A DNA stretch of 64,000 nucleotides from Fibrobacter sp. UWB11 (GTDB taxonomy: Bacteria; Fibrobacterota; Fibrobacteria; Fibrobacterales; Fibrobacteraceae): assembly GCF_900143015.1 (NCBI RefSeq), contig NZ_FSRT01000001.1, positions 124,001 through 188,000 of the forward strand, written 5' to 3'. The translations under genes were made by a program, and so were the position numbers. The notes beneath the pieces were generated by a model, which was not told the origin of the DNA, searched no databases, and saw only the letters and a program-made list of their open reading frames with translations. Each line of letters opens with the position of its first letter. The first letter of the stretch is position 1. Shown here piece by piece: positions 1 through 64,000 of this stretch.

Positions 1-462
1 GTAGATTGTGATGCTAAGTATTTGAGCATCCGATTTTGTCATATTGACGCAGGGAATTTTAATGTTCCGTATGAACGCTGCTGGTGTAATCTTGATGCGA
101 CTCTTGAAAACCTCGTAAAATTCGTTGATGAATTTCCGAACTATAACGAGCAATCGTCAAGAATCATAATGGAAATCGAAAAAGAGCAGAAACTGCAAGA
201 AATCACCCAGAACACAATTCGAGCGACGGTTTCGAACATTATGAATTCAACAAAACATCAATGGAAATTGTTCGAAACGGAAAACTCTTTTTCGCTGGAT
301 GTCGCTTTCGATAAAGGTTATACCATTCAAATGTCATTTGATATTCAAAACTATCTTGAGAGAATTCCGGCGTTGCAAAATGTTCTGGAGCAAACGGAAA
401 ACTTCTTAAAAGAAATTCCGTTCCCAATATCTATTAAGGCTCTTGACAAGAGTCGTTTTTGA
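1..462 (+). CDS. Hypothetical protein, 5-prime end outside the window
   Basis: The frame is open from the first base with no stop, so the gene very likely begins upstream; the TTG at 22 is an in-frame start candidate but has no Shine-Dalgarno (SD) sequence before it. The visible part is about 150 residues, rich in Glu, Asn and Phe, without signal peptide or membrane segments. I recognise no family. It is co-directional with the ORF6N gene that starts 68 nt downstream, so the two may be co-transcribed. Base composition is AT-rich like the rest of the left-end patch. Confidence 0.6.
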   Translation, partial: VDCDAKYLSIRFCHIDAGNFNVPYERCWCNLDATLENLVKFVDEFPNYNEQSSRIIMEIEKEQKLQEITQNTIRATVSNIMNSTKHQWKLFETENSFSLDVAFDKGYTIQMSFDIQNYLERIPALQNVLEQTENFLKEIPFPISIKALDKSRF

Positions 463-529
463 ATTTATATTGTTGGTGAACAAATGTGTAATCCTGTCTT
501 TTTTGCTTGTAGATGGGAAGGAGTAAATG

Positions 530-1507
530 ATGAAAAATGATGTCCCGGCAGTTGCCAAGTCTGAATTTTCCCTGATAGACGAAAATATGCTTAAATCGCG
601 AATCTACACGATTCGTGGGCTCAAAGTCATGCTTGATGCTGACTTGGCGGAGATTTATGGGTATAGTACGAAGGCTTTTAATCAACAGATTAAGAATAAT
701 ATCGAAAAATTCGATGAAGATTTTCGCTTTCAGCTGGATTCTGAGGAAATTGAAGGCTTATCGAGGTCAAAATTTTTGACCTCGATGCAAATTAAAGGTG
801 TAAAGGGAGGACGTTCTTACGCTCCCTACGCTTTTACCGAGCAAGGCATTTATATGCTTATGACTGTTCTCAAGGGCGAACGGGCTACGGCGCAAAGCAA
901 GGCGCTTATCCGGCTTTTCAAGCAGATGAAGGACTATATCATTGCTGAAAATCGGAATTTGTTGAGTAACGAAGGCCTTGTACAAATAGCCATGCAAACG
1001 GAACGGAATACTAAGGATATTGCCGTCATTCAGTCCGACCTTCAGAAGGTCATGGAAAATTTCGTTGATCCTTCCACCTACAAGCATTTCTTGATTCTGA
1101 ATGGAAAAAAGTTGGAAGCGGATGTTGCTTATACGCAAATTTATGGCATGGCAAAGAAATCCATCGCCATTATTGACGATTATGTTGGCGTGAAAACGCT
1201 CGATCTTTTGCGAGGAATTGCCAAGGGTGTTTCTGTGACAATTTATAGCGATGAACAAGGATTTGAATCGCTGACAGATCAAATTAAGAATGATTTCTCG
1301 GCGGCTCGCCCTGATGTAAAGCTCTTCACGGGTCGGACAAGGGGTAAAATCCATGACCGCTATATTTTTCTGGATTACGGTTTAAAAGGTGAAAAGCTTT
1401 TTCACTGTGGTGCTTCATCTAAAGATGCTGGTAACAAAATTACTACCATCATGCAGATTGAGAATACAGAAATTTACCACATATTGATGGATAAATTAAA
1501 AAGATAA
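530..1507 (+). CDS. ORF6N-domain protein with C-terminal PLD-like domain
   Basis: Predicted DNA-binding protein of the ORF6N type, a domain common in phage antirepressor-like and mobile-element proteins. Residues about 15-110 carry the ORF6N pattern (IYTIRGLKVMLDADLAEIYG, then FxFQLxxEE and AFTEQGIYML). After a linker, residues about 180-325 form a second domain with an HDRYIFLD motif followed by FHCGASSKDAG, which resembles a single phospholipase-D-like HxRY(x)3D motif. Two ATGs lie at 527 and 530; the AAGGAG at 518-523 is 6 nt from the second and only 3 nt from the first, so I prefer 530. It converges on the SLOG gene with a 2-nt gap. Nuclease activity is inference; the DNA-binding assignment is better supported. 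Confidence 0.85.
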   Translation: MKNDVPAVAKSEFSLIDENMLKSRIYTIRGLKVMLDADLAEIYGYSTKAFNQQIKNNIEKFDEDFRFQLDSEEIEGLSRSKFLTSMQIKGVKGGRSYAPYAFTEQGIYMLMTVLKGERATAQSKALIRLFKQMKDYIIAENRNLLSNEGLVQIAMQTERNTKDIAVIQSDLQKVMENFVDPSTYKHFLILNGKKLEADVAYTQIYGMAKKSIAIIDDYVGVKTLDLLRGIAKGVSVTIYSDEQGFESLTDQIKNDFSAARPDVKLFTGRTRGKIHDRYIFLDYGLKGEKLFHCGASSKDAGNKITTIMQIENTEIYHILMDKLKR

Positions 1508-1509
1508 CA

Positions 1510-1917
1510 TCACCCTCTTATCACAATAAAAGTTTTACCCATTTGTTTTATGCGCTTGAGGTTTTCGGCGGTGCCTTTGCTTTTCCCATCCCAAATCATA
1601 AGAGCTTGGTCACAATCTTTTGCCATTTGAATGTCTTTCACATAGTGAAAGTTGCTGTCGGAGAGTCCTTTGGCTGCTTCGATACAAGAGTGGATTTTGG
1701 CGGATGATGTGAAATTATTTCTTGGTGAGACTCCGCTACAATAAATGGTTACATTGCTGAAACCCTTGGATTCAATGTATTGCTGTACGACGGCATCAAC
1801 GCCGTAGCAATCACCAATAAGAATTTCATCGTTATTCTCGATGAATTGATCGATGAATACTATTGCCAAGTCGGGCAACTTTGAAATGGACTTTGAACCG
1901 GATATAAATATTTTCAT
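1510..1917 (-). CDS. Stand-alone SLOG-domain protein
   Basis: A 135-residue Rossmann-like protein of the SLOG (SMF/DprA-LOG) superfamily, whose members bind or process nucleotides and nucleotide derivatives. Visible marks are an N-terminal strand with GSKS (residues 7-10), a GDCYGVD loop (35-41) equivalent to the family's GGAxGVD, and a WDGKSKGT loop (109-116) followed by a final strand FIVI. It is the last gene of the minus-strand set: the start codon lies 9 nt after the hydrolase stop and its SD AAAGAGG overlaps that stop, so translation is probably coupled. It is clearly paralogous to the C-terminal half of the 2571-3722 product. Ligand unknown. Confidence 0.75.
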   Translation of the reverse strand: MKIFISGSKSISKLPDLAIVFIDQFIENNDEILIGDCYGVDAVVQQYIESKGFSNVTIYCSGVSPRNNFTSSAKIHSCIEAAKGLSDSNFHYVKDIQMAKDCDQALMIWDGKSKGTAENLKRIKQMGKTFIVIRG

Positions 1918-1926
1918 AGTGCCTCT

Positions 1927-2532
1927 TTATAGAATGGTTGATTTTATCAGCTCTAGCAGGTTAAATCCGTTTTTTGAAAAATAGTGGTCTTGCCCGTGGA
2001 TTATGGCAATGCGGACATTTTCGCGTTCGTGCAATTTGATGAGGCCCGCTAAGTGTGCCGATGGATCGAGGCTCCCGAAAACGAATGTCATCATTTCGCC
2101 TGCAAAATTTTGAGCGTATCGACACATTTTTATCGTATTTATCATGAGGGGAGGATTGATTAGTAAAATACGGCTAATCTGCGGAAAAGATGCATGTTCT
2201 AAGCACCCGATTGACGCTCCTTTCGACATCCCCATGAAATAAATTTTGGTTGTATCGGTAATCTCAAATTCCGATTGAACCATTTCGGCGAATTGTGCCA
2301 TTTGGTCAATATCAGACGACGGCGTGGATGCGCAAACGACAGAGAATCCGTACAAGTCTCGCAATTCGCAAGCGAGTTTCAGGTACTTGTTCTGGTAACC
2401 ATAAATAGAGCCGTCTTGCCCTGTTTTTATCAGGAATATTTTTTGACGGTTACCGCCAAAGACGAAACCGTAATCTATGCTACAATTGGCGCATTTGCTG
2501 GATTTGACTAGATCAAAATTTTTCTGAGGCAT
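1927..2532 (-). CDS. Alpha/beta-hydrolase-like protein paired with SLOG gene
   Basis: A 201-residue cytosolic alpha/beta-hydrolase-like protein. The nucleophile elbow reads GMSKG with Ser103, an acid follows at Asp156 in FGSLDPS, and His183 in GQDHYFS completes a plausible Ser-Asp-His triad; all three lie in the usual order. No signal peptide is seen. It lies 38 nt downstream of the fused hydrolase-SLOG gene and 9 nt upstream of the separate SLOG gene, repeating the fused protein's domain order as two genes. No strong SD precedes its ATG. Substrate unknown; an esterase or a nucleotide-derivative hydrolase would both fit. Confidence 0.7.
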   Translation of the reverse strand: MPQKNFDLVKSSKCANCSIDYGFVFGGNRQKIFLIKTGQDGSIYGYQNKYLKLACELRDLYGFSVVCASTPSSDIDQMAQFAEMVQSEFEITDTTKIYFMGMSKGASIGCLEHASFPQISRILLINPPLMINTIKMCRYAQNFAGEMMTFVFGSLDPSAHLAGLIKLHERENVRIAIIHGQDHYFSKNGFNLLELIKSTIL

Positions 2533-2570
2533 ATTAAGAAATAAAGAATAAGGTAAAATACAAATTGCTA

Positions 2571-3722
2571 TTAGAAATCCTCTTCTATAATTTCGAAGGC
2601 TTTAGGCTCGCTTTGTTTTACATACCATGGTCCGTAATGTTTTGTGCCTAACGATATGTCGATTGGAACTGATAAATTTAATTCCTTAATGCAATTAATA
2701 TTTTTTTCAACAATGTCGTTAACGCCATCCCAAGCCAAATATACTTTTTCATCTAAAATTGAAATTATTAGGTCGCAATCGTCTGACATCTGTTGTAGAT
2801 AGACGGATTCGGCAACTTTATTTGGGAGTATTTTTGTTCTTTCTGCACAAGACTGAATTTTTGCCGAAGTCACGAAGTTGTTTTTTGGGGTATCTCCATT
2901 ACAATAAAAGGTTATGTTGTTGTAAGCCTTTGATTCTAGGTATTTTTGTATGAGTATATCCGTGTCATCGCTATCGCCAACGAGAATTTCGTCTTTGTTT
3001 TTGATGATGTAGTCAAGAATCGTTTTGGCAAAATTGGGTAGTTCAGCAAAGGATTTTCCGTAAACAAAAATCTTTATGTATGATCTTTTTCGTAAAATTG
3101 TTGATTCCGCCAAGTCTTGCAACTGATAATAATTCCGCGAAAAGATGTAATCAATTTCAGGAATGATTGCTGCGTGGATGTTTTTGTGCTTGTATGATTT
3201 AAGGTGTCTTGCCAAAGGCGCTGATGGGTCGAATTTTCCGAAAACGAACGTCATCATTTCTCCTTCATAGTTTTGGACGCTTCGACATATTTTTCTCGTA
3301 TAGTATGCGAGTTGAGGGTTGATTAGCAAAAAACGACTAATCTGAGGAAAGGATGCGTGCCCTAAGCATCCAACGGTAGCTCCTTGAGAGATGCCTATGA
3401 AATAAATCTTGGTCGCATCGATGATTCCGATTTCTGACGAGACGATACATGCGAGTTCAGCCATTTGATCACTGCATGATGATGATGGAGCCACATTGCT
3501 CGGAGATGGTGTCGATGCGCTCACTACCGTGAATCCGTATGAGTCTCGCAGTTCGTAGGCGAACTGTATGTATTCACTTTTGTAGCCATAAACGGAATCT
3601 TCTAGATCTGTTTTGATTATAAGAATTTTCTGATGATCACGACCAAAGATGATGCCGTAATCTATTTCGTTGTTAGATATGTGTGTAATTGTCAAATCAA
3701 AGGATAAATTTGATTTTTTCAT
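2571..3722 (-). CDS. Fused hydrolase-SLOG protein with degenerate active sites
   Basis: A 383-residue protein whose residues 1-210 align throughout with the neighbouring hydrolase and residues 215-345 with the neighbouring SLOG protein, followed by a short extra tail. The elbow Ser112 (GISQG) and Asp165 are kept, but the catalytic His is replaced by Tyr192 (EIDYIFS against GQDHYFS). The three SLOG loops are also altered: GSKS to YGKS, GDCYGVD to GDSDDTD, and WDGKSKGT to WDGVNDIV. It therefore looks like a pseudoenzyme paralogue of the two genes downstream. SD AAGGA lies 6 nt before the ATG. It is the first gene of the set and is preceded by a palindrome array at 3814-4024. Confidence 0.75.
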   Translation of the reverse strand: MKKSNLSFDLTITHISNNEIDYGIIFGRDHQKILIIKTDLEDSVYGYKSEYIQFAYELRDSYGFTVVSASTPSPSNVAPSSSCSDQMAELACIVSSEIGIIDATKIYFIGISQGATVGCLGHASFPQISRFLLINPQLAYYTRKICRSVQNYEGEMMTFVFGKFDPSAPLARHLKSYKHKNIHAAIIPEIDYIFSRNYYQLQDLAESTILRKRSYIKIFVYGKSFAELPNFAKTILDYIIKNKDEILVGDSDDTDILIQKYLESKAYNNITFYCNGDTPKNNFVTSAKIQSCAERTKILPNKVAESVYLQQMSDDCDLIISILDEKVYLAWDGVNDIVEKNINCIKELNLSVPIDISLGTKHYGPWYVKQSEPKAFEIIEEDF

Positions 3723-3813
3723 GGGTTTTCCTTTTTGTTGTATCTCTAAAAATAGATTTTCACTGCGACAAATAATGTCGTGATTTAAAGAAAGTGAAAA
3801 ATAGAATTTTAGG

Positions 3814-4024
3814 AATTTGCAAAATATGCAAATTGCTTTTTTACTTCTAAGGTGTAAAATTTGCGCCTTAGAAAAGAAATTTGATAATTGTTAATAATCA
3901 AGGTCGAAATTTTCGGCCTTGAACCCCAAAAAACAACTTGAAGTCAAAATTTTTGACTTCAAGTTGGGTGGAATACTTGTGTTGCAAAAAATCTTGATTT
4001 GCAAAAAAATGCACATCAAGATTT
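3814..4024. repeat. Array of five unrelated palindromes
   Basis: Five consecutive inverted repeats of different sequence: 3814-3834 (8-bp arms), 3845-3873 (14-nt arms around one base, two T-G positions), 3898-3922 (12-nt arms, one T-G position), 3934-3966 (16-bp perfect arms around a single T) and 3989-4024 (15-nt arms, one mismatch, A-rich loop). They are separated by only 11-25 nt and fill the gap between the GNAT stop and the hydrolase-SLOG start. The T-G positions pair only in RNA or single strand of the plus strand. Not simple terminators, as no consistent T-tract follows. Apart from this array, the gap 3723-4046 holds no gene I can see. Confidence 0.8.
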
Positions 4025-4046
4025 GTTTCTTGTTGGGCGTTTTCTA

Positions 4047-4670
4047 TTACAACTGTCCGGGGAGTACTAGCTTTTCCTTAGGTGGGAAGCTTGCTTCGTA
4101 CTTCTCGAATTCTTCGGGCATTCGTTCGGTCACAAAATAGCCCTCGGGGTCTTTGTACGAGCCCGTCACTCCGTCCAAGAATCCCTCGTCGAGTTCCTTG
4201 CACAAGAAATATGGCGCGTCGCTGTTCGGGTCGTCGGCGTAGCGGATGCCCTTGGTGTAAGCGGGGACGAATCCGCACTTGCCGTAGAATCTGATGTTCC
4301 CGACGATGAGCAGGCAACCTGCGCCCATCTTGCGGGCGAGTTCCATGGAATAGTCGAGGAGCGCCTTGCCGTATCCCTGTCGCTTGTAGTCGGGGTGGAT
4401 GCTGATGGGCCCGAAGGTCATCATGCGAATTTTGCGTCCGTCGTCATCATCGATTTTCGACCACGCGTACATCACGTGTCCGATAATTTGTCCGTCAACT
4501 TCCATGACGAGCGAAAGTTCCGGGATAAAGCTTGGGTCGTTCCTGTAATGGTGGAGGACAAAATGCTCCACGCAGCCGGGACGGTAAACGTTCCAGAATG
4601 CTTCTCGGGTGAGATTTTCGACGATTTTAAAGTCGCGCGGTTGTTCCGTGCGGATATTGTATTTTTTCAT
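4047..4670 (-). CDS. GNAT-family N-acetyltransferase (YhbS-like)
   Basis: A 207-residue acetyl-CoA-dependent acyltransferase of the GNAT fold. The acetyl-CoA-binding motif A reads HPDYKRQGYGKALL, preceded by the central strand MMTFGPISI, and the later FYGKCGF segment is typical of the YhbS-like group. The C-terminal 60 residues are an acidic, lysine-containing extension. The acceptor cannot be told from sequence. Its coding DNA is visibly more GC-rich than the AT-rich genes to its left, and it is bracketed by palindromes (3814-4024 downstream, 4710-4747 upstream), so it may be an independent unit. Confidence 0.85.
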   Translation of the reverse strand: MKKYNIRTEQPRDFKIVENLTREAFWNVYRPGCVEHFVLHHYRNDPSFIPELSLVMEVDGQIIGHVMYAWSKIDDDDGRKIRMMTFGPISIHPDYKRQGYGKALLDYSMELARKMGAGCLLIVGNIRFYGKCGFVPAYTKGIRYADDPNSDAPYFLCKELDEGFLDGVTGSYKDPEGYFVTERMPEEFEKYEASFPPKEKLVLPGQL

Positions 4671-4964
4671 TGTTTATCTCCAAAATTTTTGTGTGAATAG
4701 GCACAATCACCTTGGAAGACCGCCTTGAAAACATTTGTCTTCCAAGGCCCTAAACAATGAACCAATATTTACTAGATAACATCCAGCCTCTGATAAAAGT
4801 GATGCCCTAAATATACATAGTTTTGCCGTGTTTGGGGCGAAAATGCGCTTTTTTCAGACGAATCACGAATTTTAGGTGTTGTTGTGTCGTGTTTATGAAA
4901 GTTTTACGAGGAAATTTTTCGGAAAAATCTAAATTTCAATGTTAGTATATGAGGATTTTTGAAT
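4671..4964. other. Divergent intergenic region
   Basis: This gap separates the minus-strand GNAT gene from the plus-strand phosphatase lipoprotein, so it should carry two divergent promoters. Besides the inverted repeat at 4710-4747 I see AT-rich DNA with no open frame worth reporting and no promoter elements clear enough to place. Confidence 0.5.
4710..4747. repeat. Perfect 11-bp inverted repeat upstream of GNAT gene
   Basis: CCTTGGAAGAC at 4710-4720 is repeated in inverse at 4737-4747 with a 16-nt spacer. It lies 40 nt upstream of the GNAT start and could be a leader hairpin, an operator, or one more member of the palindrome group on the other side of the gene. Confidence 0.7.
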
Positions 4965-6041
4965 ATGAAAAATATTTCCGCTAAGTATCTTGTGAGCGCC
5001 CTTTTTGTCGGGCTTTGTATGTTTGCCGGTTGTGGCGACGATTCGTCGAACTCTTTCCCGGCTGCTCCGAATACGGGGGCCGTTTCTTCGTCTAGTGTAG
5101 ATCAGCCGCAAAGCCAAGCTGGCGATACCCAGTCCTCTTCTAGCGAAATTGATTCGAACCCCATTGCTAATGCTTCTAGTTCTTCGGAGACTGCTCCTGT
5201 TGTCACGACAAGCTCGTCCGATGTCGCTTTGTCGTCGAGCTCTGCCGGGACTGTTGTGAACGGTCCGTTTACTTTTGCAACGACTCCGGGTACACTTGCT
5301 TTGGCTCCGGATGCCGATGGCTTCTATGATATGGGCGATGTCTATAAGGCTGTGCCCAAGACTAGCAAGATTGCTTTTGTGATTCGCCATTCCAAGCGTC
5401 AAAAGAATAATTTGGGAACAGAATCGACGCTGACTCCCATTGGTATTACAATGGCTAAGACCCTCGGTGAAAAGCTGGTGGGCGATGAATCGTTCTATTA
5501 TGCTTCGACAAACTTCTTGCGTACCCGCGCAACTTGCGAAAACATTGCCGCAGGCCGTGGCGAAACCGCTGAAGTCGTGACATGGGATGGCATTAATGGC
5601 GGTTATTTCTTGACCGTGCCTAGCGATTCGCTGGATGCGCTTGTCTCTAAGAAGGGCGGAAATCCGAAGTTCATTGCGCAATATTCTTATGGCGTTCCAT
5701 TCTCTTATGCCGCTACGATTGGCGCAACTCTTTCAACTTATTTCTACGATTTGTATCCTCGCGGCAATCAGTTCGTGAACGAAGTTATTGTAGCGAACAT
5801 GCCGAATTGGAAGCGCGTGAGTGTGCTTGTGAGCCATGACATGTTGGTTGAACCGCTGATTGTGTTTGTCTCGAATCGGACCATCAATTTGAAAGCTTAT
5901 GAATCTCCGTTCCACTGGGTCAACTATTTGTCGGGCATTGCCGTGATTGTTGATGAAGCTGGCGCAGTGACGGCACTCCCGGTTCGCGGTGATGCGGTTG
6001 GCTGGATGATTCCGAGCCAAGAAGTCGACGAAGGTGTTTAA
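4965..6041 (+). CDS. Histidine-phosphatase-superfamily lipoprotein
   Basis: A 358-residue surface or periplasmic lipoprotein: signal peptide ending in the lipobox MFAGC, then a serine-rich linker to about residue 95, then a phosphoglycerate-mutase-like histidine phosphatase domain. The family's catalytic His is H142 in VIRHSKR, the second conserved His is H291 in LVSHDML, and FLRTRATCENI matches the typical RTxxT segment. The classical RHG is RHS here. The in-frame TTG at 4959 is only 3 nt from GAGGA (4951-4955), while ATG 4965 has 9 nt, so I use 4965. The stop overlaps the next start by one base. Substrate unknown. Confidence 0.85.
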   Translation: MKNISAKYLVSALFVGLCMFAGCGDDSSNSFPAAPNTGAVSSSSVDQPQSQAGDTQSSSSEIDSNPIANASSSSETAPVVTTSSSDVALSSSSAGTVVNGPFTFATTPGTLALAPDADGFYDMGDVYKAVPKTSKIAFVIRHSKRQKNNLGTESTLTPIGITMAKTLGEKLVGDESFYYASTNFLRTRATCENIAAGRGETAEVVTWDGINGGYFLTVPSDSLDALVSKKGGNPKFIAQYSYGVPFSYAATIGATLSTYFYDLYPRGNQFVNEVIVANMPNWKRVSVLVSHDMLVEPLIVFVSNRTINLKAYESPFHWVNYLSGIAVIVDEAGAVTALPVRGDAVGWMIPSQEVDEGV

Positions 6042-6787
6042 TGAAAGTCGCTCTTCTTGGTTCAACAGGACTTATCGGGAAGAGCGTCGCTCAGTTGCTT
6101 TCCCGTTTAGATGACGTGGAATCTGTTTTTTGCCCGGTGCGTTCGGTCCCAGACTTGAATGCGCTGGGCATTTTTAATGGCGTATCGAAGTTCAATTTTG
6201 AGGCGGTGGATTTTAACGCACTTTTGAGTGCAAGGCCCGAAGAGCAATGGGCGTCTAGCGTTTGCAAGAACTTTACCGGCTGCGATGTGGTGATTTGCTG
6301 CCTAGGGACGACGCTCAAGCAGGCGGGGAGTAAGCCCGCTCAAGAAAAGGTCGATTTGCGTTTGCCGCTTACGCTTGCAGCCCTTGCGAAGCGCCAAGGC
6401 GTCAAGCATTTTCTGTGCGTGAGCGCCATGGGTGCAAATTCTCATTCGCCGTTCTTCTATAACCGCCTGAAGGGGCAACTCGAAGAAGGCCTCACGATGA
6501 TGGGCTTTGATTCTCTTACGCTCGTGCGTCCGTCGTTGCTTTTGGGCAAACACAAGGATAAACGTTTTGGCGAAGAACTGATGCAAAAGCTTTTCGGGGC
6601 GCACCCAGAATGGGTACCGGCGCATTTTCGTCCGGTGCGTGCAGAAACCGTTGCCGCGCATCTCGTGGCAAACTTGCTCAAGCCTCCCGTAGACCATGTT
6701 TGTGCAACCGATGGTGTAAAAGGCAAGCGCATTATCTATAACCGCCAATTTTTTAATTTTTATAAAAACAATTCGGAGGTCTCATGA
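6041..6787 (+). CDS. NAD(P)-binding atypical short-chain dehydrogenase-like protein
   Basis: A 248-residue Rossmann-fold protein of the atypical SDR / NAD(P)H-binding group (HTATIP2-like). The nucleotide-binding loop is GSTGLIG at residues 7-13, strand 4 ends in VICCLGTT, and YNRLKGQLE supplies the YxxxK pair. LVRPSLLLG is the usual segment after it. The start is fused to the phosphatase stop (TAATG) and the stop overlaps the symporter start by 4 nt (ATGA), so 4965-8325 is very probably one operon. The reaction is not known; many members are poorly characterised oxidoreductase-like proteins. Confidence 0.8.
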   Translation: MKVALLGSTGLIGKSVAQLLSRLDDVESVFCPVRSVPDLNALGIFNGVSKFNFEAVDFNALLSARPEEQWASSVCKNFTGCDVVICCLGTTLKQAGSKPAQEKVDLRLPLTLAALAKRQGVKHFLCVSAMGANSHSPFFYNRLKGQLEEGLTMMGFDSLTLVRPSLLLGKHKDKRFGEELMQKLFGAHPEWVPAHFRPVRAETVAAHLVANLLKPPVDHVCATDGVKGKRIIYNRQFFNFYKNNSEVS

Positions 6788-8325
6788 CGTTAGTCGTCTT
6801 TATCCTTTATCTGCTAATGATGCTTGGCATCGGTGCATATTTCTCTCGCAAGGCGAACAGCCTGAACGCCTATTACCTCGGTAACCGCGGCATGAACAAG
6901 TGGGTGGTTGCCATGTCCGCCCAGGCCTCCGACATGAGCGGCTGGATGCTGATGGGCCTTCCGGGCGCCGTGTTCGTGAGCGGTTTTTCCGAAGCTTGGA
7001 TCGGCATTGGCCTTGTCATCGGCACTTACTTCAACTGGAAAATCGTCGGTCGCAGGCTCCGCAAGTACAGCCATTTCTGTGGCGACTCGATTACGCTTCC
7101 GGACTTTTTCTCGAACCGTTTCCGCGACAATAAGGGCATCATCCGTGTGATTGCCTCGATTTTCATTCTCGCGTTCTTCCTCTTCTACACGGTCTCGGGC
7201 TTTGTCGCCTGCGCTAAGTTGTTCGGAACTATCTTTGGAATGAACTACACGACGGGCCTTATCCTTGGTGCGGTCGTGGTGGTGAGTTACACGTTTATGG
7301 GCGGGTTCTTTGCGGTGTGTTGGACTGACTTTATCCAGGCTTCGATGATGCTTATCGCAGTACTTGTGATTCCGATGATGATCATGAGCGGCTCGGGCGG
7401 TTTTGCCCCGACGATGGATGCGGTAAACGCCCAGAATCCCTACCTGATGAGCCTTTTCACGAATGCGACAACAGGCAAGTCCATTGGCCTTATTGCGCTG
7501 ATTTCAAGTCTCTCGTGGGGACTTGGCTACTTTGGCATGCCGCACATCCTCGTGCGCTTTATGTCCATCAAGAACGCCGAAGAAATCAAGGATTCTCGCC
7601 GTATCGCCATGACTTGGGTGATTATCTGCCTTGCTGCAGTCGTGATGATTGCTCTCCTCGGTCGCTATTACGTGACGGCACACGGCATCACCGTTGATGA
7701 CCCGGAACGCATTTTCATGATTCTCTGCCAAGCTCTTTGCCATCCGGCGATTGCAGCCATCCTTATGGCCGCCATTCTCGCAGCCATTATGAGTACTTCC
7801 GACTCCCAGCTCCTCGTGTCTGCATCTGCATTCAGTAACGACCTCTACAAGCACCTGTTCCGCAAGAACGCAAGCAACAAGGAAGTGATGTGGGTGAGCC
7901 GTGGCGTTGTCGTGGTGATTACGCTCATCGCGGTGATTGTCGCTATGCAGGGCGCTCCGAGTGCTGACGGCATGAAGCACGGCAAGAGCTTCCTTGATGT
8001 GGTGATGAGCCTCGTGAGCTTTGCTTGGGGCGGCTTCGGTGCGACCTTTGGCCCGATTATGTTGCTCGCACTCTTCTGGAAACGCACGACTCTCGCTGGC
8101 GCTGTCAGCGGTATGCTCGTGGGTGGCCTTACGACGTTTATCTGGAAGTTCTACCTTTCCGGATTCTCCGCCGAAATCTTCCAGATCTATGAACTCGTGC
8201 CGGGCTTTATCCTTTCCTTCGTTACAATCGTCGTCGTGAGCCTTTTGACCAAGGAACCCTCTGCCGAAATCCAGCTGGAATTTGACCGCGTGGAAAGCAC
8301 TCGCCTGAGCGATATGAAACTGTAA
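6784..8325 (+). CDS. putP: Sodium/proline symporter (SSS family)
   Basis: A 513-residue integral membrane protein with about 13 hydrophobic segments, the normal length for the sodium:solute symporter family. The N-terminal YYLGNRGMNKW and MSAQASDMSGWMLMGLPG segments are PutP signatures, as is the conserved YTFMGGFFAVCWTDFIQA. It should import proline with sodium across the inner membrane. GGAGG at 6775-6779 lies 4 nt before ATG 6784, inside the end of the upstream gene. A rho-independent terminator follows at 8357. Proline rather than another substrate is inferred from overall similarity to PutP. Confidence 0.9.
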   Translation: MTLVVFILYLLMMLGIGAYFSRKANSLNAYYLGNRGMNKWVVAMSAQASDMSGWMLMGLPGAVFVSGFSEAWIGIGLVIGTYFNWKIVGRRLRKYSHFCGDSITLPDFFSNRFRDNKGIIRVIASIFILAFFLFYTVSGFVACAKLFGTIFGMNYTTGLILGAVVVVSYTFMGGFFAVCWTDFIQASMMLIAVLVIPMMIMSGSGGFAPTMDAVNAQNPYLMSLFTNATTGKSIGLIALISSLSWGLGYFGMPHILVRFMSIKNAEEIKDSRRIAMTWVIICLAAVVMIALLGRYYVTAHGITVDDPERIFMILCQALCHPAIAAILMAAILAAIMSTSDSQLLVSASAFSNDLYKHLFRKNASNKEVMWVSRGVVVVITLIAVIVAMQGAPSADGMKHGKSFLDVVMSLVSFAWGGFGATFGPIMLLALFWKRTTLAGAVSGMLVGGLTTFIWKFYLSGFSAEIFQIYELVPGFILSFVTIVVVSLLTKEPSAEIQLEFDRVESTRLSDMKL

Positions 8326-8356
8326 TTAGTCAATCAACTGCTATTTGAATATTTAG

Positions 8357-8384
8357 CCCGGTTCAAAAGGACCGGGTTTTTCTT
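8357..8384 (+). terminator. Rho-independent terminator after putP
   Basis: CCCGGT (8357-8362) and ACCGGG (8371-8376) form a GC-rich stem followed directly by TTTTTCTT. It ends the 4965-8325 operon. Confidence 0.85.
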
Positions 8385-8483
8385 ATTTGAAAAAGTATAA
8401 TGAATTACTTTTCTGTAATTTGTTTGTTTTGTATATTCCCTGATGAAAAAAAAATTAATTCGTTAGAAAAAAGGAGATTTTAT

Positions 8484-9230
8484 ATGTTGAAAAAGGCTTT
8501 CCTTGCTGCAACGCTTTGTGTGACTGCAAGCTTTGCAACTTGGGACAAGTTCCCTGTCCTTGAAGACCACAAGGGTGAAATCATAGTCGGTGCTGAATTT
8601 ATCAAACAGGGTGAGCCGATGCAACTCACGCCTTATGTCGGCTCCCGTTATACGGTCATGCCGAATTTGGAATTGGGCGTGATTCTCCCGTATTATGTGA
8701 ATTTGAACATGAACAACGAAAACGGCCTTGCGAATCCTATATTTATGGCTCGCTACCAGTTTTTGCCGATGATGAACGCATTCTTGGATGTTCGAGTCCC
8801 TATAAGTAATGACCCCTACAATAACAGTGAATGGTCCTTCAATTTTGGTGCTCAGTATTCCCAGAATCTTGGCGTTGTAGATTTCGGTGCGGAATTGAGC
8901 CTTAAAGTGAATACTAGAGGTGATGACAAGGTGTCTCCTCCGTTGAGGCTGAATTTTGGCGCTGAGGCCGATTTTAATTTGGGAATTCCATTGACCCCGT
9001 TCATCGGTGCTGATGGGCTTATGATGATTGGCAAGTTTACTCATGAAGGGGAAAATTTTGGCAGGAGCTATACAGGAGATATGGCTGTTCTCCCTTATGC
9101 CGGTTTGAAGTATGCGGTCAACTCCAATGTTTGTGTGCAGGCTTCTGCGAAGACGGTGTTTGGCAAAGAAGAAGTGGTTGGCTCGGATACCCCGATTATA
9201 GCTGACCTCAATCTCAAAATGTCTTTCTAG
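8484..9230 (+). CDS. Outer-membrane beta-barrel protein, putative transporter
   Basis: A 248-residue secreted protein. A signal peptide (MLKKAFLAATLCVTASFA) is followed by alternating amphipathic strands (for example LELGVILPYYVNLNMN, VDFGAELSLKV, LPYAGLKYAV), and the protein ends in Phe (LKMSF), the usual outer-membrane insertion signal. I choose ATG 8484 because AAGGAG at 8471-8476 precedes it by 7 nt and the signal peptide begins there; the longer frame from 8400 has neither. The gene is monocistronic between the putP terminator and the tRNA region. Cargo unknown. Confidence 0.75.
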   Translation: MLKKAFLAATLCVTASFATWDKFPVLEDHKGEIIVGAEFIKQGEPMQLTPYVGSRYTVMPNLELGVILPYYVNLNMNNENGLANPIFMARYQFLPMMNAFLDVRVPISNDPYNNSEWSFNFGAQYSQNLGVVDFGAELSLKVNTRGDDKVSPPLRLNFGAEADFNLGIPLTPFIGADGLMMIGKFTHEGENFGRSYTGDMAVLPYAGLKYAVNSNVCVQASAKTVFGKEEVVGSDTPIIADLNLKMSF

Positions 9231-9280
9231 AAATAGGTGTGAGGGGGAGGCTTCCCCCTCGCTTCAGCCTCGGCTTACAT

Positions 9281-9310
9281 TGTCACCCCGGCCTCTGTGC
9301 CGGGGTCGCC
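9281..9310 (-). repeat. GGCGAT/ATGACA palindromic repeat, copy 1
   Basis: Minus-strand copy of the dispersed element whose consensus is GGMGAT-SCCSG, a short loop, CSGGS-ATGACAA. Here the stem is CCCCGGC/GCCGGGG. Other copies are listed separately. Confidence 0.8.
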
Positions 9311-9449
9311 TATTTCTGTTGTGAAGATCGCGCCGAGTCTTTCGCTACCCCTTCTAACGGGCTTCAGACGCCAGCCCGTAACGCCTGGCTTAAATCGCGC
9401 CCCATGAGGTCTCGGGGCCTTGTCCAGCTTCTAGTTACAAAACAAAAAA

Positions 9450-9480
9450 AAGACGCTTAGTAGCGTCTTCTTTTGTTTTA
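9450..9480. terminator. Terminator hairpin next to tRNA-Gly 3-prime fragment
   Basis: AAGACGCT (9450-9457) and AGCGTCTT (9462-9469) form a stem flanked by A- and T-runs, so it could work on both strands. It is followed by TTTTAGAGCGGG (9476-9487), the 3-prime end of tRNA-Gly in minus orientation, after which similarity to the tRNA stops. Confidence 0.7.
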
Positions 9481-9577
9481 GAGCGGGCGGCGGGAATGAC
9501 GGCTTCGCCATATTCCGCTACGCGGATGGCTTGCCGCCCTACGGGTTTATCGCTGTGCGATAAATCCTAAATTCTTT

Positions 9578-9632
9578 CCACGGGCTTCGCCCACGAGTCA
9601 AATTATGCGGCCCCTCTTCTCGGGTCCTCGTC
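9578..9632. repeat. 55-nt direct repeat, copy A
   Basis: Starts CCACGGGCTTCGCCCACGAG and is repeated at 11460-11514 with a single difference (C against T). Each copy sits just beyond a terminator and an intact tRNA-Gly, so the repeat belongs to a duplicated tRNA module. Confidence 0.85.
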
Positions 9633-9642
9633 CAGATTACGA

Positions 9643-9682
9643 TATAAAAAAGAAAACCACCTTTGTAGGTGGTTTTTCTTTT
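9643..9682 (-). terminator. Terminator of tRNA-Gly copy 1
   Basis: On the minus strand AAAACCACCT and AGGTGGTTTT (9653-9662 / 9667-9676) form a 10-bp stem followed by CTTTTTT. It lies immediately downstream of the tRNA and also has a T-run on the plus side. A near-identical hairpin is at 11325-11348. Confidence 0.85.
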
Positions 9683-9686
9683 TTAG

Positions 9687-9759
<73 letters not shown>

Positions 9760-9919
9760 GAGGACAGCCCATATATAGAAATAAAATTTCTAGTTGTAAA
9801 GGGGAGTGGGCGAAAAAAGTGAAAATTTTTATGTGCGATAATTCTTTGGCCAAATGGATTGTTACGTGTTGTGATTTTTCTATTTTATAATGAAAATGGG
9901 TATATGGACGAGGTTTAGA

Positions 9920-11125
9920 ATGAGAAATTTCAAGTACAGCATTATTGCATCCATTATGCTATCCATAGCCCTCATCGCTTGTGGCGGCGATAGCGGTACG
10001 TCACCCAATAGCGAAGAAAAAGATTCTTCCAGCAGTGTCCAAAAGGATGAATCTTCTTCCTCGGTCAAGAAGCAGTCTTCATCAAGTGTGACGAAGACAT
10101 CTTCTTCCTCTTCAGCCATTCCCGCTTCAAGCGCGAATCGCCCTTCAAGTAGCAGTAAAAAAGGCGATGCCGGAACGGAGTCCGGCATGACAAGTAGCAG
10201 TTCCTCGAAGGTTTCCTCTTCGTCATCGGCGAAGGCTACTTCTTCCTCATCTTCTGTCAAGACTGTTTCTTCGTCTTCTTCCGTAGTCCTGAGCAGTAGC
10301 AGTAAGCAATCCTCTTCTAGCAAAAAAGTAGAATCCAGTTCTAGCCAAAAGATTGTCTCGTCATCTTCTGTTACTCCTGCATCGAGTTCGAGTAAAAAGG
10401 TTGAATCCTCCAGTAGTGAGTATGTTCCGTATGACCATTTTAAATGTCTTGCGGATAATTGGAATCTTAGGGATACAATCTACAAACAGTTTACTGACCC
10501 GCGTAATGGCCGTAATTATTACTACTATACCGCAGTTTCTTCAAAAACAGGAAGAAAAGTGACCGTTATGGCTGAAAATCTGAATATCGGTGAAATGGTT
10601 CTTGGTGAAAATGAACAAAATGACGATACGAAGATTGAACGCTATTGCTACAATAACGATACCACGAATTGTGACAAGTATGGTGGCTTGTATCAGTGGG
10701 CTGAAATGATGCAGTTGCCGAGCCGTTGCAATACTGAAAGTTGTTCTGATTATATAAGGCGTAAACATCAAGGTATTTGTCCGGATGGATGGCGCTTGTT
10801 TACTTGGGATGATTTCGAAATAATAAGAGATTATAATGATGAATATGGTGATGGAATAAAAGGTCTTCGTTCGCAATGCTTCCATGGTAACAATGCTAGT
10901 GGGTTCTCTTTAATCGGTGGTGGGGTTAGATTTGAAAATGGAACATTTAAAAATTTGACAGATGCTGTTTTTTGGACATATCCGCAGGAACAAGAATATG
11001 ATGTCACTTTATTTGCATATTCTGCTTTTGTTTCTGTAAATAGCGATGATAATACAGGTATACAAAAGAATCGTCGTGGAGAAAAATTGAACGGATATTC
11101 TGTTCGCTGTGTTAAAATTGAGTAA
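9920..11125 (+). CDS. FISUMP-domain lipoprotein with serine-rich linker
   Basis: A 401-residue lipoprotein. Signal peptide and lipobox (SIALIAC), a serine/lysine linker to about residue 170, then a C-terminal FISUMP (Fib_succ_major) domain of about 220 residues with VMAENLN, YGGLYQWAEMMQLP, CPDGWRL and final YSVRCVK, as in the family. FISUMP domains are abundant in Fibrobacter secreted proteins; their function is unknown. ATG 9920 is preferred over 9890 because GAGG at 9910-9913 lies 6 nt upstream and the signal peptide begins there. A palindromic repeat (10163-10195) lies inside the linker and is translated as GDAGTESGMTS. The gene sits between two identical tRNA-Gly genes. Confidence 0.88.
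   Translation: MRNFKYSIIASIMLSIALIACGGDSGTSPNSEEKDSSSSVQKDESSSSVKKQSSSSVTKTSSSSSAIPASSANRPSSSSKKGDAGTESGMTSSSSSKVSSSSSAKATSSSSSVKTVSSSSSVVLSSSSKQSSSSKKVESSSSQKIVSSSSVTPASSSSKKVESSSSEYVPYDHFKCLADNWNLRDTIYKQFTDPRNGRNYYYYTAVSSKTGRKVTVMAENLNIGEMVLGENEQNDDTKIERYCYNNDTTNCDKYGGLYQWAEMMQLPSRCNTESCSDYIRRKHQGICPDGWRLFTWDDFEIIRDYNDEYGDGIKGLRSQCFHGNNASGFSLIGGGVRFENGTFKNLTDAVFWTYPQEQEYDVTLFAYSAFVSVNSDDNTGIQKNRRGEKLNGYSVRCVKIE
10163..10195 (+). repeat. Palindromic repeat inside a coding sequence, copy 2
   Basis: GGCGATGCCGGA and TCCGGCATGACAAGT form the standard element. It is embedded in frame in the serine linker of the FISUMP lipoprotein and encodes GDAGTESGMTS. Confidence 0.85.
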
Positions 11126-11153
11126 ACATTTTAACAAATTCTAAAAGATTAAA

Positions 11154-11180
11154 GAACTCCCATGGGTGGGAGTTCGTTTT
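11154..11180 (+). terminator. Terminator after FISUMP lipoprotein
   Basis: GAACTCCCA (11154-11162) and TGGGAGTTC (11167-11175) form a 9-bp stem with a 4-nt loop, followed by GTTTT. Confidence 0.75.
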
Positions 11181-11324
11181 CCACAAAAAGTTTCAAGAAA
11201 CCCTTTCGCCTCAGCTATGTGAAAGTGAACTTTCACGCAGCATTCGGCTTGCAGGGTTTTTAATTAAAAGACTTGTAAGGCGGGAACGGGAATGACGTCT
11301 TCGCCCAAATTACGATAAAAAAAG

Positions 11325-11371
11325 AAAACCACCTTTGTAGGTGGTTTTCTTCTTTAGAGCGGGAAAAGGGA
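11325..11371 (-). repeat. tRNA-Gly 3-prime fragment with its terminator
   Basis: A hairpin identical to the terminator of tRNA-Gly copy 1 (11325-11334 / 11339-11348) is followed by TTTAGAGCGGGAAAAGGGA (11353-11371), which equals the last 16 nt of tRNA-Gly plus its flank in minus orientation. Similarity ends sharply in the T arm, so this is a truncated tRNA copy, not a gene. Confidence 0.8.
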
Positions 11372-11459
11372 TTGTTGGCAATCAGTCCCCGCTTCGCGGC
11401 TGCTTGCCAACCCTCCGGGCTTGCGCTCACTACGTTCGCGTCAAGCGCAAAATTCGTCT

Positions 11460-11514
11460 CCACGGGCTTCGCCCACGAGTCAAATTATGCGGCCCCTCTT
11501 CTTGGGTCCTCGTC
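11460..11514. repeat. 55-nt direct repeat, copy B
   Basis: Matches 9578-9632 at 54 of 55 positions. It lies between the truncated tRNA fragment and the terminator of the second tRNA-Gly. Confidence 0.85.
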
Positions 11515-11533
11515 TAATTCTGTGTATAAAACA

Positions 11534-11566
11534 AAAGAGCCTAGCTTGACGCTAGGCTTTTTGTTT
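11534..11566 (-). terminator. Terminator of tRNA-Gly copy 2
   Basis: AGCCTAGC (11538-11545) and GCTAGGCT (11551-11558) form a stem bounded by TTTTG on the minus side and a T-run on the plus side, directly downstream of the minus-strand tRNA. Confidence 0.8.
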
Positions 11567-11569
11567 TAG

Positions 11570-11642
<73 letters not shown>

Positions 11643-11731
11643 GGGGTGACCCAATTATAGAAATAAAAATTCCAATTGTAAAGGGGGTAGGGTGAAAAAA
11701 GTTATATTTTTTGCGTTTAACAAGGTTGTTC

Positions 11732-12892
11732 ATGTTCGGTATTTATATTCACGTTCCATTTTGCGCGAAAATTTGCGATTATTGCGACTTTCGTGTGATG
11801 CCTGCGAATGCTCGGCTGTTCGAGGAATATGCGGGTTTGCTGGAACGTGAAATCCGTGCTTTTGCGGCGGCGCATCCTGTATCGCATTCTGGGTCTCCTC
11901 AAAACGTTCTTTCGCAAGCGCGAACGCTTTATCTCGGCGGTGGAACGCCCTCGATTTTGCCGAGCTCATGCTTAGAGCGGATTTTCGCGGTGCTTGAGGA
12001 TTGTGGCGTTCGCGTGGATTCGCTTGACGAAGTCTCGATGGAATTCAATCCGGAATCGTGTACCGAAGAATCTGTGCAGACGGCGCTTGATTGCGGTGTG
12101 CGTCGCTTTAGCCTTGGACTCCAGACGTTTTCGCAAACGCTCTTGGACCGCATTGGCCGCAGGCACACGGTGGAGCGGGGCTTTGAAGCACTGCGCTTGT
12201 TGACCTCACTTCCGCAGGCGAAAGTCTCGGCTGACTTGATGTTTGATTTGCCAGGGCAATCGGTAGAATCTTTCTTGAGCGATGTGGACCGCTTGTCGGA
12301 TTTTCCGCTTGGGCACTTGAGCTTTTACGGATTGAATGTGGGCGAGCGGACGCTTTTGGGCGGTCGCGTATCGCGTGGTGAAGAAAAAATTGACGAGAGT
12401 TTGTACGAGCCGATGTATCTTGGTGGCGTCGAGATTCTTGAGAAAAAAGGCTTCGCGCGTTACGAGGTTTCGAATTTTGCTCAGCCGGGCGATGAAAGCT
12501 TGCATAATATGAACTACTGGAATCGCGGCGAGTACATCGGCTTTGGGCCGGGCGCGCACAGCTATTTTGGCGGTCGCCGTTTCTGCGCTCCAGAAATGTA
12601 TCCGCGTTGGCGCGATTACGTGAATGCAGGATCGCCAGATGTTTCGCTGACGTACGACGAACTAGACAAAGACGATATTTTGACGGAACGCGTTTGGCTC
12701 TCACTGCGCCAGCGCTCTGGCCTTGATCTGAATGCTCTTACTGCTGACGGAATTTCCGTTTCGCCGGAAGGCTATGAGCAATGGGTCAAGAAAGGTTTTG
12801 CAACACTCGATGGCGGAATCCTAAAACTTGTCGGTCGTGGCTGGATTTTCATGGACAGCATTGTGACTGACGTGCTGAACGCCTGCCGGTAG
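11732..12892 (+). CDS. hemW: HemW-like radical SAM protein
   Basis: A 386-residue radical SAM protein of the HemW (heme chaperone, formerly HemN-like) group, which delivers heme and is not itself a coproporphyrinogen oxidase. The N-terminus MFGIYIHVPFC with Cys11, Cys15 and Cys18 (CxxxCxxC) binds the 4Fe-4S cluster; YLGGGTPS, SMEFNPES and RFSLGLQTF are the usual following motifs, and NYWNRGEYIGFGPGAHS lies near residue 270. ATG 11732 is chosen over an upstream TTG (11711) because the fold begins there and AAGG precedes it by 6 nt. Single gene downstream of tRNA-Gly copy 2, on the opposite strand. Confidence 0.88.
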   Translation: MFGIYIHVPFCAKICDYCDFRVMPANARLFEEYAGLLEREIRAFAAAHPVSHSGSPQNVLSQARTLYLGGGTPSILPSSCLERIFAVLEDCGVRVDSLDEVSMEFNPESCTEESVQTALDCGVRRFSLGLQTFSQTLLDRIGRRHTVERGFEALRLLTSLPQAKVSADLMFDLPGQSVESFLSDVDRLSDFPLGHLSFYGLNVGERTLLGGRVSRGEEKIDESLYEPMYLGGVEILEKKGFARYEVSNFAQPGDESLHNMNYWNRGEYIGFGPGAHSYFGGRRFCAPEMYPRWRDYVNAGSPDVSLTYDELDKDDILTERVWLSLRQRSGLDLNALTADGISVSPEGYEQWVKKGFATLDGGILKLVGRGWIFMDSIVTDVLNACR

Positions 12893-12909
12893 CGCTTTCT
12901 TCATAAAAA

Positions 12910-12994
12910 GGAGATGCCCTCCCCATACGCGGATCATGACTACTAAGCAGCATAGCTGCAAGTAGTCAAAGACGTTGGAGCGGGGCATGACAAG
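12910..12994 (+). repeat. Palindromic repeat copy 3, interrupted by a second hairpin
   Basis: The outer parts (GGAGATGCCC at 12910-12919, GGGGCATGACAAG ending 12994) match the dispersed element, but the loop is expanded and contains another inverted repeat, GACTACT ... AGTAGTC with inner GCAGC/GCTGC. It separates the convergent hemW and sigma-factor genes. Confidence 0.7.
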
Positions 12995-13012
12995 TTTAAT
13001 TTTGGCTTTTAA

Positions 13013-13825
13013 CTACTTATTAATCGCAGCCAAGAATGCGTCTTTCTTTTCTTGCAAGAAGTCCTTGCTGTTGTACTTGCGAATACGGCGGAGAGCTTGG
13101 TCGCGCAACTGACGCACGCGTTCGTGGGAGATGTTCATGGATTCGCCCACTTCGCGAAGTGTCTGCGGAGCTTCCTGGTTGATGCCGAAAATGCCGGTAA
13201 TGACTCGGGCTTCGCGTTCCGGGAGCTGTTCCATGAGGTCGCGAGCCAAAGCTTCGACGCTCTGAATTTCGGAATCGGCTTCTGGGTTCGATGCGCCGCT
13301 GTCCGGGAGGACTTCGGCGTAAGTAGCCTTGGAGTCTGCCTTGAGCGGGCTGTCAAACGAAACACCGCGCTGACCGATCTGGATCAATTCACGGATTTCT
13401 TCGTTGATTTCCTTACCGCGGGACTGTTCGTGCAAAGCCTTGCGCACGCGGAGGTGCTGGTTTGCCGGCAAGCGGATGAGGTTGCCCTGTTCGTTAATAG
13501 CACGAGTGATATATGCCTTGATCCACCAAACGCCGTAACTGATGAATTTAAGACCACGGGTATGTTCGAACGATTCGATAGCGCGGACGAGGCCCATTGC
13601 GCCTTCGCTGACCAAGTCCGGAAGCGGAATCGGGCAGCCGCGGTACTGGATGGCGACCTTCAAAACAAAGCGCATGTTTGCAGAAATCAATTTTTTACGG
13701 GCGATTTTGTCGCCTTCTTTAGCTTTCTGGAAAAGAATCTGTTCTTCTTCGCGTGATAGGGGTGCGGTACGACGGATGTCTTCTAAGTATCTTTTGAGAG
13801 TGGTATCGGTAGAATCAATATGCAT
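13013..13825 (-). CDS. RNA polymerase sigma-70 family factor (RpoD-like)
   Basis: A 270-residue sigma factor with regions 1.2 (TLKRYLEDIRRTAPLSREEE), 2 (ISANMRFVLKVAIQYRG, DLVSEGAMGLVRAIESFEHT, KFISYGVWWIKAYITRAIN), 3 and 4 (LREVGESMNISHERVRQLRD). Region 1.1 is absent, as in group 2 sigma factors and in short primary factors of some phyla. It directs RNA polymerase to housekeeping-type promoters; I cannot tell whether it is the primary factor. AAGG (13836-13839) lies about 10 nt before the ATG. It stands alone, convergent with hemW. Confidence 0.88.
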   Translation of the reverse strand: MHIDSTDTTLKRYLEDIRRTAPLSREEEQILFQKAKEGDKIARKKLISANMRFVLKVAIQYRGCPIPLPDLVSEGAMGLVRAIESFEHTRGLKFISYGVWWIKAYITRAINEQGNLIRLPANQHLRVRKALHEQSRGKEINEEIRELIQIGQRGVSFDSPLKADSKATYAEVLPDSGASNPEADSEIQSVEALARDLMEQLPEREARVITGIFGINQEAPQTLREVGESMNISHERVRQLRDQALRRIRKYNSKDFLQEKKDAFLAAINK

Positions 13826-14176
13826 TTTAAAAACCTTGCCCTTATAATATCGCTTTTTTAAAGCAAGTTGCGTGCCAATTGTGTAAAATTTTCCAAAATT
13901 TTTACAAAAAGTCCTTTATTGAGCCGATTTGCGGTTTTGTAAGCTGCAAATGGGTGGTTTTGATGTCTTGTTTTTGTAAAATTGTCGTTAAAATATAACA
14001 AATTTTTCAAAACGTGACAATTTGGACGCGGCAATCTGCTCTAGCTGAATAGAAAATGTAAAGTCGTGTGTTTCATTTTGGAATACACCGTTGACCAATG
14101 ACTACTGACTAATAACCCACATCTAACTTCCTATTTCCTACTTCCTACTCTCATTTTTTCATATATTATCCCCGTT
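13826..14176. other. Intergenic region with repeated short words
   Basis: A divergent gap between the sigma-factor and methyltransferase genes. No open frame is convincing. From 14091 to 14152 the DNA is built of repeated short words (TGACCAATGACTACTGACTAA, then CCTA/TTCC repeats). TATTAT at 14164-14169 lies just before the methyltransferase ATG. Confidence 0.5.
14091..14152. repeat. Degenerate short tandem words
   Basis: TGAC/ACTA words followed by CTTCCTATTTCCTACTTCCT, a degenerate repeat of about 7 nt. A stretch of similar style (CTAGTTACTAG, AACTAGTATCTAGTAACTA) is at 39515-39612 before another gene. Confidence 0.55.
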
Positions 14177-14953
14177 ATGTCTATTAAAGAGCCCGATCAA
14201 TCCGTATGGAACCGTTTTTGGCAGCGCAAGAACGACATGGACAAGGTCTATCCGTCTTCGCCGTCTATTATAGAAGCTATTAAGAAGAATTTTAAGCTCG
14301 AGGGCTTGAAGGTGCTGGAGGTTGGCGCCGGAACCGGTCGCGATAGCGCCGAACTTGCTCGCCTTGGTGCCGATGTTTACGTTCTCGATTATGCTGAAAA
14401 TAGCCTTAAAATTGTGAATTCGCTCCGTGAAAGCGAAGATCTCAAGAATTTGCACTTGGTTCGCGGCGATGCGTTCAAGTCCCCGTTCCCGGACAATACT
14501 TTTGACTTGGTTTTCCACCAGGGCCTTGCCGAACACTTCAAGGATTCACTCCCGCTGATTCAGGAAAATTACCGCATTGTCAAACATGGCGGTTGCTGCC
14601 TTTGCGACGTTCCGCAGACGGTACACCCGTACACGATTATCAAGCATATCTTGATTGCAATGGACAAGTGGTTTGCCGGTTGGGAAAAGCAATTCACGAT
14701 GGGTCAGCTCAAGAAGCTCATGCGTGATGCTGGCTTTGAATGTATTTACGCTTATGGCGACTGGATGCGTCCGAACCTTTACTACCGAATCCTGCGAGAA
14801 CTTTGCTTCAAGTTCGGTATTGAACTTCCGAAGTATCCGCTCGACGGAACGGCCTACCAGAAAATCAAGGACAAGATTTTAGATAGTCTCCAGTCTGTGC
14901 CGGTGATGCACTACACGCAATTGTGCATTGGCGTAATTGGTCGTAAACCTTAG
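14177..14953 (+). CDS. Class I SAM-dependent methyltransferase
   Basis: A 258-residue methyltransferase. Motif I is VLEVGAGTGRDS, motif II/post-I VYVLDYAENSL, and DLVFHQGLAEHF with a following GGCCLCDVPQ resembles motifs of the Methyltransf_11/25 group. It starts a three-gene run (14177-17135) with a GT4 glycosyltransferase 8 nt downstream and a flippase-like membrane protein, so it may modify a lipid-linked or surface glycan. Substrate not visible. Confidence 0.85.
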   Translation: MSIKEPDQSVWNRFWQRKNDMDKVYPSSPSIIEAIKKNFKLEGLKVLEVGAGTGRDSAELARLGADVYVLDYAENSLKIVNSLRESEDLKNLHLVRGDAFKSPFPDNTFDLVFHQGLAEHFKDSLPLIQENYRIVKHGGCCLCDVPQTVHPYTIIKHILIAMDKWFAGWEKQFTMGQLKKLMRDAGFECIYAYGDWMRPNLYYRILRELCFKFGIELPKYPLDGTAYQKIKDKILDSLQSVPVMHYTQLCIGVIGRKP

Positions 14954-14961
14954 GTGTTTGC

Positions 14962-16116
14962 TTGAAAATCCTCGTCGTAAATTATCGGGATCGCATGCAT
15001 CCGGCTGCCGGTGGCGCCGAAAAGCATTTGCATCGCATCTTCTCTAAGATTGTAGAAATGGGCCACACCGTGGTCCTGTTTACGACGATGTTCCCGGGGG
15101 CAAAGGAACGCGAGATTGTCGATGGAATTCAGGTTGTCCGCAAGGGCGGCGATTTGATGTTCCAGCTCACGGTGGCACTGAATTTGAAAAAGCTTGACCG
15201 TGAATTCAACTTTGACGTTGTTGTTGAAGATTTGAACAAGTTACCGGTCTTTGCCCACTGGTTCGTCCGTAAGCCGCTCTTGGTGCAGATGCATCATTTG
15301 TGGCGAAAGTCGATTTTCTCCGAAGCGCTTTTCCCGATTGCGTTTGGCGTTTGGTTCTTTGAACGCATCATTCCGTTCTTTTACCGCACGCAACCATTTG
15401 TTGTTGTGAGCCCGAGTACCAAGAAAGAACTTGCAGAAATCGGCGTGGACGAAAGTCGAATTTCTGTGATTTATAACGGCTCGGAAATGCCTTCGGTGAC
15501 TGCGCCGCTCGCGACAAGTGCCGCGGATTCTCGTGAAAATGCGGCTGGCGAAAGTGCGCGGAGCCCGTATTTCATTTGGCTTTCGCGCGTGCACCGTTAC
15601 AAAGGTATTTGGACGGCGCTTGAAGCGTTTGAAATTTTTTCGAAGAAACATCCCGAAGTCCAGTTGAAAATTGTGGGCGGCGGTCCGCTTTTGAAAAAGC
15701 TCCCGGCTTGGATTCAATCGCACGGCCTGGATGGCAAGGTGGAACTGACTGGCTTTGTTCCTGTTGCTCGCAAGTATGAACTGCTTTCGTCTTCGCTCGC
15801 TCTGTTGCAGACGAGCTACAAGGAAGGCTGGGGGCTCACGGTGATGGAAGCGGCGCAGCTCTGCAAGACGACGATTGCGTCGGATGTGCCGGGACTGCGC
15901 GATAGCGTCCGTGACGGCGAGACGGGAATTCTGTTCCCGTCGGGAGATGCGCCCGCGTGCGCTTCTGCAATGGAAAAAATTTATGACGATGCTGAATTGC
16001 ATGCAAATCTCGGTCGAAATGCCAAGCGTTATGCGCTCACGTTCAGCTGGGAAAAGTCTGCTCGCGAAACTTTAGAATTGTTGGAACGTACGGTTGAGGG
16101 TGGCGTACGAAAATGA
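14962..16116 (+). CDS. GT4-family glycosyltransferase
   Basis: A 384-residue cytosolic GT-B enzyme. The N-terminal MKILVVNYRDRMHPAAGGAE is the usual donor-side start, SRVHRYKG begins the second Rossmann half, and the EGWGLTVMEAA segment supplies the EX7E motif that binds the nucleotide sugar, followed by DVPGLRDSV. The start is a TTG at 14962 with AGG upstream; no ATG fits. The stop overlaps the next start by 4 nt. Sugar and acceptor unknown. Confidence 0.88.
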   Translation: MKILVVNYRDRMHPAAGGAEKHLHRIFSKIVEMGHTVVLFTTMFPGAKEREIVDGIQVVRKGGDLMFQLTVALNLKKLDREFNFDVVVEDLNKLPVFAHWFVRKPLLVQMHHLWRKSIFSEALFPIAFGVWFFERIIPFFYRTQPFVVVSPSTKKELAEIGVDESRISVIYNGSEMPSVTAPLATSAADSRENAAGESARSPYFIWLSRVHRYKGIWTALEAFEIFSKKHPEVQLKIVGGGPLLKKLPAWIQSHGLDGKVELTGFVPVARKYELLSSSLALLQTSYKEGWGLTVMEAAQLCKTTIASDVPGLRDSVRDGETGILFPSGDAPACASAMEKIYDDAELHANLGRNAKRYALTFSWEKSARETLELLERTVEGGVRK

Positions 16117-17135
16117 AATTGAATCCGAAGCTCAAGTCGCTGATTATTTTTTGTTTAAAGTTGGTGGTTACTCTTGTCCCTGCTTACTTTGTTTATCGAA
16201 ACATTGTGAGTGACCCAGAATGGAGTGTCGACGACATTTCCAACTTGTTCAAGAACAACAGTGTGTTCCCGCTTGTGCTTGCGCTCCTTTGCCTTGCGGT
16301 CTCTAACTTTACGGCTTGCTACCAGTGGAAGTTGCTGCTCGAAAAACAGGGCGTCCACATGAAGTATGGACAGCTACTCAAGCTTTATCATGTGGGGCTG
16401 TTCTTCAATAACTTTATGCCGGGAAACGTCGGTGGCGATGCCAAGAAGGTTTATGACATTCGCGTGCAGGGCGGTCAAGATACCGTTGGTGCAGGCTTTA
16501 CTGCAACGGTGTTCGATAGGTTGTTCGGTCTTTTCTTTATTACGTTATTTGCGCTTGCAGTCGGTGTATTGTTCTTTGTGCATGACCCGGAACAACGTGC
16601 GTTCATGTGGCCCTCGGTTTGGATTTTCATGGGCTTCTGTGTGATGTTTGCGGGACTTTTAAGTCGTCGCATTGGTCGATTCTTTTGCCGCATGGCAGGG
16701 AAGGTCTTGCCCGAAAAAATTGAGACGCGTTTGTTGCGCATGTTTGAACGATTCCAGAAGTTCCGCTCCAAGAAACTTTGGATGAATATTGTTTGCCTTT
16801 CGATGGTTACGCAGTCGCTTCGCATTTTTGTCCATTTCTTCTGCGGAATTGCCGTTGGCGTGAATCTCTCGATGTCGTGGTATTTCTATTACATTCCGCT
16901 TGTTGCAATTGTGAGCGCGCTCCCGATTTCGATTGGCGGGTTTGGTCCGCGTGAATTTTTGGCACAGTCGCTTTTTGCGCGTGCTGGCGTGCCCGGTCTT
17001 GAATCGGTAGTGATTCAGTTGCTCGCTTATTTTGTAAGTTTGATATTGAGCTTGTTCGGAGCTGTCATATTCTTGATGGGGCAAAAACCTGTGTCGGCAG
17101 AATCCACAAATGGTCATCCTGGAGCAAGGCCGTAA
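16113..17135 (+). CDS. Flippase-like membrane protein (UPF0104 / LPG-synthase TM type)
   Basis: A 340-residue inner-membrane protein with about eight hydrophobic helices of the lysylphosphatidylglycerol-synthase transmembrane (UPF0104, AglD2) family. LYHVGLFFNNFMPGNVGGDAKK and ISIGGFGPREFLAQ are the family's two conserved segments. Such proteins often sit beside glycosyltransferases and are thought to handle lipid-linked intermediates; that role is inference here. ATGA overlap with the GT4 gene shows coupling. A second family member is at 24583-25542. Confidence 0.85.
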   Translation: MKLNPKLKSLIIFCLKLVVTLVPAYFVYRNIVSDPEWSVDDISNLFKNNSVFPLVLALLCLAVSNFTACYQWKLLLEKQGVHMKYGQLLKLYHVGLFFNNFMPGNVGGDAKKVYDIRVQGGQDTVGAGFTATVFDRLFGLFFITLFALAVGVLFFVHDPEQRAFMWPSVWIFMGFCVMFAGLLSRRIGRFFCRMAGKVLPEKIETRLLRMFERFQKFRSKKLWMNIVCLSMVTQSLRIFVHFFCGIAVGVNLSMSWYFYYIPLVAIVSALPISIGGFGPREFLAQSLFARAGVPGLESVVIQLLAYFVSLILSLFGAVIFLMGQKPVSAESTNGHPGARP

Positions 17136-17226
17136 GGCCGATGCGATAGGATCCATAATTTCTTATATCCGTTTTCTATATCATTTGCTATATGAATAGG
17201 CACTAAAAGGAGTGCCAACACTGAAA

Positions 17227-17279
17227 GGAAATGCCCGGTCGGTGCCGGGCATGACAATGCGCTTTTACGGGCATGACAA
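17227..17279 (+). repeat. Palindromic repeat copy 4 plus a half copy
   Basis: GGAAATGCCCGG and CCGGGCATGACAA form a complete element (17227-17257); the 3-prime half CGGGCATGACAA is repeated alone at 17268-17279. It precedes the UvrD-PlsC gene. Confidence 0.85.
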
Positions 17280-17297
17280 ATTTCAGTATGTATTACT

Positions 17298-19601
17298 ATG
17301 GATGTAGAAAATCTTTTGGTCGGGCTGAACTCCGACCAGCGTGCAGCGGTGTTGCACGATCATGAAAAGAATGGACAACTTTTAATTTTAGCAGGGGCGG
17401 GCTCGGGAAAAACTTCGGTTTTGACCAAGCGAATCCAGTATCGTATTTTGTGCGGTGTGCAACCGGAAAAAATCCTTGCGCTTACTTTTACGGCAAAGGC
17501 TGCTGCCGAAATGCGGGAACGCGTGCAAAAGTTGTTCCCGAATGCGGGCGTAAGACTTTGTACGTTCCATTCGCTCGCTCTGTTCATTCTCAAGTCGAAA
17601 GTACCTATTAAGTTCACTGAGCAACGCCGAAGTGAACTTGATTCTTGTGATTCTGTTATACGTGATGAAAAGGGGCGATCCCGGAATAAATCCGGGATGA
17701 CAAGTGAAGAATGTTCTTGCCCTGCGTACGAGCTTGTTGGGTTCAAGAAAATGCCTGTGCCGACAGAGGCTGCCGACAAATCCTTTATGCAGGAACTTGC
17801 GAAAGTGGGCGGTCGAAAGTTCCGGTTCTCGCGTGAAGAACTTTTTTCAGACGCGTATCCTTCATCGCTTATTAAAAAACTTGAGCCATTGCGTAATCGT
17901 GTTTTGGAATCGGGTCAAGTTGTTTTTGAAGACCTTATTTATCAGGCGATAAACTTGCTCGAAAATCACGAGGAGGCGCGCGCGTATTTTCAAAATCAAT
18001 GGTCCGAAATTCTTGTCGATGAATATCAAGATATCAATCCGTCGCAGTACAGGCTTGTCAAGGCTTTGCTCGGAAATCGCAAGTCTCTCTTTGTCGTGGG
18101 CGATGATGACCAAGCCATTTACGGATTCCGTGGGGCTGACATTGGAAACATAAACCGATTCCGCGATGATTTCAAGGAGAGCTCGCTTATCCGTTTGGAA
18201 TGGAATTACCGCTCGGTCGCAAACATTTTACATTTTTCGAATAAGATTTTTGAAAACAAACCCATCCATTTGCGGAAAGTCTTGCGGGCGGGTAACATGT
18301 GTGGCTCTGGAGGTTCACCCATTTTCAAGGAAAACCGTGAGCCTGAAATTTGGGTGAGCGAAAATCCTGTCGAGGAAATGCAAAAAATTATCACGAGTAT
18401 CAAATTGCTTCGCGAAAGCTATGACCTCCAATGGAAAAACTTTGCAATTCTAGTACGCTATAATAGGCAGCGCCTATACTACGAAGAAGCGCTTCGCGAT
18501 GCTTGCCTTCCGATTGCTGGGGATATGGAACATTTGTCGGGGGAGGGATTGGATGGCGGCGAACCCGTCGAAGACGGAATCCATGTCGAAACGGTCCATG
18601 CGTCCAAGGGCCTCCAGTATGCCGTGGTCTATTATGCGGGAATGTCCGAGGGGCTTACGCCGGGAACATGCTCGGGATCGCGCGAACAACGCAAAAAACA
18701 GCTGGACGAGGAACGTCGATTGTTCTACGTCGGGGTGACTCGGGCTGAATCTTTCTTGGTTTTGCTATATTGCAAACGTAGGTATTGGAAAGGGCGCCTG
18801 ACGAAACTCAAGCGGTCTCGTTTTTTGCCCAAGGAAAGTTCAAAAGCTGAGATTGATATGCCTGTTATTTTATTTAGAATATTTGCTGCCGCAAGAATAC
18901 TCCTCTTTATGCTTGAGTATATTGTGAAAATTGCGTTCATGTATGTTTTCCGCCGCAAGGACTTGGATACTTGGCTTGAAGAGAAGGTCCAGAAATTCTC
19001 ATGGTTCTGCATGCAGGCAATTCGTGTGGATTTGACAATCGAAGACCAGGCGCAGCTTGCCAAGGTGGATTGGACTCGCCCAGTGTTTGTGATGGGGAAC
19101 CACCGCTCTTATCTGGATATCCCGATTGCTTTCCTTGCTTTGCAGCGTACGGTGGGTTTTATTGCGAAAACGCAGTTGCAGCGCATCCCGATTTTGAACT
19201 TCTGGATGCACAAGCTCGGTTGTGTCTTTATTAATAGAGAAAAAGGCGGCGGCGCCGAAATTATCCAGAAGGCGGTACAGTCGGGTAAAATGCCGAGACT
19301 GTTTATATTCCCAGAAGGCACTCGCAGCAAGCGCGAGGGAATGGTTGCTTTCAAGAGCGGTTGCTTTAGACTTGCCGTTGAAGCGAATGCCATTATATTG
19401 CCTATTGTGACGAGAGGTTCCGATGAAGCTTGGGAGCACCGCAAAGGGTGCAAGCACCGTCCGGTGAATGTGAAAATCCTTGAACCGATAGATACGGTTG
19501 AATTCAAGAAGACTCATGGCGGTGATGCAATGGACCCGCGTCATGAACTGCTCCCGTATGTCCGCAGCAAAATGGAAGAAGCTTATGATCGGCGTCTTTG
19601 A
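17298..19601 (+). CDS. UvrD-type helicase fused to PlsC acyltransferase
   Basis: One uninterrupted 767-residue frame joins two enzymes. Residues 1-515 are an SF1A helicase with all motifs: GAGSGKT, TFTAKAAAEMRERV, VDEYQDIN, GDDDQAIYGFRGAD, LEWNYRS, VETVHASKGLQ and RRLFYVGVTRAE. Domain 2B appears almost absent: only about 40 residues separate ILVRYN from the HASKG motif. Residues 521-767 are a full-length 1-acyl-glycerol-3-phosphate acyltransferase with NHRSYLD (601-607, the NHx4D motif) and FPEGTRS (671-677), after a hydrophobic segment. An ATG at 18858 (residue 521) with a weak GAG SD could start PlsC separately. A palindromic repeat is translated at residues 126-137. The last 17 nt overlap murI. 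Confidence 0.85.
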   Translation: MDVENLLVGLNSDQRAAVLHDHEKNGQLLILAGAGSGKTSVLTKRIQYRILCGVQPEKILALTFTAKAAAEMRERVQKLFPNAGVRLCTFHSLALFILKSKVPIKFTEQRRSELDSCDSVIRDEKGRSRNKSGMTSEECSCPAYELVGFKKMPVPTEAADKSFMQELAKVGGRKFRFSREELFSDAYPSSLIKKLEPLRNRVLESGQVVFEDLIYQAINLLENHEEARAYFQNQWSEILVDEYQDINPSQYRLVKALLGNRKSLFVVGDDDQAIYGFRGADIGNINRFRDDFKESSLIRLEWNYRSVANILHFSNKIFENKPIHLRKVLRAGNMCGSGGSPIFKENREPEIWVSENPVEEMQKIITSIKLLRESYDLQWKNFAILVRYNRQRLYYEEALRDACLPIAGDMEHLSGEGLDGGEPVEDGIHVETVHASKGLQYAVVYYAGMSEGLTPGTCSGSREQRKKQLDEERRLFYVGVTRAESFLVLLYCKRRYWKGRLTKLKRSRFLPKESSKAEIDMPVILFRIFAAARILLFMLEYIVKIAFMYVFRRKDLDTWLEEKVQKFSWFCMQAIRVDLTIEDQAQLAKVDWTRPVFVMGNHRSYLDIPIAFLALQRTVGFIAKTQLQRIPILNFWMHKLGCVFINREKGGGAEIIQKAVQSGKMPRLFIFPEGTRSKREGMVAFKSGCFRLAVEANAIILPIVTRGSDEAWEHRKGCKHRPVNVKILEPIDTVEFKKTHGGDAMDPRHELLPYVRSKMEEAYDRRL
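17674..17705 (+). repeat. Palindromic repeat inside a coding sequence, copy 5
   Basis: GGCGATCCCGGA and TCCGGGATGACAAGT. It lies in frame inside the helicase part of the fusion gene and encodes GRSRNKSGMTS, with the same reading frame and the same SGMTS end as the copy in the FISUMP lipoprotein. Confidence 0.85.
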
Positions 19602-20394
19602 TTCTGGATTTGGCGGATTGACCATTCTGCAGAAGCTCCGCCACACGCTACCGCAGTACGATTACCTGTACTTGGGGGATAATGCGCGTGCGCCGTATGG
19701 CTCCCGCAGTTTCGAGACGATTTACCGCTACACGCTCCAGTCCGTGCGTGAATTGTTCCATCGTGGGTGCCCGTTGGTGATTCTCGCGTGCAATACGGCA
19801 TCGGCAAAGGCGCTCCGCAGCATCCAGCAGCAGGTGTTGCCGGTCGAGTTTCCGGACCGTCGCGTGTTGGGTATTGTCCGCCCGACCGCCGAAGAAATCG
19901 GCAAGTTCTCCAAAACGGGGCATATTGGCATTTTTGCAACGGCAGGGACGGTGTCTTCGAACAGCTACGTTCTTGAAATCAGCCACTTTTTCCCGGAACT
20001 GCATGTGACACAGCATGCTTGCCCGATGTGGGTGCCGCTGGTGGAATATGGCGAGCGAGGGACTGAAGGCTCCCGGTTCTTTGTGAAAAAGGACGTAGAC
20101 CAGCTTTTGGCGGAAGACCCCGAAATCGATACGGTTTTGCTGGCTTGTACGCACTACCCGCTCCTCGAATCCGAAATTCGGGCCGCACTTCCACCGCACG
20201 TTCGCCTGGTTGTCCAGGGAGATATCGTCGCCGATAAGACTCTTGACTACCTGAAAAGACATGTGGACATGGAAAAACGCCTTTCAAAAGGTGGAAATGT
20301 TAAATATTTGACAACGGATACCGCAGAATTTTTCAAAAAAGGCGCTTTTCGCTTTGGAATGGAAGATATTTGTGCGGAGTCGTTGACTTTTTAA
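19585..20394 (+). CDS. murI: Glutamate racemase
   Basis: A 269-residue cofactor-independent racemase that makes D-glutamate for peptidoglycan. MIGVFDSGFGGLTIL is the standard N-terminus, Cys69 in LACNTASA and Cys188 in LACTHYPL are the two catalytic cysteines, and GDNARAPYG is conserved. The start ATG 19585 lies inside the end of the PlsC reading frame (17-nt overlap); the longer frame upstream has no homology. It probably shares the transcript of the UvrD-PlsC gene. Confidence 0.93.
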   Translation: MIGVFDSGFGGLTILQKLRHTLPQYDYLYLGDNARAPYGSRSFETIYRYTLQSVRELFHRGCPLVILACNTASAKALRSIQQQVLPVEFPDRRVLGIVRPTAEEIGKFSKTGHIGIFATAGTVSSNSYVLEISHFFPELHVTQHACPMWVPLVEYGERGTEGSRFFVKKDVDQLLAEDPEIDTVLLACTHYPLLESEIRAALPPHVRLVVQGDIVADKTLDYLKRHVDMEKRLSKGGNVKYLTTDTAEFFKKGAFRFGMEDICAESLTF

Positions 20395-20492
20395 TCCATA
20401 AATTATATTTTAATGGTTGTTACTGACGAACCGTACTCGGTCCGCTTGTATTCTTTTTAATTTTCGAACTTTAAACTGAGTGGATTTATAAA

Positions 20493-21131
20493 ATGCCGAA
20501 AACACAGATCAATCTTGAGGGTTGGCAAGACTACCGTGGCAACATGGCCGGTAGCCTGCTTTATGTTGAAACTAGCCATCAGTCCGAAATGCCTGTACGC
20601 GACCAGCTGAATGAAAATGAAAAAGGTTTTCTCTATGAACCGAACTACGAAACCAGCACCTATGGTTTGATGAGCTGCTACAATGTGAAGGCGATTAACA
20701 CGATTGTGAAGAGCAAGAGCCGTTACATTCTTTTCGGTACACGTTACGAAGGTTTGAGCGATTCCGAAATGCGCAACAAGTACCTCATCATGGGTTACAT
20801 GCGTATCGATAAGATTAAGGATGTGCGTACCCGTCACGTGCAGCGCTACATGGCAAACCCGGAAATGGAAGAACCGGAATGCATGCAGATGGAACACAAC
20901 TGGGCTGTCTATGGTCCGATGCGCTTTGTCTCTCTCGACGACTCTTTCGTGGTGACTGACGAAATCCTCAAGGAATGGGGCTACAAGGGTCATGCTTCTC
21001 GCCAGCTCAAGACCGTGTTCTCTAAGGACCACCTCGAAAAGATCTTGGCTCACTTGGATTCCAAGCAGGATATGATCGACGAATATATCGCTACCGTCGA
21101 TGAATACAAGGAAGCTCTCGCTGAGGAATAA
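20493..21131 (+). CDS. Conserved-looking hypothetical protein
   Basis: A 212-residue soluble, acidic protein I do not recognise. It has no signal peptide or membrane segment. Noticeable are a tyrosine- and methionine-rich middle (GLMSCYNVKA, YLIMGYMRID), an RYILFGTRYEGL segment suggesting a beta-rich core, and a helical acidic C-terminus. Codon use resembles the well-expressed core genes nearby. It is followed by a strong terminator and is probably a single-gene transcript, starting about 100 nt after murI. Confidence 0.75.
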   Translation: MPKTQINLEGWQDYRGNMAGSLLYVETSHQSEMPVRDQLNENEKGFLYEPNYETSTYGLMSCYNVKAINTIVKSKSRYILFGTRYEGLSDSEMRNKYLIMGYMRIDKIKDVRTRHVQRYMANPEMEEPECMQMEHNWAVYGPMRFVSLDDSFVVTDEILKEWGYKGHASRQLKTVFSKDHLEKILAHLDSKQDMIDEYIATVDEYKEALAEE

Positions 21132-21152
21132 TTCTTTTGCAGAATGTGAAAT

Positions 21153-21177
21153 GGCCCGCGGATGCGCGGGCCTTTTT
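21153..21177 (+). terminator. Terminator of the 20493 gene
   Basis: GGCCCGCG (21153-21160) and CGCGGGCC (21165-21172) with a 4-nt loop, followed by TTTTT. Confidence 0.9.
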
Positions 21178-21223
21178 CGTATGCTTACAGGTCCTTGCTT
21201 TGTCTTCCCCGACGATTCTTTTC

Positions 21224-21250
21224 TTGTCATCCCCGACCTGAGCGGGGACT
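21224..21250 (-). repeat. Palindromic repeat copy 6, overlapping a stop codon
   Basis: A minus-strand copy whose CCCCGCT/GCGGGG stem begins at the TAG stop (21249-21251) of the beta-barrel gene, so it forms the immediate 3-prime end of that message. Confidence 0.75.
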
Positions 21251-22685
21251 AGAACCTGACGGAAATTCCGAGATGCGTGGCAAAGCCGTTGCGGAACAGC
21301 AGGTCGGAGAGGCCTCCCTCCAGGGACCCGGCTTTGTCTTTGCCTGCTTGCGTTCCTGGTTGGCTGTTTCCGGATTGTCCCGACGGTGTTGTCGTTCCTG
21401 GTTCTGCGCTCTTGTTAGAGTTTTGGTCTTTGTAGTCGATGTAGAACGGGATGATTTGCGAGACTCCATAAACGAGTGCGAGACTTACGGGCCCTTCTTT
21501 ACGAACTTCACATTCGAGGGTAAGGACTGTTCCGATGGCGCTCAATTCCCTGAATGTTTTTTCTTTATAGCTGTTGATGGTGGCAAGGCGCGTTGTTTCG
21601 ATGGTCTTGTCGATGTCGAGGTCACCTTTGATCCCGAAGAAATCGAGCCCGACGTTTGGTGTGAATATGTAGCGCTTGCCGAGGTTCCAACGGTATGAGC
21701 CACCGCCGAGTAATGCGGTTGTGCTCAAGTCGGCATCAACGCGGAATGTCTTTTGCAAAAAGGCGAACGAGAGACCCTTGATGACTGAAGCGGGGAGCGC
21801 CCGGTTGGGCGCAAGCGTTTCGTAGAAACGATTGGGGTTGCTGCTCAACCTCCCCGCGAGGTGGAAGTATTCGAGGCGTGTGCGGATTTTTTCCCATTCC
21901 CATCTAGCGTTTAGCTTGTGGAGAGTCGCATCTAGCGGCATGTACATAAACCGCTTGCGGCTTTCTTCGTTGTGGTAAATCCCGTAAAGTGTTGCGTTCG
22001 CGTTTGCGAATGTGTAACTTGCATCAAGGCGCGAATTGTGGAAATCGTACCCGTAGTTTGCATTCATGATTAGAACGCCTGCGGAATCCCTCACGTAATA
22101 GTCTTTGTCCGGATTGTGGGGAATTGTTTTCAGGTAGCCACCTGATAAGTTTATATGGTGTGCCGCAATGTTATATTCGGCAGAAAGTCCTCCGTAAAGA
22201 ACATGGCTTGTCCAGTTTGCAGAAATGGAATTGACGATTTGTGTTTTATCATCGGGAATCCAGCTGATGTTTCCGAGTTCGATGGCTCCGCCTGCTAAAG
22301 TTGCTTTGACTTTAAAAAGGGAATCTTTAGGGTGGTACGAGAGAGTTGCCATGGCTGCCGGGAAACTATTGATGTTCACATCGAAAGAGATGTACTTGTA
22401 GTTTCCTTCGAATCCAGCGGTAACGATGTTTTGTGTATTCTTGCCTTTAATGCTCCATTCGTCGGTGTATCGTCCTTGGACTGCCGAATGTTGGAACGAA
22501 GCATAGACACCGTAATTATCGATTTTGAGAGAATCCCTGATGTTACAGGACTGTGTTGAAAATTGCTTGTCGCTCAGGTGTAGCAAAAAAAGCCCGCCGC
22601 AATCGGCGAGCCCGGAATTGCTTACTGCAAATGATAAATTTGCAGCAAGCCCAATTACAAGGGAAATTTTTTTTGAGCTTCTCAC
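21249..22685 (-). CDS. Outer-membrane beta-barrel protein
   Basis: A 478-residue secreted protein. A signal peptide (ISLVIGLAANLSFAVS) is followed by alternating strands such as ISFDVNINSF, NATLYGIYHNEESR and RIRTRLEYFHLAG-type segments, and it ends LGISVRF, an outer-membrane type aromatic terminus. The segment SAEPGTTTPSGQSGNSQ looks like a long loop. The start is GTG, overlapping the TAG of the upstream lipoprotein gene by one base, so the two are translationally coupled and may form a complex. No family recognised. Confidence 0.75.
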   Translation of the reverse strand: MRSSKKISLVIGLAANLSFAVSNSGLADCGGLFLLHLSDKQFSTQSCNIRDSLKIDNYGVYASFQHSAVQGRYTDEWSIKGKNTQNIVTAGFEGNYKYISFDVNINSFPAAMATLSYHPKDSLFKVKATLAGGAIELGNISWIPDDKTQIVNSISANWTSHVLYGGLSAEYNIAAHHINLSGGYLKTIPHNPDKDYYVRDSAGVLIMNANYGYDFHNSRLDASYTFANANATLYGIYHNEESRKRFMYMPLDATLHKLNARWEWEKIRTRLEYFHLAGRLSSNPNRFYETLAPNRALPASVIKGLSFAFLQKTFRVDADLSTTALLGGGSYRWNLGKRYIFTPNVGLDFFGIKGDLDIDKTIETTRLATINSYKEKTFRELSAIGTVLTLECEVRKEGPVSLALVYGVSQIIPFYIDYKDQNSNKSAEPGTTTPSGQSGNSQPGTQAGKDKAGSLEGGLSDLLFRNGFATHLGISVRF

Positions 22686-24487
22686 TACCAGTCGATACCG
22701 CTACTGCGAGATTCTGTCTTGAAAATTTGCCAGAACTTTTCTTGTGTCATGCCCGGGAAAACACCGCCAACGGTGATGTCGGGGAAGAAGATGAAGTTCT
22801 GCATTTCATCAAGCGTGTAGTTATAGAATTTTGCCTTTCTGTTGGTTTCTATTGCATTGGCTATAATTTCGTCTGAAACTTTCCCGTTCAGCAAGCCTTG
22901 AATAGAGATTGTCTTGTTGCCTGCCGGGTCGGTAAAGTAGAATACGTTAGGAATATATTCGTCATAGGGGATTGCGAATACTTGAACTCCATCTTGAATT
23001 TTGCAAACGGAGGAATTCAGAGTTACCGGAGCAAGGGTCTTTAAGATGGAAATATCATCGTTGCCATGATAGTAGTTGTCTGTAGCTTCGAAAGTGACTG
23101 TGCAATTGGTTGCTTTGGCAAAGAAGCATTGATAGACATAATGATCGTTGAATTCAGCATCGGCGCAGTATTCCGCAGTGCCCGCTGAATATCCACGTGT
23201 ATATAAGTCACCGTAGAAGTAATCGACTTTTGTACTTTTTTCTATTTGTGCTCTTACGGCTTTGTTGATTTCAAATTCGGCGTAAGTATCTCCGCCCCAA
23301 AGTTGCGGTGCCCAATAGAAACCTTCTGCAGGAATGTTCCAAACGGAGTAGTCATTGAACTTGTGGTAGGGGAGGTAATCTTGCCAGCCGTCAGTAATCT
23401 CGAAGAACTTGGCGATGTTTACCGTAATCTTGGAGCCTGCCGGGAGTGTGATTTCAACACCGGTATGGAGTGCCTTGCGGTAGTGTTCCAAAGAGTCGAT
23501 TGCTTTCTGGAAATCGCGTGCGCTTACGTCGGACATTTCGTCATCACCGACAATGTACGGGTCGTTCAATTGTGTCTTGATGCCGTTCTTGGATTCGTCG
23601 ATGCCGTACTGGAGGCCTACTTCTACAAACTGAATTGCGGAATCTAGCAAGTTCGGGATGTCCCTATAGCGCGGTTTCCAATTGTCGTAAACAGTTGTGA
23701 AGGAGCTACCCTTGTCCATGAGGGATATGACATAGTCTGCAAAGACCTTGGTGTCGCCGTTGTATTTGTCGGCATCGGTCATCCAGTCGTATTTGCCGTT
23801 TGAAGAAATGTCAATGTTAAGGCTTGCGCCGAATGTGAGTACTGCCTTGGCAACGAACATGGTGGCAAGTGCCGGAGCGAATTCACCGCGGTCGAGCTCG
23901 AGTTCTCTGTTGCCAATCTTGTAGTGGCAGACGAAGTTGTCATCGCCAACGATGTTTTTCAAGTAAATGATGGCGGAATCCAAGGACGGAATGGCCGATG
24001 CCATAGCTTCTTGGCCCATGGTTGTAAGGTGCTTTCCGTCGCCTGCGATAAGGAGCTGGTTAAAATCTTCAACGCCCATATCGGCGATGTTCACCTTGTT
24101 GGTAACCGTGTCGATAAAGGACTTGATCTTGGTGTTGTTCATCAAGTCGGTAATGATGCTCAATGCATAACCGAGTTGTGCTTCGCAGTTTGCAGGGTAT
24201 TTGTCCAAAACAGACTTGAATGTGCTCTTGGTCTGGGCACTAATGGCTTGAGCGTTCTTGAGGTTGTTGTCACCCAATTCTTCCAAAACATCCTTGATGC
24301 TTGATTTTGCACTCTCTAATTGTGCTGCGACACTAGCGTCTGTGACTTCTTGGCAGCTAAAAGCACTGAATGTAGGGGTGGTAGGCGTGTCGGCCGGCTG
24401 TCCAATGGTAGGGTTGCTGTCGGTACATCCCATCAGGAATGAACATGCTCCAATAGCAAGTGCAACAAGTTTATTGGATTTCCTCAT
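22685..24487 (-). CDS. Lipoprotein, unknown family, partner of beta-barrel protein
   Basis: A 600-residue lipoprotein: signal peptide with lipobox SFLMGC, then a mainly helical N-terminal half (about residues 50-330) with SAKSSIKDVLEELGDNNLKNA and NCEAQLGYALSIIT that suggests TPR-like repeats, then a beta-rich C-terminal half containing GCxxE-like cysteines in YCADAEFNDHYVYQCFFAKATNC. AAGGAGA lies 6 nt before ATG. Coupled to the outer-membrane protein downstream. I do not recognise the family. Confidence 0.75.
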   Translation of the reverse strand: MRKSNKLVALAIGACSFLMGCTDSNPTIGQPADTPTTPTFSAFSCQEVTDASVAAQLESAKSSIKDVLEELGDNNLKNAQAISAQTKSTFKSVLDKYPANCEAQLGYALSIITDLMNNTKIKSFIDTVTNKVNIADMGVEDFNQLLIAGDGKHLTTMGQEAMASAIPSLDSAIIYLKNIVGDDNFVCHYKIGNRELELDRGEFAPALATMFVAKAVLTFGASLNIDISSNGKYDWMTDADKYNGDTKVFADYVISLMDKGSSFTTVYDNWKPRYRDIPNLLDSAIQFVEVGLQYGIDESKNGIKTQLNDPYIVGDDEMSDVSARDFQKAIDSLEHYRKALHTGVEITLPAGSKITVNIAKFFEITDGWQDYLPYHKFNDYSVWNIPAEGFYWAPQLWGGDTYAEFEINKAVRAQIEKSTKVDYFYGDLYTRGYSAGTAEYCADAEFNDHYVYQCFFAKATNCTVTFEATDNYYHGNDDISILKTLAPVTLNSSVCKIQDGVQVFAIPYDEYIPNVFYFTDPAGNKTISIQGLLNGKVSDEIIANAIETNRKAKFYNYTLDEMQNFIFFPDITVGGVFPGMTQEKFWQIFKTESRSSGIDW

Positions 24488-24582
24488 AGAAACTCTCCTT
24501 CTTTTTGCAGAATAATATACAAAATTATTGTTACAGAACTAGAGTTTTTTTGAGAGATTTTATTTTGATTATTGTAGACAGC

Positions 24583-25542
24583 TTATTTTTTACGGGCCAA
24601 AAGTACAATTGCACCTTGCGCAGCCTGGAATAGCAATGGAATATAACCTAATAGCCCTGCAGATAAAACGACAGGAGCCGGAATTCCAAGAATTCCTGTG
24701 AATAACGCAACTTGAGTGCCTTCGCGGACTCCGATTCCGTTTAAAGAAACCGGAAGCATCGATACGACCGTGGTGATGCTTGTGAAAACGACCAAAATAC
24801 TGATGTCGATGTCGACTCCGACGGCACGGAAATAGGCATAGGCTATAAATAAAGTCAATAACTGTAGCCACAAGGAATCTAAAGAGGATAGCAAAACTTG
24901 CTTTTTACACTTTCTGTATAAAGACAGACTTTGCTGAAGCTTTGTAATGAATTTAAGCTTGTTTGTGATTACTTGCGGAATGGGAACCTTGTCCGAAAAT
25001 AGGCAGAGCGAAATGAATATGATACATGCGAGGGTCGCGATGGTCATAGTCAAGGTGTAGCTGAACGGGATTTCTGCCTTGTTTAGCGCAAACGGGAGTG
25101 CTATAAAGAAGCAAAGGAACATTGCAAGCAGGCCTTGTATGCGGGCGAGCAATACTGCGGAAACGGATTGGCTCGTTTGATTGAACTTTTTCCCGAATGC
25201 AAGTGATTTTACGGCATCGCCGCCAAATCCGGTCGGGAGCAAGTTGTTGAAAAAGTACCCCATGGCGGTGTAGGCGTAGTATGTCTTGAACGGGATTTCT
25301 GGACCTTGCACGGAAAGCCCTTTCCAGCGGTTTGCCTGAATGGCCATGATAAGCGTGGCGGCAACCAGCATGGCTACTATCCACGGGGTCATGCCGATAT
25401 TCCAGTTCTTTATGACTTCACTTATAGGAATTTTGTAGAATATATAGGCAAAACCACCAACACTTACAAGAAGTTGGATAATTCGCTTGACAAAGAGCTT
25501 TGTACCTGTCTTATCGGTTGCCATTGTCCACAAAAATAGCAT
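24583..25542 (-). CDS. Flippase-like membrane protein (UPF0104 / LPG-synthase TM type)
   Basis: A 319-residue inner-membrane protein, paralogous to the product of 16113-17135: both share the AYTAMGYFFNNLLPTGFGGDAVK-type segment and the later SLNGIGVREG segment. About seven or eight hydrophobic helices. The start is uncertain; ATG 25542 has AGG 5-6 nt upstream, while ATG 25524 (six residues later) would also give a complete protein. Divergent from a methyltransferase gene and near a GT4 gene, as for its paralogue. Confidence 0.83.
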   Translation of the reverse strand: MLFLWTMATDKTGTKLFVKRIIQLLVSVGGFAYIFYKIPISEVIKNWNIGMTPWIVAMLVAATLIMAIQANRWKGLSVQGPEIPFKTYYAYTAMGYFFNNLLPTGFGGDAVKSLAFGKKFNQTSQSVSAVLLARIQGLLAMFLCFFIALPFALNKAEIPFSYTLTMTIATLACIIFISLCLFSDKVPIPQVITNKLKFITKLQQSLSLYRKCKKQVLLSSLDSLWLQLLTLFIAYAYFRAVGVDIDISILVVFTSITTVVSMLPVSLNGIGVREGTQVALFTGILGIPAPVVLSAGLLGYIPLLFQAAQGAIVLLARKK

Positions 25543-25582
25543 TTTTGCCTATAAAAATTTATATTTAAGAAAAAAGGTTTTT

Positions 25583-26206
25583 ATGTATCGCAATAAGATT
25601 CGTTATGATGTAGCTACGCTTGTTCCCCAAGATGCCAAGAGCGTCCTTGAAATTGGGGCTGGCGCCGGAATGAATTATGTTATCTATCCCAAGGATTCTT
25701 ACAAGGTCGCCATTGAGCCCGAAGAACGTACCGATGCGCAGACCATTGACAAGGTTCCCGGTGGATTCAATGAATATCATCATGGATTCTACGAGCAGTA
25801 CACCGAAGACCGCAAGTTTGACTTGGTTGTCATGTGCGATGTTCTGGAACATGTGAATGATCCGGTGGACTTGATTAATTTCTGCAAAAAGCACTTGAAT
25901 CCGGATGGCCATATTCTTGTGTCGCTTCCGAACTTTATTTGCATCGAAAATCTCCTCAAGATTATTATTACAAGGGATTTCCGCTACTTCAAGCCGGATG
26001 AAGGCGAACATGCGCTTGGCGTTCTCGATATCAACCACAAGACGTTCTGGACCAAAAAAAGCTTTGTGCGCTTTGCTAAAGAAAACGGTCTTGAAGTGGA
26101 ACGTATTGTGGGTATCCGTAAGCAGCTCAAATTCATGCCGAACTTGTTGAGCCATTCTTACTTTATCCCGTTCCAGTACGGATTCTTGACAAAACTCAAG
26201 AAATAG
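25583..26206 (+). CDS. SAM-dependent methyltransferase
   Basis: A 207-residue class I methyltransferase. VLEIGAGAGMNYV is motif I, VAIEPEER follows, and DLVVMCDVLEHVNDP with HILVSLPNF matches the Methyltransf_23-like group. ATG 25583 is chosen because AAAAAGG precedes it and the fold starts there. Convergent with the GT4 gene 11 nt away. The substrate may be a glycan or glycolipid, judging by neighbours. Confidence 0.85.
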   Translation: MYRNKIRYDVATLVPQDAKSVLEIGAGAGMNYVIYPKDSYKVAIEPEERTDAQTIDKVPGGFNEYHHGFYEQYTEDRKFDLVVMCDVLEHVNDPVDLINFCKKHLNPDGHILVSLPNFICIENLLKIIITRDFRYFKPDEGEHALGVLDINHKTFWTKKSFVRFAKENGLEVERIVGIRKQLKFMPNLLSHSYFIPFQYGFLTKLKK

Positions 26207-26217
26207 CGTTTTTGGAG

Positions 26218-27336
26218 CTATTTATGTGATTCGGCGAGTTCAGTGGCGACTCGCCTAATTTTTTCGGCACATTTTTCCCAAGTAAAATTGCTGACCCATT
26301 CCTTGATTTCAGCATCGTATTTGCCCTTGTCATCAATGGAATTTTCGAGGGCGCGGGCGATGCTTTCGGCAGATTTCGGGTCAAAATACTTGGCGACATT
26401 TCCGCCGACTTCGGGGAGCGACGATGTGTTGGAGCAGATGACGGGAGTTCCGCAGGCAAGCGCTTCTAGCACTGGGAGACCGAACCCTTCGTACAGCGAG
26501 GGCAATACAAAGAGGTCGGCGAGGTTATAAAAACTGACCAAGTCTTCTTGCGAAACCATTCCCGCATGGATTGTGAGGCTTTCGATTCCGAGTTCTTTTT
26601 CGCAAGTCTCTTTGGAGCGACCATCAAAAGCCTTCCCGACGAGCACTAGCCTGCAGTCTTCTTTGCCTTTCATTTGGGCAAAACCTTCCAAGAGCGTGTT
26701 CTGGTTCTTGTGCGGGAGCAGATTCCCGACGTAGAGCAAGATTTTCTTGTCGCGGGGAATATTGAATTTCTCGTACAGGTAGTCGATTTCGCTAGGCGTT
26801 TTTTTGACAAATTCCTTGCCAACGCCAAGGGGAATAACCGTTATCTTGGATTCATCCATCTTGTAGAACCGCAACAGGTCGCGTTTTGTGCTTTCTGAAA
26901 CGGTAATTATCTTGTCGGCGCGTTTGCTTACAAACCAAAAGATGAACTTAAAGTAGAGATGGACTAGCTTGAAAGGCAAGAATTCGGGGTAGATTAAATG
27001 TGTGAGATCGTGGATGGTCACTAGCATCTTGCCGCGGTAGAATAACGGTATGTTGCAGTGCGGAACATGCAATATTTCGGGCTTTTCGCGGTAGAGTGCT
27101 CGGTAGGGAAATCTCAGCTGTTCCTTGTAGCCGTAAATGCTACTGATAAAGGGAATGTGCTTTGGAACGTTGTCGTAAAGTTCTAGTTCCTTGGGGTCGC
27201 CAAGGGCAATATTGTAGCCCACATCCTTGAGCCAATGCTGGATACATGTGCCAATACCGGACTTGTTGACCATGCGGGCGTCTATTGCAACCTTATGGGC
27301 AATTTTATGGGCGGTATCGTTGGCAGTATTGATCAT
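26218..27336 (-). CDS. GT4-family glycosyltransferase
   Basis: A 372-residue GT-B glycosyltransferase resembling mannosyltransferases of the GT4 family. [16 protein letters not shown] is the N-terminal donor-half start, [11 protein letters not shown] begins the second half, and [18 protein letters not shown] carries the EX7E motif followed by SSLPEV. No clear SD lies before the ATG. Its upstream region, shared with the divergent LamG-like lipoprotein, contains repeated GTGTATCAT sites. Confidence 0.87.
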
Positions 27337-27398
27337 TTTAAGGATTCTTGTCGGTCTGTAGAACTTATTTGTACGATGGCAAATTACATTATTTCGTT

Positions 27399-27459
27399 CA
27401 TGATATACAATACAGGTGTATCATAATGTCATAAAATTTTGGCTTAGTGTATCATGATG
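27399..27459. promoter_or_regulatory. Operator-like repeated sites in a divergent promoter region
   Basis: GTGTATCATAATG (27416-27428) recurs as GTGTATCATGATG (27447-27459), exactly 31 bp apart, with a related inverted site TCATGATATACA at 27399-27410. The even spacing of about three helical turns suggests a bound regulator for the GT4 or lipoprotein gene. Confidence 0.4.
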
Positions 27460-27591
27460 ATTAAAAAAGGCTTTTGTAAACTGAAATATACATAAATAGA
27501 GCGGATAAAAAATTGCCAATTGTAGAATTAATTGATAATTTCACTTTTGTAAAGAAAATGAAAAGCTTGTAGGAGCAAAAAAGGAGACAAT

Positions 27592-29277
27592 ATGAGCGGT
27601 AAAATGGTTAAATGGCTTTCAGGTTCCCTGATAGCGATGGGAGCATTCGTTGTTGGATGCTCCGAGTCCAATTCTTCGACCCCATTTGCGGAAACCACAA
27701 ATGACGGTGTTTACATGAAGAATGATGTGAAGCAGATGTGGGCTCGAATCGATGAACGTGGCAGTATCGCCAGTTACTTCGATTCCCTTTCAAAGGAGGA
27801 AGGTGCCCCGGCTATTGGCGTTTCGACACGTTCTAACGTTCGTTGCGCAGCCCCTGCTCTCCAGATGGACGATAACACGCGTTATCTCGACGAACTTGAA
27901 ACCCTCTTTGACGAAGGTGAACAGGTAGAAGGTGTTTGCGGTAAGGCTCTCAAGTTGAGCGACGGTCAGGTTGCTCCGCTTGGCGTGAATTTGATTGATT
28001 CTATGAGTGTTGGAACAGTCGAATTCTGGTTCCGCCCGAACGCAGATTTCTTTGACAAGAATGCAAGAACGCTTCTTGGCAACGATGGCGCCAGAATCCA
28101 TTTCTTCTACAAGGGAGGGGAGCTATTCTTCCAGAAGAATCATCACAACCAGCATTACTATGTAAACGGTAAGGCTGCGTTGAAGGATGACTGGAACTTG
28201 ATCGCTGGTCAGTGGGGAGACGGCTACATGAGCTTGTGGCTGAACGGCGAACTTGTCGGTTACTGGGAGCACGATAAGGGTTATGTGCCTGCCCAGCGCG
28301 CCATTCCGTTCGAAAACCTCGTGGTGATTGGTTACAAGTCCAGTTGCTGCATGGAAGGTCCGGGCCAATACGAATCTATGACGACATCGGGTTCTTTCGA
28401 CCAGTTCCGTATTTCGAATATCGCTCGTTACGCCTTGCCGGATTCTTTGATTGCTAAGGATACTACGGAGGAAAAGAAGGAGACTCCGGAAGTAGTACCA
28501 GAGAAGAAGGAAGAAGAAAGAACCTGCAAGGCGTCAGCTCTTAAGATGGACGACAATACCCTCTATTTGGACGAACTTGAATCCGATTATGAATCAGGAA
28601 CGTTGGTAGATGGTGTTTGCGGCAAGGCGGTTTCCTTGAAGGATGGCGAAAACATCCAGACGGGTATCAACTTGATTGATGAAATGGCTGCTGGTACCGT
28701 AGAATTCTGGTTCCGCCCGAGTGACGAATTCGACCTGAATACTGCACGTACTCTTCTCGGTAACGATGGTGCCCGTCTCCATTTCTTTGTGAAGAACGGC
28801 GAACTCATTTTCCAGAAGAATCATCCGGACATCCATTACTATGTTAAGGGTGCTGTTACGCTCAAGAAGGATTGGAACCTGATTGCCGGCCAGTGGGGCG
28901 ATGGCTACATGAGCCTCTGGGTCAACGGCGAAATGGTTGCAAGTAAGGTTCATGCTGAAGGTTATGCTCCGTCTACCCGTTCGTATGAATTCGAAAATCT
29001 CATTGTGATCGGTTATAAGTCTTGGTGCTGCATGGAAGGCCCGGGTCAACATTCTTCGATGACGACTTCCGGTGATTTCGACCAACTCAGAATTTCTAAC
29101 ATCCCGCGATACGAAGTGAAGGTGGAAGAACAAAAGCAAGAAGAAAAGGACTCGGTTAAGATTCTTGTCCCTATCGATGTTGATACTACTGTTGTGAAGA
29201 TTGACTCTATTGCTGGTAATGATACTACCATAGCAGTGGTTGACTCTCCTGTGGTTGATACTACGGAATCTAAGTAG
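27592..29277 (+). CDS. Lipoprotein with two LamG-like domains
   Basis: A 561-residue lipoprotein (lipobox FVVGC). Two tandem domains of about 200 residues (about 80-285 and 305-500) are near copies of each other, each with MDDNTxYLDELE, GTVEFWFRP, ARTLLGNDGAR, DWNLIAGQWGDGYMSLW and SCCMEGPGQ. The EFWFRP and WNLIAGQWGDG segments are typical of concanavalin A-like LamG folds, which often bind glycans. The C-terminus is a valine/aspartate/threonine-rich tail with VDTT repeats. AAGGAGA lies 5 nt before the ATG. Surface glycan binding is inference. Confidence 0.82.
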   Translation: MSGKMVKWLSGSLIAMGAFVVGCSESNSSTPFAETTNDGVYMKNDVKQMWARIDERGSIASYFDSLSKEEGAPAIGVSTRSNVRCAAPALQMDDNTRYLDELETLFDEGEQVEGVCGKALKLSDGQVAPLGVNLIDSMSVGTVEFWFRPNADFFDKNARTLLGNDGARIHFFYKGGELFFQKNHHNQHYYVNGKAALKDDWNLIAGQWGDGYMSLWLNGELVGYWEHDKGYVPAQRAIPFENLVVIGYKSSCCMEGPGQYESMTTSGSFDQFRISNIARYALPDSLIAKDTTEEKKETPEVVPEKKEEERTCKASALKMDDNTLYLDELESDYESGTLVDGVCGKAVSLKDGENIQTGINLIDEMAAGTVEFWFRPSDEFDLNTARTLLGNDGARLHFFVKNGELIFQKNHPDIHYYVKGAVTLKKDWNLIAGQWGDGYMSLWVNGEMVASKVHAEGYAPSTRSYEFENLIVIGYKSWCCMEGPGQHSSMTTSGDFDQLRISNIPRYEVKVEEQKQEEKDSVKILVPIDVDTTVVKIDSIAGNDTTIAVVDSPVVDTTESK

Positions 29278-29300
29278 TCTTTAAATAAATCTTGCAAAGG

Positions 29301-29325
29301 TCCCGGCTTTCGAGCCGGGATTTTT
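29301..29325 (+). terminator. Terminator after LamG-like lipoprotein
   Basis: TCCCGGCT (29301-29308) and AGCCGGGA (29313-29320) with a 4-nt loop, then TTTTT. Confidence 0.9.
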
Positions 29326-29345
29326 CATTTTACTAAATTGCTAGC

Positions 29346-32300
29346 ATGGCGTTCGTTCATTTACAGACTCATTCTGAATTTTCGATTTTGCAGGCTTCGG
29401 CCCGACTTGATGATATTTTGGCGGCTGCCGCAGCAGAAAATGCACCTGCCGTTGCGTTGACGGACCATGGTGCCATGTTTGGAATTTTGGAAATCCAGAC
29501 ACGCGGAAAAGATTTGAACAAAAAGCGTAAGGAACAGGGACTTCCACCGGTCAAGACCGTTTATGGTTGCCATATTTACGTGGATACGCCGAGTGCAAGC
29601 CAGAAAGATCCTACGACTTTTGAACGATTGACGCTCCTTGTCGAAAACGAAAAGGGCTATTACAACCTGCTCCGCATCGTGAGTTACCGTTACGAAGATG
29701 GGGACCGCTGGGCAGAAATTCCGTCTGTGCCGCTGGATACGATTGAGCAGTTCAAGGAAGGTATTATCGCTATTGCAGGCGATTTCTTTAGCCGCTATGG
29801 GCAGAATGTAGCTTCGGGGCGCGATTCACTTGCGCTCGAATACATGGACCGCCTGAATCAGATTTTTGACCACGACCATCTGTACATTTCTGTTTGCGAT
29901 AACGGGATTCCGCAGCAAAAGCGCGTGAATGAATTCAACGTGGAACTCGCAAAGAAGTATGGGCGAGAAGTGGTTGCGGTGGGCGATGTCCATTACATCA
30001 AGCCCGAAGATGCCACTGCGCACAAGATTTTGCGTTGCATTTCGCTCAAGGTCACGCTGAACGGTTTCGAGGACAAGCGCTTCCCCACCGAAAAGTTCTA
30101 TTTCCGCTCTGAGAAAGAAATGGTGGAACTGTTCGGGCACATCCCGGGCGCTATCGAAAATACGGTCAAGATTGCCGAACGCTGTAACTTTACCGTGAAA
30201 ACCGGTATCGGTGACGAGTTCTGGCCGCGTTTCAAGATTCCCGATGAGTTCCTTTCTTCGGACGAATACCAGAATATCAAATCCATCATGAAGGCGGAAT
30301 ACGATGCGGAATATCCGGTCGTTTACGAGCGTGAAATCAAGGGTGTCATCAAGGATCGCAAAAAGAAGGTCAAGGCAAATTACTGTACCGAGAAGGGTAT
30401 TGCCGAAGATGCGCTGACCGATGCGGACAATGCCGAAATCGACCGCTTGTCGCAGCCGGAATTTTTTGATGAAGATGACCAGAAAGCTTTGAAGAAGAAT
30501 GTGCATCGCTGGTGCAAACCGGGGGGCGATGCCGACATTTACATCACGCATCTTTGCAATGAACGCTTAAAGTGGCGATTCCCCGACGAAGATTTCAAGT
30601 TCCCGGCTCACGAAACGAACGTGGGCAAGCGCATGTACAAGGAACTCAACTGTATCCGCAACATGAACGTGGCGGGCTACTTGCTCATTGTGTGGGACTT
30701 CATCAACTGGTCTCGTGAACACGGCATTCCCGTGGGCCCGGGGCGTGGTTCTGCTGCTGGTTCCTTGGTCACTTACATCATCGGTATTACCGACATCGAC
30801 CCGCTTACTTTTGACCTCCTTTTTGAACGATTCCTGAACCCGGAACGTGTGTCCATGCCGGATATCGATACGGACTTTGCGGACCGTGACCGCGGTCGCG
30901 TGATCCAGTACGTGACGGACAAGTATGGCAAGGAGTGCGTGGGCCAGATTATTACCTATGGTATGCTCAAGTCGAAGGCGGTGATTACGGACGTTGCGCG
31001 CGTGCTCGGGATTCCGCCTGCCGAAGCGAAGGGCATTACAAAGCTCTTCCCGCAGCGCACGTTGAACTTTAGCTTAAAGCAGGCCTGGACGGGTAAGGAC
31101 AAGAAGGGCAATAACCTGGAAGACGGTTACAGCCCGGAACCGTTGCAGGCGATGATTGGCAGCCGTGCAAGCTACCAGAACCTTTGGGACGTTGCCAAAA
31201 GACTTGAAGATTTGCCGCGCCAGACGGGCGTGCATGCTTGCGGCGTGGTGATTACGCCGACTCCGATTTACAACCTTGCTCCTTTGTACCGTGCAGCTCC
31301 GGAAGATACGCCGGTGGTGATGTACGATAAGCACTACGCCGAAGACATCGGACTTTTGAAGATGGACTTCCTTGGGCTTATCAACTTGTCCATCATTCAA
31401 GATACGGTGAAGATGGTCGAACAGAACCGCAACATCAAGCTTGTGATGAACAAGATTCCGATTGATGACAAGGCTACGTTCGAACTTTTGGGCAAGGGCC
31501 TTACGACGACGGTGTTCCAGTTCGAATCTCCGGGTATGCAGAAGTACCTGCGCGAACTGAAGCCGACACGAATCTTTGACCTTATCGCTATGAACGCCCT
31601 GTACCGACCGGGGCCGATTGACCAGATTCCGCACTTCATTGCCCGTAAGAACGGCAAGGAAGAGATTGACTGCTATCATCCGGACTTGGAACAGGTGCTT
31701 GGCGAAACGTATGGCGTTATCGTGTACCAGGAACAGGTGATGAAGCTCGCTCAAATTTTGGGTGGCTACTCGCTGGGCGGCGCTGACAATATTCGCCGTA
31801 TCATGGCTAAGAAGATGCCGGAAAAGATGGCAAAACTCGAACCGGAGTTCTTCCAGAAGTGCTTGGACAAGGGCTACGACAAGGCCATGATCCAGAAGGT
31901 CTGGGATGCCGTGCTTCCGTTCTGCGGATACGCATTTAACAAGAGCCATGCTGCTGCTTATGCTTACGTGGCTTACCAGACGGCGTACCTCAAGACGCAT
32001 TACGGTCCGGAATACATGGCCGCATCCATGACTTCCAAGATGGGCAAGACCGAAGATACGGTGACCATCATTTTGGAATGTAAGCGCCTCGGCATCGAAG
32101 TCTTGTCGCCGAACATCAATACGTCTTTGGGCGTGTTCTCTGCCAATACGAAGGGCCAAATTCTTTACGGTCTCGCGGGTATCCGCAACGTGGGTATCGC
32201 TGTCGTCGAAGACGTTGTAGCGGAACGCGAACGCCGTGGCATTTACAAGGATATCTTTGATTTCTGCAAGCGCGTGACGGAATACCAGGCGGCGCAGCCG

Positions 32301-33203
32301 GAAAAACGTCCGCCGCTCAACAAGAAGGTCTTGGAATGTTTGATTATGGCGGGCGCCTTGGATGATTTGCCGGGGAGTCGTGCTGTGCAATGCGCTACGG
32401 TGGACCGCGCTTTGGAAGTTGCTATGCGCAGTCAGGAAGACAAGGTGAAGGGGCAGGTATCGCTCTTTGATTTGGGTGGTGCTGCAGCCATGCCGAATAC
32501 GGCCGAAGTCTTGGAAGAAGCCGAAGAATGGACGGCCATGGAAATGCTCAACAAGGAACGCAGCGTGCTTGGGCTATTCCTTTCGGGCCATCCGCTTGAT
32601 GAGTTCCGTCCCGAACTGATGGGCTTTACGAGTTGCTCGCTTTCGGAGGACGAAATCGTGCGCCATGTGGGCGAAACGGTCGTTGCTGGTGGCGTGGTTA
32701 TCCGCATGCGTTCCATCGAAACAAAGCGCGGCGATACGATTGGCTCGGGCGCTATCCAGGACTTCCATGGTGAAGTTGAAATGTTCTTCAAGAAGGATGT
32801 GTGGGAACGTTTGCGCGATACGGTCTCGATTGATGACCGTGTGCTTGTGAAGGGCGTGCTTGAACAGCAGCGTGACCGCGATGGTTACCAAATTATCGTC
32901 GAAGAAGTTATCCAGCTTGACCGCGTCCGCTGCGATATGGTAAGCCATATTCACGTATCGCTTTACTCGGGAATGCTTACAGACGAGTTCTTGGACAAGC
33001 TTGAAGTCGAAATGAAGACCAATTTGGCCGATGAATACACCCGAGGATGCGAATTTGTGTTCCATTTGGAGACAGAATCGGGTTACGAGCATGTCGTTCT
33101 CTTAAAAAAATATAAAGTTGTATATACTCAGGAATTGTTGCAGTGGCTCAGGACCGATTTGGGTGCACTGAAGGTTTGGGTATCGAATCGTGCAAAACGT
33201 TAA
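29346..33203 (+). CDS. dnaE: DNA polymerase III alpha subunit
   Basis: A 1285-residue replicative polymerase. The PHP domain opens with HLQTHSEFSILQ, the palm carries GPGRGSAAGSL and the catalytic PDIDTDF near residue 505, YQEQVMKLAQILGGYSLGGAD and FNKSHAAAYA follow, and QVSLFDL near residue 1037 fits a sliding-clamp-binding motif. The OB domain and a C-terminal tau-type region complete it. A lysine- and acid-rich stretch of about 80 residues near 325-410 has no counterpart I recall in E. coli DnaE. No good SD is seen. The last 14 nt overlap lpxB. Confidence 0.95.
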   Translation: MAFVHLQTHSEFSILQASARLDDILAAAAAENAPAVALTDHGAMFGILEIQTRGKDLNKKRKEQGLPPVKTVYGCHIYVDTPSASQKDPTTFERLTLLVENEKGYYNLLRIVSYRYEDGDRWAEIPSVPLDTIEQFKEGIIAIAGDFFSRYGQNVASGRDSLALEYMDRLNQIFDHDHLYISVCDNGIPQQKRVNEFNVELAKKYGREVVAVGDVHYIKPEDATAHKILRCISLKVTLNGFEDKRFPTEKFYFRSEKEMVELFGHIPGAIENTVKIAERCNFTVKTGIGDEFWPRFKIPDEFLSSDEYQNIKSIMKAEYDAEYPVVYEREIKGVIKDRKKKVKANYCTEKGIAEDALTDADNAEIDRLSQPEFFDEDDQKALKKNVHRWCKPGGDADIYITHLCNERLKWRFPDEDFKFPAHETNVGKRMYKELNCIRNMNVAGYLLIVWDFINWSREHGIPVGPGRGSAAGSLVTYIIGITDIDPLTFDLLFERFLNPERVSMPDIDTDFADRDRGRVIQYVTDKYGKECVGQIITYGMLKSKAVITDVARVLGIPPAEAKGITKLFPQRTLNFSLKQAWTGKDKKGNNLEDGYSPEPLQAMIGSRASYQNLWDVAKRLEDLPRQTGVHACGVVITPTPIYNLAPLYRAAPEDTPVVMYDKHYAEDIGLLKMDFLGLINLSIIQDTVKMVEQNRNIKLVMNKIPIDDKATFELLGKGLTTTVFQFESPGMQKYLRELKPTRIFDLIAMNALYRPGPIDQIPHFIARKNGKEEIDCYHPDLEQVLGETYGVIVYQEQVMKLAQILGGYSLGGADNIRRIMAKKMPEKMAKLEPEFFQKCLDKGYDKAMIQKVWDAVLPFCGYAFNKSHAAAYAYVAYQTAYLKTHYGPEYMAASMTSKMGKTEDTVTIILECKRLGIEVLSPNINTSLGVFSANTKGQILYGLAGIRNVGIAVVEDVVAERERRGIYKDIFDFCKRVTEYQAAQPEKRPPLNKKVLECLIMAGALDDLPGSRAVQCATVDRALEVAMRSQEDKVKGQVSLFDLGGAAAMPNTAEVLEEAEEWTAMEMLNKERSVLGLFLSGHPLDEFRPELMGFTSCSLSEDEIVRHVGETVVAGGVVIRMRSIETKRGDTIGSGAIQDFHGEVEMFFKKDVWERLRDTVSIDDRVLVKGVLEQQRDRDGYQIIVEEVIQLDRVRCDMVSHIHVSLYSGMLTDEFLDKLEVEMKTNLADEYTRGCEFVFHLETESGYEHVVLLKKYKVVYTQELLQWLRTDLGALKVWVSNRAKR

Positions 33204-34356
33204 CGAAGATAATTCTCCTTATATCCTCTTCTGTGCAGGAGAGGATTCCGGCGACATGATTGGTGCCGAGATGGTCGCGACCGCGGTTGACCTTGGTTTT
33301 AAGGTTATTGGTGTCGGCGGACCGTTGATGCAGGAGAAAGGGCTTCTTCCCTTGTGGGATTACAACGATCTCCCTGTTTCGGGAATGGGCGATGTGGTTC
33401 CAAAGTATTTTTCGTTAAAGAATATTTTTGAAGTTTTGAGTGATGCCGCGGAATCGAAAAAGTGCTTGGGCATCATCGCTATCGATTATCCGGGTTTTAA
33501 CATGCGACTTGCTTCCCTTGCTAAAAAGTGGGGGAAACCCATGCTTTATGTGGCGCCTCCGCAAGTGTGGGCATGGAAATCCAAGCGGGCTAGTGTGTTC
33601 AAGCAGGCAAGCAATATTCGTTTGGCTGTGTTCTTTGACATCGAAGCTCTTGCTTACAAGCGGATGGGGTGCGAAACGATTCGACTCAAGCATCCGATAA
33701 CGAGTTGGAAGTTCGATTGTGTGGAACCTAAATCCGACATGTTACTTTTGCCGGGAAGCCGCCGTGCGAGTGCTTTGCGCAATTTGCCCTCGTTTATTAC
33801 GGTTGCCGAAAAATACCGTAACGTGTGGGCTGAAAATAACATGGGCCCGATTCCAGATGTTGTCGTTGTGGCTTCAAGAGAACATTTGGAAGTTCCGCTA
33901 TTGGTGGCGCTCGAAAAACTTTATGACGGACGTTTGCCGAGTTGGTTAAAAGTTGTGGTGGCTCCGAAACGTTTAAGTGACCGATTGAATTTTTATTCGG
34001 CATATTCGGCCGCGCTCACTTCATTTGGAACGAGTACGCTTGAAATGGCGTGTGCCGGAATTCCGTTTGCTGCATGCGTTGTGCCGGATTTCTTGACATA
34101 TGCGATGGGAAAAATCTTGGTCAAGTCCGAATTCCTGTCGCTCCCGAATGCCATTTTCGGCTGCGGTGTGACTCCGGAATTTATCATTCGCCATAAGATG
34201 AACGATCGAATGGCTGAATCTATTGTTGATGCGTTGTTCCAGCAAGATATCGGAACCGTAGACGAAATTGCAATCCGTCTACGTAAAATTCTGGATGTCG
34301 GTAAGACCTCTAGCGAACTAGTGTCTGAATTTCTTGCTCAGTTCCTCAAGCGTTAA
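33190..34356 (+). CDS. lpxB: Lipid-A-disaccharide synthase
   Basis: A 388-residue GT19 enzyme that joins UDP-2,3-diacylglucosamine and lipid X on the cytosolic face of the inner membrane. FCAGEDSGDMIGAEM, GVGGPLM, IDYPGFNMRLA, PPQVWAWK, LLPGSR and FGTSTLEMA are characteristic. The start is GTG 33190, inside the end of dnaE. Its last 39 nt overlap the 3-prime end of mutL on the other strand. Its presence indicates a lipid A-containing outer membrane. Confidence 0.93.
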   Translation: MQNVNEDNSPYILFCAGEDSGDMIGAEMVATAVDLGFKVIGVGGPLMQEKGLLPLWDYNDLPVSGMGDVVPKYFSLKNIFEVLSDAAESKKCLGIIAIDYPGFNMRLASLAKKWGKPMLYVAPPQVWAWKSKRASVFKQASNIRLAVFFDIEALAYKRMGCETIRLKHPITSWKFDCVEPKSDMLLLPGSRRASALRNLPSFITVAEKYRNVWAENNMGPIPDVVVVASREHLEVPLLVALEKLYDGRLPSWLKVVVAPKRLSDRLNFYSAYSAALTSFGTSTLEMACAGIPFAACVVPDFLTYAMGKILVKSEFLSLPNAIFGCGVTPEFIIRHKMNDRMAESIVDALFQQDIGTVDEIAIRLRKILDVGKTSSELVSEFLAQFLKR

Positions 34357-36261
34357 GCGCATCAGAGTGGGGCTTCCGAAGGGGGACTTGAGCGGGTCCT
34401 GCGTAATCATCAGCTGGCTTACGAGTGCCGTAATTTCTTCGGGCTTGAGCTTATCGCCTGCCTGGTATGCGTTTGTTTTTGCCCAAGATTTTGCAATTGC
34501 TTCCTGGAACTTGACCATATCATTCTTGGTATCGTTTTCGTCGACATCGTTCAAGAAATCGTGAACGGCTTTGGCGGCACGCGAAAGCGGAAGTGCACTT
34601 GGGATGGAACGAATCTGGAAGGTGTCACCGCCAAATGGCTCGACAAAGAAGCCTAGCTTGCGCAGTTGATCATCGACGTTTCGGAATATTTCTTTTTCTT
34701 GTTTAGAAAGGTCGATGAGCTCGGGGAACAAGAGTTCCTGACTGTCTTGAGCGATGTTGTTCTGGAGCGATTCCATAGCTTGTTCGAAGAGCACGCGTGT
34801 ATGGGCTGCGTGCTGGTCGATAATCAAGAGACCGTTGGAATCTTCGCCAGCGATATACGTGTTTGCAATCTGGAAGAACGAAGGCGGGGCCCACGGCGTT
34901 TCACGCGGTGGTTCAGGCTTGGTGTGGTCCGGTTCCAGCGAAATAATCTTGCCGTATTCGGGGAGCGAAAACAGGTCTTGAACGTCATCGCTTACGTCGT
35001 ATTTAGACTTCTTGTCCGAAAGCGTATTCGCGGCACTTGCGGACTTTGCGTATGGCTTATTAGCAGATGTGTTTGCAGGGGTAATGCCTGCATAATTTGT
35101 TTTCGCGAATGGATTTTCCCACGGCAAGTCGTTTTGTGGCTGTGTCGGTGCGGCTGGTGATGCAAACGAAGGCTGCGCGGGCGTTTCAGCCATTGTGGAG
35201 CGCATAGGCGTTGTTTGCGGGGCCGCTGCCGGGCCTCCCATAAGTTCGTCGCTCAAGTCGATAAATGGCGAATTTGCTTCCAAATCCCGAGTAAACGTAT
35301 CGCGAATGGCATGCGTCACGACGAGGAATACCAAGTTTCCGTTCGCAAAACGGACTTCACGCTTTGCCGGGTGCACGTTGATATCGAATTCCATGTCCGG
35401 CATGTCGAGGAAGAGCACCGTCACAGGCTTGCACTGCGCTCCGTATGGCTCGTAGGCTTGAGAAACTGCCTTGCTTACCATCTTGTTTTCGATGGGACGG
35501 TTCCTCATGAAAAGGAATTGGTGGTTGCGCTTGCCGTTTGTCTCAGTGGTGGGGGAGATGTAGCCCGAAACATGGACGCCCGCTTCGGTGTAGTCGACGG
35601 GCAATAAACTTTTAGCCACTTTGGAACCAATGGCTTCGGCAATGCGGCTGCGGAGCTCTCCGGGAACGCCTGTAAAGACCGTCCTGTCGCCAACTTTATA
35701 GTCAAAACGGATTTCCGGGTGCGAAATGGCTGTTTTTAAGACAATGTCTAAAATGCGGGAGCACTCGGAAGTTTCACTGCCGAGGAATGTGCGGCGTACG
35801 GGCGTGTTGTAGAACAGGTCTTCGACAAGGAATGTCGTGCCTCGGCTTGTCTGGATATCTTCTCTTTCGATGACCTCGCCACCCTTTACGACGATACGGC
35901 CACTTTCGCCATCTTGTGTGGCGCTTGTAATCGTTAATTTGGATACAGCGGCAATAGAGGCGACTGCTTCACCGCGAAAACCATTTGTCTGGAGGTGAAA
36001 TAAGTCGTCTGCATTTGTTAGTTTGGATGTAGTGTGGCGCAAAAAACAGAGTTCCAGGTCGGCACTACCCATGCCTTTACCGTTGTCTGTAACTTGGATT
36101 TTTTTCTTTCCACCTTGTTCAATTTGGACTTGAATTCGGGTTGCTCCGGCGTCAATTGCATTCTCAATAAGTTCCTTAACAGCCGATGCTGGACGTTCTA
36201 TGACCTCGCCAGCAGCAATTTTATTGATGATTTCGTCGGATAAAAGGTGAATTTCAGCCAT
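34318..36261 (-). CDS. mutL: DNA mismatch repair protein MutL with altered endonuclease site
   Basis: A 647-residue MutL. The N-terminal GHKL ATPase is intact (EVIERPASAVKELIENAIDAGA, DNGKGM, GFRGEAVASI). After a Pro/Ala-rich linker, the C-terminal domain keeps the shape of endonuclease-type MutL but not the metal ligands: DQHAAHT (482-488) replaces DQHAxxE, AKTNAYQA (594-601) replaces ACxxAIKA, and SPFGSP (626-631) replaces CPHGRP. It is therefore probably nuclease-dead, like E. coli MutL. The gene ends in a 39-nt convergent overlap with lpxB. Confidence 0.93.
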   Translation of the reverse strand: MAEIHLLSDEIINKIAAGEVIERPASAVKELIENAIDAGATRIQVQIEQGGKKKIQVTDNGKGMGSADLELCFLRHTTSKLTNADDLFHLQTNGFRGEAVASIAAVSKLTITSATQDGESGRIVVKGGEVIEREDIQTSRGTTFLVEDLFYNTPVRRTFLGSETSECSRILDIVLKTAISHPEIRFDYKVGDRTVFTGVPGELRSRIAEAIGSKVAKSLLPVDYTEAGVHVSGYISPTTETNGKRNHQFLFMRNRPIENKMVSKAVSQAYEPYGAQCKPVTVLFLDMPDMEFDINVHPAKREVRFANGNLVFLVVTHAIRDTFTRDLEANSPFIDLSDELMGGPAAAPQTTPMRSTMAETPAQPSFASPAAPTQPQNDLPWENPFAKTNYAGITPANTSANKPYAKSASAANTLSDKKSKYDVSDDVQDLFSLPEYGKIISLEPDHTKPEPPRETPWAPPSFFQIANTYIAGEDSNGLLIIDQHAAHTRVLFEQAMESLQNNIAQDSQELLFPELIDLSKQEKEIFRNVDDQLRKLGFFVEPFGGDTFQIRSIPSALPLSRAAKAVHDFLNDVDENDTKNDMVKFQEAIAKSWAKTNAYQAGDKLKPEEITALVSQLMITQDPLKSPFGSPTLMRLTLEELSKKFRH

Positions 36262-36311
36262 TTTCGCTTTTATATGTAGCTAATTACGTATGCTATTTGT
36301 TATTTGATTGC

Positions 36312-36319
36312 TATATTAT
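36312..36319 (+). promoter_or_regulatory. Putative -10 element before the 36363 gene
   Basis: TATATTAT within TTGCTATATTATAAATA, about 45 nt before the start codon. The same TTGCTATATTAT word precedes the 39679 gene, which supports a shared promoter element; no -35 box is clear. Confidence 0.35.
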
Positions 36320-36362
36320 AAATATAGCTAATGAATTTTTATGAACAAGTGAGGTGAGTGAA

Positions 36363-37661
36363 ATGGTTTCAAATCTATTCCTTCAGCTAGCACACATTGA
36401 ATTACTGATGTCTTACCCGGTCAAGGACATATTGACCTTGGTCAAACGAGATTCGCGATTCAACGTGAAACTTCTAAATGATTTGTACTTCGAAGATTCA
36501 TACGTAGATGAAAGCGCTTACCGATTCATAATGGACAACATCGTCGCGTGGTTGTACGAACGCGGTGAAAATCCAGATGAATTCATCGAACGCATTGTTA
36601 AGCGTTGCGCTGCATTTGAAGCCGTTCCCGCTCGTAGCGTGCTTCGCTCCTACTTGCCGTTCGTCTCTTCGTTCTACTCTGCTGAAGATGCTCGTGAACT
36701 TTGCCTTGAAATCATTCCGAAACGTTATCCGTTCCTGACGAAGTCTAATATCCTTCGCAACGAAGTTATCGATGGAAACCGCAGGGTGGACTTCACGTTC
36801 CAGTTCGAGACTCCGGGTGTCCTTGCTGCAAACCCGATGCGCTGGATCCGCAGCATGATCAACATTGGACCTCTCCTCTTGAACACGCCTGCATACGAAC
36901 ACATTAGCTACCTCGCTACACAAACCTCGTTTATCGAAGCTCTTGAAAACAGAGTCCCCGCCGAAATGAAGGAAGACGGCGGTGTGTACATCAAGGGTGA
37001 ACTTGTTGGCCGTCATGCAACGTTTAACGATTGCATCAAGGAACACAACCTCGAATGGAAGAACGACGTCGAAAAGAGCATTGGCTGCGTCCGTTCTTTG
37101 GTCGATATCCGCGACCCGAAGACCGGTGCCGTTCTTATCGAAAAGGATTGCTACTACGGCGCTCCGGCTTACGTTCTTGAGTTCAACTTCAAGGCTAACG
37201 TAAATGCTTCCGAACCGTTCCTCAAGCTCATGAGCTCTGTGGTGAAACAGGAATTTGCTGCTTGGGCTCCGATCCAGAAGGCTCACGAACAGTTGCTCGA
37301 TGCCATGAACGATTCTGTCACGATCGTGTACTACAAGAGCGATGACTCAATCTCTGTGAACAGCAAGCACCTCATGCGTAACGTTCCGGCACGTATCCTC
37401 CGCAACCTCCTCCGTGAATACACTGTGACTGGTCGTGAAGAATACGAGAACCGCGAATTCAAACGTGACCCGGCTATTTGCATGGACCCGCTCCGCCCGA
37501 ACTTCGAGAGCAGGTTGAACCGCGTTATTGCCCATATCAATGGCTCTGACGATCCGGAACATCCGAGCGAAGGCGTCAAGAAGTACTTCGAAATTGAACG
37601 TCATCGTCGCGGTGGCTTCCGTTTCGTTCCGAAGTGCAAGATTGTCTTCAGAGAAGAATGA
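36363..37661 (+). CDS. Hypothetical protein
   Basis: A 432-residue soluble protein of no family I recognise. The N-terminal half is helical (LFLQLAHIELLMSY, AYRFIMDNIVAWLYE), the middle mixed, and the last 80 residues (RLNRVIAHINGSDDPEHPSE then FEIERHRRGGFRFVP) could be a winged-helix-like domain, which is only a guess. The frame opens with GTG 36354, but GAGG (36351-36354) overlaps that codon and sits 8 nt before ATG 36363, so I use the ATG. Codon use is like that of well-expressed genes. It is divergent from mutL. Confidence 0.75.
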   Translation: MVSNLFLQLAHIELLMSYPVKDILTLVKRDSRFNVKLLNDLYFEDSYVDESAYRFIMDNIVAWLYERGENPDEFIERIVKRCAAFEAVPARSVLRSYLPFVSSFYSAEDARELCLEIIPKRYPFLTKSNILRNEVIDGNRRVDFTFQFETPGVLAANPMRWIRSMINIGPLLLNTPAYEHISYLATQTSFIEALENRVPAEMKEDGGVYIKGELVGRHATFNDCIKEHNLEWKNDVEKSIGCVRSLVDIRDPKTGAVLIEKDCYYGAPAYVLEFNFKANVNASEPFLKLMSSVVKQEFAAWAPIQKAHEQLLDAMNDSVTIVYYKSDDSISVNSKHLMRNVPARILRNLLREYTVTGREEYENREFKRDPAICMDPLRPNFESRLNRVIAHINGSDDPEHPSEGVKKYFEIERHRRGGFRFVPKCKIVFREE

Positions 37662-37744
37662 GATTACTTTGTTCTAACTTTTGCAATGCTGATTTAAAGA
37701 TTAAAAATTTAATATCAGGTGCAAAAGTTAAAAAGGTAAATTTT

Positions 37745-37944
37745 ATTGAGTGAAGAAATAAGAAAAAGGAAAGAACCAGACCGCCTACGAATTGGTATAT
37801 TTAGAGCGTTGAGAATGGTTAGAAAGGTAAATCCTGAAACGACTTTATCATTGCTCCCCTCCTGATAGGTTCAAGGTTCTGGAAACCGCTCAATATTTTC
37901 TCCTTCTTAGGAAAGGGCTCTTCTAGAGCCCTTTCTCTTTTTTT
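37745..37944 (+). ncRNA. Candidate structured small RNA with own terminator
   Basis: Between the 36363 gene and thrC lies a stretch ending in a strong terminator (GAAAGGGCTC 37911-37920 / GAGCCCTTTC 37926-37935, then CTCTTTTTTT) that is 250 nt beyond the nearest stop codon. Two nested long-range stems can form: ATTGAG (37745-37750) with CTCAAT (37889-37894), and AGAACC (37772-37777) with GGTTCT (37875-37880). Together this suggests a rod-like RNA of about 200 nt. I find no tmRNA or SRP signature. Alternatively, TTG 37746 to TGA 37865 encodes a basic 39-residue peptide (begins MSEEIRKRKEPDRL). Confidence 0.4.
37911..37944 (+). terminator. Strong rho-independent terminator
   Basis: Perfect 10-bp stem GAAAGGGCTC/GAGCCCTTTC with a 5-nt loop and a T-rich tail. 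It probably ends the small-RNA candidate rather than the distant 36363 gene. Confidence 0.85.
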
Positions 37945-37973
37945 ATGCATTGACATTCCGCATATTTTTCGCG

Positions 37974-38004
37974 TTGTCATCCCGCACTCTGATGCGGGAT
38001 CGCC
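37974..38004 (-). repeat. Palindromic repeat copy 7
   Basis: Minus-strand element TTGTCATCCCGCA ... TGCGGGATCGCC. Together with copy 8 on the opposite strand it brackets the thrC terminator. Confidence 0.85.
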
Positions 38005-38015
38005 TTCTTGAGATT

Positions 38016-38045
38016 GCAAAAAAGCTCGCCGATGGGCGAGCTTTT
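38016..38045 (-). terminator. Terminator of thrC
   Basis: AAAAGCTCGCC (38020-38030) and GGGCGAGCTTTT (38034-38045) form a long stem; on the minus strand it is followed by TTTTTTGC, so it ends the thrC message about 80 nt after the stop. Confidence 0.85.
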
Positions 38046-38050
38046 GAAAT

Positions 38051-38083
38051 GGAGATGCCCGCTCGGTGGCGGGCATGACAAGT
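38051..38083 (+). repeat. Palindromic repeat copy 8
   Basis: GGAGATGCCCGC, loop TCGGT, GGCGGGCATGACAAG: an intact plus-strand copy of the dispersed element in the 3-prime flank of thrC. Confidence 0.85.
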
Positions 38084-38126
38084 GTCTATTAGCGGCGGCT
38101 TAGGGCCATTGACTAATGCTGGCGCA

Positions 38127-39467
38127 TTAGCGACGGCGGGCGGCCATCTCTTTCTTCAAGATGTCCATGACAGCGCCGATTTCGGCAGGAGCCTTGAACA
38201 CCGGGTTTGCGTACTTGCTTGCGATGTTTTCGAGCTTCTGTTCGTGGTAAGCAACCTTGAATTCCGTGAACTTGAGGCCGTGTGCCGTGCTGATGACGAC
38301 GACGTTTTCGTCCTTCGCAATCTTGCCTTCGGCACAGAGCTTTTCGAGAGCGCCGAGAGCGACACCCGTGTGCGGGCAGCAGTAGAGACCGATACGGTCG
38401 CCGCGGTGGGCTGCATTTGCGAGTTCTTCTTCAGTGACGCTTACAACCATGCCGTTTGTCTTCTGGATGGCGCGAACAGCTTTCGGATAGCTAACAGGGT
38501 TACCGATCTGGATGGCGCTAGCAAGCGTCTTTTTGGCCTGAACCGGTTCGAGCTTGTCGAAGCCGCGGGTATAGGCGCGGTAGAACGGGTTTGCGTTTTC
38601 GGCCTGAGCAACGATGATACGAGGAATGCGGTCGATGAGACCCATAGCCTTGCAGTCTTCGAAACCCTTGGCAAGTGCGCTCACGTTACCGAGATTACCG
38701 CCCGGGATAATCACGGTGTCCGGAACGGTCCAACCGAGTTCCTGGCAGATTTCCGGAGAAATTGTCTTCTGGCCTTCGACGCGGAGGCTGTTCATGGAGT
38801 TGGCGAGGTAAATGCGGTTGTCCTTCGTGACTTCCTGAACAATCTTCATGCAACCGTCAAAGTCGGTGTCGAGAGCAAGCACGATGCTGCCGTTAGAAAT
38901 CGGCTGGATGAGCTGTGCGGTGCTGGTCTTGCCGGCCGGGAGGAACACGATAGACGGAATGCCTGCCTTGGCGCAGTAGGCGCTGAGAGCTGCAGAAGTG
39001 TCGCCGGTAGAAGCGCAAGCGACGGCGTCGATCGGGTGAATGTTCTTTTTGATGATGTGGTTCACTTGGCTTACGAGAACCGTCATGCCGAGGTCCTTGA
39101 AAGAACCAGTGTGGGAGTTGCCGCAAAGCTTCACCTTGAGGCTTCCGATGCCCAAGTCCTTGGCGAGCGGAGCTGCATCAAAGAGCGGGCTCCAGCCTTC
39201 GCGCATGGTGACGATGTCTTCGACCGGAATATCCGGGAGAACCATTTCGCGCTTGCTCCAGATACCGCTCATGTCTTCGGGCTTAAAGCTCATGCGGCGT
39301 TCGGCAAAGAGCTTCTTCCATTCTTCCGGGCTGCGGCTTGCGAGCGCTGCGCGGTCGTGTTCGACTTCGAGCAGGCTACCGTCCACCTTGCTGCGGTAAA
39401 TGACGTCGGTCAGCGGGTAGGTATCGTCGCCGTTGATGTTTCTAAAATGAGCGTTAAACTGAGACAT
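38127..39467 (-). CDS. thrC: Threonine synthase
   Basis: A 446-residue PLP enzyme that converts O-phosphohomoserine to threonine. The PLP lysine is K124 in GNSHTGSFKDLG, STGDTSAALSAYCAKAG and the phosphate-binding IIPGGNLGNVSA are conserved, and CPHTGVALGALEK lies near the end. The frame extends to 39521, but SD AGAGGAAA lies just before ATG 39467 (MSQFNAHF), which also gives the normal family N-terminus. Monocistronic, with its own terminator. Confidence 0.92.
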   Translation of the reverse strand: MSQFNAHFRNINGDDTYPLTDVIYRSKVDGSLLEVEHDRAALASRSPEEWKKLFAERRMSFKPEDMSGIWSKREMVLPDIPVEDIVTMREGWSPLFDAAPLAKDLGIGSLKVKLCGNSHTGSFKDLGMTVLVSQVNHIIKKNIHPIDAVACASTGDTSAALSAYCAKAGIPSIVFLPAGKTSTAQLIQPISNGSIVLALDTDFDGCMKIVQEVTKDNRIYLANSMNSLRVEGQKTISPEICQELGWTVPDTVIIPGGNLGNVSALAKGFEDCKAMGLIDRIPRIIVAQAENANPFYRAYTRGFDKLEPVQAKKTLASAIQIGNPVSYPKAVRAIQKTNGMVVSVTEEELANAAHRGDRIGLYCCPHTGVALGALEKLCAEGKIAKDENVVVISTAHGLKFTEFKVAYHEQKLENIASKYANPVFKAPAEIGAVMDILKKEMAARRR

Positions 39468-39514
39468 AATTTCCTCTTTGTTTTTCGACCGCAAATATAG
39501 CATTTTGGATTGGA

Positions 39515-39612
39515 GTTCCAAGTTTTGAGTTCCTAGTTACTAGAGAATTTTAAATCGGGATTTTCTAATGACTATTAACTAGTATCTAGTAACTACGAAC
39601 TAGCAACTTTAA
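39515..39612. repeat. Degenerate repeated short words upstream of thrC
   Basis: Words such as GAGTTCC, CTAGTTACTAG, AACTAGTATCTAGTAAC and GAACTAGCAAC recur. The style resembles 14091-14152. It lies in the divergent thrC / lipoprotein gap. Confidence 0.5.
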
Positions 39613-39632
39613 TTTCCCTACAGCGATTTTGC

Positions 39633-39640
39633 TATATTAT
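39633..39640 (+). promoter_or_regulatory. Putative -10 element before the 39679 operon
   Basis: TATATTAT in TTGCTATATTATGGGCG, about 40 nt before the GTG start, shared with the region before 36363. No clear -35 box. Confidence 0.35.
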
Positions 39641-39678
39641 GGGCGAAATTTATTACAAGTAAATACTCGGAGTTCTGA

Positions 39679-41127
39679 GTGAATAAGAAAAAATTTATCC
39701 TATTCCCGCTTTTGGCGTTCGTTTTGTCGTCCTGCTTGTTCGATTCGGATGACGATGGCTTGTCTAACTGGCTTTCTGACCAGGGAATGCCTAGCAGCTA
39801 TAAAGTTCAGACAGTGACTGTTGGTGACTTGAATCCCTTGTCTGCCGAAGTTTATCGTGATACGCTCCCCAAGAGTGCTTGGAGACGTGGCGTGTTCGGT
39901 ACCGCCAATGGCATTTCTTACGACGCTGTTTTTGATTTCGCATTGGACAGCGCATTCCTCGATACTCTGAATAGTGCTGATTCTGCGATTTCCTATTTGC
40001 ATTTGAGACTTTGGGATTCGTATTACAATGACTATTATCTGCCCTCGAACTTTTTCCCCATCAAGGAAGACTTGAAGCTCAACGTGAGCTGGATTCTTTC
40101 GGAAAAGTTGAAAAAGAGTGAGTTCGATAAAATTGGCGATGCTGCCGATGACTCCGTTTGGTCTAAAGAACTAGAAACGTGGAAGGCAAAAAATTCTGCC
40201 GATACGACGCTTTCTATCTCGATTGTCAAAAAGGATTCCCTCTTGACGCTTGATATGCCGAAGGCTCTTGTAGATGACCTCCACAAAAATAAGGGCTATC
40301 GTCGTTTGCAGCTGCGCTTGTCTGCTCCGGAAGCAAAGCATATTTACCGATTCTATGGCGCAGGTTCTGTAAATTACTATCCGCAATTGATTTTGGTGGC
40401 CAAGAGCAAGAAAGACTCTCCGAAAAGCTTTGGACCGAAGCGTGCCGTGAATATTTACTCTAATCTCGAAGATTGCTCGGATTGCCTTGTGTTGCATGGC
40501 GGTGGTATCGATTCCCTGTTGGTCGAATTCCCGTCCAAGCCGATTTTGAAAGCCTTGGCTGATTTTTACGGTGATGAATTCCCTTATACCGTGGGCGACA
40601 GCAACGATGTGCGCCAGGCAGTCGTGATGGCTGTTGTGACGTTCTTTAGGGACGATTCCAAGGGTAGCCAAGAAATGAATTTGCCAATCTTGGTTCAGGC
40701 AGGTTCCTTCTTGGATAGTGCCGATACCTCTATCATCAACTGGGAAGAGTACAAGAAGAATAAGGCTAGAGTCGATTCTATTGGTCACCCCAACGTGGTG
40801 TTCTACCCTGGCGATTCCTTGTCGTTGCAAGTGACTTATGGCATGCGTGATTTCATCAACAGGGCTAGCGATGGCCGTACGTTCAAGATGCTGATGCGCT
40901 TTAGTAATACGCTTATCTTTGATAAGGACACGTATTTCTACGACCATACTACGGATAACGCGGGCACGATTCGATTGGCCAATGGGGATACAATCAAGGT
41001 TGCAAGTGGAGATACACTCCAGGTATTTACATCTGATAGAGATTATGCCCGTTACGATTTTAGCACTATCAAGAGCAAACCCGCTACGCTTAAGCTCTGG
41101 CTTGCTTCTAAGCGTGGGGAGGAATAA
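39679..41127 (+). CDS. Lipoprotein, unknown family
   Basis: A 482-residue lipoprotein: signal peptide with lipobox VLSSC, then an acidic DSDDDG stretch and a beta-rich body with many serine- and aspartate-rich turns (DSAFLDTLNSADSAISYLHLRLWDS). GTG 39679 is the start, with CGGAG 6 nt upstream and the signal peptide beginning there. It opens an apparent operon of four genes; the stop overlaps the next start (TAATG). Its coupling to a porin-like protein suggests an outer-membrane role. Family not recognised. Confidence 0.78.
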   Translation: MNKKKFILFPLLAFVLSSCLFDSDDDGLSNWLSDQGMPSSYKVQTVTVGDLNPLSAEVYRDTLPKSAWRRGVFGTANGISYDAVFDFALDSAFLDTLNSADSAISYLHLRLWDSYYNDYYLPSNFFPIKEDLKLNVSWILSEKLKKSEFDKIGDAADDSVWSKELETWKAKNSADTTLSISIVKKDSLLTLDMPKALVDDLHKNKGYRRLQLRLSAPEAKHIYRFYGAGSVNYYPQLILVAKSKKDSPKSFGPKRAVNIYSNLEDCSDCLVLHGGGIDSLLVEFPSKPILKALADFYGDEFPYTVGDSNDVRQAVVMAVVTFFRDDSKGSQEMNLPILVQAGSFLDSADTSIINWEEYKKNKARVDSIGHPNVVFYPGDSLSLQVTYGMRDFINRASDGRTFKMLMRFSNTLIFDKDTYFYDHTTDNAGTIRLANGDTIKVASGDTLQVFTSDRDYARYDFSTIKSKPATLKLWLASKRGEE

Positions 41128-42368
41128 TGAAAAAGTTTATTAGCGCATTGCTTTGTGTTTCTAGTTTTTCCTTTGCGTCAATGATTGGCCTTGAGGCTCT
41201 TGGTCAGGAACAGATTGCTGGCGGTTCTGCCGCTATGGCTGGTCGTGGCTTTGCGGGTAATGCAAAGACGGGTGATATCGAAGGTGTTTCTGTTGTGAAC
41301 CCGGCTCGTCAGGCTTTTGATTCCAAGGTCACGTTTAACTTGAACTTCTTGCTCGATGTGACAACGGCGGATCGCTCTAATTCGCATTTCACAAAGACGA
41401 ACCTCACGATGCCTTCGATGAACTTGACGTTCCCGATGAATGACTTTGGAACGCTTGGTTTCTCGTTGTGGCAACATTATTCTTCTACGATGCGCGAAGA
41501 CATTGATAACGAAGAAGAAAACTGGAATGCACAAATCGAATACCAGAGCAGCGTTTATGAACTGGTGCCGACTTATGCCATTAGACTTCCGTTTTTCCGT
41601 GCGGTTTCGCTCGGTGCTTCGGCGCACTTTGTGATGGGTAGTTTTACTCGTGACCTTACGCTTGGACCGGACAATAGCGAAATTGACAGTACCGATGCTT
41701 GGGCGACCAGCAATTCCGAAGTGACGGACCATGTGAGTGGCGACTGGAAACTCAAGAATTCGGCTTACTTTACTGTTGCCGCCCAGTTCCGCGGTCGTAT
41801 GGCTTCGTATTTCTTCTCGTTCACGACGCCCTATACGCTCAAGAATGAACTTGAATACAACTTAAGATTCAGCGAATTGGATACGCTTGCTCCAACACAT
41901 TATACTCGCTCCATCAAGGTGCCTGCAATGCTTGCGACTGGCGTCAGTTATCGTTTGAACAAACGTCACAATGTGATGGCTGATGTTGCCTGGCGTGCAT
42001 GGTCCCGCGATATAGACAATGTTGCAGGAAGTTGGAGCATGTCGCAGGTGACAAAAACGCAAAATGATTTTAATATATCCATTGGATATCAGCGCGATGG
42101 AAGTGATGTCTTTTATGATTCCTATTGGGATCGCATTGCTTATCGAGCTGGTCTCTGGTACAAAAGCTGGTATGTAGAAGATGTATCTGAAATAGGTGGA
42201 TCTATTGGTGCTGGTTTCCCGCTTGGGAGAAAGGGCACAATGTTGGATCTCGCCATTCAAGGTGGGGTGCGCCTGACGGACGACGACCGCAACTGGAGTG
42301 AATCGTTTATTGGTATTCGCTTGGGCTTGGTGGGTGTCGGAAATTGGGGCAAGACCCGTGGTCAGTAA
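41127..42368 (+). CDS. FadL/OmpP1-like outer-membrane protein
   Basis: A 413-residue outer-membrane protein with signal peptide (FISALLCVSSFSFA). The mature N-terminus with IAGGSAAMAGRGFAG and SVVNPARQA resembles the N-terminal plug region of FadL/OmpP1-type transporters, and amphipathic strands continue to the end (SFIGIRLGLVGVG). Cargo would be hydrophobic if the family call is right, but it is based on pattern only. Translationally coupled to the lipoprotein upstream; the DUF4912 gene follows after 23 nt. Confidence 0.7.
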   Translation: MKKFISALLCVSSFSFASMIGLEALGQEQIAGGSAAMAGRGFAGNAKTGDIEGVSVVNPARQAFDSKVTFNLNFLLDVTTADRSNSHFTKTNLTMPSMNLTFPMNDFGTLGFSLWQHYSSTMREDIDNEEENWNAQIEYQSSVYELVPTYAIRLPFFRAVSLGASAHFVMGSFTRDLTLGPDNSEIDSTDAWATSNSEVTDHVSGDWKLKNSAYFTVAAQFRGRMASYFFSFTTPYTLKNELEYNLRFSELDTLAPTHYTRSIKVPAMLATGVSYRLNKRHNVMADVAWRAWSRDIDNVAGSWSMSQVTKTQNDFNISIGYQRDGSDVFYDSYWDRIAYRAGLWYKSWYVEDVSEIGGSIGAGFPLGRKGTMLDLAIQGGVRLTDDDRNWSESFIGIRLGLVGVGNWGKTRGQ

Positions 42369-42391
42369 GATTCAACTAGAAGGAGATCGAG

Positions 42392-43639
42392 ATGACTACT
42401 AAGAAAAAAGAAGAAATTGTAAAGGCTGCTGCTACGAAGGCAGCTCCTGCAAAGAAGGCAACGAAGACTACGGCAAAGACTGCCGCAAAGGCTGCTGAAA
42501 CTTCAGCAAGTGATGCAACCGAAGTAAAGGCCGCAAAGAAGACTGCTGTAAAGGCCGAAAAGAAAACGGCTACAAAGGCCACCGAACAGAAGATTGTTGC
42601 AAAGGTCGCTAAGAAGCCTGCGACAACAGTTGAAAAGGTTGCTGCAAAGGCAGCTCCTGCAAAGAAAACCGTGAAGAAGGCCGACAAGGCTGCTGCGACA
42701 AGTTCCGCAGCCAAGACTACTGCAAAGACGACGAAGGTTTCTGAGAAGACTGCAAAGTCCGTTGCTGCTGCAAAGAAAGTAGTGAAGTCTGCTACAAAAG
42801 CAAAGAAGGTTGATGTAGAAGTTGTCGAAACTGCGGCTGCAAAGGCTGCTGCTCCAGAAGCTATTCCGCAAACATTCGATGCTGAATACTTGGTCCTCAT
42901 GCAAAAGGACCCGAACTGGATGCAGGCCTTCTGGGAAGTTTCTGAAGAACGCATCAAGGCTGCTAAGAAAGGCAAGGGCAAGCTCGTTTTGCGCTTGTTC
43001 GATATTTCGAACGACCTCACGGTAAAGCGCAACAAGAAGCTCAAGTTCCACGATATTGAAGTTCCGGCAGACGCCCGTACTTGGTACGTGGAAAACAAGG
43101 CAACGCAGAACTGTGCTGCAGCTCTTGGCGTTGTTTCTGCTGGCAAGTTTGAACCGCTCGTAGAAGCTGGTCCGATGCAGACGTTTAAGTTCGAAGGCTC
43201 CGAAGTGAATACGGAAAACGTTTTTGTCCGTGCTTCGCTTGGTGGTGCTTCCATTGGCGGCTTTGGCAGCTCGGGACTTTCCTCGATGTCTGCAAAGAAC
43301 TGGCTTGAATCGCTTTCGAGTTCTTCGGGCTCCATGTTCTCGGGCGCACTTTCCAGTGCCGCTCTCAAGAGCAACAAGCTTGAACTCCCGAAGGATTCCG
43401 TGAACTACGGCAAGGACTTCTTCTTGTGGGTAAAGACTCGCTTGATCGTTTACGGCGGCACGCGTCCGGATGCGCATTTGCAGGTGCGTGGCGAACCGTT
43501 CCCGCTCAACCCGGATGGCACCTTCAGCTTTGAAGAAGACCTCCCAGACGTGACGAAGATTATTCCGGTCTTTGCTACTGATAAGGACGGCGATTTCCCG
43601 ACTACAATCGTTCCGATCGTTGTTAAGCGCACGGAATAA
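42392..43639 (+). CDS. DUF4912 protein with histone-H1-like lysine/alanine tail
   Basis: A 415-residue protein. Residues 1-150 are almost only Ala, Lys, Thr and Val in AAKKA/PAKK repeats, like histone H1-type or nucleoid-binding tails. Residues about 155-260 match the DUF4912 pattern (YLVLMQKDPNWMQAFWEVSEERI, LVLRLFDIS), and the rest contains a serine/glycine loop and a RGEPFPLNPDGTFSFEEDLP ending. AAGGAGAT lies 6 nt before ATG. Its stop overlaps the start of a GH57 gene, and DUF4912 and GH57 genes are neighbours in other genomes, so a role in glucan metabolism is plausible. Confidence 0.82.
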   Translation: MTTKKKEEIVKAAATKAAPAKKATKTTAKTAAKAAETSASDATEVKAAKKTAVKAEKKTATKATEQKIVAKVAKKPATTVEKVAAKAAPAKKTVKKADKAAATSSAAKTTAKTTKVSEKTAKSVAAAKKVVKSATKAKKVDVEVVETAAAKAAAPEAIPQTFDAEYLVLMQKDPNWMQAFWEVSEERIKAAKKGKGKLVLRLFDISNDLTVKRNKKLKFHDIEVPADARTWYVENKATQNCAAALGVVSAGKFEPLVEAGPMQTFKFEGSEVNTENVFVRASLGGASIGGFGSSGLSSMSAKNWLESLSSSSGSMFSGALSSAALKSNKLELPKDSVNYGKDFFLWVKTRLIVYGGTRPDAHLQVRGEPFPLNPDGTFSFEEDLPDVTKIIPVFATDKDGDFPTTIVPIVVKRTE

Positions 43640-45222
43640 TGCCGAAGCCCGGTAAAGTACACCTTTTGCTTCACGCACATTTACCTTTTGTGCGTGAACC
43701 CTCTTATGACCGGTTCTTGGAAGAGAACTGGTTTTTTGAGGCTATGGCGGAGACGTATTTGCCCATCATCCAGATGCTCAATCGTCTGGAAGAAAAGGGC
43801 GTGCCGGGCACTTTGAATTTTAGTGTATCGTCAGCGCTTTTGGCGATGCTTACCGATCGTTCGCTTTTGGACAAATTCTCGCGCCATTTGCATAAGCAAC
43901 TTGAGTTGTTGGAGCGCGAAAAAGTCCGCTTGCAGAATGATTCCGAAAAAATGGAGGTAGTGAATTTTTACTACCGCCGTCAAATTGCTTTAATCAATAC
44001 GTGGGAACACGATTGCGGCTGCGAAATTATCCCTTCTTTGAAACGCTTGGAGCAGATTGGTAAAATCAACTTGCTCACGTGTGTGGGAACGCATCCGTTT
44101 TTGCCTGCGTATCAAGGCGATGTCGAGGCCATTCATCTTCAGTTAAAAATTACCGTTCGTGCTTTCGAAGATGCTTTTGGTAAAAAGCCTCGTGGCTTGT
44201 GGCTCCCGGAATGTGGCTATTTTGAAGGCCTGGATGCAATCCTTGCTGAATACGGATTTAAGTATTTCTTCTTGGAAACGCATGGGGTGCTGCTTGCAAA
44301 ACCGGCACCGAAGTATGGCGTGTTTGCACCGATTAAGACGCCTGCGGGGCTTTATTGCTTTGGACGCGAACAGAGCAGTTCCATGGAAGTATGGAGCCGC
44401 AAAACGGGGTATCCGGGGCATCCTGAATATCGCGAGTTTTTCAAGGATATTGCGCACGAACGCGAAGATGAATATTTAGGCGATTACTTCCTTGCTGCTG
44501 GAACGCACATCGAAACGGGCCTCAAGTATTATCGCATTACTGGTAGCGAAGACAAGAAAATTTATCGTCCGTGGAATGCGCTACGTCTCGTAGAAGACCA
44601 TGCGCGTTTGTTTGTCGCAAACCGCGAAGAGACTGTTTCGAATTTGCTCCCGAATATGGATGGCAATAAGATTTCGATTCTTTGCCCGTACGATGCGGAA
44701 CTTTTTGGACACTGGTGGTTCGAAGGTCCGCTGTTTATCGAAAAGATGTTTGAACGTGCGGCTAGTTCGAATGTTGTCGAAATGGCATCGCTCGAAGATT
44801 CTGTACCGTCATTGAATGTCACGGGAACTGTCGCAGATGCCGAAGTCCATGCGCCGATTTTCTCGTCGTGGGGCGAAGGCGGCTTTGGCGAAGTATGGAT
44901 GAATGATGCTGTGGCGTTCCAGTATCCGCTGTTCTTTAGAATGCGCGGAATGATGAATGATTTGAAAAAACGTGGATCAAAGACAACCAAGCGATTCCTT
45001 GCGCAGATGGCGCGTGAACTTGTGTTGTTCCAGGCTTCGGACTGGGCGTTTATGATTCACAATAATTCGGCTGCGGATTATGCTCGCGCCCGTTTGAATG
45101 GACATTACGAAAATGTCCGTGCGCTTTATGCAGAGGCTGTTAAAGCAAAGCCGAATTTGCAGTTGCTCAAAACGTTAGAACAAAAGAATAATTTGTTCCC
45201 ATGGATCGGAGAGTGTCTGTAA
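43639..45222 (+). CDS. GH57 family enzyme, 1,4-alpha-glucan branching type
   Basis: A 527-residue glycoside hydrolase of family 57 with a C-terminal DUF1957-like part, as in GH57 glycogen branching enzymes. HAHLPFVR is the N-terminal motif, the nucleophile is expected at Glu191 in LWLPECGY and the acid/base at Asp352 in CPYDAELFGHWW. It would introduce alpha-1,6 branches in glycogen in the cytosol. ATG overlaps the DUF4912 stop (TAATG). No terminator is obvious before the convergent protease gene. Confidence 0.88.
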   Translation: MPKPGKVHLLLHAHLPFVREPSYDRFLEENWFFEAMAETYLPIIQMLNRLEEKGVPGTLNFSVSSALLAMLTDRSLLDKFSRHLHKQLELLEREKVRLQNDSEKMEVVNFYYRRQIALINTWEHDCGCEIIPSLKRLEQIGKINLLTCVGTHPFLPAYQGDVEAIHLQLKITVRAFEDAFGKKPRGLWLPECGYFEGLDAILAEYGFKYFFLETHGVLLAKPAPKYGVFAPIKTPAGLYCFGREQSSSMEVWSRKTGYPGHPEYREFFKDIAHEREDEYLGDYFLAAGTHIETGLKYYRITGSEDKKIYRPWNALRLVEDHARLFVANREETVSNLLPNMDGNKISILCPYDAELFGHWWFEGPLFIEKMFERAASSNVVEMASLEDSVPSLNVTGTVADAEVHAPIFSSWGEGGFGEVWMNDAVAFQYPLFFRMRGMMNDLKKRGSKTTKRFLAQMARELVLFQASDWAFMIHNNSAADYARARLNGHYENVRALYAEAVKAKPNLQLLKTLEQKNNLFPWIGECL

Positions 45223-45235
45223 TGGACGCGCTCGA

Positions 45236-46921
45236 CTAATAAATAATTATAAAGCTTTTTGTTTTGCCTTTTTTGCCAACGCGGAATCGGTGGATTCCCG
45301 GAGCCATCATCGATTTAACTTGTTCTTCTTGCAGGCAATAAGACGAGCCTTCGTATTTTTCTTGTGAAATGAGGTCACCGCGCCTGTTGCGGATTTCGAT
45401 GAATTTCTTGTCTTTGGGGAGTGGGGCAAAGCAGAGAGGCCCCTGTTTCCAAGGAACCGGGAATGCGTGCGGTTCAGCGGTACTGTTTGAAATCGGGATG
45501 CTTTCGGATTTTCCCAATCTGCTGAAAATCCATGCCGAAGAATCGCTTGTTGCTAATATCGTTGTTAGACTGTCAAGCGTCTTGTTGCTTGAAACTTTGT
45601 AAATGGATGCTTTGCCGTTATTGTATACGATTACTGATGCTTTACCGATAAAGTCTGTGAAATCTGTAGTGTAAGGAGCCGAGTAAAATTGCGGGATGGT
45701 GTAGAATTCGAATGCAAGGCTTTCGATATTCGGCTTGATGGAATCTTGATTGAAGAATGGAGCGTCAGGCCATTTGGGCTGATCTTCGATAATCCAATTT
45801 TTTTTGTTTATGTATTCGGTGTGGTTTCCTGAAAATGAAAGTTTAAGTGCATAGTCGTGGAAAATGCTATCAGCGTTAAGATTGCGTTTTTTTAGTGCGG
45901 ATTCAAGTTGGTATTCGAAATCCTGTGTCGGATTTGCGTAGTAGTTTTCCCAAATAAGCCTGTCTAATTCTTTAGAAACGTTTAGATACAAATAAAGGAA
46001 TAGCGTTGATGCTCCGTAGTTGCTTGTGTCTTCTGAGAGCGAATGACCCATATTTGCAAAAAGTTTGGGAATGTAACGGAGATAGTCATCAATTTCTGGG
46101 TTTGTGATTTCTTCAAATCCTGTGGCAGATGCTTCGAACCAGAATGAAAAATTTACGCTTGTGTTGAGATAAGTGAGCTGTATCGAGTGATAGAATTCGT
46201 GGAAGATGGTTACGCGGAGCCCTTTGACCCATTCGTCTGTATAACTGTAATTATAAGTGTTGTTAAGTAATGGATTTTTTGTTTTGGGATAAGTGCAAGT
46301 ATCTCCATGAACAAAGATTGTATCATTGTCGTTATAGCGGTTGCATGTGGAGTAAAAATCGTTCTCCATGAAAATTTCGGAATTACCGTTTAAGCCAAAT
46401 GGGTAGGTGACTGCGAAGTTTGCTGTACAGCCATTGCCTTCGATAATGTTGTCCCTAACTTGATTAACGTCGATGATTTCAACCGGATACAAACCATCTT
46501 TTATGGGTTTACGGAAATGATGGCTGATGGTTGGGCTCTTGGGAGCGTGCATTTTATGTTGGTTGATGTAAAAGTCCCACGCCCTTTCTAAAATGGCGGC
46601 GGTGCTATCGGCAAACTGTTTTGTGGTTGCATGCGGCCCTGTCAAAACATACATCACTTGAAAGTGCTGCGTTTCAATGGTGTAGACGGAGTCGTAATAA
46701 TCCTCGGCCTTGCATTTTTCTTCGGCTTTGACGTTTGGCTCGTGCTTGATACTTGTTTGGTTTTGCGATTGCTTGTGTCTTTTGATAATATTTTCCCAAA
46801 CATGCATCGAGCCACATTCATCTTCGTAGGCGTGCGTGTAAGAAACGGCAACGAAAAAATACAAAGCAACAAGAGCGATTACTTTTAAAAGCGAAAAAGA
46901 ATGAGAATGTTCGTAATACAT
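45236..46921 (-). CDS. Secreted HExxH metalloprotease-like protein
   Basis: A 561-residue exported protein. A signal peptide (LLKVIALVALYFFVAVSYTHA) is followed by a large domain with TIFHEFYHSIQLTY, giving the zinc ligands H241 and H245 and the catalytic E242; FWFEASATGFEE about 20 residues on may add the third ligand. The C-terminus (residues 450-561) is beta-rich and ends GKTKSFIIIY. ATG 46921 is chosen because GGAG lies 7 nt upstream and the signal peptide starts there; it is 2 nt after the ubiD stop. Target unknown. Confidence 0.78.
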   Translation of the reverse strand: MYYEHSHSFSLLKVIALVALYFFVAVSYTHAYEDECGSMHVWENIIKRHKQSQNQTSIKHEPNVKAEEKCKAEDYYDSVYTIETQHFQVMYVLTGPHATTKQFADSTAAILERAWDFYINQHKMHAPKSPTISHHFRKPIKDGLYPVEIIDVNQVRDNIIEGNGCTANFAVTYPFGLNGNSEIFMENDFYSTCNRYNDNDTIFVHGDTCTYPKTKNPLLNNTYNYSYTDEWVKGLRVTIFHEFYHSIQLTYLNTSVNFSFWFEASATGFEEITNPEIDDYLRYIPKLFANMGHSLSEDTSNYGASTLFLYLYLNVSKELDRLIWENYYANPTQDFEYQLESALKKRNLNADSIFHDYALKLSFSGNHTEYINKKNWIIEDQPKWPDAPFFNQDSIKPNIESLAFEFYTIPQFYSAPYTTDFTDFIGKASVIVYNNGKASIYKVSSNKTLDSLTTILATSDSSAWIFSRLGKSESIPISNSTAEPHAFPVPWKQGPLCFAPLPKDKKFIEIRNRRGDLISQEKYEGSSYCLQEEQVKSMMAPGIHRFRVGKKGKTKSFIIIY

Positions 46922-46923
46922 TG

Positions 46924-48789
46924 TTAGACTCCGGCGTCTTTCAGAATTTGTTTGGCTCTTGCTGTAATTTCGGCAGAAATCTCCAATTGCTTTTGGTGTT
47001 GCGGCTTGATGCGGGCATCGACAATCAATGGAGCCTTGCATTTCCAATGCTTGTTTTCGAAAACTTCATCGAGACCGTAAATGTCTTGTGCCGGGTCAGA
47101 GCGCGTAAATGTAAGCCACAGAAAATCGCTTAATATGTTGTTTGTGCTAGCGGTGTTGTTTGCATTAATGGCGCCTTCGTCGACAATAGAAATCCAAGGA
47201 TAGTTCTCGCGGAATTCCCAGTGGGCGAGGGCTGCTATGAGTTCTCGGAAAGTCTCGGCTTTGTCGAGAGCCGCGGGCGTCTCGTTGAATACCGGGCCTT
47301 CGATTATGAGTACACCGGGCATCACGATGGTGGCGTTCTTGAATCCTTGCGGGAGTGCAAGCGTTTGTAAATCGCTTGGATTGTTACGGAGTTCGCGGCA
47401 CTTGGCGCCTGCAGCTGCAATGACGATTTTTGAACCGTGGTTAAGGCTAGTGCTGGTGTAGTCGAGCGTGTCTATCGTTGTTGCAGTTTGGAAATGCAAA
47501 TCGCGGTCGAAGTGGACACGTTCGAGAACGTGTCCGAAGAACGCAGGTACGTTGTTTACATCGAGGCGAGTATCATCTTCTTTTGCGGCGATTAGCAAAT
47601 ATTTGGTGAGGCTCGCCTGATTGAATCCGAGTAACGCATTCGCCGTCTTTAAAAGTTCCATCGGCTCGCGTTCTTCGGAGCTGGCGTACGGCCGGAACGC
47701 TTCTGAACCGAGCGCTAGGCAAAGCGGGTGTACGCCAGCGTCATCGACCGCGTGAATTCCGTAAACGCCAGGGAGCGAAGCGGGAACCATTGGCTTCGTG
47801 ATTTCATGAATAAACTTGCCAAAGAGCGTATCTTCTTGAGGCGGGCGCCCGACGACCGTGAACGGGAAAATAGCATTCTTTTTGCAGAGGATTTTCTTGA
47901 CTCTCATACATGGGAAATCGTGCTTGCCGGAGTAGTAGCCGATGTGGTCTCCAAATGGGCCTTCGGGCTTTAAACCGGGTTCGAGTTCTCCCAAAATACA
48001 AAAATCAGCATCGCTAGAGACAAGGTAACCATCATGTTCAAAGTAACGGAAACGGCGGTTGCCAAGCATGCCTGCAAAGAGCAATTCCGAAAGGTTTTCG
48101 GGCATGGGCATTACGGCTGCAAACGTGTGCGATGGGGGCCCGCCGATAAAAATGCTCACCTTGAGCGGTCGGCCTTCTTCAATTGCTTTCTGGTGGTGCC
48201 TTGCAATGTCGCGTTTGATTTGGTAATGCAGTCCGCACTCTTCGTTCGGAATGTATTCATTCCCTGAAATCTGGATGCGGTACATGCCCACATTCGTCTG
48301 CATGATGCTTGCATTTTCGCTCGGGCGTGTGGCGACTTGCGGGAGCGTGATAAACGCTCCGCCGTCTAGCGGCCAGCTGACCAGCTGTGGCAAGTCGCTC
48401 AGACTACATTCTTCAAAATCCTTGATGCTCCCGGAGCGCTTGGGCAAAGAATTTATCCCAGCAAATCCTGCCTTGAAAAGCGTTCCCGGATGTTTTAATG
48501 CGTTTTTGAAAAAATCTACAGGATTTGCTTTGAAATTGACAGCGGCTTTGGTCTGTTCAAAGCCGTTTCGGAACAGAAATTTGAATCGTTCGTCGCTTCC
48601 GAAAATGTTACATGCGGCGCGGAACTTGCTCCCTTTGACATGTTCGAAAAGCAGCGCAGGACCACCCTGCCTAAAATTCTCCCTCGCAATTTCGGCCATT
48701 TCTAAATGCGGATCGACCTCGGCGTGAATACGTTTGAGCATTCCCGCTTTTTCCAAATCCAGCAGGGCCTGTTCGAGGGTCTTGTACAT
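46924..48789 (-). CDS. UbiD-family decarboxylase
   Basis: A 621-residue member of the UbiD family, prenylated-FMN-dependent (de)carboxylases of aromatic or unsaturated acids. The family features GGPALLFEHVKGS, NVGMYRIQ, IGGPPS, EPEGPFGDHIGYY-like LKPEGPFGDH and VVGRPPQED are present. Length is above the usual 480-500, with extra sequence at the C-terminus after residue 480. In this lineage it could serve quinone synthesis, but that is inference. The middle gene of an operon: 4 nt after the 48794 gene and 2 nt before the protease start. Confidence 0.87.
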   Translation of the reverse strand: MYKTLEQALLDLEKAGMLKRIHAEVDPHLEMAEIARENFRQGGPALLFEHVKGSKFRAACNIFGSDERFKFLFRNGFEQTKAAVNFKANPVDFFKNALKHPGTLFKAGFAGINSLPKRSGSIKDFEECSLSDLPQLVSWPLDGGAFITLPQVATRPSENASIMQTNVGMYRIQISGNEYIPNEECGLHYQIKRDIARHHQKAIEEGRPLKVSIFIGGPPSHTFAAVMPMPENLSELLFAGMLGNRRFRYFEHDGYLVSSDADFCILGELEPGLKPEGPFGDHIGYYSGKHDFPCMRVKKILCKKNAIFPFTVVGRPPQEDTLFGKFIHEITKPMVPASLPGVYGIHAVDDAGVHPLCLALGSEAFRPYASSEEREPMELLKTANALLGFNQASLTKYLLIAAKEDDTRLDVNNVPAFFGHVLERVHFDRDLHFQTATTIDTLDYTSTSLNHGSKIVIAAAGAKCRELRNNPSDLQTLALPQGFKNATIVMPGVLIIEGPVFNETPAALDKAETFRELIAALAHWEFRENYPWISIVDEGAINANNTASTNNILSDFLWLTFTRSDPAQDIYGLDEVFENKHWKCKAPLIVDARIKPQHQKQLEISAEITARAKQILKDAGV

Positions 48790-48793
48790 GATT

Positions 48794-49306
48794 TTATCCG
48801 GCTGTTGCGGATTGATCCAAAGCTTCGAAAGCTTGCGTCTTCTTCTTTGCTTCTACAAATGCGATTTGTTCACGAGCCATTTCTCTTGCAGAAATAGCGT
48901 AAACCATGCTTGCGCTTGCCATGACTATCGAGAATGTGTCTTCGGCAAAGTCCTTGCATCCTTGGAATGAGAGGTCATCAAAGCAAGTGGTAATTCCCTT
49001 GACGGAATCGAACTTGTGCTTTGCTGTAAAACCGCGGAACGGGCCTTCTCCAAGGCGTGCTGCAATTTCAATGACGTTGTTGGTCTTGCCTGCGTTGACC
49101 GCTCCAATGATGCCGGTCCAACTTAATTTTCTAAAGCCGGCAACAATCGTGTAGCGGATAAATTCGCCCGGTTCAATGCTCTTTGGCAATGTGTAATAGA
49201 GAACGGCGTTTTTCCCAACGGACAAGGACATTGGCGCGTAGCGCATGATATCAAGCGTATCCGAGAGCGTACCGTATTGCCAAGAAGTTTGACTGAATTG
49301 AACCAT
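48794..49306 (-). CDS. Hypothetical protein upstream of ubiD
   Basis: A soluble protein of 170 residues from ATG 49306 (183 from ATG 49345; neither has a clear SD). It contains strands such as GEFIRYTIVAGFRKLSWTG and LGEGPFRGFTAKHKFD, reminiscent of ligand-binding SRPBCC-like folds, but the match is too weak to claim. The C-terminal 50 residues are helical. First gene of the ubiD operon. Confidence 0.6.
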   Translation of the reverse strand: MVQFSQTSWQYGTLSDTLDIMRYAPMSLSVGKNAVLYYTLPKSIEPGEFIRYTIVAGFRKLSWTGIIGAVNAGKTNNVIEIAARLGEGPFRGFTAKHKFDSVKGITTCFDDLSFQGCKDFAEDTFSIVMASASMVYAISAREMAREQIAFVEAKKKTQAFEALDQSATAG

Positions 49307-49400
49307 GACGTATAATGTAGTAAATTTTTTTGTTTTTATTTGCATTTCTGTAAATTTTAGGGTTTAATCTATTTTACCATTTTTTTAAATTGCGTTGAGC

Positions 49401-50810
49401 ATGAATGAGTTAGATGTTGACAAAAGTTTTTTGAAGAAAAGTACCCTCTTTAATATTTTGGGTACGGTCCTGAAAATATGTGGTCCTCTTTTGACCATTA
49501 TGTTAGCCCGAATCTTTGGAACGGGCGAGTTTGGGATATTCGTTTCGACTCAGGGCTTGTTGCTTACGATTGCGCGTGCATCGACACTTGGCCTAGATAT
49601 CGGGCTTCGTTGGTATTTGCCGCAAAATAAACTTCACAAAAGACCCGTTTATAATGGCATCATGGAATCGTTCTGGATTTCTGTTGCTGTATCGTTGTTT
49701 GTTACGGTTGTCATTATTCTTGGCTCGTTCACATCGCTTATTTCGGATGAACTCCCGTATTACGCGATTTCCTTGGTGTTCTATTCGGGCATGTATGTGC
49801 TGAGCAGTTCTTCGGAAGGGAACCGTAAGCCGTGGATTTCCATTTTTATCAACGATTTTGTGATTGCAGTGATGGCGCCGCTCGTGTCGATTGTGCTCCA
49901 TTACTTTGATATTCCGCATGCGCTTCCGTTCGGTCTCTTGTTCGGACAGGTCATTGGTTTTACTTTACATGCAAAAGCGGTACGCAAGCAGTTTAAAAAT
50001 ATGCCGCTTGTTCCGCCGGGACTTGCTTCAAAAGAGCTGGTGTTGTACTCTGCGCCGCTTGGATTAACAGTCCTTGTCGGAAACTTGCTCCAGCGTTCGA
50101 CTTTGTGGATGGTGCTGTTTTTCTTGGGCGCCGAGGCGTCTGGCGTTTATGCCTTGATGATGACTCTTGCAAATGGCTTGCAAACGATTCGAAACGGATT
50201 CAATCCGATTATCACGCCTGTTGTTTCGGGCATGGATGAATCCCGCTTAAAGACGGATTTGAAACCCGTTTATTCTTATTGCGTGTCGATGGCAACGATG
50301 ATTCAGGTGATTATCGGATTTTTCATCGTGCTGTTCCCCGAAGAAATCATGTCTATTGCGGGTAAGAGTTATGTGGTGCAGCCGATGGCGCTTGGCATTT
50401 TGCTGTTTTTCCAACTTGTGGTGACGTTCTTTGGCATGGTGAATACGGTCATCGATGGCATCGGCAAGAGCGTTGTCAATTTGAAGGCGAGCATTATCCA
50501 GCTTGTGACTTCTGTGGTGGCAGGCTTCGTTTTGATTCCGCATTTGGGACTTTTGGGCGCAGCACTTTCGATGCTCCTTTATGGGATTGTGTCGTCTGTT
50601 TATTGCAACGTTTACTTGCTCAAGAGAAAACTCCAGCCGTATTCAAGCAAGCTGTGGGCCGAAATCGTTTGGATGGTTTTGTTGCTCGCGCTCTACGTCT
50701 TGATTAACGCGCAAGTTGTAACACTTACGATGGTCGGAAAGATTGTCGTTTATGTGTGCGTGCTGCTTGCACTTGGTGCGCAGTTCTTGTTCTACAAGAG
50801 AAAATTCTAA
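49401..50810 (+). CDS. Wzx-like polysaccharide flippase (MOP superfamily)
   Basis: A 469-residue inner-membrane protein with about 14 hydrophobic helices, in the size range of Wzx O-antigen/capsule flippases. LARIFGTGEFGIFVSTQG is the typical first-loop segment and LLGAALSMLLYGIVSSVYC a late one. It should move lipid-linked glycan units across the inner membrane. ATG 49401 is more likely than TTG 49395. It opens the surface-glycan cluster and is convergent, end to end, with the GT2 gene. Confidence 0.85.
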   Translation: MNELDVDKSFLKKSTLFNILGTVLKICGPLLTIMLARIFGTGEFGIFVSTQGLLLTIARASTLGLDIGLRWYLPQNKLHKRPVYNGIMESFWISVAVSLFVTVVIILGSFTSLISDELPYYAISLVFYSGMYVLSSSSEGNRKPWISIFINDFVIAVMAPLVSIVLHYFDIPHALPFGLLFGQVIGFTLHAKAVRKQFKNMPLVPPGLASKELVLYSAPLGLTVLVGNLLQRSTLWMVLFFLGAEASGVYALMMTLANGLQTIRNGFNPIITPVVSGMDESRLKTDLKPVYSYCVSMATMIQVIIGFFIVLFPEEIMSIAGKSYVVQPMALGILLFFQLVVTFFGMVNTVIDGIGKSVVNLKASIIQLVTSVVAGFVLIPHLGLLGAALSMLLYGIVSSVYCNVYLLKRKLQPYSSKLWAEIVWMVLLLALYVLINAQVVTLTMVGKIVVYVCVLLALGAQFLFYKRKF

Positions 50811-51710
50811 TTACAGCGAAGCGGTGAACAAGTAACCGAGAACGGTTTTGAGCGTTCCGGTGAAGTTTCGCCCGTAAATCGTCTTGGATGTTCTCCACGC
50901 GTGGCACAAGTTCTTGATGCGGTAAGAAATTCTCGAATTTGTATGGAATTCGATTGCCTTGTGCAGAATTTCCTTGATGGTGGGATCTTTGCGGAGAATA
51001 TCGTTGTGCGCCCACATGTACGATGCAAATTGTGCAAGACGATTCTTGCGGACTTCTCTCGAATGTCTTTTGTGCGTGACCTGAGAAGAGTGCTTGCGCC
51101 ATTTTGTCACGACGGTATCGGTGTAGACAAATCGGTTTTCGCCAATGGCGTTTGCGGCAAGTGACCAGTCGTGGGCATATTCGTCGTTTTCGATGGGGAA
51201 GAATCGCTCGACTGCTTCACGGCTGATGAGTTGCGATGCGCCTTGATAAAGATTAAATGCGTAGCACTGGTAAATAAAACGGTCTTTTTGCGAAGTTAGT
51301 CCATTGGACTGGTACGGCGTCGGAGAAAATTCATTGAGTGTGGAACCATCTTCGCGGCAACGTACTGTGCGGCCTCCGCAAACGAGGTTGTTGCCGATAG
51401 CTTTGTGCAAAGTTTCGAGATGGTTCGGAAGCCACAAATCGTCTTGATCGCTGAATGCAACAAAATCGCCTTTGCAAAGCGATACGGCCTTATTGAAATT
51501 TTCGCGATAACCTAAGTTCTTCTCGTTCCTGTAAACGCGGATTCTAGAATCCTTGCGGGCGTATTCGTCAAGGATTTGGGGCGTAGAATCGGTCGATGCA
51601 TCATCGCAAATTACGATTTCGAAATCTTGCTCAGTTTGAGCCAAGATGGAATCTAGCTGTTCACGGATAAAAGTCTTGCCGTTATATGTTGCCATTGCTA
51701 TAGAAATCAT
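50811..51710 (-). CDS. GT2-family glycosyltransferase
   Basis: A 299-residue GT-A enzyme. ISIAMATYNGKTFIREQLDS and VICDDASTDST form the nucleotide-sugar site, and SDQDDLW is the metal-binding DxD region with HDWSLA further on, typical of rhamnosyltransferase-like GT2 proteins. Stop codons of this gene and the flippase abut. It is the only minus-strand gene of the cluster. Confidence 0.88.
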   Translation of the reverse strand: MISIAMATYNGKTFIREQLDSILAQTEQDFEIVICDDASTDSTPQILDEYARKDSRIRVYRNEKNLGYRENFNKAVSLCKGDFVAFSDQDDLWLPNHLETLHKAIGNNLVCGGRTVRCREDGSTLNEFSPTPYQSNGLTSQKDRFIYQCYAFNLYQGASQLISREAVERFFPIENDEYAHDWSLAANAIGENRFVYTDTVVTKWRKHSSQVTHKRHSREVRKNRLAQFASYMWAHNDILRKDPTIKEILHKAIEFHTNSRISYRIKNLCHAWRTSKTIYGRNFTGTLKTVLGYLFTASL

Positions 51711-51768
51711 GATATAAATATAGATATTTGGAGTGCCCGCTAAGTAGTATTTTTTCTACATTAATTGC

Positions 51769-52572
51769 ATGATTCCTAAGAAGCTACACTATATTTGGCT
51801 TTCCAATGATCCGCTGCCGCAATTGCCGCAGTTGTGTATCGACAGCTGGAAACGTCATTGCCCTGACTACGAAATTGTCCATTGGGATATGGCTAAATGC
51901 CAAAAGATTATAGACGCGGTCCCGTTTGTGCGCGAGGCTGTTTCGCTTTCTAAGTGGGCGTTCGCGAGCGATTACATTCGCCTTTATGCCGTGTATAGCG
52001 AAGGTGGAATCTATTTGGATAGCGATGTTTACATGTACCAGAGCTTTGATCCGTTCCTGGACAATCGCTATTTCACGAATATTGAGTTTACATCGCACTT
52101 CAAGAAAAACAAGTCTTGGCAGTACTTGAACGAGGACGGAACCAAGAAGGACCCGAACCAGATTGCGCTCCCGGGGCTTGCTTTGCAAGCGGCTATTTTC
52201 GGTGGCGAGGCCGGGCACCCGTTCCTTAAAAAGTGCATGGAATACTACGAAAACCAGAAGTTCATTTTGCCGAACGGTGAAATGAATATCCAGAATATTT
52301 CTCCGTTTGTTTACGCGCATACGGCACAGCAATTTGGTTTTGTTTATAAAAATGAATTGCAGAAACTTTCTGAGGGAATGACGATTTATCCGGGTGACGT
52401 GTTCTTGCCGAGCTTGAACGAATCGAAGACGAAACCTTTTGCGATTCACGTGACGAACGGCAGCTGGCGCCCGCTTTGGCAACGCATCAAGAACTTCCTC
52501 CGAAATGCACCGCGTGGCACGATGGAAAGCCGCCTTGCCGCATACGAAAACAAGAAACCGATTGAGCTTTAA
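51769..52572 (+). CDS. GT32-like glycosyltransferase (DXD sugar-binding)
   Basis: A 267-residue transferase of the Gly_transf_sug/OCH1-like group. IPKKLHYIWLS is the N-terminal signature, ASDYIRLYAVYSEGGIYLDSDV holds the metal-binding DSD, and NIEFTSHF follows. Starts a plus-strand run of three glycosyltransferases with a 2- to 10-nt spacing. Likely builds the repeat unit exported by the Wzx-like protein; sugar unknown. Confidence 0.87.
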   Translation: MIPKKLHYIWLSNDPLPQLPQLCIDSWKRHCPDYEIVHWDMAKCQKIIDAVPFVREAVSLSKWAFASDYIRLYAVYSEGGIYLDSDVYMYQSFDPFLDNRYFTNIEFTSHFKKNKSWQYLNEDGTKKDPNQIALPGLALQAAIFGGEAGHPFLKKCMEYYENQKFILPNGEMNIQNISPFVYAHTAQQFGFVYKNELQKLSEGMTIYPGDVFLPSLNESKTKPFAIHVTNGSWRPLWQRIKNFLRNAPRGTMESRLAAYENKKPIEL

Positions 52573-52580
52573 GGATGACT

Positions 52581-53597
52581 ATGCCTTCTGTGAAATATCT
52601 TTTTGTGTTGACGAGTTCCCCGAAGGACTTTTTTTGCGAACAGACGCTTGTGGCGATTGCTTCGTTGCGTGTCCATAACCCGAATGCGTTTGTGACGCTT
52701 TTGACGGACGACAAGACAGCTGAAACTCTGACGGGCCCGCGTGCGGTCTTGAAGGATGCTGTCGATGAACTCAAAGTCTTGACGCTTGATGAAAAGTTCA
52801 CGCCGATGCTTCGTTCTCGTTACCTCAAGACGGTGATGCGCAATGTGGTCGATGGCGATTTCTTGTACATGGATTCGGACATTGCGATTGTCGATGACCT
52901 CTCGATTCCGGACGAATGGCGCGGTGGCATTTATGCCGTGCTCGACTTCCACACGAATCTCTCGAAGGCGATTAACCGCAAGAAGGTCTTGAACAACGCG
53001 AAGATGATGGGCTTTTCGCCGATTTTGAACGACGAGATTTTCAATGGGGGCGTGATGTTTGCCGCCGATACGCCGGAAGCCCGCGAGTTCTTCAAGACTT
53101 GGCACGAACTTTGGCTTTATTGCGTTTCCAAGAATTTCCCGTATGACATGGCTTCGCTTGCTGAAACCAATTACAAGTTCGGATACGTGACGAAGAAAAT
53201 GGATGGCGGCTGGAACTGCCAGCTGGCTTATGGCAACCGATTCTTGCCGACGGCGAAGGTGTTGCACTTCTTTGGTTCGCGTATTATCGATACGCGTGGC
53301 CGCAAGGTTCCGGAATCGATGAACATCTTTTTGCCGAAGATTTTGCGCAAGGACTTTTATACGAACTTGAAGAACCTCCCTGTGACGGTGAATGCGGACA
53401 AGTCCATTCACATCAACGAGTATTACGATGATGTGATTGCGCATGCGAAGGATGCGTTCATGTACCAGACGAACAAGGTTGGCGCTGCGGGAGCTTACAT
53501 CATCCGCTCTTATGCGTTTGCAAAATCGCTTGCTTGGCTGTACAAGAAAATGCCATTCCTCGTAAAGCCTTTGGAAATCCTGGGCAAGCTTTTCTAG
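52581..53597 (+). CDS. GT8-like glycosyltransferase
   Basis: A 338-residue GT-A transferase. VTLLTDD and FLYMDSDIAIVDDL give the DxD site, FNGGVMFAADTPEA the family's NGG-like segment, and KVLHFFGSR a late metal-binding His. ATG 52575 overlaps AAGGA (52571-52575), while ATG 52581 lies 5 nt after it, so I use 52581. The C-terminus is basic and may contact the membrane. Confidence 0.82.
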   Translation: MPSVKYLFVLTSSPKDFFCEQTLVAIASLRVHNPNAFVTLLTDDKTAETLTGPRAVLKDAVDELKVLTLDEKFTPMLRSRYLKTVMRNVVDGDFLYMDSDIAIVDDLSIPDEWRGGIYAVLDFHTNLSKAINRKKVLNNAKMMGFSPILNDEIFNGGVMFAADTPEAREFFKTWHELWLYCVSKNFPYDMASLAETNYKFGYVTKKMDGGWNCQLAYGNRFLPTAKVLHFFGSRIIDTRGRKVPESMNIFLPKILRKDFYTNLKNLPVTVNADKSIHINEYYDDVIAHAKDAFMYQTNKVGAAGAYIIRSYAFAKSLAWLYKKMPFLVKPLEILGKLF

Positions 53598-53606
53598 GGG
53601 ACGTTT

Positions 53607-54770
53607 ATGAATTTGCTTTTTAATCTCGTGGCGGTGCAGCCGATTCACAGTGCAAAGTTTCACGGTGGCGGCAGCTATGGCGAAGTGATTTTCTGGGCGC
53701 TTGTGAAACGTAGCGCAAAGTTCAGTTGCGTTTACGATAGCCGCAAATACTTGTCGCCGGATATTCTTGAAGCTTGCGAAAAGTGCGATATTCCGCTTTT
53801 TGACATTGCCGAAAAAACGCCGCAGCAGATTATCGACGAAAATGCGATTGATGCGTTCTACACGCCGCTTTATTCGCTCGAAGGCAAATGGCAAATTCAG
53901 GTGAAGCGTTTTGTGTTTACGTGGCATGGCGTGCGCGCTCTCGAAATGCAGTACAGCTGGCAAGGCGTTGGCTTTGCGAAAAAGCTTGCTCAAAAGCTCG
54001 AAGCGCTTGTGCGTTACCGTGACAGTTGGAAAAAGTATTTCTATGCGCCTAAGTACCGCGATTTGGCGGCCCGCATTGCTGACGGTCGTGCCGAATGCAT
54101 TACGGTGAGCGAACATAGCCGCGCTTCTATCAAGTCGTTCTTTCCGGAACTTCTGGATAAAGAAATCCCCGTTTTCTATAGCCCGATGCTGGATTACGAA
54201 CCCGAAGGATTCTTGCCGCCGGGCGTAAAATCGAAAAAATTCTTTTTGCTCACGAGCGGTGCCCGCTGGGAAAAGAACAATTTGCGTGCGGTCAAGGCGT
54301 TTGATGAACTTGTAACGATGATGCGTTCGACAAATCACTTGTTTGATATGAAGCTCGTGATTACGGGTGCAACGAATGTGAAAGTTTACCGCAAACATGT
54401 TCGCAACAAGGATGCGTTTGTGTTCCTCGGCTATGTAGAATCTAAGGAACTTGAATTCTTGCACAAGAACGCGTATGCGTTTATTTTCCCGAGCTTGAAC
54501 GAAGGCTTTGGCTACCCGCCGGTGCAGTCGATGCGATATGGCGTGCCAGTTGCTGCAAGCGGTACAACGTCTGTGCCCGAAGTCTGCGAAAATGCGGCAC
54601 TTTACTTTGACCCGTATTCCGTGAGTGAAATCAAGAATCGCATGATTCAATTGCTGGACTCGGAAATTTATACGATGTACGCGGCTCGCGGTGTTGTACG
54701 TTACGGCGAAGTGCATAAACGCCAACAAGAAGACCTCGAAAAAACCGTCGCGTTTGTCCTCGGCGAATAA
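53607..54770 (+). CDS. GT4-like glycosyltransferase with EX7Q motif
   Basis: A 387-residue GT-B protein. The donor half contains TSGARWEKNNLRAVKAF and VFLGYVESKEL, and the C-terminal half EGFGYPPVQSMRYGVPVAASGTTSVPEV. The usual EX7E motif reads E-x7-Q here, so the second glutamate is missing. Members with this change are known in GT4 relatives, yet activity should be tested before assuming it. Last gene of the cluster. Confidence 0.83.
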   Translation: MNLLFNLVAVQPIHSAKFHGGGSYGEVIFWALVKRSAKFSCVYDSRKYLSPDILEACEKCDIPLFDIAEKTPQQIIDENAIDAFYTPLYSLEGKWQIQVKRFVFTWHGVRALEMQYSWQGVGFAKKLAQKLEALVRYRDSWKKYFYAPKYRDLAARIADGRAECITVSEHSRASIKSFFPELLDKEIPVFYSPMLDYEPEGFLPPGVKSKKFFLLTSGARWEKNNLRAVKAFDELVTMMRSTNHLFDMKLVITGATNVKVYRKHVRNKDAFVFLGYVESKELEFLHKNAYAFIFPSLNEGFGYPPVQSMRYGVPVAASGTTSVPEVCENAALYFDPYSVSEIKNRMIQLLDSEIYTMYAARGVVRYGEVHKRQQEDLEKTVAFVLGE

Positions 54771-54795
54771 TTTTCGAGGATTGTTCCGCTTACAT

Positions 54796-54885
54796 GTCAT
54801 CCCGGATTAAGGTTGGTGAGCCTGTCGAACCATTCTGGGATTATCATATACGGTTTTGTCATGCCCGCCTTGTGCGGGCATCTCC
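54796..54885 (-). repeat. Palindromic repeat copies 9 and 10
   Basis: Two minus-oriented elements side by side: 54796-54842 (GTCATCCCGGA ... TCTGGGAT, with an inner GGTTGGT/GAACC hairpin in an expanded loop) and 54854-54885 (TTTTGTCATGCCCGCC ... GCGGGCATCTCC, followed by T-run). They separate the glycan cluster from the secreted-protein array; the second may also act as a terminator. Confidence 0.8.
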
Positions 54886-54905
54886 TTTTTTTGTAATTTA
54901 TTCAT

Positions 54906-56321
54906 ATGATAAAGAAAATCTGTTTCTTGGTTGTTGCGTTTGTTTTCGCGGTGCTTGCTAATGAAATTCCTGAGCGAGCAAACGCTGAAGGTGGAACGGA
55001 CCATATTTATTTTAACGGGAAAGAGTGTGGTGTTTTAAATTTTCCACTTAATGAGTTTATTGCTAAACATTATGCGGAGTGGCCGTTTAGACCGTCGAGT
55101 GCTCGCCCTATGTACGGAAATCCTCCTTTGTACACGTATTATATTCCAAAAGATGGAGGTGGCTATTTAGCTTATTGGAGCATTCGAGATTCGTCGCTTT
55201 ATTTGTATAGCGTGACCATAAATTCCAAGTCGCATACAGTGCCTCTTGTTCGCAATTTTTACTATTCAAAGAAAAAAGACAATAGAATTGTTTCGGTAAA
55301 TATTCCTCCGCAAGAAATTGTATTGAATACATCAGCCGAAAAACGAACTGTAAAAATTCAAAAGAGTGAACCATTATTTGCGAATTTTGTCAGTGATACG
55401 ATTGAATTTAATTGTGGATGGTCTCACATTTATAAAAGTGTTGTGAGAGAAGGTAAAGTTATTTCGTTGCCTAAAGAATTGTTATATGGAGAAAAACCTC
55501 ATTCTAAAAAGAGTGATGAAAATCCTATTCCCAAGCCCTATCGCGAGTTTTCGTCTCCTTTTGAAAACTACTATAAAATTTTGGATAGCCTTCGTATCGC
55601 GTTAGATGTGAGGAATAGTGAAGAGAAACTTGAACAATTTCGTGTAGATCCGAGGTTTAAATGGTTTGAAAAATTATTTAATATAAATGCAGTAGATTTG
55701 GATCATGGTCATCCTTTATATGCTCGTGATGACGATCGTTCTTTCTATGTCTCGCCTAAAGGAAATACTCCTTTTAAAGAAATTCTTATGGGATTAAAAC
55801 ATGATGAAAATCCTATTGAATCGGTCAAATTATTTTTAAGAACGGTTATGGTCATGCAGAAAAATCCTGCGTTCGAGAAATGGTTGCGGTATAAAATACC
55901 TCTAATGAATTATTATCATGTTTACCTTGAAAAAAGTGATTCTGTATTAGTTCTTTGGGAACCAATTGATAAAGACATTATTTGGAAAGAAGTTGGCATG
56001 AAGGGCGAGTATGTTGGAACGTTAAGCTTTTTTAATTGGGGTACTCATCAGTATGAATTTATTTTAAGCGATAATGGGGACGCCCTTGTGACTTGGGCAG
56101 AAATCTCGAAGGATGTGTTGTTTTTTGATATCCCTATTGATGAAAATAATTTGCTTTATAAAAGATTTGGAAAATATGTTGTTGCTGGCATGAAACGGTG
56201 CCGTGATTCTCGTATTGATTTCAAGATAACGGAATCTAACAAGAATGCTTTGTTTTGCGACTACCTTATCATCCGTCACGACGGTACAATCGAATACGGC
56301 CCGAAATCAGGGGATATGTAA
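54906..56321 (+). CDS. Secreted protein, first of three tandem paralogues
   Basis: A 471-residue exported protein of no family I recognise. Signal peptide (KKICFLVVAFVFAVLA), then an N-terminal module (about residues 20-190) with EGGTDHIYFNGKEC, FIAKHYAEWPFRP and IPPQEIVLNTSAEKRT, and a C-terminal module (about 210-471) with VDPRFKWFEKLFNI, NPIESVKLFLRT, NPAFEKWLRYK, GMKGEYVGTL and a final YLIIRHDGTIEYGPKS. The two downstream genes share these marks. The coding DNA is AT-rich compared with the glycan cluster before it. Confidence 0.8.
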   Translation: MIKKICFLVVAFVFAVLANEIPERANAEGGTDHIYFNGKECGVLNFPLNEFIAKHYAEWPFRPSSARPMYGNPPLYTYYIPKDGGGYLAYWSIRDSSLYLYSVTINSKSHTVPLVRNFYYSKKKDNRIVSVNIPPQEIVLNTSAEKRTVKIQKSEPLFANFVSDTIEFNCGWSHIYKSVVREGKVISLPKELLYGEKPHSKKSDENPIPKPYREFSSPFENYYKILDSLRIALDVRNSEEKLEQFRVDPRFKWFEKLFNINAVDLDHGHPLYARDDDRSFYVSPKGNTPFKEILMGLKHDENPIESVKLFLRTVMVMQKNPAFEKWLRYKIPLMNYYHVYLEKSDSVLVLWEPIDKDIIWKEVGMKGEYVGTLSFFNWGTHQYEFILSDNGDALVTWAEISKDVLFFDIPIDENNLLYKRFGKYVVAGMKRCRDSRIDFKITESNKNALFCDYLIIRHDGTIEYGPKSGDM

Positions 56322-56342
56322 GTTTTGACGAGGATGGTTTTG

Positions 56343-57737
56343 ATGATGAAAAGATTATTGCTTATTGTTGTGGCTCTTGCAAGTGCCGCTTGCGCTATAT
56401 TTGGGACCATTCCGAAACGAGCTTATATTGAAGGCGGAACGGACCATTTCTATTTCAATGGTGTTCAATGCCGCATTTTGACGTATCCGCTTAATGAATA
56501 TATCGCCAGGCATTACGCGGAATGGCCGTTTAGGCCTACGGTTAATGATGCTGGAATGTTCTTCGATGCTCCGATGTATATGTATTATAAACCAGAAAAT
56601 GGTGGTGGTTATTCGGCTTTTTGGAGTATCCATGATTCTTTGCTTTACTTGGATAGTGTGCTTGTAAAATCGTATTCGCGTTCGATTGAAGTTCCGAAGG
56701 GGTTTCCTAAAAAAACAGGAGAAGACCCTAGAATTGTTTCGGTAAGTATTCCTCCGCAAGAAATTGTTTTGAATACGTCTGCTGAAAAACGTACCTTCAA
56801 ACAGCAAAAAGGCGAACCGTTATTTGCTGATTTTGTCAGTGATACAATAGGTTTTGCGTGTGGAGAAAGCAAGCTTTATGAATTTGTTGTCGATAAAGGG
56901 CGTGTTTCGTTGATTCGAGATTCTTTGTTTTGGAAACGTTATTATGGCAATAATCTTCTTTATGGATATTTTGATTTTCAGGATTATGATAAAAAAACTC
57001 GATATGAAAAAATGCCTAAGCTTTATCGAGAAAACGCAACTCCATTTGCTGCTTATTACAAGGTTTTAGACAGCCTTCGCCAAGAGCTTGATGATGTTGG
57101 CAATGAGACGATTCTTGAAACATTCCGTGAGGATCCTAGATTTAAGCGTTTTGAAGATTTCTTTAATATTAAATCGGTAGCTAGCCTTTCGTTTGTCGAT
57201 ACAGCTTTTGCTGTTTCAGTTACAATGAAAGGGGAAACTCCTTTTAAGGAGCTCGTTTTCCATCTTGAGAAGTATGAAAAGTTTTATGATGATCCGATTG
57301 AATCGGTCAAGCTTTTCTTAAGAACTTTGATTGCGATTCGTAAAAATCCGTCTTTTGAAAAATGGCTGCGTTATAAAAATAATTTGATGAATTACACAGA
57401 GCTTACTTTGGTTAATCATGATTCTTTGGGCTTCTTCCATCCTATTCCAAGAGATTCTGCTTGGAAAGATGTGGGGATGAGGGGTGAATATGTGAGTTCG
57501 CTGCAATATGGAGACCGCTATTATGAATTTGCTTTGAGCGATAGTGGTGATGTCCTTGTGACTAATGCTTGGGTGTCGGAAGGTGAAAATTTTTTCAATA
57601 TAGAAGATGATAGGCCTTTTGTTAGAGGCTACAAACGTCAGGCGGAAATGTCTCAATGGAAAAATCATTTCTTCAATTACATTATCATCCGCAACGATGG
57701 GACTGTAGAAATCGGGCCGAGATCGGAATGGTGGTAA
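56343..57737 (+). CDS. Secreted protein, second tandem paralogue
   Basis: A 464-residue paralogue of the preceding product with both modules (EGGTDHFYFNGVQC, HYAEWPFRP, IPPQEIVLNTSAEKRT; EDPRFKRFEDFFNI, DDPIESVKLFLRT, NPSFEKWLRYK, GMRGEYVSSL, YIIIRNDGTVEIGPRS). ATG 56343 is chosen because GAGGA (56330-56334) lies 8 nt upstream; earlier in-frame TTG and ATG lack an SD. The leader TTGACGAGGATGGTTTTGATG is nearly repeated before the third gene, so the duplication unit included the ribosome binding site. Confidence 0.8.
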   Translation: MMKRLLLIVVALASAACAIFGTIPKRAYIEGGTDHFYFNGVQCRILTYPLNEYIARHYAEWPFRPTVNDAGMFFDAPMYMYYKPENGGGYSAFWSIHDSLLYLDSVLVKSYSRSIEVPKGFPKKTGEDPRIVSVSIPPQEIVLNTSAEKRTFKQQKGEPLFADFVSDTIGFACGESKLYEFVVDKGRVSLIRDSLFWKRYYGNNLLYGYFDFQDYDKKTRYEKMPKLYRENATPFAAYYKVLDSLRQELDDVGNETILETFREDPRFKRFEDFFNIKSVASLSFVDTAFAVSVTMKGETPFKELVFHLEKYEKFYDDPIESVKLFLRTLIAIRKNPSFEKWLRYKNNLMNYTELTLVNHDSLGFFHPIPRDSAWKDVGMRGEYVSSLQYGDRYYEFALSDSGDVLVTNAWVSEGENFFNIEDDRPFVRGYKRQAEMSQWKNHFFNYIIIRNDGTVEIGPRSEWW

Positions 57738-57758
57738 TATTTGACGTGGGTGGTTTTG

Positions 57759-58700
57759 ATGATAAATAAAATTAGTTTTGTTGTTTGCTTATTACTTGTT
57801 TTGGATGTTTATGCTTGTAAAGTCCCTCAGCGTGGTCGTTCTTGTGCGGGTGTGAGGGTTAAGACTTGTTTAGGCATTCATGATAATATAGCTTGTGCTC
57901 GGCTTGATCCGAAATTTAAGGATTTTGAAAATTTTTTTGATATTGAAAAAGTAAGAACAGATAGACGGTTAGATGGTCTTTGTGAAGATATCGGGAAAAG
58001 TTTTACTTTTGATGTAACGCCTAAAGCTAAAATACCGCTTGAAAGTATAATTTTTAGATTCTATATGGCATTTGCGGATAGCTCGTTTAGGGAATCTCCA
58101 ATAGATGTAGTAGAATCTTTTAAGAAAATGGTGGCTACGATCCATAAAAATCCATCTTTCGAAAAATGGTTGGAAAGAAATGCTAGGGAGCGTGCTGAGA
58201 AAAAAGAGCCTGGTCAATCATTAGTTTATGAAAATATTGCAGTGATAAACAATCAAAAAGATATATATGTTCAGGATTATGGTTGGGAACCTATCGAAAA
58301 TATTTGGAATAAAATAGGAATGTCTAGTAAATATATTGGTGCGTTAGCATTTTGTAAAACTCCAGATTTTTGTTCTAGAGTTGTACGTTGTGGATTTCCT
58401 AAATTTTTGTTGGGGGATAATGGGGACGTTTTCTTTCCCAAAAAATGGAATTTAAAAAAAGAAAATATATTAGATGTTTCTCAAAATGAAATTGCCAGTT
58501 ACGCTAGCTTGAAACAATACGAGGATCCAAAAACTTCTAAAGGAATTTTATCATATATTGAAGATTTTCTGTGCAATCATTCTCTAGTCTCAGAAGACCG
58601 TTGTAAAGAATGGCGCTCAAAATATTATAAGTATTGTAACTACCTCATCATCCGCCACGACGGTTCAATTGAATACGGCCCGAAATCGAGGGATTTGTAA
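57759..58700 (+). CDS. Secreted protein, third paralogue lacking the N-terminal module
   Basis: A 313-residue protein with signal peptide (SFVVCLLLVLDVYA) that joins almost directly to the C-terminal module of its neighbours (LDPKFKDFENFFDI, SPIDVVESFKKM, NPSFEKWLE, GMSSKYIGAL, YLIIRHDGSIEYGPKS). The EGGTDH module is missing, and a cysteine-containing insert is present near residue 200. ATG 57759 follows GTGGGTGG. It is either a domain-loss derivative or the ancestral short form. Confidence 0.78.
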   Translation: MINKISFVVCLLLVLDVYACKVPQRGRSCAGVRVKTCLGIHDNIACARLDPKFKDFENFFDIEKVRTDRRLDGLCEDIGKSFTFDVTPKAKIPLESIIFRFYMAFADSSFRESPIDVVESFKKMVATIHKNPSFEKWLERNARERAEKKEPGQSLVYENIAVINNQKDIYVQDYGWEPIENIWNKIGMSSKYIGALAFCKTPDFCSRVVRCGFPKFLLGDNGDVFFPKKWNLKKENILDVSQNEIASYASLKQYEDPKTSKGILSYIEDFLCNHSLVSEDRCKEWRSKYYKYCNYLIIRHDGSIEYGPKSRDL

Positions 58701-58847
58701 AACCCACATTTTCGTAAGCAAAAAATATGGGCATTTATGGGGGTTGCCTGGCGGTTGAAATAAAAAATTTTCAGGTTTAGTCTTTGCATACGGCGCAAGA
58801 TTTCTATTTTTGTGTGTGGAAAATCCTTTTCTATCCAGGAGTCTTAT

Positions 58848-60320
58848 ATGGGCGGCTTTTGTGGTGTTATTTCCAAAGAAGATTGCGTTTGCGATCTCTT
58901 TTACGGAACCGACTACCATTCTCACCTTGGCACTCACCGCGGCGGTATGGCTGTTTTGAAATCGGATGGTGTTTTCCATCGCTCGATTCACAACATCCAG
59001 AACACTCCGTTCCGCAGTAAGTTTGAACACGATTTAACACATTTTTCCGGCAAGGTTGGCTTAGGCGTCATCTCTGACACGGACCCGCAGCCGCTCGTCA
59101 TGACCTCCAAGCTGGGAACATTCGCGATTGTGACTGTTGGCCTCATCACGAACATCGAAGATATTAAGAACGAACTTTTCCGCAACAACTGCATGCAGCT
59201 CCAGTTCTCAACGACGAGTGGCATGGTCGGTCCGACCGAAGTTGTTTCAGCGCTTATCGCTACGCAGGATTCAATTATTGACGGTCTCAAGTACGTTCAG
59301 GATAAGGTAAAGGGAAGTTGCTCCGTGCTGATTATGGATAGCGCGGGGCGTTTTTATGCGTGCCGCGACAAGTGGGGCCGTACAGCAATCATCCTTGGTA
59401 AGAAGGATGGCGCTATGATTGCCTTGCAAGAAAGCTGTGCACTCCCGAACCTTGGTTACGAATACGTTCGTGATCTTGGTCCGGGCGAAGTGGTTGAGCT
59501 CACGCCGGATGGCGAAACGGTGCTTGTTCCGCCGCGCAAGAAGATGGCAATTTGTTCGTTCCTCTGGGTGTATTACGGTTACCCGGCATCGAGCTACGAA
59601 GGACGTAATGTTGAAATGACTCGCTATCGTTGCGGTTCTGCTCTTGCGAAGCGCACCCCGACTGAAGCCGATGCCGCTTGCGGTATTCCGGATTCCGGCA
59701 CGTCTCACGCTTTGGGCTATGCTCATGAAGCTGGTATCAAGTTTGCTCGCCCGTTCGTGAAGTACACTCCGACTTGGGCACGTTCCTTTATGCCGCAGGA
59801 CCAGCGCCAGCGTGAACATGTCGCCTCGATGAAGCTCATCCCGATTCCGGGTCTCATCAAGGACCGTCGCCTCGTTTTCTGCGATGACTCCATCGTTCGC
59901 GGAACGCAGCTCGGTAAGCAAGCCCAGAAACTTTATTCGATGGGTTGCAAGGAAACGCACATGCGTATCGCTTGCCCGCCGCTCGTTTATCCGTGCAAGT
60001 TCATCAACTTCTCTCGCTCCAAGAATGAATACGACCTCATCACGCGCCGTTACATTCGCGACCAGGAAGGCGAAAATGCTGATTTGGACAAGTATACCGA
60101 TCCGAATGGCCAGCCGTACAAGGACATGGTCGAATACATCCGCAAGAAGCTGAACCTCACGTCGCTTGCTTTCCAGCGCATTGACGACTTGATCCAGGCT
60201 ATCGGCCTCCCGGAAGAAGACCTTTGCACTTACTGCTGGACTGGCAAGGACTACGCCGAAACGGGTGACTGCTATCATTGCCCGTGCCATTGCCACGACA
60301 AGGAAAAGGATAAGGAATAA
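58848..60320 (+). CDS. purF: Amidophosphoribosyltransferase
   Basis: A 490-residue glutamine PRPP amidotransferase, first step of purine synthesis. ATG 58848 with AGGAG upstream gives MGGFCGVI, so the catalytic Cys is residue 5 and a four-residue propeptide must be removed. GTHRGGMAVL and the PRPP loop CDDSIVRGTQL (D346, D347) are conserved. The C-terminus carries LCTYCWTG and then an unusual Cys/His-rich end (CYHCPCHCH), which may bind metal or extend the iron-sulfur cluster of B. subtilis-type enzymes. Followed by a strong terminator. Confidence 0.92.
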   Translation: MGGFCGVISKEDCVCDLFYGTDYHSHLGTHRGGMAVLKSDGVFHRSIHNIQNTPFRSKFEHDLTHFSGKVGLGVISDTDPQPLVMTSKLGTFAIVTVGLITNIEDIKNELFRNNCMQLQFSTTSGMVGPTEVVSALIATQDSIIDGLKYVQDKVKGSCSVLIMDSAGRFYACRDKWGRTAIILGKKDGAMIALQESCALPNLGYEYVRDLGPGEVVELTPDGETVLVPPRKKMAICSFLWVYYGYPASSYEGRNVEMTRYRCGSALAKRTPTEADAACGIPDSGTSHALGYAHEAGIKFARPFVKYTPTWARSFMPQDQRQREHVASMKLIPIPGLIKDRRLVFCDDSIVRGTQLGKQAQKLYSMGCKETHMRIACPPLVYPCKFINFSRSKNEYDLITRRYIRDQEGENADLDKYTDPNGQPYKDMVEYIRKKLNLTSLAFQRIDDLIQAIGLPEEDLCTYCWTGKDYAETGDCYHCPCHCHDKEKDKE

Positions 60321-60371
60321 TCCGCGAATCGGGATGCCGCGGGTGTTCCCGCGCGTTTGATTGAAATTGAA

Positions 60372-60406
60372 AATCCGACCTCATGCGAGGCCGGATTTTT
60401 TTTTCT
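60372..60406 (+). terminator. Terminator of purF
   Basis: AATCCGACCTC and GAGGCCGGATT (60372-60382 / 60387-60397, one mismatch) with an ATGC loop, followed by a run of T. It may also end the convergent lipoprotein message. Confidence 0.88.
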
Positions 60407-60432
60407 ACATAAGGAGCTATCTATGAATTTTG

Positions 60433-62010
60433 TTACGGAAGAACATTAGCGTTTGGTGCGCATGTTCCGCCATTGAACGGACCGACGGCTTGGATGTTGA
60501 AGTCGTATTGACCCGGATGAGCCTGAATTCTGAATTTGATATTTGCAAGATGCTTGGCGGCTTGTTCACCGGTCAGTTGCAAATCACCCTTGTACCAAGA
60601 CGGCTGCTTGAAGTTTGACCACGGAATAAACTTCGTAACGCCCGTGGTGCTCTTGGGGAGTGCTACCGCAGGTTGTGCGTAACCAATTGCTGCGTCCAAG
60701 GCTTCGCCAAGGCCCATTTCGAGAGTCGGGGCTGCGGTGGACGTGTAGGAGATGCAGATGCCGCCAATAGAAGATGCGTCGACGATATCGGCTTCACCGT
60801 TTTTGGTTTCACCGGCCAAGTTAAAGCCTACACCTACATACGGATTGTAAGTCAGGACGCCCTTGTCGAGAACAGCTGTTCCGCAAAGACCATTGCAATG
60901 CTCAATGATGGGATCCAGTGCGTCATCGCTGTATTCGTTACCCTGGGGAACTGGCCAAACGATGCGGGATTGTCCGCCATCAACGTCATCGCCATAGCTA
61001 AACCAATAACCCGAAGTCAATGAGCCATTGTCGTATCCGGTGTTTATTTGTGCGTAACCTTGATATCCGAACCATGTTTCAAAGTTGTTTTCCGGAGCAG
61101 GTCCCGGCGGAATTGTATCAGGTGGGTCGATGACAATTGGATCTACAGGGCCAATAATATCGAGATTGGCCGGAACGCCTGTGCAAGCTCCATTCTTGCC
61201 GATTTCCGTAATGTTGAATCGGTAATCGCCCATAGAAGCTTGAAGCTTGAAGCGGAGTGCAACGAGTCTCTTTGCGCCTTCTGTGCCAGAAATCTTATAG
61301 TCGCCTTTGTACCAGCTGGGCTGCTTGAAGTTTGACCAAGAGTAGGTCTTTGTCGTGCCTGCAAGACTCTTCGGTATTGTTACGGCCGGATTTGCATAGC
61401 CGATTCGACTGTTTGTTGCATCATCGAAAATCATTTCGATTGTCATGGTGGTTTCTGATGCGTACGATATGCAGACACCGTCCATGTCAGAAACATCTGC
61501 AGCGACGATATTGCCTCTGGAGTCTTCACCGGCTAAGTTGAAGGCTACACCGGCAAATGGATTGTATGTCATTGTTCCTTTGTTCAACGATGCTGTACCG
61601 CAAAGGCCCTTACAGTAATCGACAATGGGCTGCAATGAACCGGAATCGTATTCGTCTCCTTCAGGAACCGGCCAAACGACTCTGGACATTCCGCCATCGA
61701 CATCGTCAGCGAATGAATACCAGTAACCGGCGGTTTCTGTGTCGGTGCTATGGCCTGTTTCGATTCTTTGATAACCATCTGGTCCGCGCCAGGTTTGGAA
61801 TGCGGATGGCTGGTTGAAAGAAGATGTCGGCAAAATGGCGCTGGATGATGCCGGTACAAAATGACTGGATGAACTTATCTGTACGTGCGGATCGCCTGGA
61901 TTGGGGTCTGCCGGAATGAGGTCGTTGATGAGATCGCATGCCGTGAACAGCGTTGAAACTGCGGCTACGCCCAAAATCGAAGCTTTAGGGAATTTTTTGG
62001 CTCTTTTCAT
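60433..62010 (-). CDS. Lipoprotein with two carbohydrate-binding-like domains
   Basis: A 525-residue lipoprotein: lipobox TLFTAC, short serine linker, then two homologous domains of about 220 residues (about 70-290 and 320-525). Each has FxTWxGxxGYxxIxTG, GYWxSxxDDVDGGxSRxVWPVP, GLCGTAxLxKGxxTYNP, GVCISY/GICISYTS, WSNFKQPSWYKGD and a final FNI. The layout (a DGG loop, a CISYTS strand, a W-x-x-F-x-Q-P turn) recalls CBM11/CIA30-type jelly rolls; that is pattern-based inference. AGGAGG before ATG 62010 fixes the start. A relative lies at 62914-64000. Confidence 0.78.
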   Translation of the reverse strand: MKRAKKFPKASILGVAAVSTLFTACDLINDLIPADPNPGDPHVQISSSSHFVPASSSAILPTSSFNQPSAFQTWRGPDGYQRIETGHSTDTETAGYWYSFADDVDGGMSRVVWPVPEGDEYDSGSLQPIVDYCKGLCGTASLNKGTMTYNPFAGVAFNLAGEDSRGNIVAADVSDMDGVCISYASETTMTIEMIFDDATNSRIGYANPAVTIPKSLAGTTKTYSWSNFKQPSWYKGDYKISGTEGAKRLVALRFKLQASMGDYRFNITEIGKNGACTGVPANLDIIGPVDPIVIDPPDTIPPGPAPENNFETWFGYQGYAQINTGYDNGSLTSGYWFSYGDDVDGGQSRIVWPVPQGNEYSDDALDPIIEHCNGLCGTAVLDKGVLTYNPYVGVGFNLAGETKNGEADIVDASSIGGICISYTSTAAPTLEMGLGEALDAAIGYAQPAVALPKSTTGVTKFIPWSNFKQPSWYKGDLQLTGEQAAKHLANIKFRIQAHPGQYDFNIQAVGPFNGGTCAPNANVLP

Positions 62011-62237
62011 CAGATTATCCTCCTGTTTGATCGTCTGATGCAAAGAATATATATAACCTAGAACATGAGTGTTATAGGCTGTTAGTTTGTATGATTATTT
62101 TGTATGAAATTTGCGCTTCTTTATTATACTACACTTTGTTTCATATAATACAAAATTTTGATAAAAGTGCTTTATAATACACATGTAGGGTGTATAAAAT
62201 ACGATTATTATATTTTTGTGTTAAAAATATTACAATA
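62011..62237. other. AT-rich upstream region of the lipoprotein gene
   Basis: Very AT-rich DNA with several TATAATA words. On the minus strand TATAAT at 62123-62128 is a plausible -10 for the gene starting at 62010. I see no gene. Confidence 0.4.
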
Positions 62238-62819
62238 CTAATGACGTGAGGTCTGTTTTTTGTACTTTTCGTAATCCGAAACGTTATCGTCGTTGGTGTA
62301 ATTGCTTGGCTGTTGGCTGCTTGAACTAAATGTTTTCTTGCTGCTTGAGCTAGAGGCAAATGGCGAGATATCCCATCGTGCGGCGTTCTTTTTGCTTTGG
62401 ATTCTCTTATCTCGTGCGCTAAGGTATTCGTTGATAGGCACAATTACATCGGCTTCTAAGAAGGATTCTGGACATTTCTTGTATTTTTCGTCGTTGTCTT
62501 TGTCAAGAACCGAAAGAATGAATGGAACTTCTCTATAGCCATATTCTTTTGAACCATAAATTACAGAATCTCGCCTTGCAGAGATGACCATCAAATTGCA
62601 TCTGTGGTCCAGATTATGCTTGAATGTGCATTTATCCGTGAAAGAACATACAATGCCTTCGTTTACGTAAAAATCGTATTTTTCGCCATCGGATGCTTCA
62701 ATCGTTATAGTTTGCTCGTGATCGGTAAGCATGATTGCAAGCATTGTTACGCAACCTGTTAAGGGTGCGGTCAACGCAATTACGAATAAAAGGCATAGTA
62801 TTCTTTTGATGGAACTCAT
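62238..62819 (-). CDS. Small lipoprotein, unknown family
   Basis: A 193-residue lipoprotein with lipobox PLTGC, a compact globular part of about 110 residues with four cysteines (CSFTDKCTF, RCNLMVIS) that may form disulfides, and a serine/lysine-rich C-terminal tail (SSSSSKK, SSSSQQ). The fold is not recognised. It lies between the two carbohydrate-binding-like lipoprotein genes on the same strand, yet AT-rich gaps and a terminator suggest a separate transcript. Confidence 0.72.
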   Translation of the reverse strand: MSSIKRILCLLFVIALTAPLTGCVTMLAIMLTDHEQTITIEASDGEKYDFYVNEGIVCSFTDKCTFKHNLDHRCNLMVISARRDSVIYGSKEYGYREVPFILSVLDKDNDEKYKKCPESFLEADVIVPINEYLSARDKRIQSKKNAARWDISPFASSSSSKKTFSSSSQQPSNYTNDDNVSDYEKYKKQTSRH

Positions 62820-62850
62820 ATCATCCGCAATATACTAAATCACTATTATG

Positions 62851-62890
62851 AAAAAATAAAACCGACCCCGTTTGCTGACGGGATCGGCTT
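62851..62890 (-). terminator. Terminator of the partial gene at the window end
   Basis: CCGATCCCGT and ACGGGGTCGG on the minus strand (62887-62878 / 62871-62862, one U-G pair) followed by a T-rich tail. The U-G pair exists only on the minus strand, which supports this direction. Confidence 0.8.
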
Positions 62891-62913
62891 TTTTTCAGAT
62901 GAATGGTTGTATA

Positions 62914-64000
62914 TTACGGATAGCAATAGCCTCTGTTGTACGGGCCGATAGACATGATGTTGAATTTGCCTGCAGAACCGGATTTGCCGTGTGCTAGAAA
63001 ATGAACTGCGGCAAGTGATTTGGCTGCTTCGGTTCCAGAAATCTTTTTGTCTCCATCGTACCATGATGGCTGCTGGAATTGCGACCATTTCACGTACACC
63101 GTGTTGACTTCTTTGCTTGCAGGAACCGAAACGATTGGCAATGCGTAATTCAGTTCTTCGTCTTTTTTATCGCCGAGTCCCATTTGTATATACATGTCAT
63201 TGTCGGATGTGTACGAAACGCAAACCCCGCCCATGTTTGTTGCATTTACTGTTGTCAGGTAAGCTTTGTTGCTTGCTGGGTCGGTTGCTTCTCCCGCTAT
63301 AATGATGCCTATTCCTGCAAATGGGTCTTTTTCATCGGGGAATTGGAATTTATCAAGATTGTATTCCGCGCAAATACCCTTACATTCTTCTATAAGCTCC
63401 ATTCTCCAACTGTCAAAGGAGTCCTCGCTGAAGTTGTCATAAGGCGGGTCTAACGGCCAGGTTATTGATGAGGCGCCATTTTGCTGGTCATCGAAAATGC
63501 TGAACCATATACCTGATGTTTTACTCCCGTTATCGTAACCGGTTTTGATTTCGAAATCTCTAGAACCGTGCCAAGTTTGGAATGGGTTTATAGATAGTTG
63601 TGCGACGGAATCTACATTTGGTAAAGTTCTGCAACTTCCGTAGCGACCGATAGACATGATGTTCAATTGGTTGGATTTGTCTTGGTTGCCCCTTAGCATA
63701 AACATTAGCGAGACGAGGTTCTTGGCCGCATCTACGCCGGTGATTTTCATATTGCCTGTGCCATCTTGTTTGAAATCTTTCCAAGTGAATTCTTTCATGA
63801 CAGGGGAGGTTGCAGGCGGGAGCGTTACGCGAGGAAAATCGGGTTCGAGAAACGTGTTCGAATTTTCGTCAATGTGCATTTCGAGCGAAATGTCCGAATC
63901 GGATGTGTAAACGACACAAATGCCATCTATGTCGGAAACATCAGCGGAATAAAGCTTATCTAGGTCGTCAATGCCAGCAATGTTAAATCCGATGCCTGCG
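62914..64000 (-). CDS. Carbohydrate-binding-like repeat protein, 5-prime end outside the window
   Basis: The frame stays open to the last base, so the N-terminus is beyond the window. The visible 361 residues hold the end of one domain (DIDGICVVYTS, WKDFKQDG, NIMSIGRYGSC) and one complete domain (FQTWHGSRDFEIKTGYDNG, GICAEYNLDK, GVCVSYTS, WSQFQQPSWYDGDKKISG, NIMSIGPYNRGYC). It is the same domain family as the 60433-62010 product. No signal peptide can be seen because the start is missing. Terminator at 62851-62890. Confidence 0.78.
   Translation of the reverse strand, partial: AGIGFNIAGIDDLDKLYSADVSDIDGICVVYTSDSDISLEMHIDENSNTFLEPDFPRVTLPPATSPVMKEFTWKDFKQDGTGNMKITGVDAAKNLVSLMFMLRGNQDKSNQLNIMSIGRYGSCRTLPNVDSVAQLSINPFQTWHGSRDFEIKTGYDNGSKTSGIWFSIFDDQQNGASSITWPLDPPYDNFSEDSFDSWRMELIEECKGICAEYNLDKFQFPDEKDPFAGIGIIIAGEATDPASNKAYLTTVNATNMGGVCVSYTSDNDMYIQMGLGDKKDEELNYALPIVSVPASKEVNTVYVKWSQFQQPSWYDGDKKISGTEAAKSLAAVHFLAHGKSGSAGKFNIMSIGPYNRGYCYP

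Follow-up and report, generated by a model that had tools for sequence, protein, structure and literature searches.

Putative ORF6N/RhuM operators in a palindrome array of Fibrobacter, and a proposed operator inside the coding sequence of the regulators themselves

We begin by considering the intergenic gap between a GNAT gene and a hydrolase-SLOG gene in the window, that is, the whole stretch of 64,000 nucleotides analysed here (C1:124001-188000 of the 3.76-Mb genome of Fibrobacter sp. UWB11). The gap holds five inverted repeats at 3811-4024 and, judged from their sequences, these are probably operators to which proteins of the ORF6N/RhuM class bind; that the array also regulates the hydrolase-SLOG operon has, in our estimate, a little less than an even chance. 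Palindromes of the same class occur inside the coding sequences of ORF6N and RhuM genes and, because their half-site bases covary with residues of the recognition helix, each gene seems to embed the operator of its own product. Among the functions that the first-pass annotation had offered for the repeats, protein binding appears strongly supported, since the class of the palindrome and the recognition helix of the ORF6N or RhuM protein made from that gene change together.

The ORF6N-domain regulator of the window (527..1507, plus strand) is a protein of 326 aa whose predicted recognition helix (residues 48-57) contains K49, Q53 and N57. Its gene carries a perfect palindrome, ATCGAGGTCAAAATTTTTGACCTCGAT, at 760..786 (plus strand), which encodes residues 78-87 (LSRSKFLTSM) and which we propose as the operator of this same protein. 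Both this protein and the RhuM protein of the island match PDC-S05 in PADLOC, a candidate defence family. The genes on the two sides of the array lie on the minus strand: the GNAT acetyltransferase gene (4047..4670) is upstream, with its end at 4047, and the hydrolase-SLOG-like gene (2571..3722), named so by the first-pass annotation and without a match in Pfam, PHROGs or PADLOC, is directly downstream. P4, the fourth of the palindromes, stands upstream of a conserved leader (3732..3804, minus strand) that contains the box ACGACATTATTTGTCGCAGT (3762-3781) and is common to other genes of related islands.

The class to which we assign the five palindromes has a length of ~25-33 bp, a short AT-rich centre and Watson-Crick arms; P4 is a perfect example, and P1, P2, P3 and P5 have a few mismatches. 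No strand is assigned to any of them, and the residue numbers in their class names are columns of the ORF6N-domain alignment discussed below. P1 (3811-3837) is an imperfect palindrome of a RhuM subtype whose coding version reads NLHFLQI; its arms agree with those of a RhuM-gene palindrome at 23/26 positions while the flanks agree at 17%, and a coding copy is found in the L034 gene at 4461-5333. P2 (3845-3873) is of the ORF6N type, with half-site ..GGYGCAAA, two T-G mismatches, and class R59/N63 by the helix code, and P3 (3898-3922) is of the same type, with half-site ..GGTCGAA, one T-G mismatch, and class E59/N63. Their arms match coding palindromes at 21/26 and 23/26 positions respectively, and as a pair they align over 82 bp, at 74% identity, with a double palindrome in an ORF6N gene of G001 that has the equal spacing of 51 nt. 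P4 (3934-3966) is a perfect 33-bp palindrome of the ORF6N type with 16-bp arms, half-site AGTCAAA and class Q59/N63, which is also the class of the window ORF6N protein. Its arms match a coding palindrome at 26/26 positions, and over 33/33 positions it is identical to palindromes in ORF6N genes at G000:C2:61873 (in its own genome), G004:C6:119936 and G014:C7:149886, with dissimilar flanks. P5 (3989-4024), an ORF6N-type palindrome of class R59/N63 with its centre shifted by 1 nt and a coding version that reads LMCKKCTSSW, shares 94% of 32 bp with ORF6N genes in G016 and G013; this match comes from a similarity search, the centre of P5 not being resolved in the arm-by-arm comparison used for P1-P4. 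According to the helix code, the residue required at column 59 is Glu for P3 (GGTCGAA) and Arg for P2 and P5 (GTGCAAA-like).

This concentration of palindromes is unusual. Five that score at least 9.5 occur in 324 bp, versus 0-3 (mode 0) in 400 dinucleotide shuffles, and the array is the densest 250-bp palindrome cluster in 364 kb sampled from the genome, the runners-up having four. The five tight palindromes reported by the first-pass annotation are therefore confirmed, as are its T-G oppositions on the plus strand in two of the repeats (two in P2 and one in P3), and the same array does not turn up at random elsewhere. Pure chance, as the origin of the array and of the coding palindromes, is ruled out by the dinucleotide shuffles together with the synonymous null described below. 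Our whole-genome statements derive from pattern searches and a sample of 364-437 kb. By such a search the core RTCAAANNNTTTGAY is found at seven places: three ORF6N genes of the class, P4, and three others, one of which is a core-only match in a long coding frame and two of which have non-AT centres, so that P4 is the sole extragenic candidate with extended arms. Smaller clusters of 3-4 palindromes are present near other ORF6N/RhuM genes (L038:4553-4703, L060:1319-1393, L042:4272-4420), with site classes that are often unlike the gene's own.

We turn to the genes that carry the same kind of palindrome. ORF6N genes in viral contigs and in genomes of many phyla were recognised by conserved peptides from other parts of the domain, which kept the palindrome from influencing the choice of genes. 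A palindrome of ~31 bp is present in 174/181 of these genes, the extra Fibrobacter genes included; before that addition it was present in 134/138 distinct genes, and the centre fell on the first codon base in 136/138. Within Fibrobacter, 36/37 distinct ORF6N genes have a tight palindrome at one fixed coding place, the arms of which vary between genes yet stay self-complementary. RhuM genes, first met by chance in the flanks and then gathered from viral contigs, have a palindrome at a comparable place in 67/69 cases, with the centre on the third codon base. For one of the viral RhuM genes, no E. coli homologue is present in the collection examined. As a control from the same genus, only 2/30 Bro-N genes reach the score that is attained by 30/34 ORF6N genes; Phage_pRha is of no use as a control family, its matches in Fibrobacter being largely the ORF6N genes themselves. 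The stretch of the ORF6N protein that the palindrome encodes falls in a partly low-confidence loop of the structure model, and a PDB fold search with this model of moderate confidence (pLDDT 74) gives no confident match.

Some ORF6N genes show variations on this arrangement. In a subtype with VVANCDH or VVTNCDH (L115:789, L154:3445) the palindrome uses the remaining codon phase. An ORF6N gene at L083 near 2280 has several in-frame palindromes in one loop (LRSKIWTSS, LRCKNCTSS, LRSKKSVSSW); the site can expand within the coding sequence. Another, at L184:6640 (also L044:1797), has a second matching palindrome just after the start codon (WRSQFATSK).

The next question is whether the palindrome is kept at the level of the DNA or is a by-product of the protein sequence. 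When the protein sequence is held fixed and codons are drawn by local usage, all 11 inner pairs are expected in 0.007 ORF6N genes and are observed in 76/138; for RhuM, full pairing is found in 24/67 genes and expected in 0.14. Across 85 gene pairs at 75-97% identity, synonymous codon differences amount to 13/630 (2.1%) in the palindrome versus 2415/9715 (24.9%) in the flanks, and the frozen stretch measures 33 nt (codons -6 to +4), exactly over the palindrome. The synonymous null and the frozen synonymous sites together rule out constraint on the protein alone. Codons covary across the centre, with TCG (Ser)...GCG (Ala) seen 35 times, TCA...GTG (Val) 34, TCA-AAA...TTG (Leu) 20 and TGC...TGC (Cys) 12, and the arm covariation scores of 0.65 and 0.82 compare with 0.20 and 0.25 after shuffling and with at most 0.18 in slid controls. 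The pairing is strictly Watson-Crick: at synonymous positions, G at -8 is paired with C in 62 genes and opposed by T in 1, for T at -11 the counts are 112 genes with A and 0 with G, and where synonymous codons permit, G-T wobble is as rare as A-C, the arms being compensated. Covarying arm changes, which the first-pass annotation had proposed to look for in related strains, are strong at the homologous sites within ORF6N/RhuM genes, whereas a similarity search of relatives finds no orthologous array. Individual palindromes of the array do have matches at many sites, and most of these matches fall within ORF6N genes.

For the code itself, the ORF6N-domain alignment columns upstream of the palindrome are compared with the palindrome bases. 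The strongest associations belong to columns 55, 59 and 63, which are spaced by four on one helix and correspond to K49, Q53 and N57 of the window protein. Column 63 goes with base -3 (Arg with C in 82 genes, Asn with A in 78, Tyr or Ala with G in 8), column 59 with bases -5/-4 (Gln with CA in 79, Glu with CG in 55, Arg with GC in 22), and Lys at column 55 with G at -7. Pairings of Arg or Lys with G and of Asn or Gln with A fit common protein-DNA contacts. If the prediction draws on sequences less than 70% identical, base -3 is given correctly in 98% of cases (baseline 47%) and bases -5/-4 in 91% (baseline 46%); for base -7 the gain is weak (81% versus 74%). In close pairs of genes, a difference at base -3 is accompanied by one at residue 63 in 100% of cases, as against 6% of the pairs in which that base is the same; for base -4 and residue 59 the corresponding values are 90% and 16%. 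RhuM follows the same pattern with its own helix.

Shared ancestry is addressed with a tree from which the helix columns are left out. On this tree the state A at base -4 changes at least 40 times and Gln59 changes 39 times; between base -4 and residue 59, 15.8/18 independent supported pairs agree and 0 oppose (median p 3e-5), and between base -3 and residue 63, 4.8/6 agree and 0 oppose, with too few changes for significance alone. Among the control columns listed (67, 71, 75) there is no association on the tree. As these columns lie between the helix and the palindrome, their lack of association disfavours a swapped segment in which helix and palindrome hitchhike together. The simplest reading of this coevolution is that the palindrome within each ORF6N or RhuM gene is bound by the product of that gene.

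Combining these observations, we infer a mechanism in which a dimer of each ORF6N/RhuM protein would bind the palindrome in its own gene and any matching extragenic sites. Binding at the intragenic site could give autoregulation, for example as an elongation roadblock. The window ORF6N protein, with K49, Q53 and N57, is predicted to bind both 760-786 and P4, and from P4 it would influence the hydrolase-SLOG operon, while P1, P2, P3 and P5 would be sites of other specificity classes (RhuM, R59/N63 and E59/N63). With the cognate site lying in the stretch of the gene that codes for DNA binding, the specificity of a protein and its site would be transferred together and evolve together, and clusters of mixed specificity could answer to ORF6N/RhuM regulators that arrive with different phages and mobile elements. 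The broader picture, in which these genes encode mobile regulators and are themselves the targets, and in which site clusters let a defence-type operon respond to incoming regulators, is speculative, and we would sooner doubt it than adopt it. Autoregulation by way of the leader is a different matter. The leader palindromes are no closer to the site of their own gene than to decoys (mean rank 0.53 +/- 0.023 for ORF6N and 0.51 for RhuM), a result that lends no support to simple autoregulation by operators in the leader, and we set aside the leader sites as cognate autoregulatory operators; it is the intragenic site that matches by the helix code.

The array in the window could also be a non-functional deposit of mobile or copied palindrome units, its copies decaying, with the intragenic sites perhaps functional still; this is a tentative reading that we hold to be possible but on the improbable side. 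It would fit the non-coding palindromes near ORF6N/RhuM genes, whose arms mostly agree with coding ones at 21-26/26 positions while their flanks (~17-38%) are at the level of chance. It would also fit the different classes of neighbouring palindromes, the mismatches in four of the five, the failure of our search to find a cognate ORF6N gene for P2, P3 or P5 in their own genome, and the spacing of P2 and P3, which together with part of the spacer is common to an ORF6N coding segment. Apart from this partial spacer similarity, the same chance-level flanks lead us to reject the array as a relic of former genes. A deposit accounts less well for P4, which is perfect and whose site class is that of an ORF6N gene 2.4 kb away, and for the position of similar non-coding palindromes, 21 of which are upstream of ORF6N genes and 9 downstream. 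The window array may serve regulation as a cluster of sites, or it may be a deposit in decay, and P1, P2, P3 and P5, given their mismatches, may be decaying. A further proposal, which we regard as unlikely, has P4 and P5 simply terminate the GNAT gene, as intrinsic terminators in tandem, and treats the remaining palindromes as incidental. On the minus strand T6 follows both P4 (found by a terminator scan) and P5 (found by reading), and in G006 the same junction has an ordinary terminator. P4 does have the form of an intrinsic terminator, a GC-containing hairpin and then a T run, and it may terminate GNAT transcripts on the minus strand, but P1, P2 and P3 have no T runs on that strand, all five palindromes fall in ORF6N/RhuM classes, and P4 is identical over its 33 bp to sites in coding sequence, where a terminator role is unexpected.

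The palindromes might instead act as hairpins of RNA or single-stranded DNA, whether as an antisense structured RNA, an attenuator or an ssDNA recognition site. Both strands of the array do fold strongly (z-scores of -9.0 for the plus and -8.4 for the minus strand) with short loops, and the T-G oppositions of P2 and P3 had been taken by the first-pass annotation as a sign that such folding was kept, with an antisense structured RNA among its suggestions. Neither idea is upheld, because G-T wobble across the family is as rare as A-C at the synonymous positions that permit it; given this avoidance, the T-G oppositions more probably reflect single C-to-T changes in copies undergoing decay. An Rfam search of the array returns sub-threshold matches only, none at the gathering level, and a code between bases and recognition-helix residues has no reason under RNA. 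With wobble avoided and Rfam matches absent we reject the RNA hairpin, and hairpin action in general is very improbable. Template switching, a mutation process that keeps quasi-palindromes perfect where the protein tolerates them and needs no selection, is scarcely credible either. It would agree with the strict Watson-Crick symmetry of arms that drift and with a palindrome that encodes a partly low-confidence loop of the model. It would copy changes rather than stop them, while synonymous change is ~12-fold below that of the flanks, a deficit that disfavours neutral perfection of the palindrome; nor does it account for covariation with helix residues encoded well upstream.

Binding sites of ORF6N/RhuM proteins, which we retain as the preferred reading, can be compared with known systems. 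The lac O2 site in lacZ and the gal OI site in galE are intragenic operators of autoregulated or operon genes, and the likeness is a dyad-symmetric operator within coding sequence. In contrast to lac and gal, the site proposed for ORF6N/RhuM falls in the part of the regulator gene that encodes the DNA-binding domain, extends to two whole families and coevolves with the helix. In the relevant passages of the source, PARCELs are tandem 75-nt repeats that encode 25-residue domains and form imperfect palindromes (PMC2996958); dyad symmetry in coding DNA, linkage to mobile-element genes and variable copy number are shared with the ORF6N/RhuM sites, whereas those passages describe no protein-DNA covariation and do not mention ORF6N. 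The ORF6N/RhuM palindromes encode ~10 residues, usually in single copy, and not a tandem 25-residue repeat domain. The coding palindromic elements of Rickettsia, Wolbachia and M. jannaschii, as cited in PMC2996958, are likewise palindromes in frame within genes, but they are insertions at assorted positions of unrelated genes, whereas the ORF6N/RhuM palindrome keeps a single position throughout two families of regulators and is matched to a helix. As far as these passages go, the nearest precedents (PARCELs, PMC2996958, and the other coding palindromes) contain no description of a protein-DNA code.

REP elements are palindromes tagged with GTAG/CGTC (PMC3733652), and they resemble the present sites in being 20-40-bp palindromes, some of them intergenic. 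The window-type palindromes differ by their low copy number and coding location: the P4 core GTCAAAATTTTTGAC has 4 copies in 3.76 Mb, two of them inside ORF6N genes, and no GTAG/CGTC tag is found in the five sequences, which are thus not REP/BIME elements. As for the genes that carry the site, they are those of the phage antirepressor / ORF6N, Rha, Bro-N superfamily and PADLOC PDC-S05. The parts of the literature on this superfamily that we covered describe no built-in operator, and the sampled Bro-N genes, unlike ORF6N and RhuM, are without a comparable palindrome. In titles and abstracts of the open-access literature searched, no earlier description of built-in sites of ORF6N/RhuM was found.

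If the proposed reading is true, a readable protein-DNA code exists for two families of regulators that are common in phages and defence islands but little studied, and the sequence of each gene reveals the cognate site of its product. The regulons of many genes would then be predictable without experiments, and specificity would be testable by single changes in the helix. Nature would here offer a clear example of coding DNA that also serves as a binding site for its own protein product, and the conservation of the ORF6N motif L-[RK]-S-[QK]-x-x-T-S, in what looks in part like a flexible loop, would be explained.

Some further features lie outside the palindromes. The C-terminal half of the window ORF6N protein (residues ~180-326) presumably resembles a PLD-type domain (KIHDRYIFLD...HCGASSKD). 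The leader box ACGACATTATTTGTCGCAGT has two exact copies in the genome, both in this island beside a WYL regulator gene (L024:4555-5574), and is possibly a promoter/operator region of that regulator. The box or close variants are seen at L024 near 7119-7182, L027:3307-3331 and L029:4862-4886, and the box precedes different island genes (hydrolase-SLOG, an AAA ATPase and a 219-aa gene). In two relatives a double AAA ATPase of 774-776 aa, IetA-like in PADLOC (L027:3371-5695, L025:4749-7079) and absent from the window, separates the leader box from the hydrolase gene.
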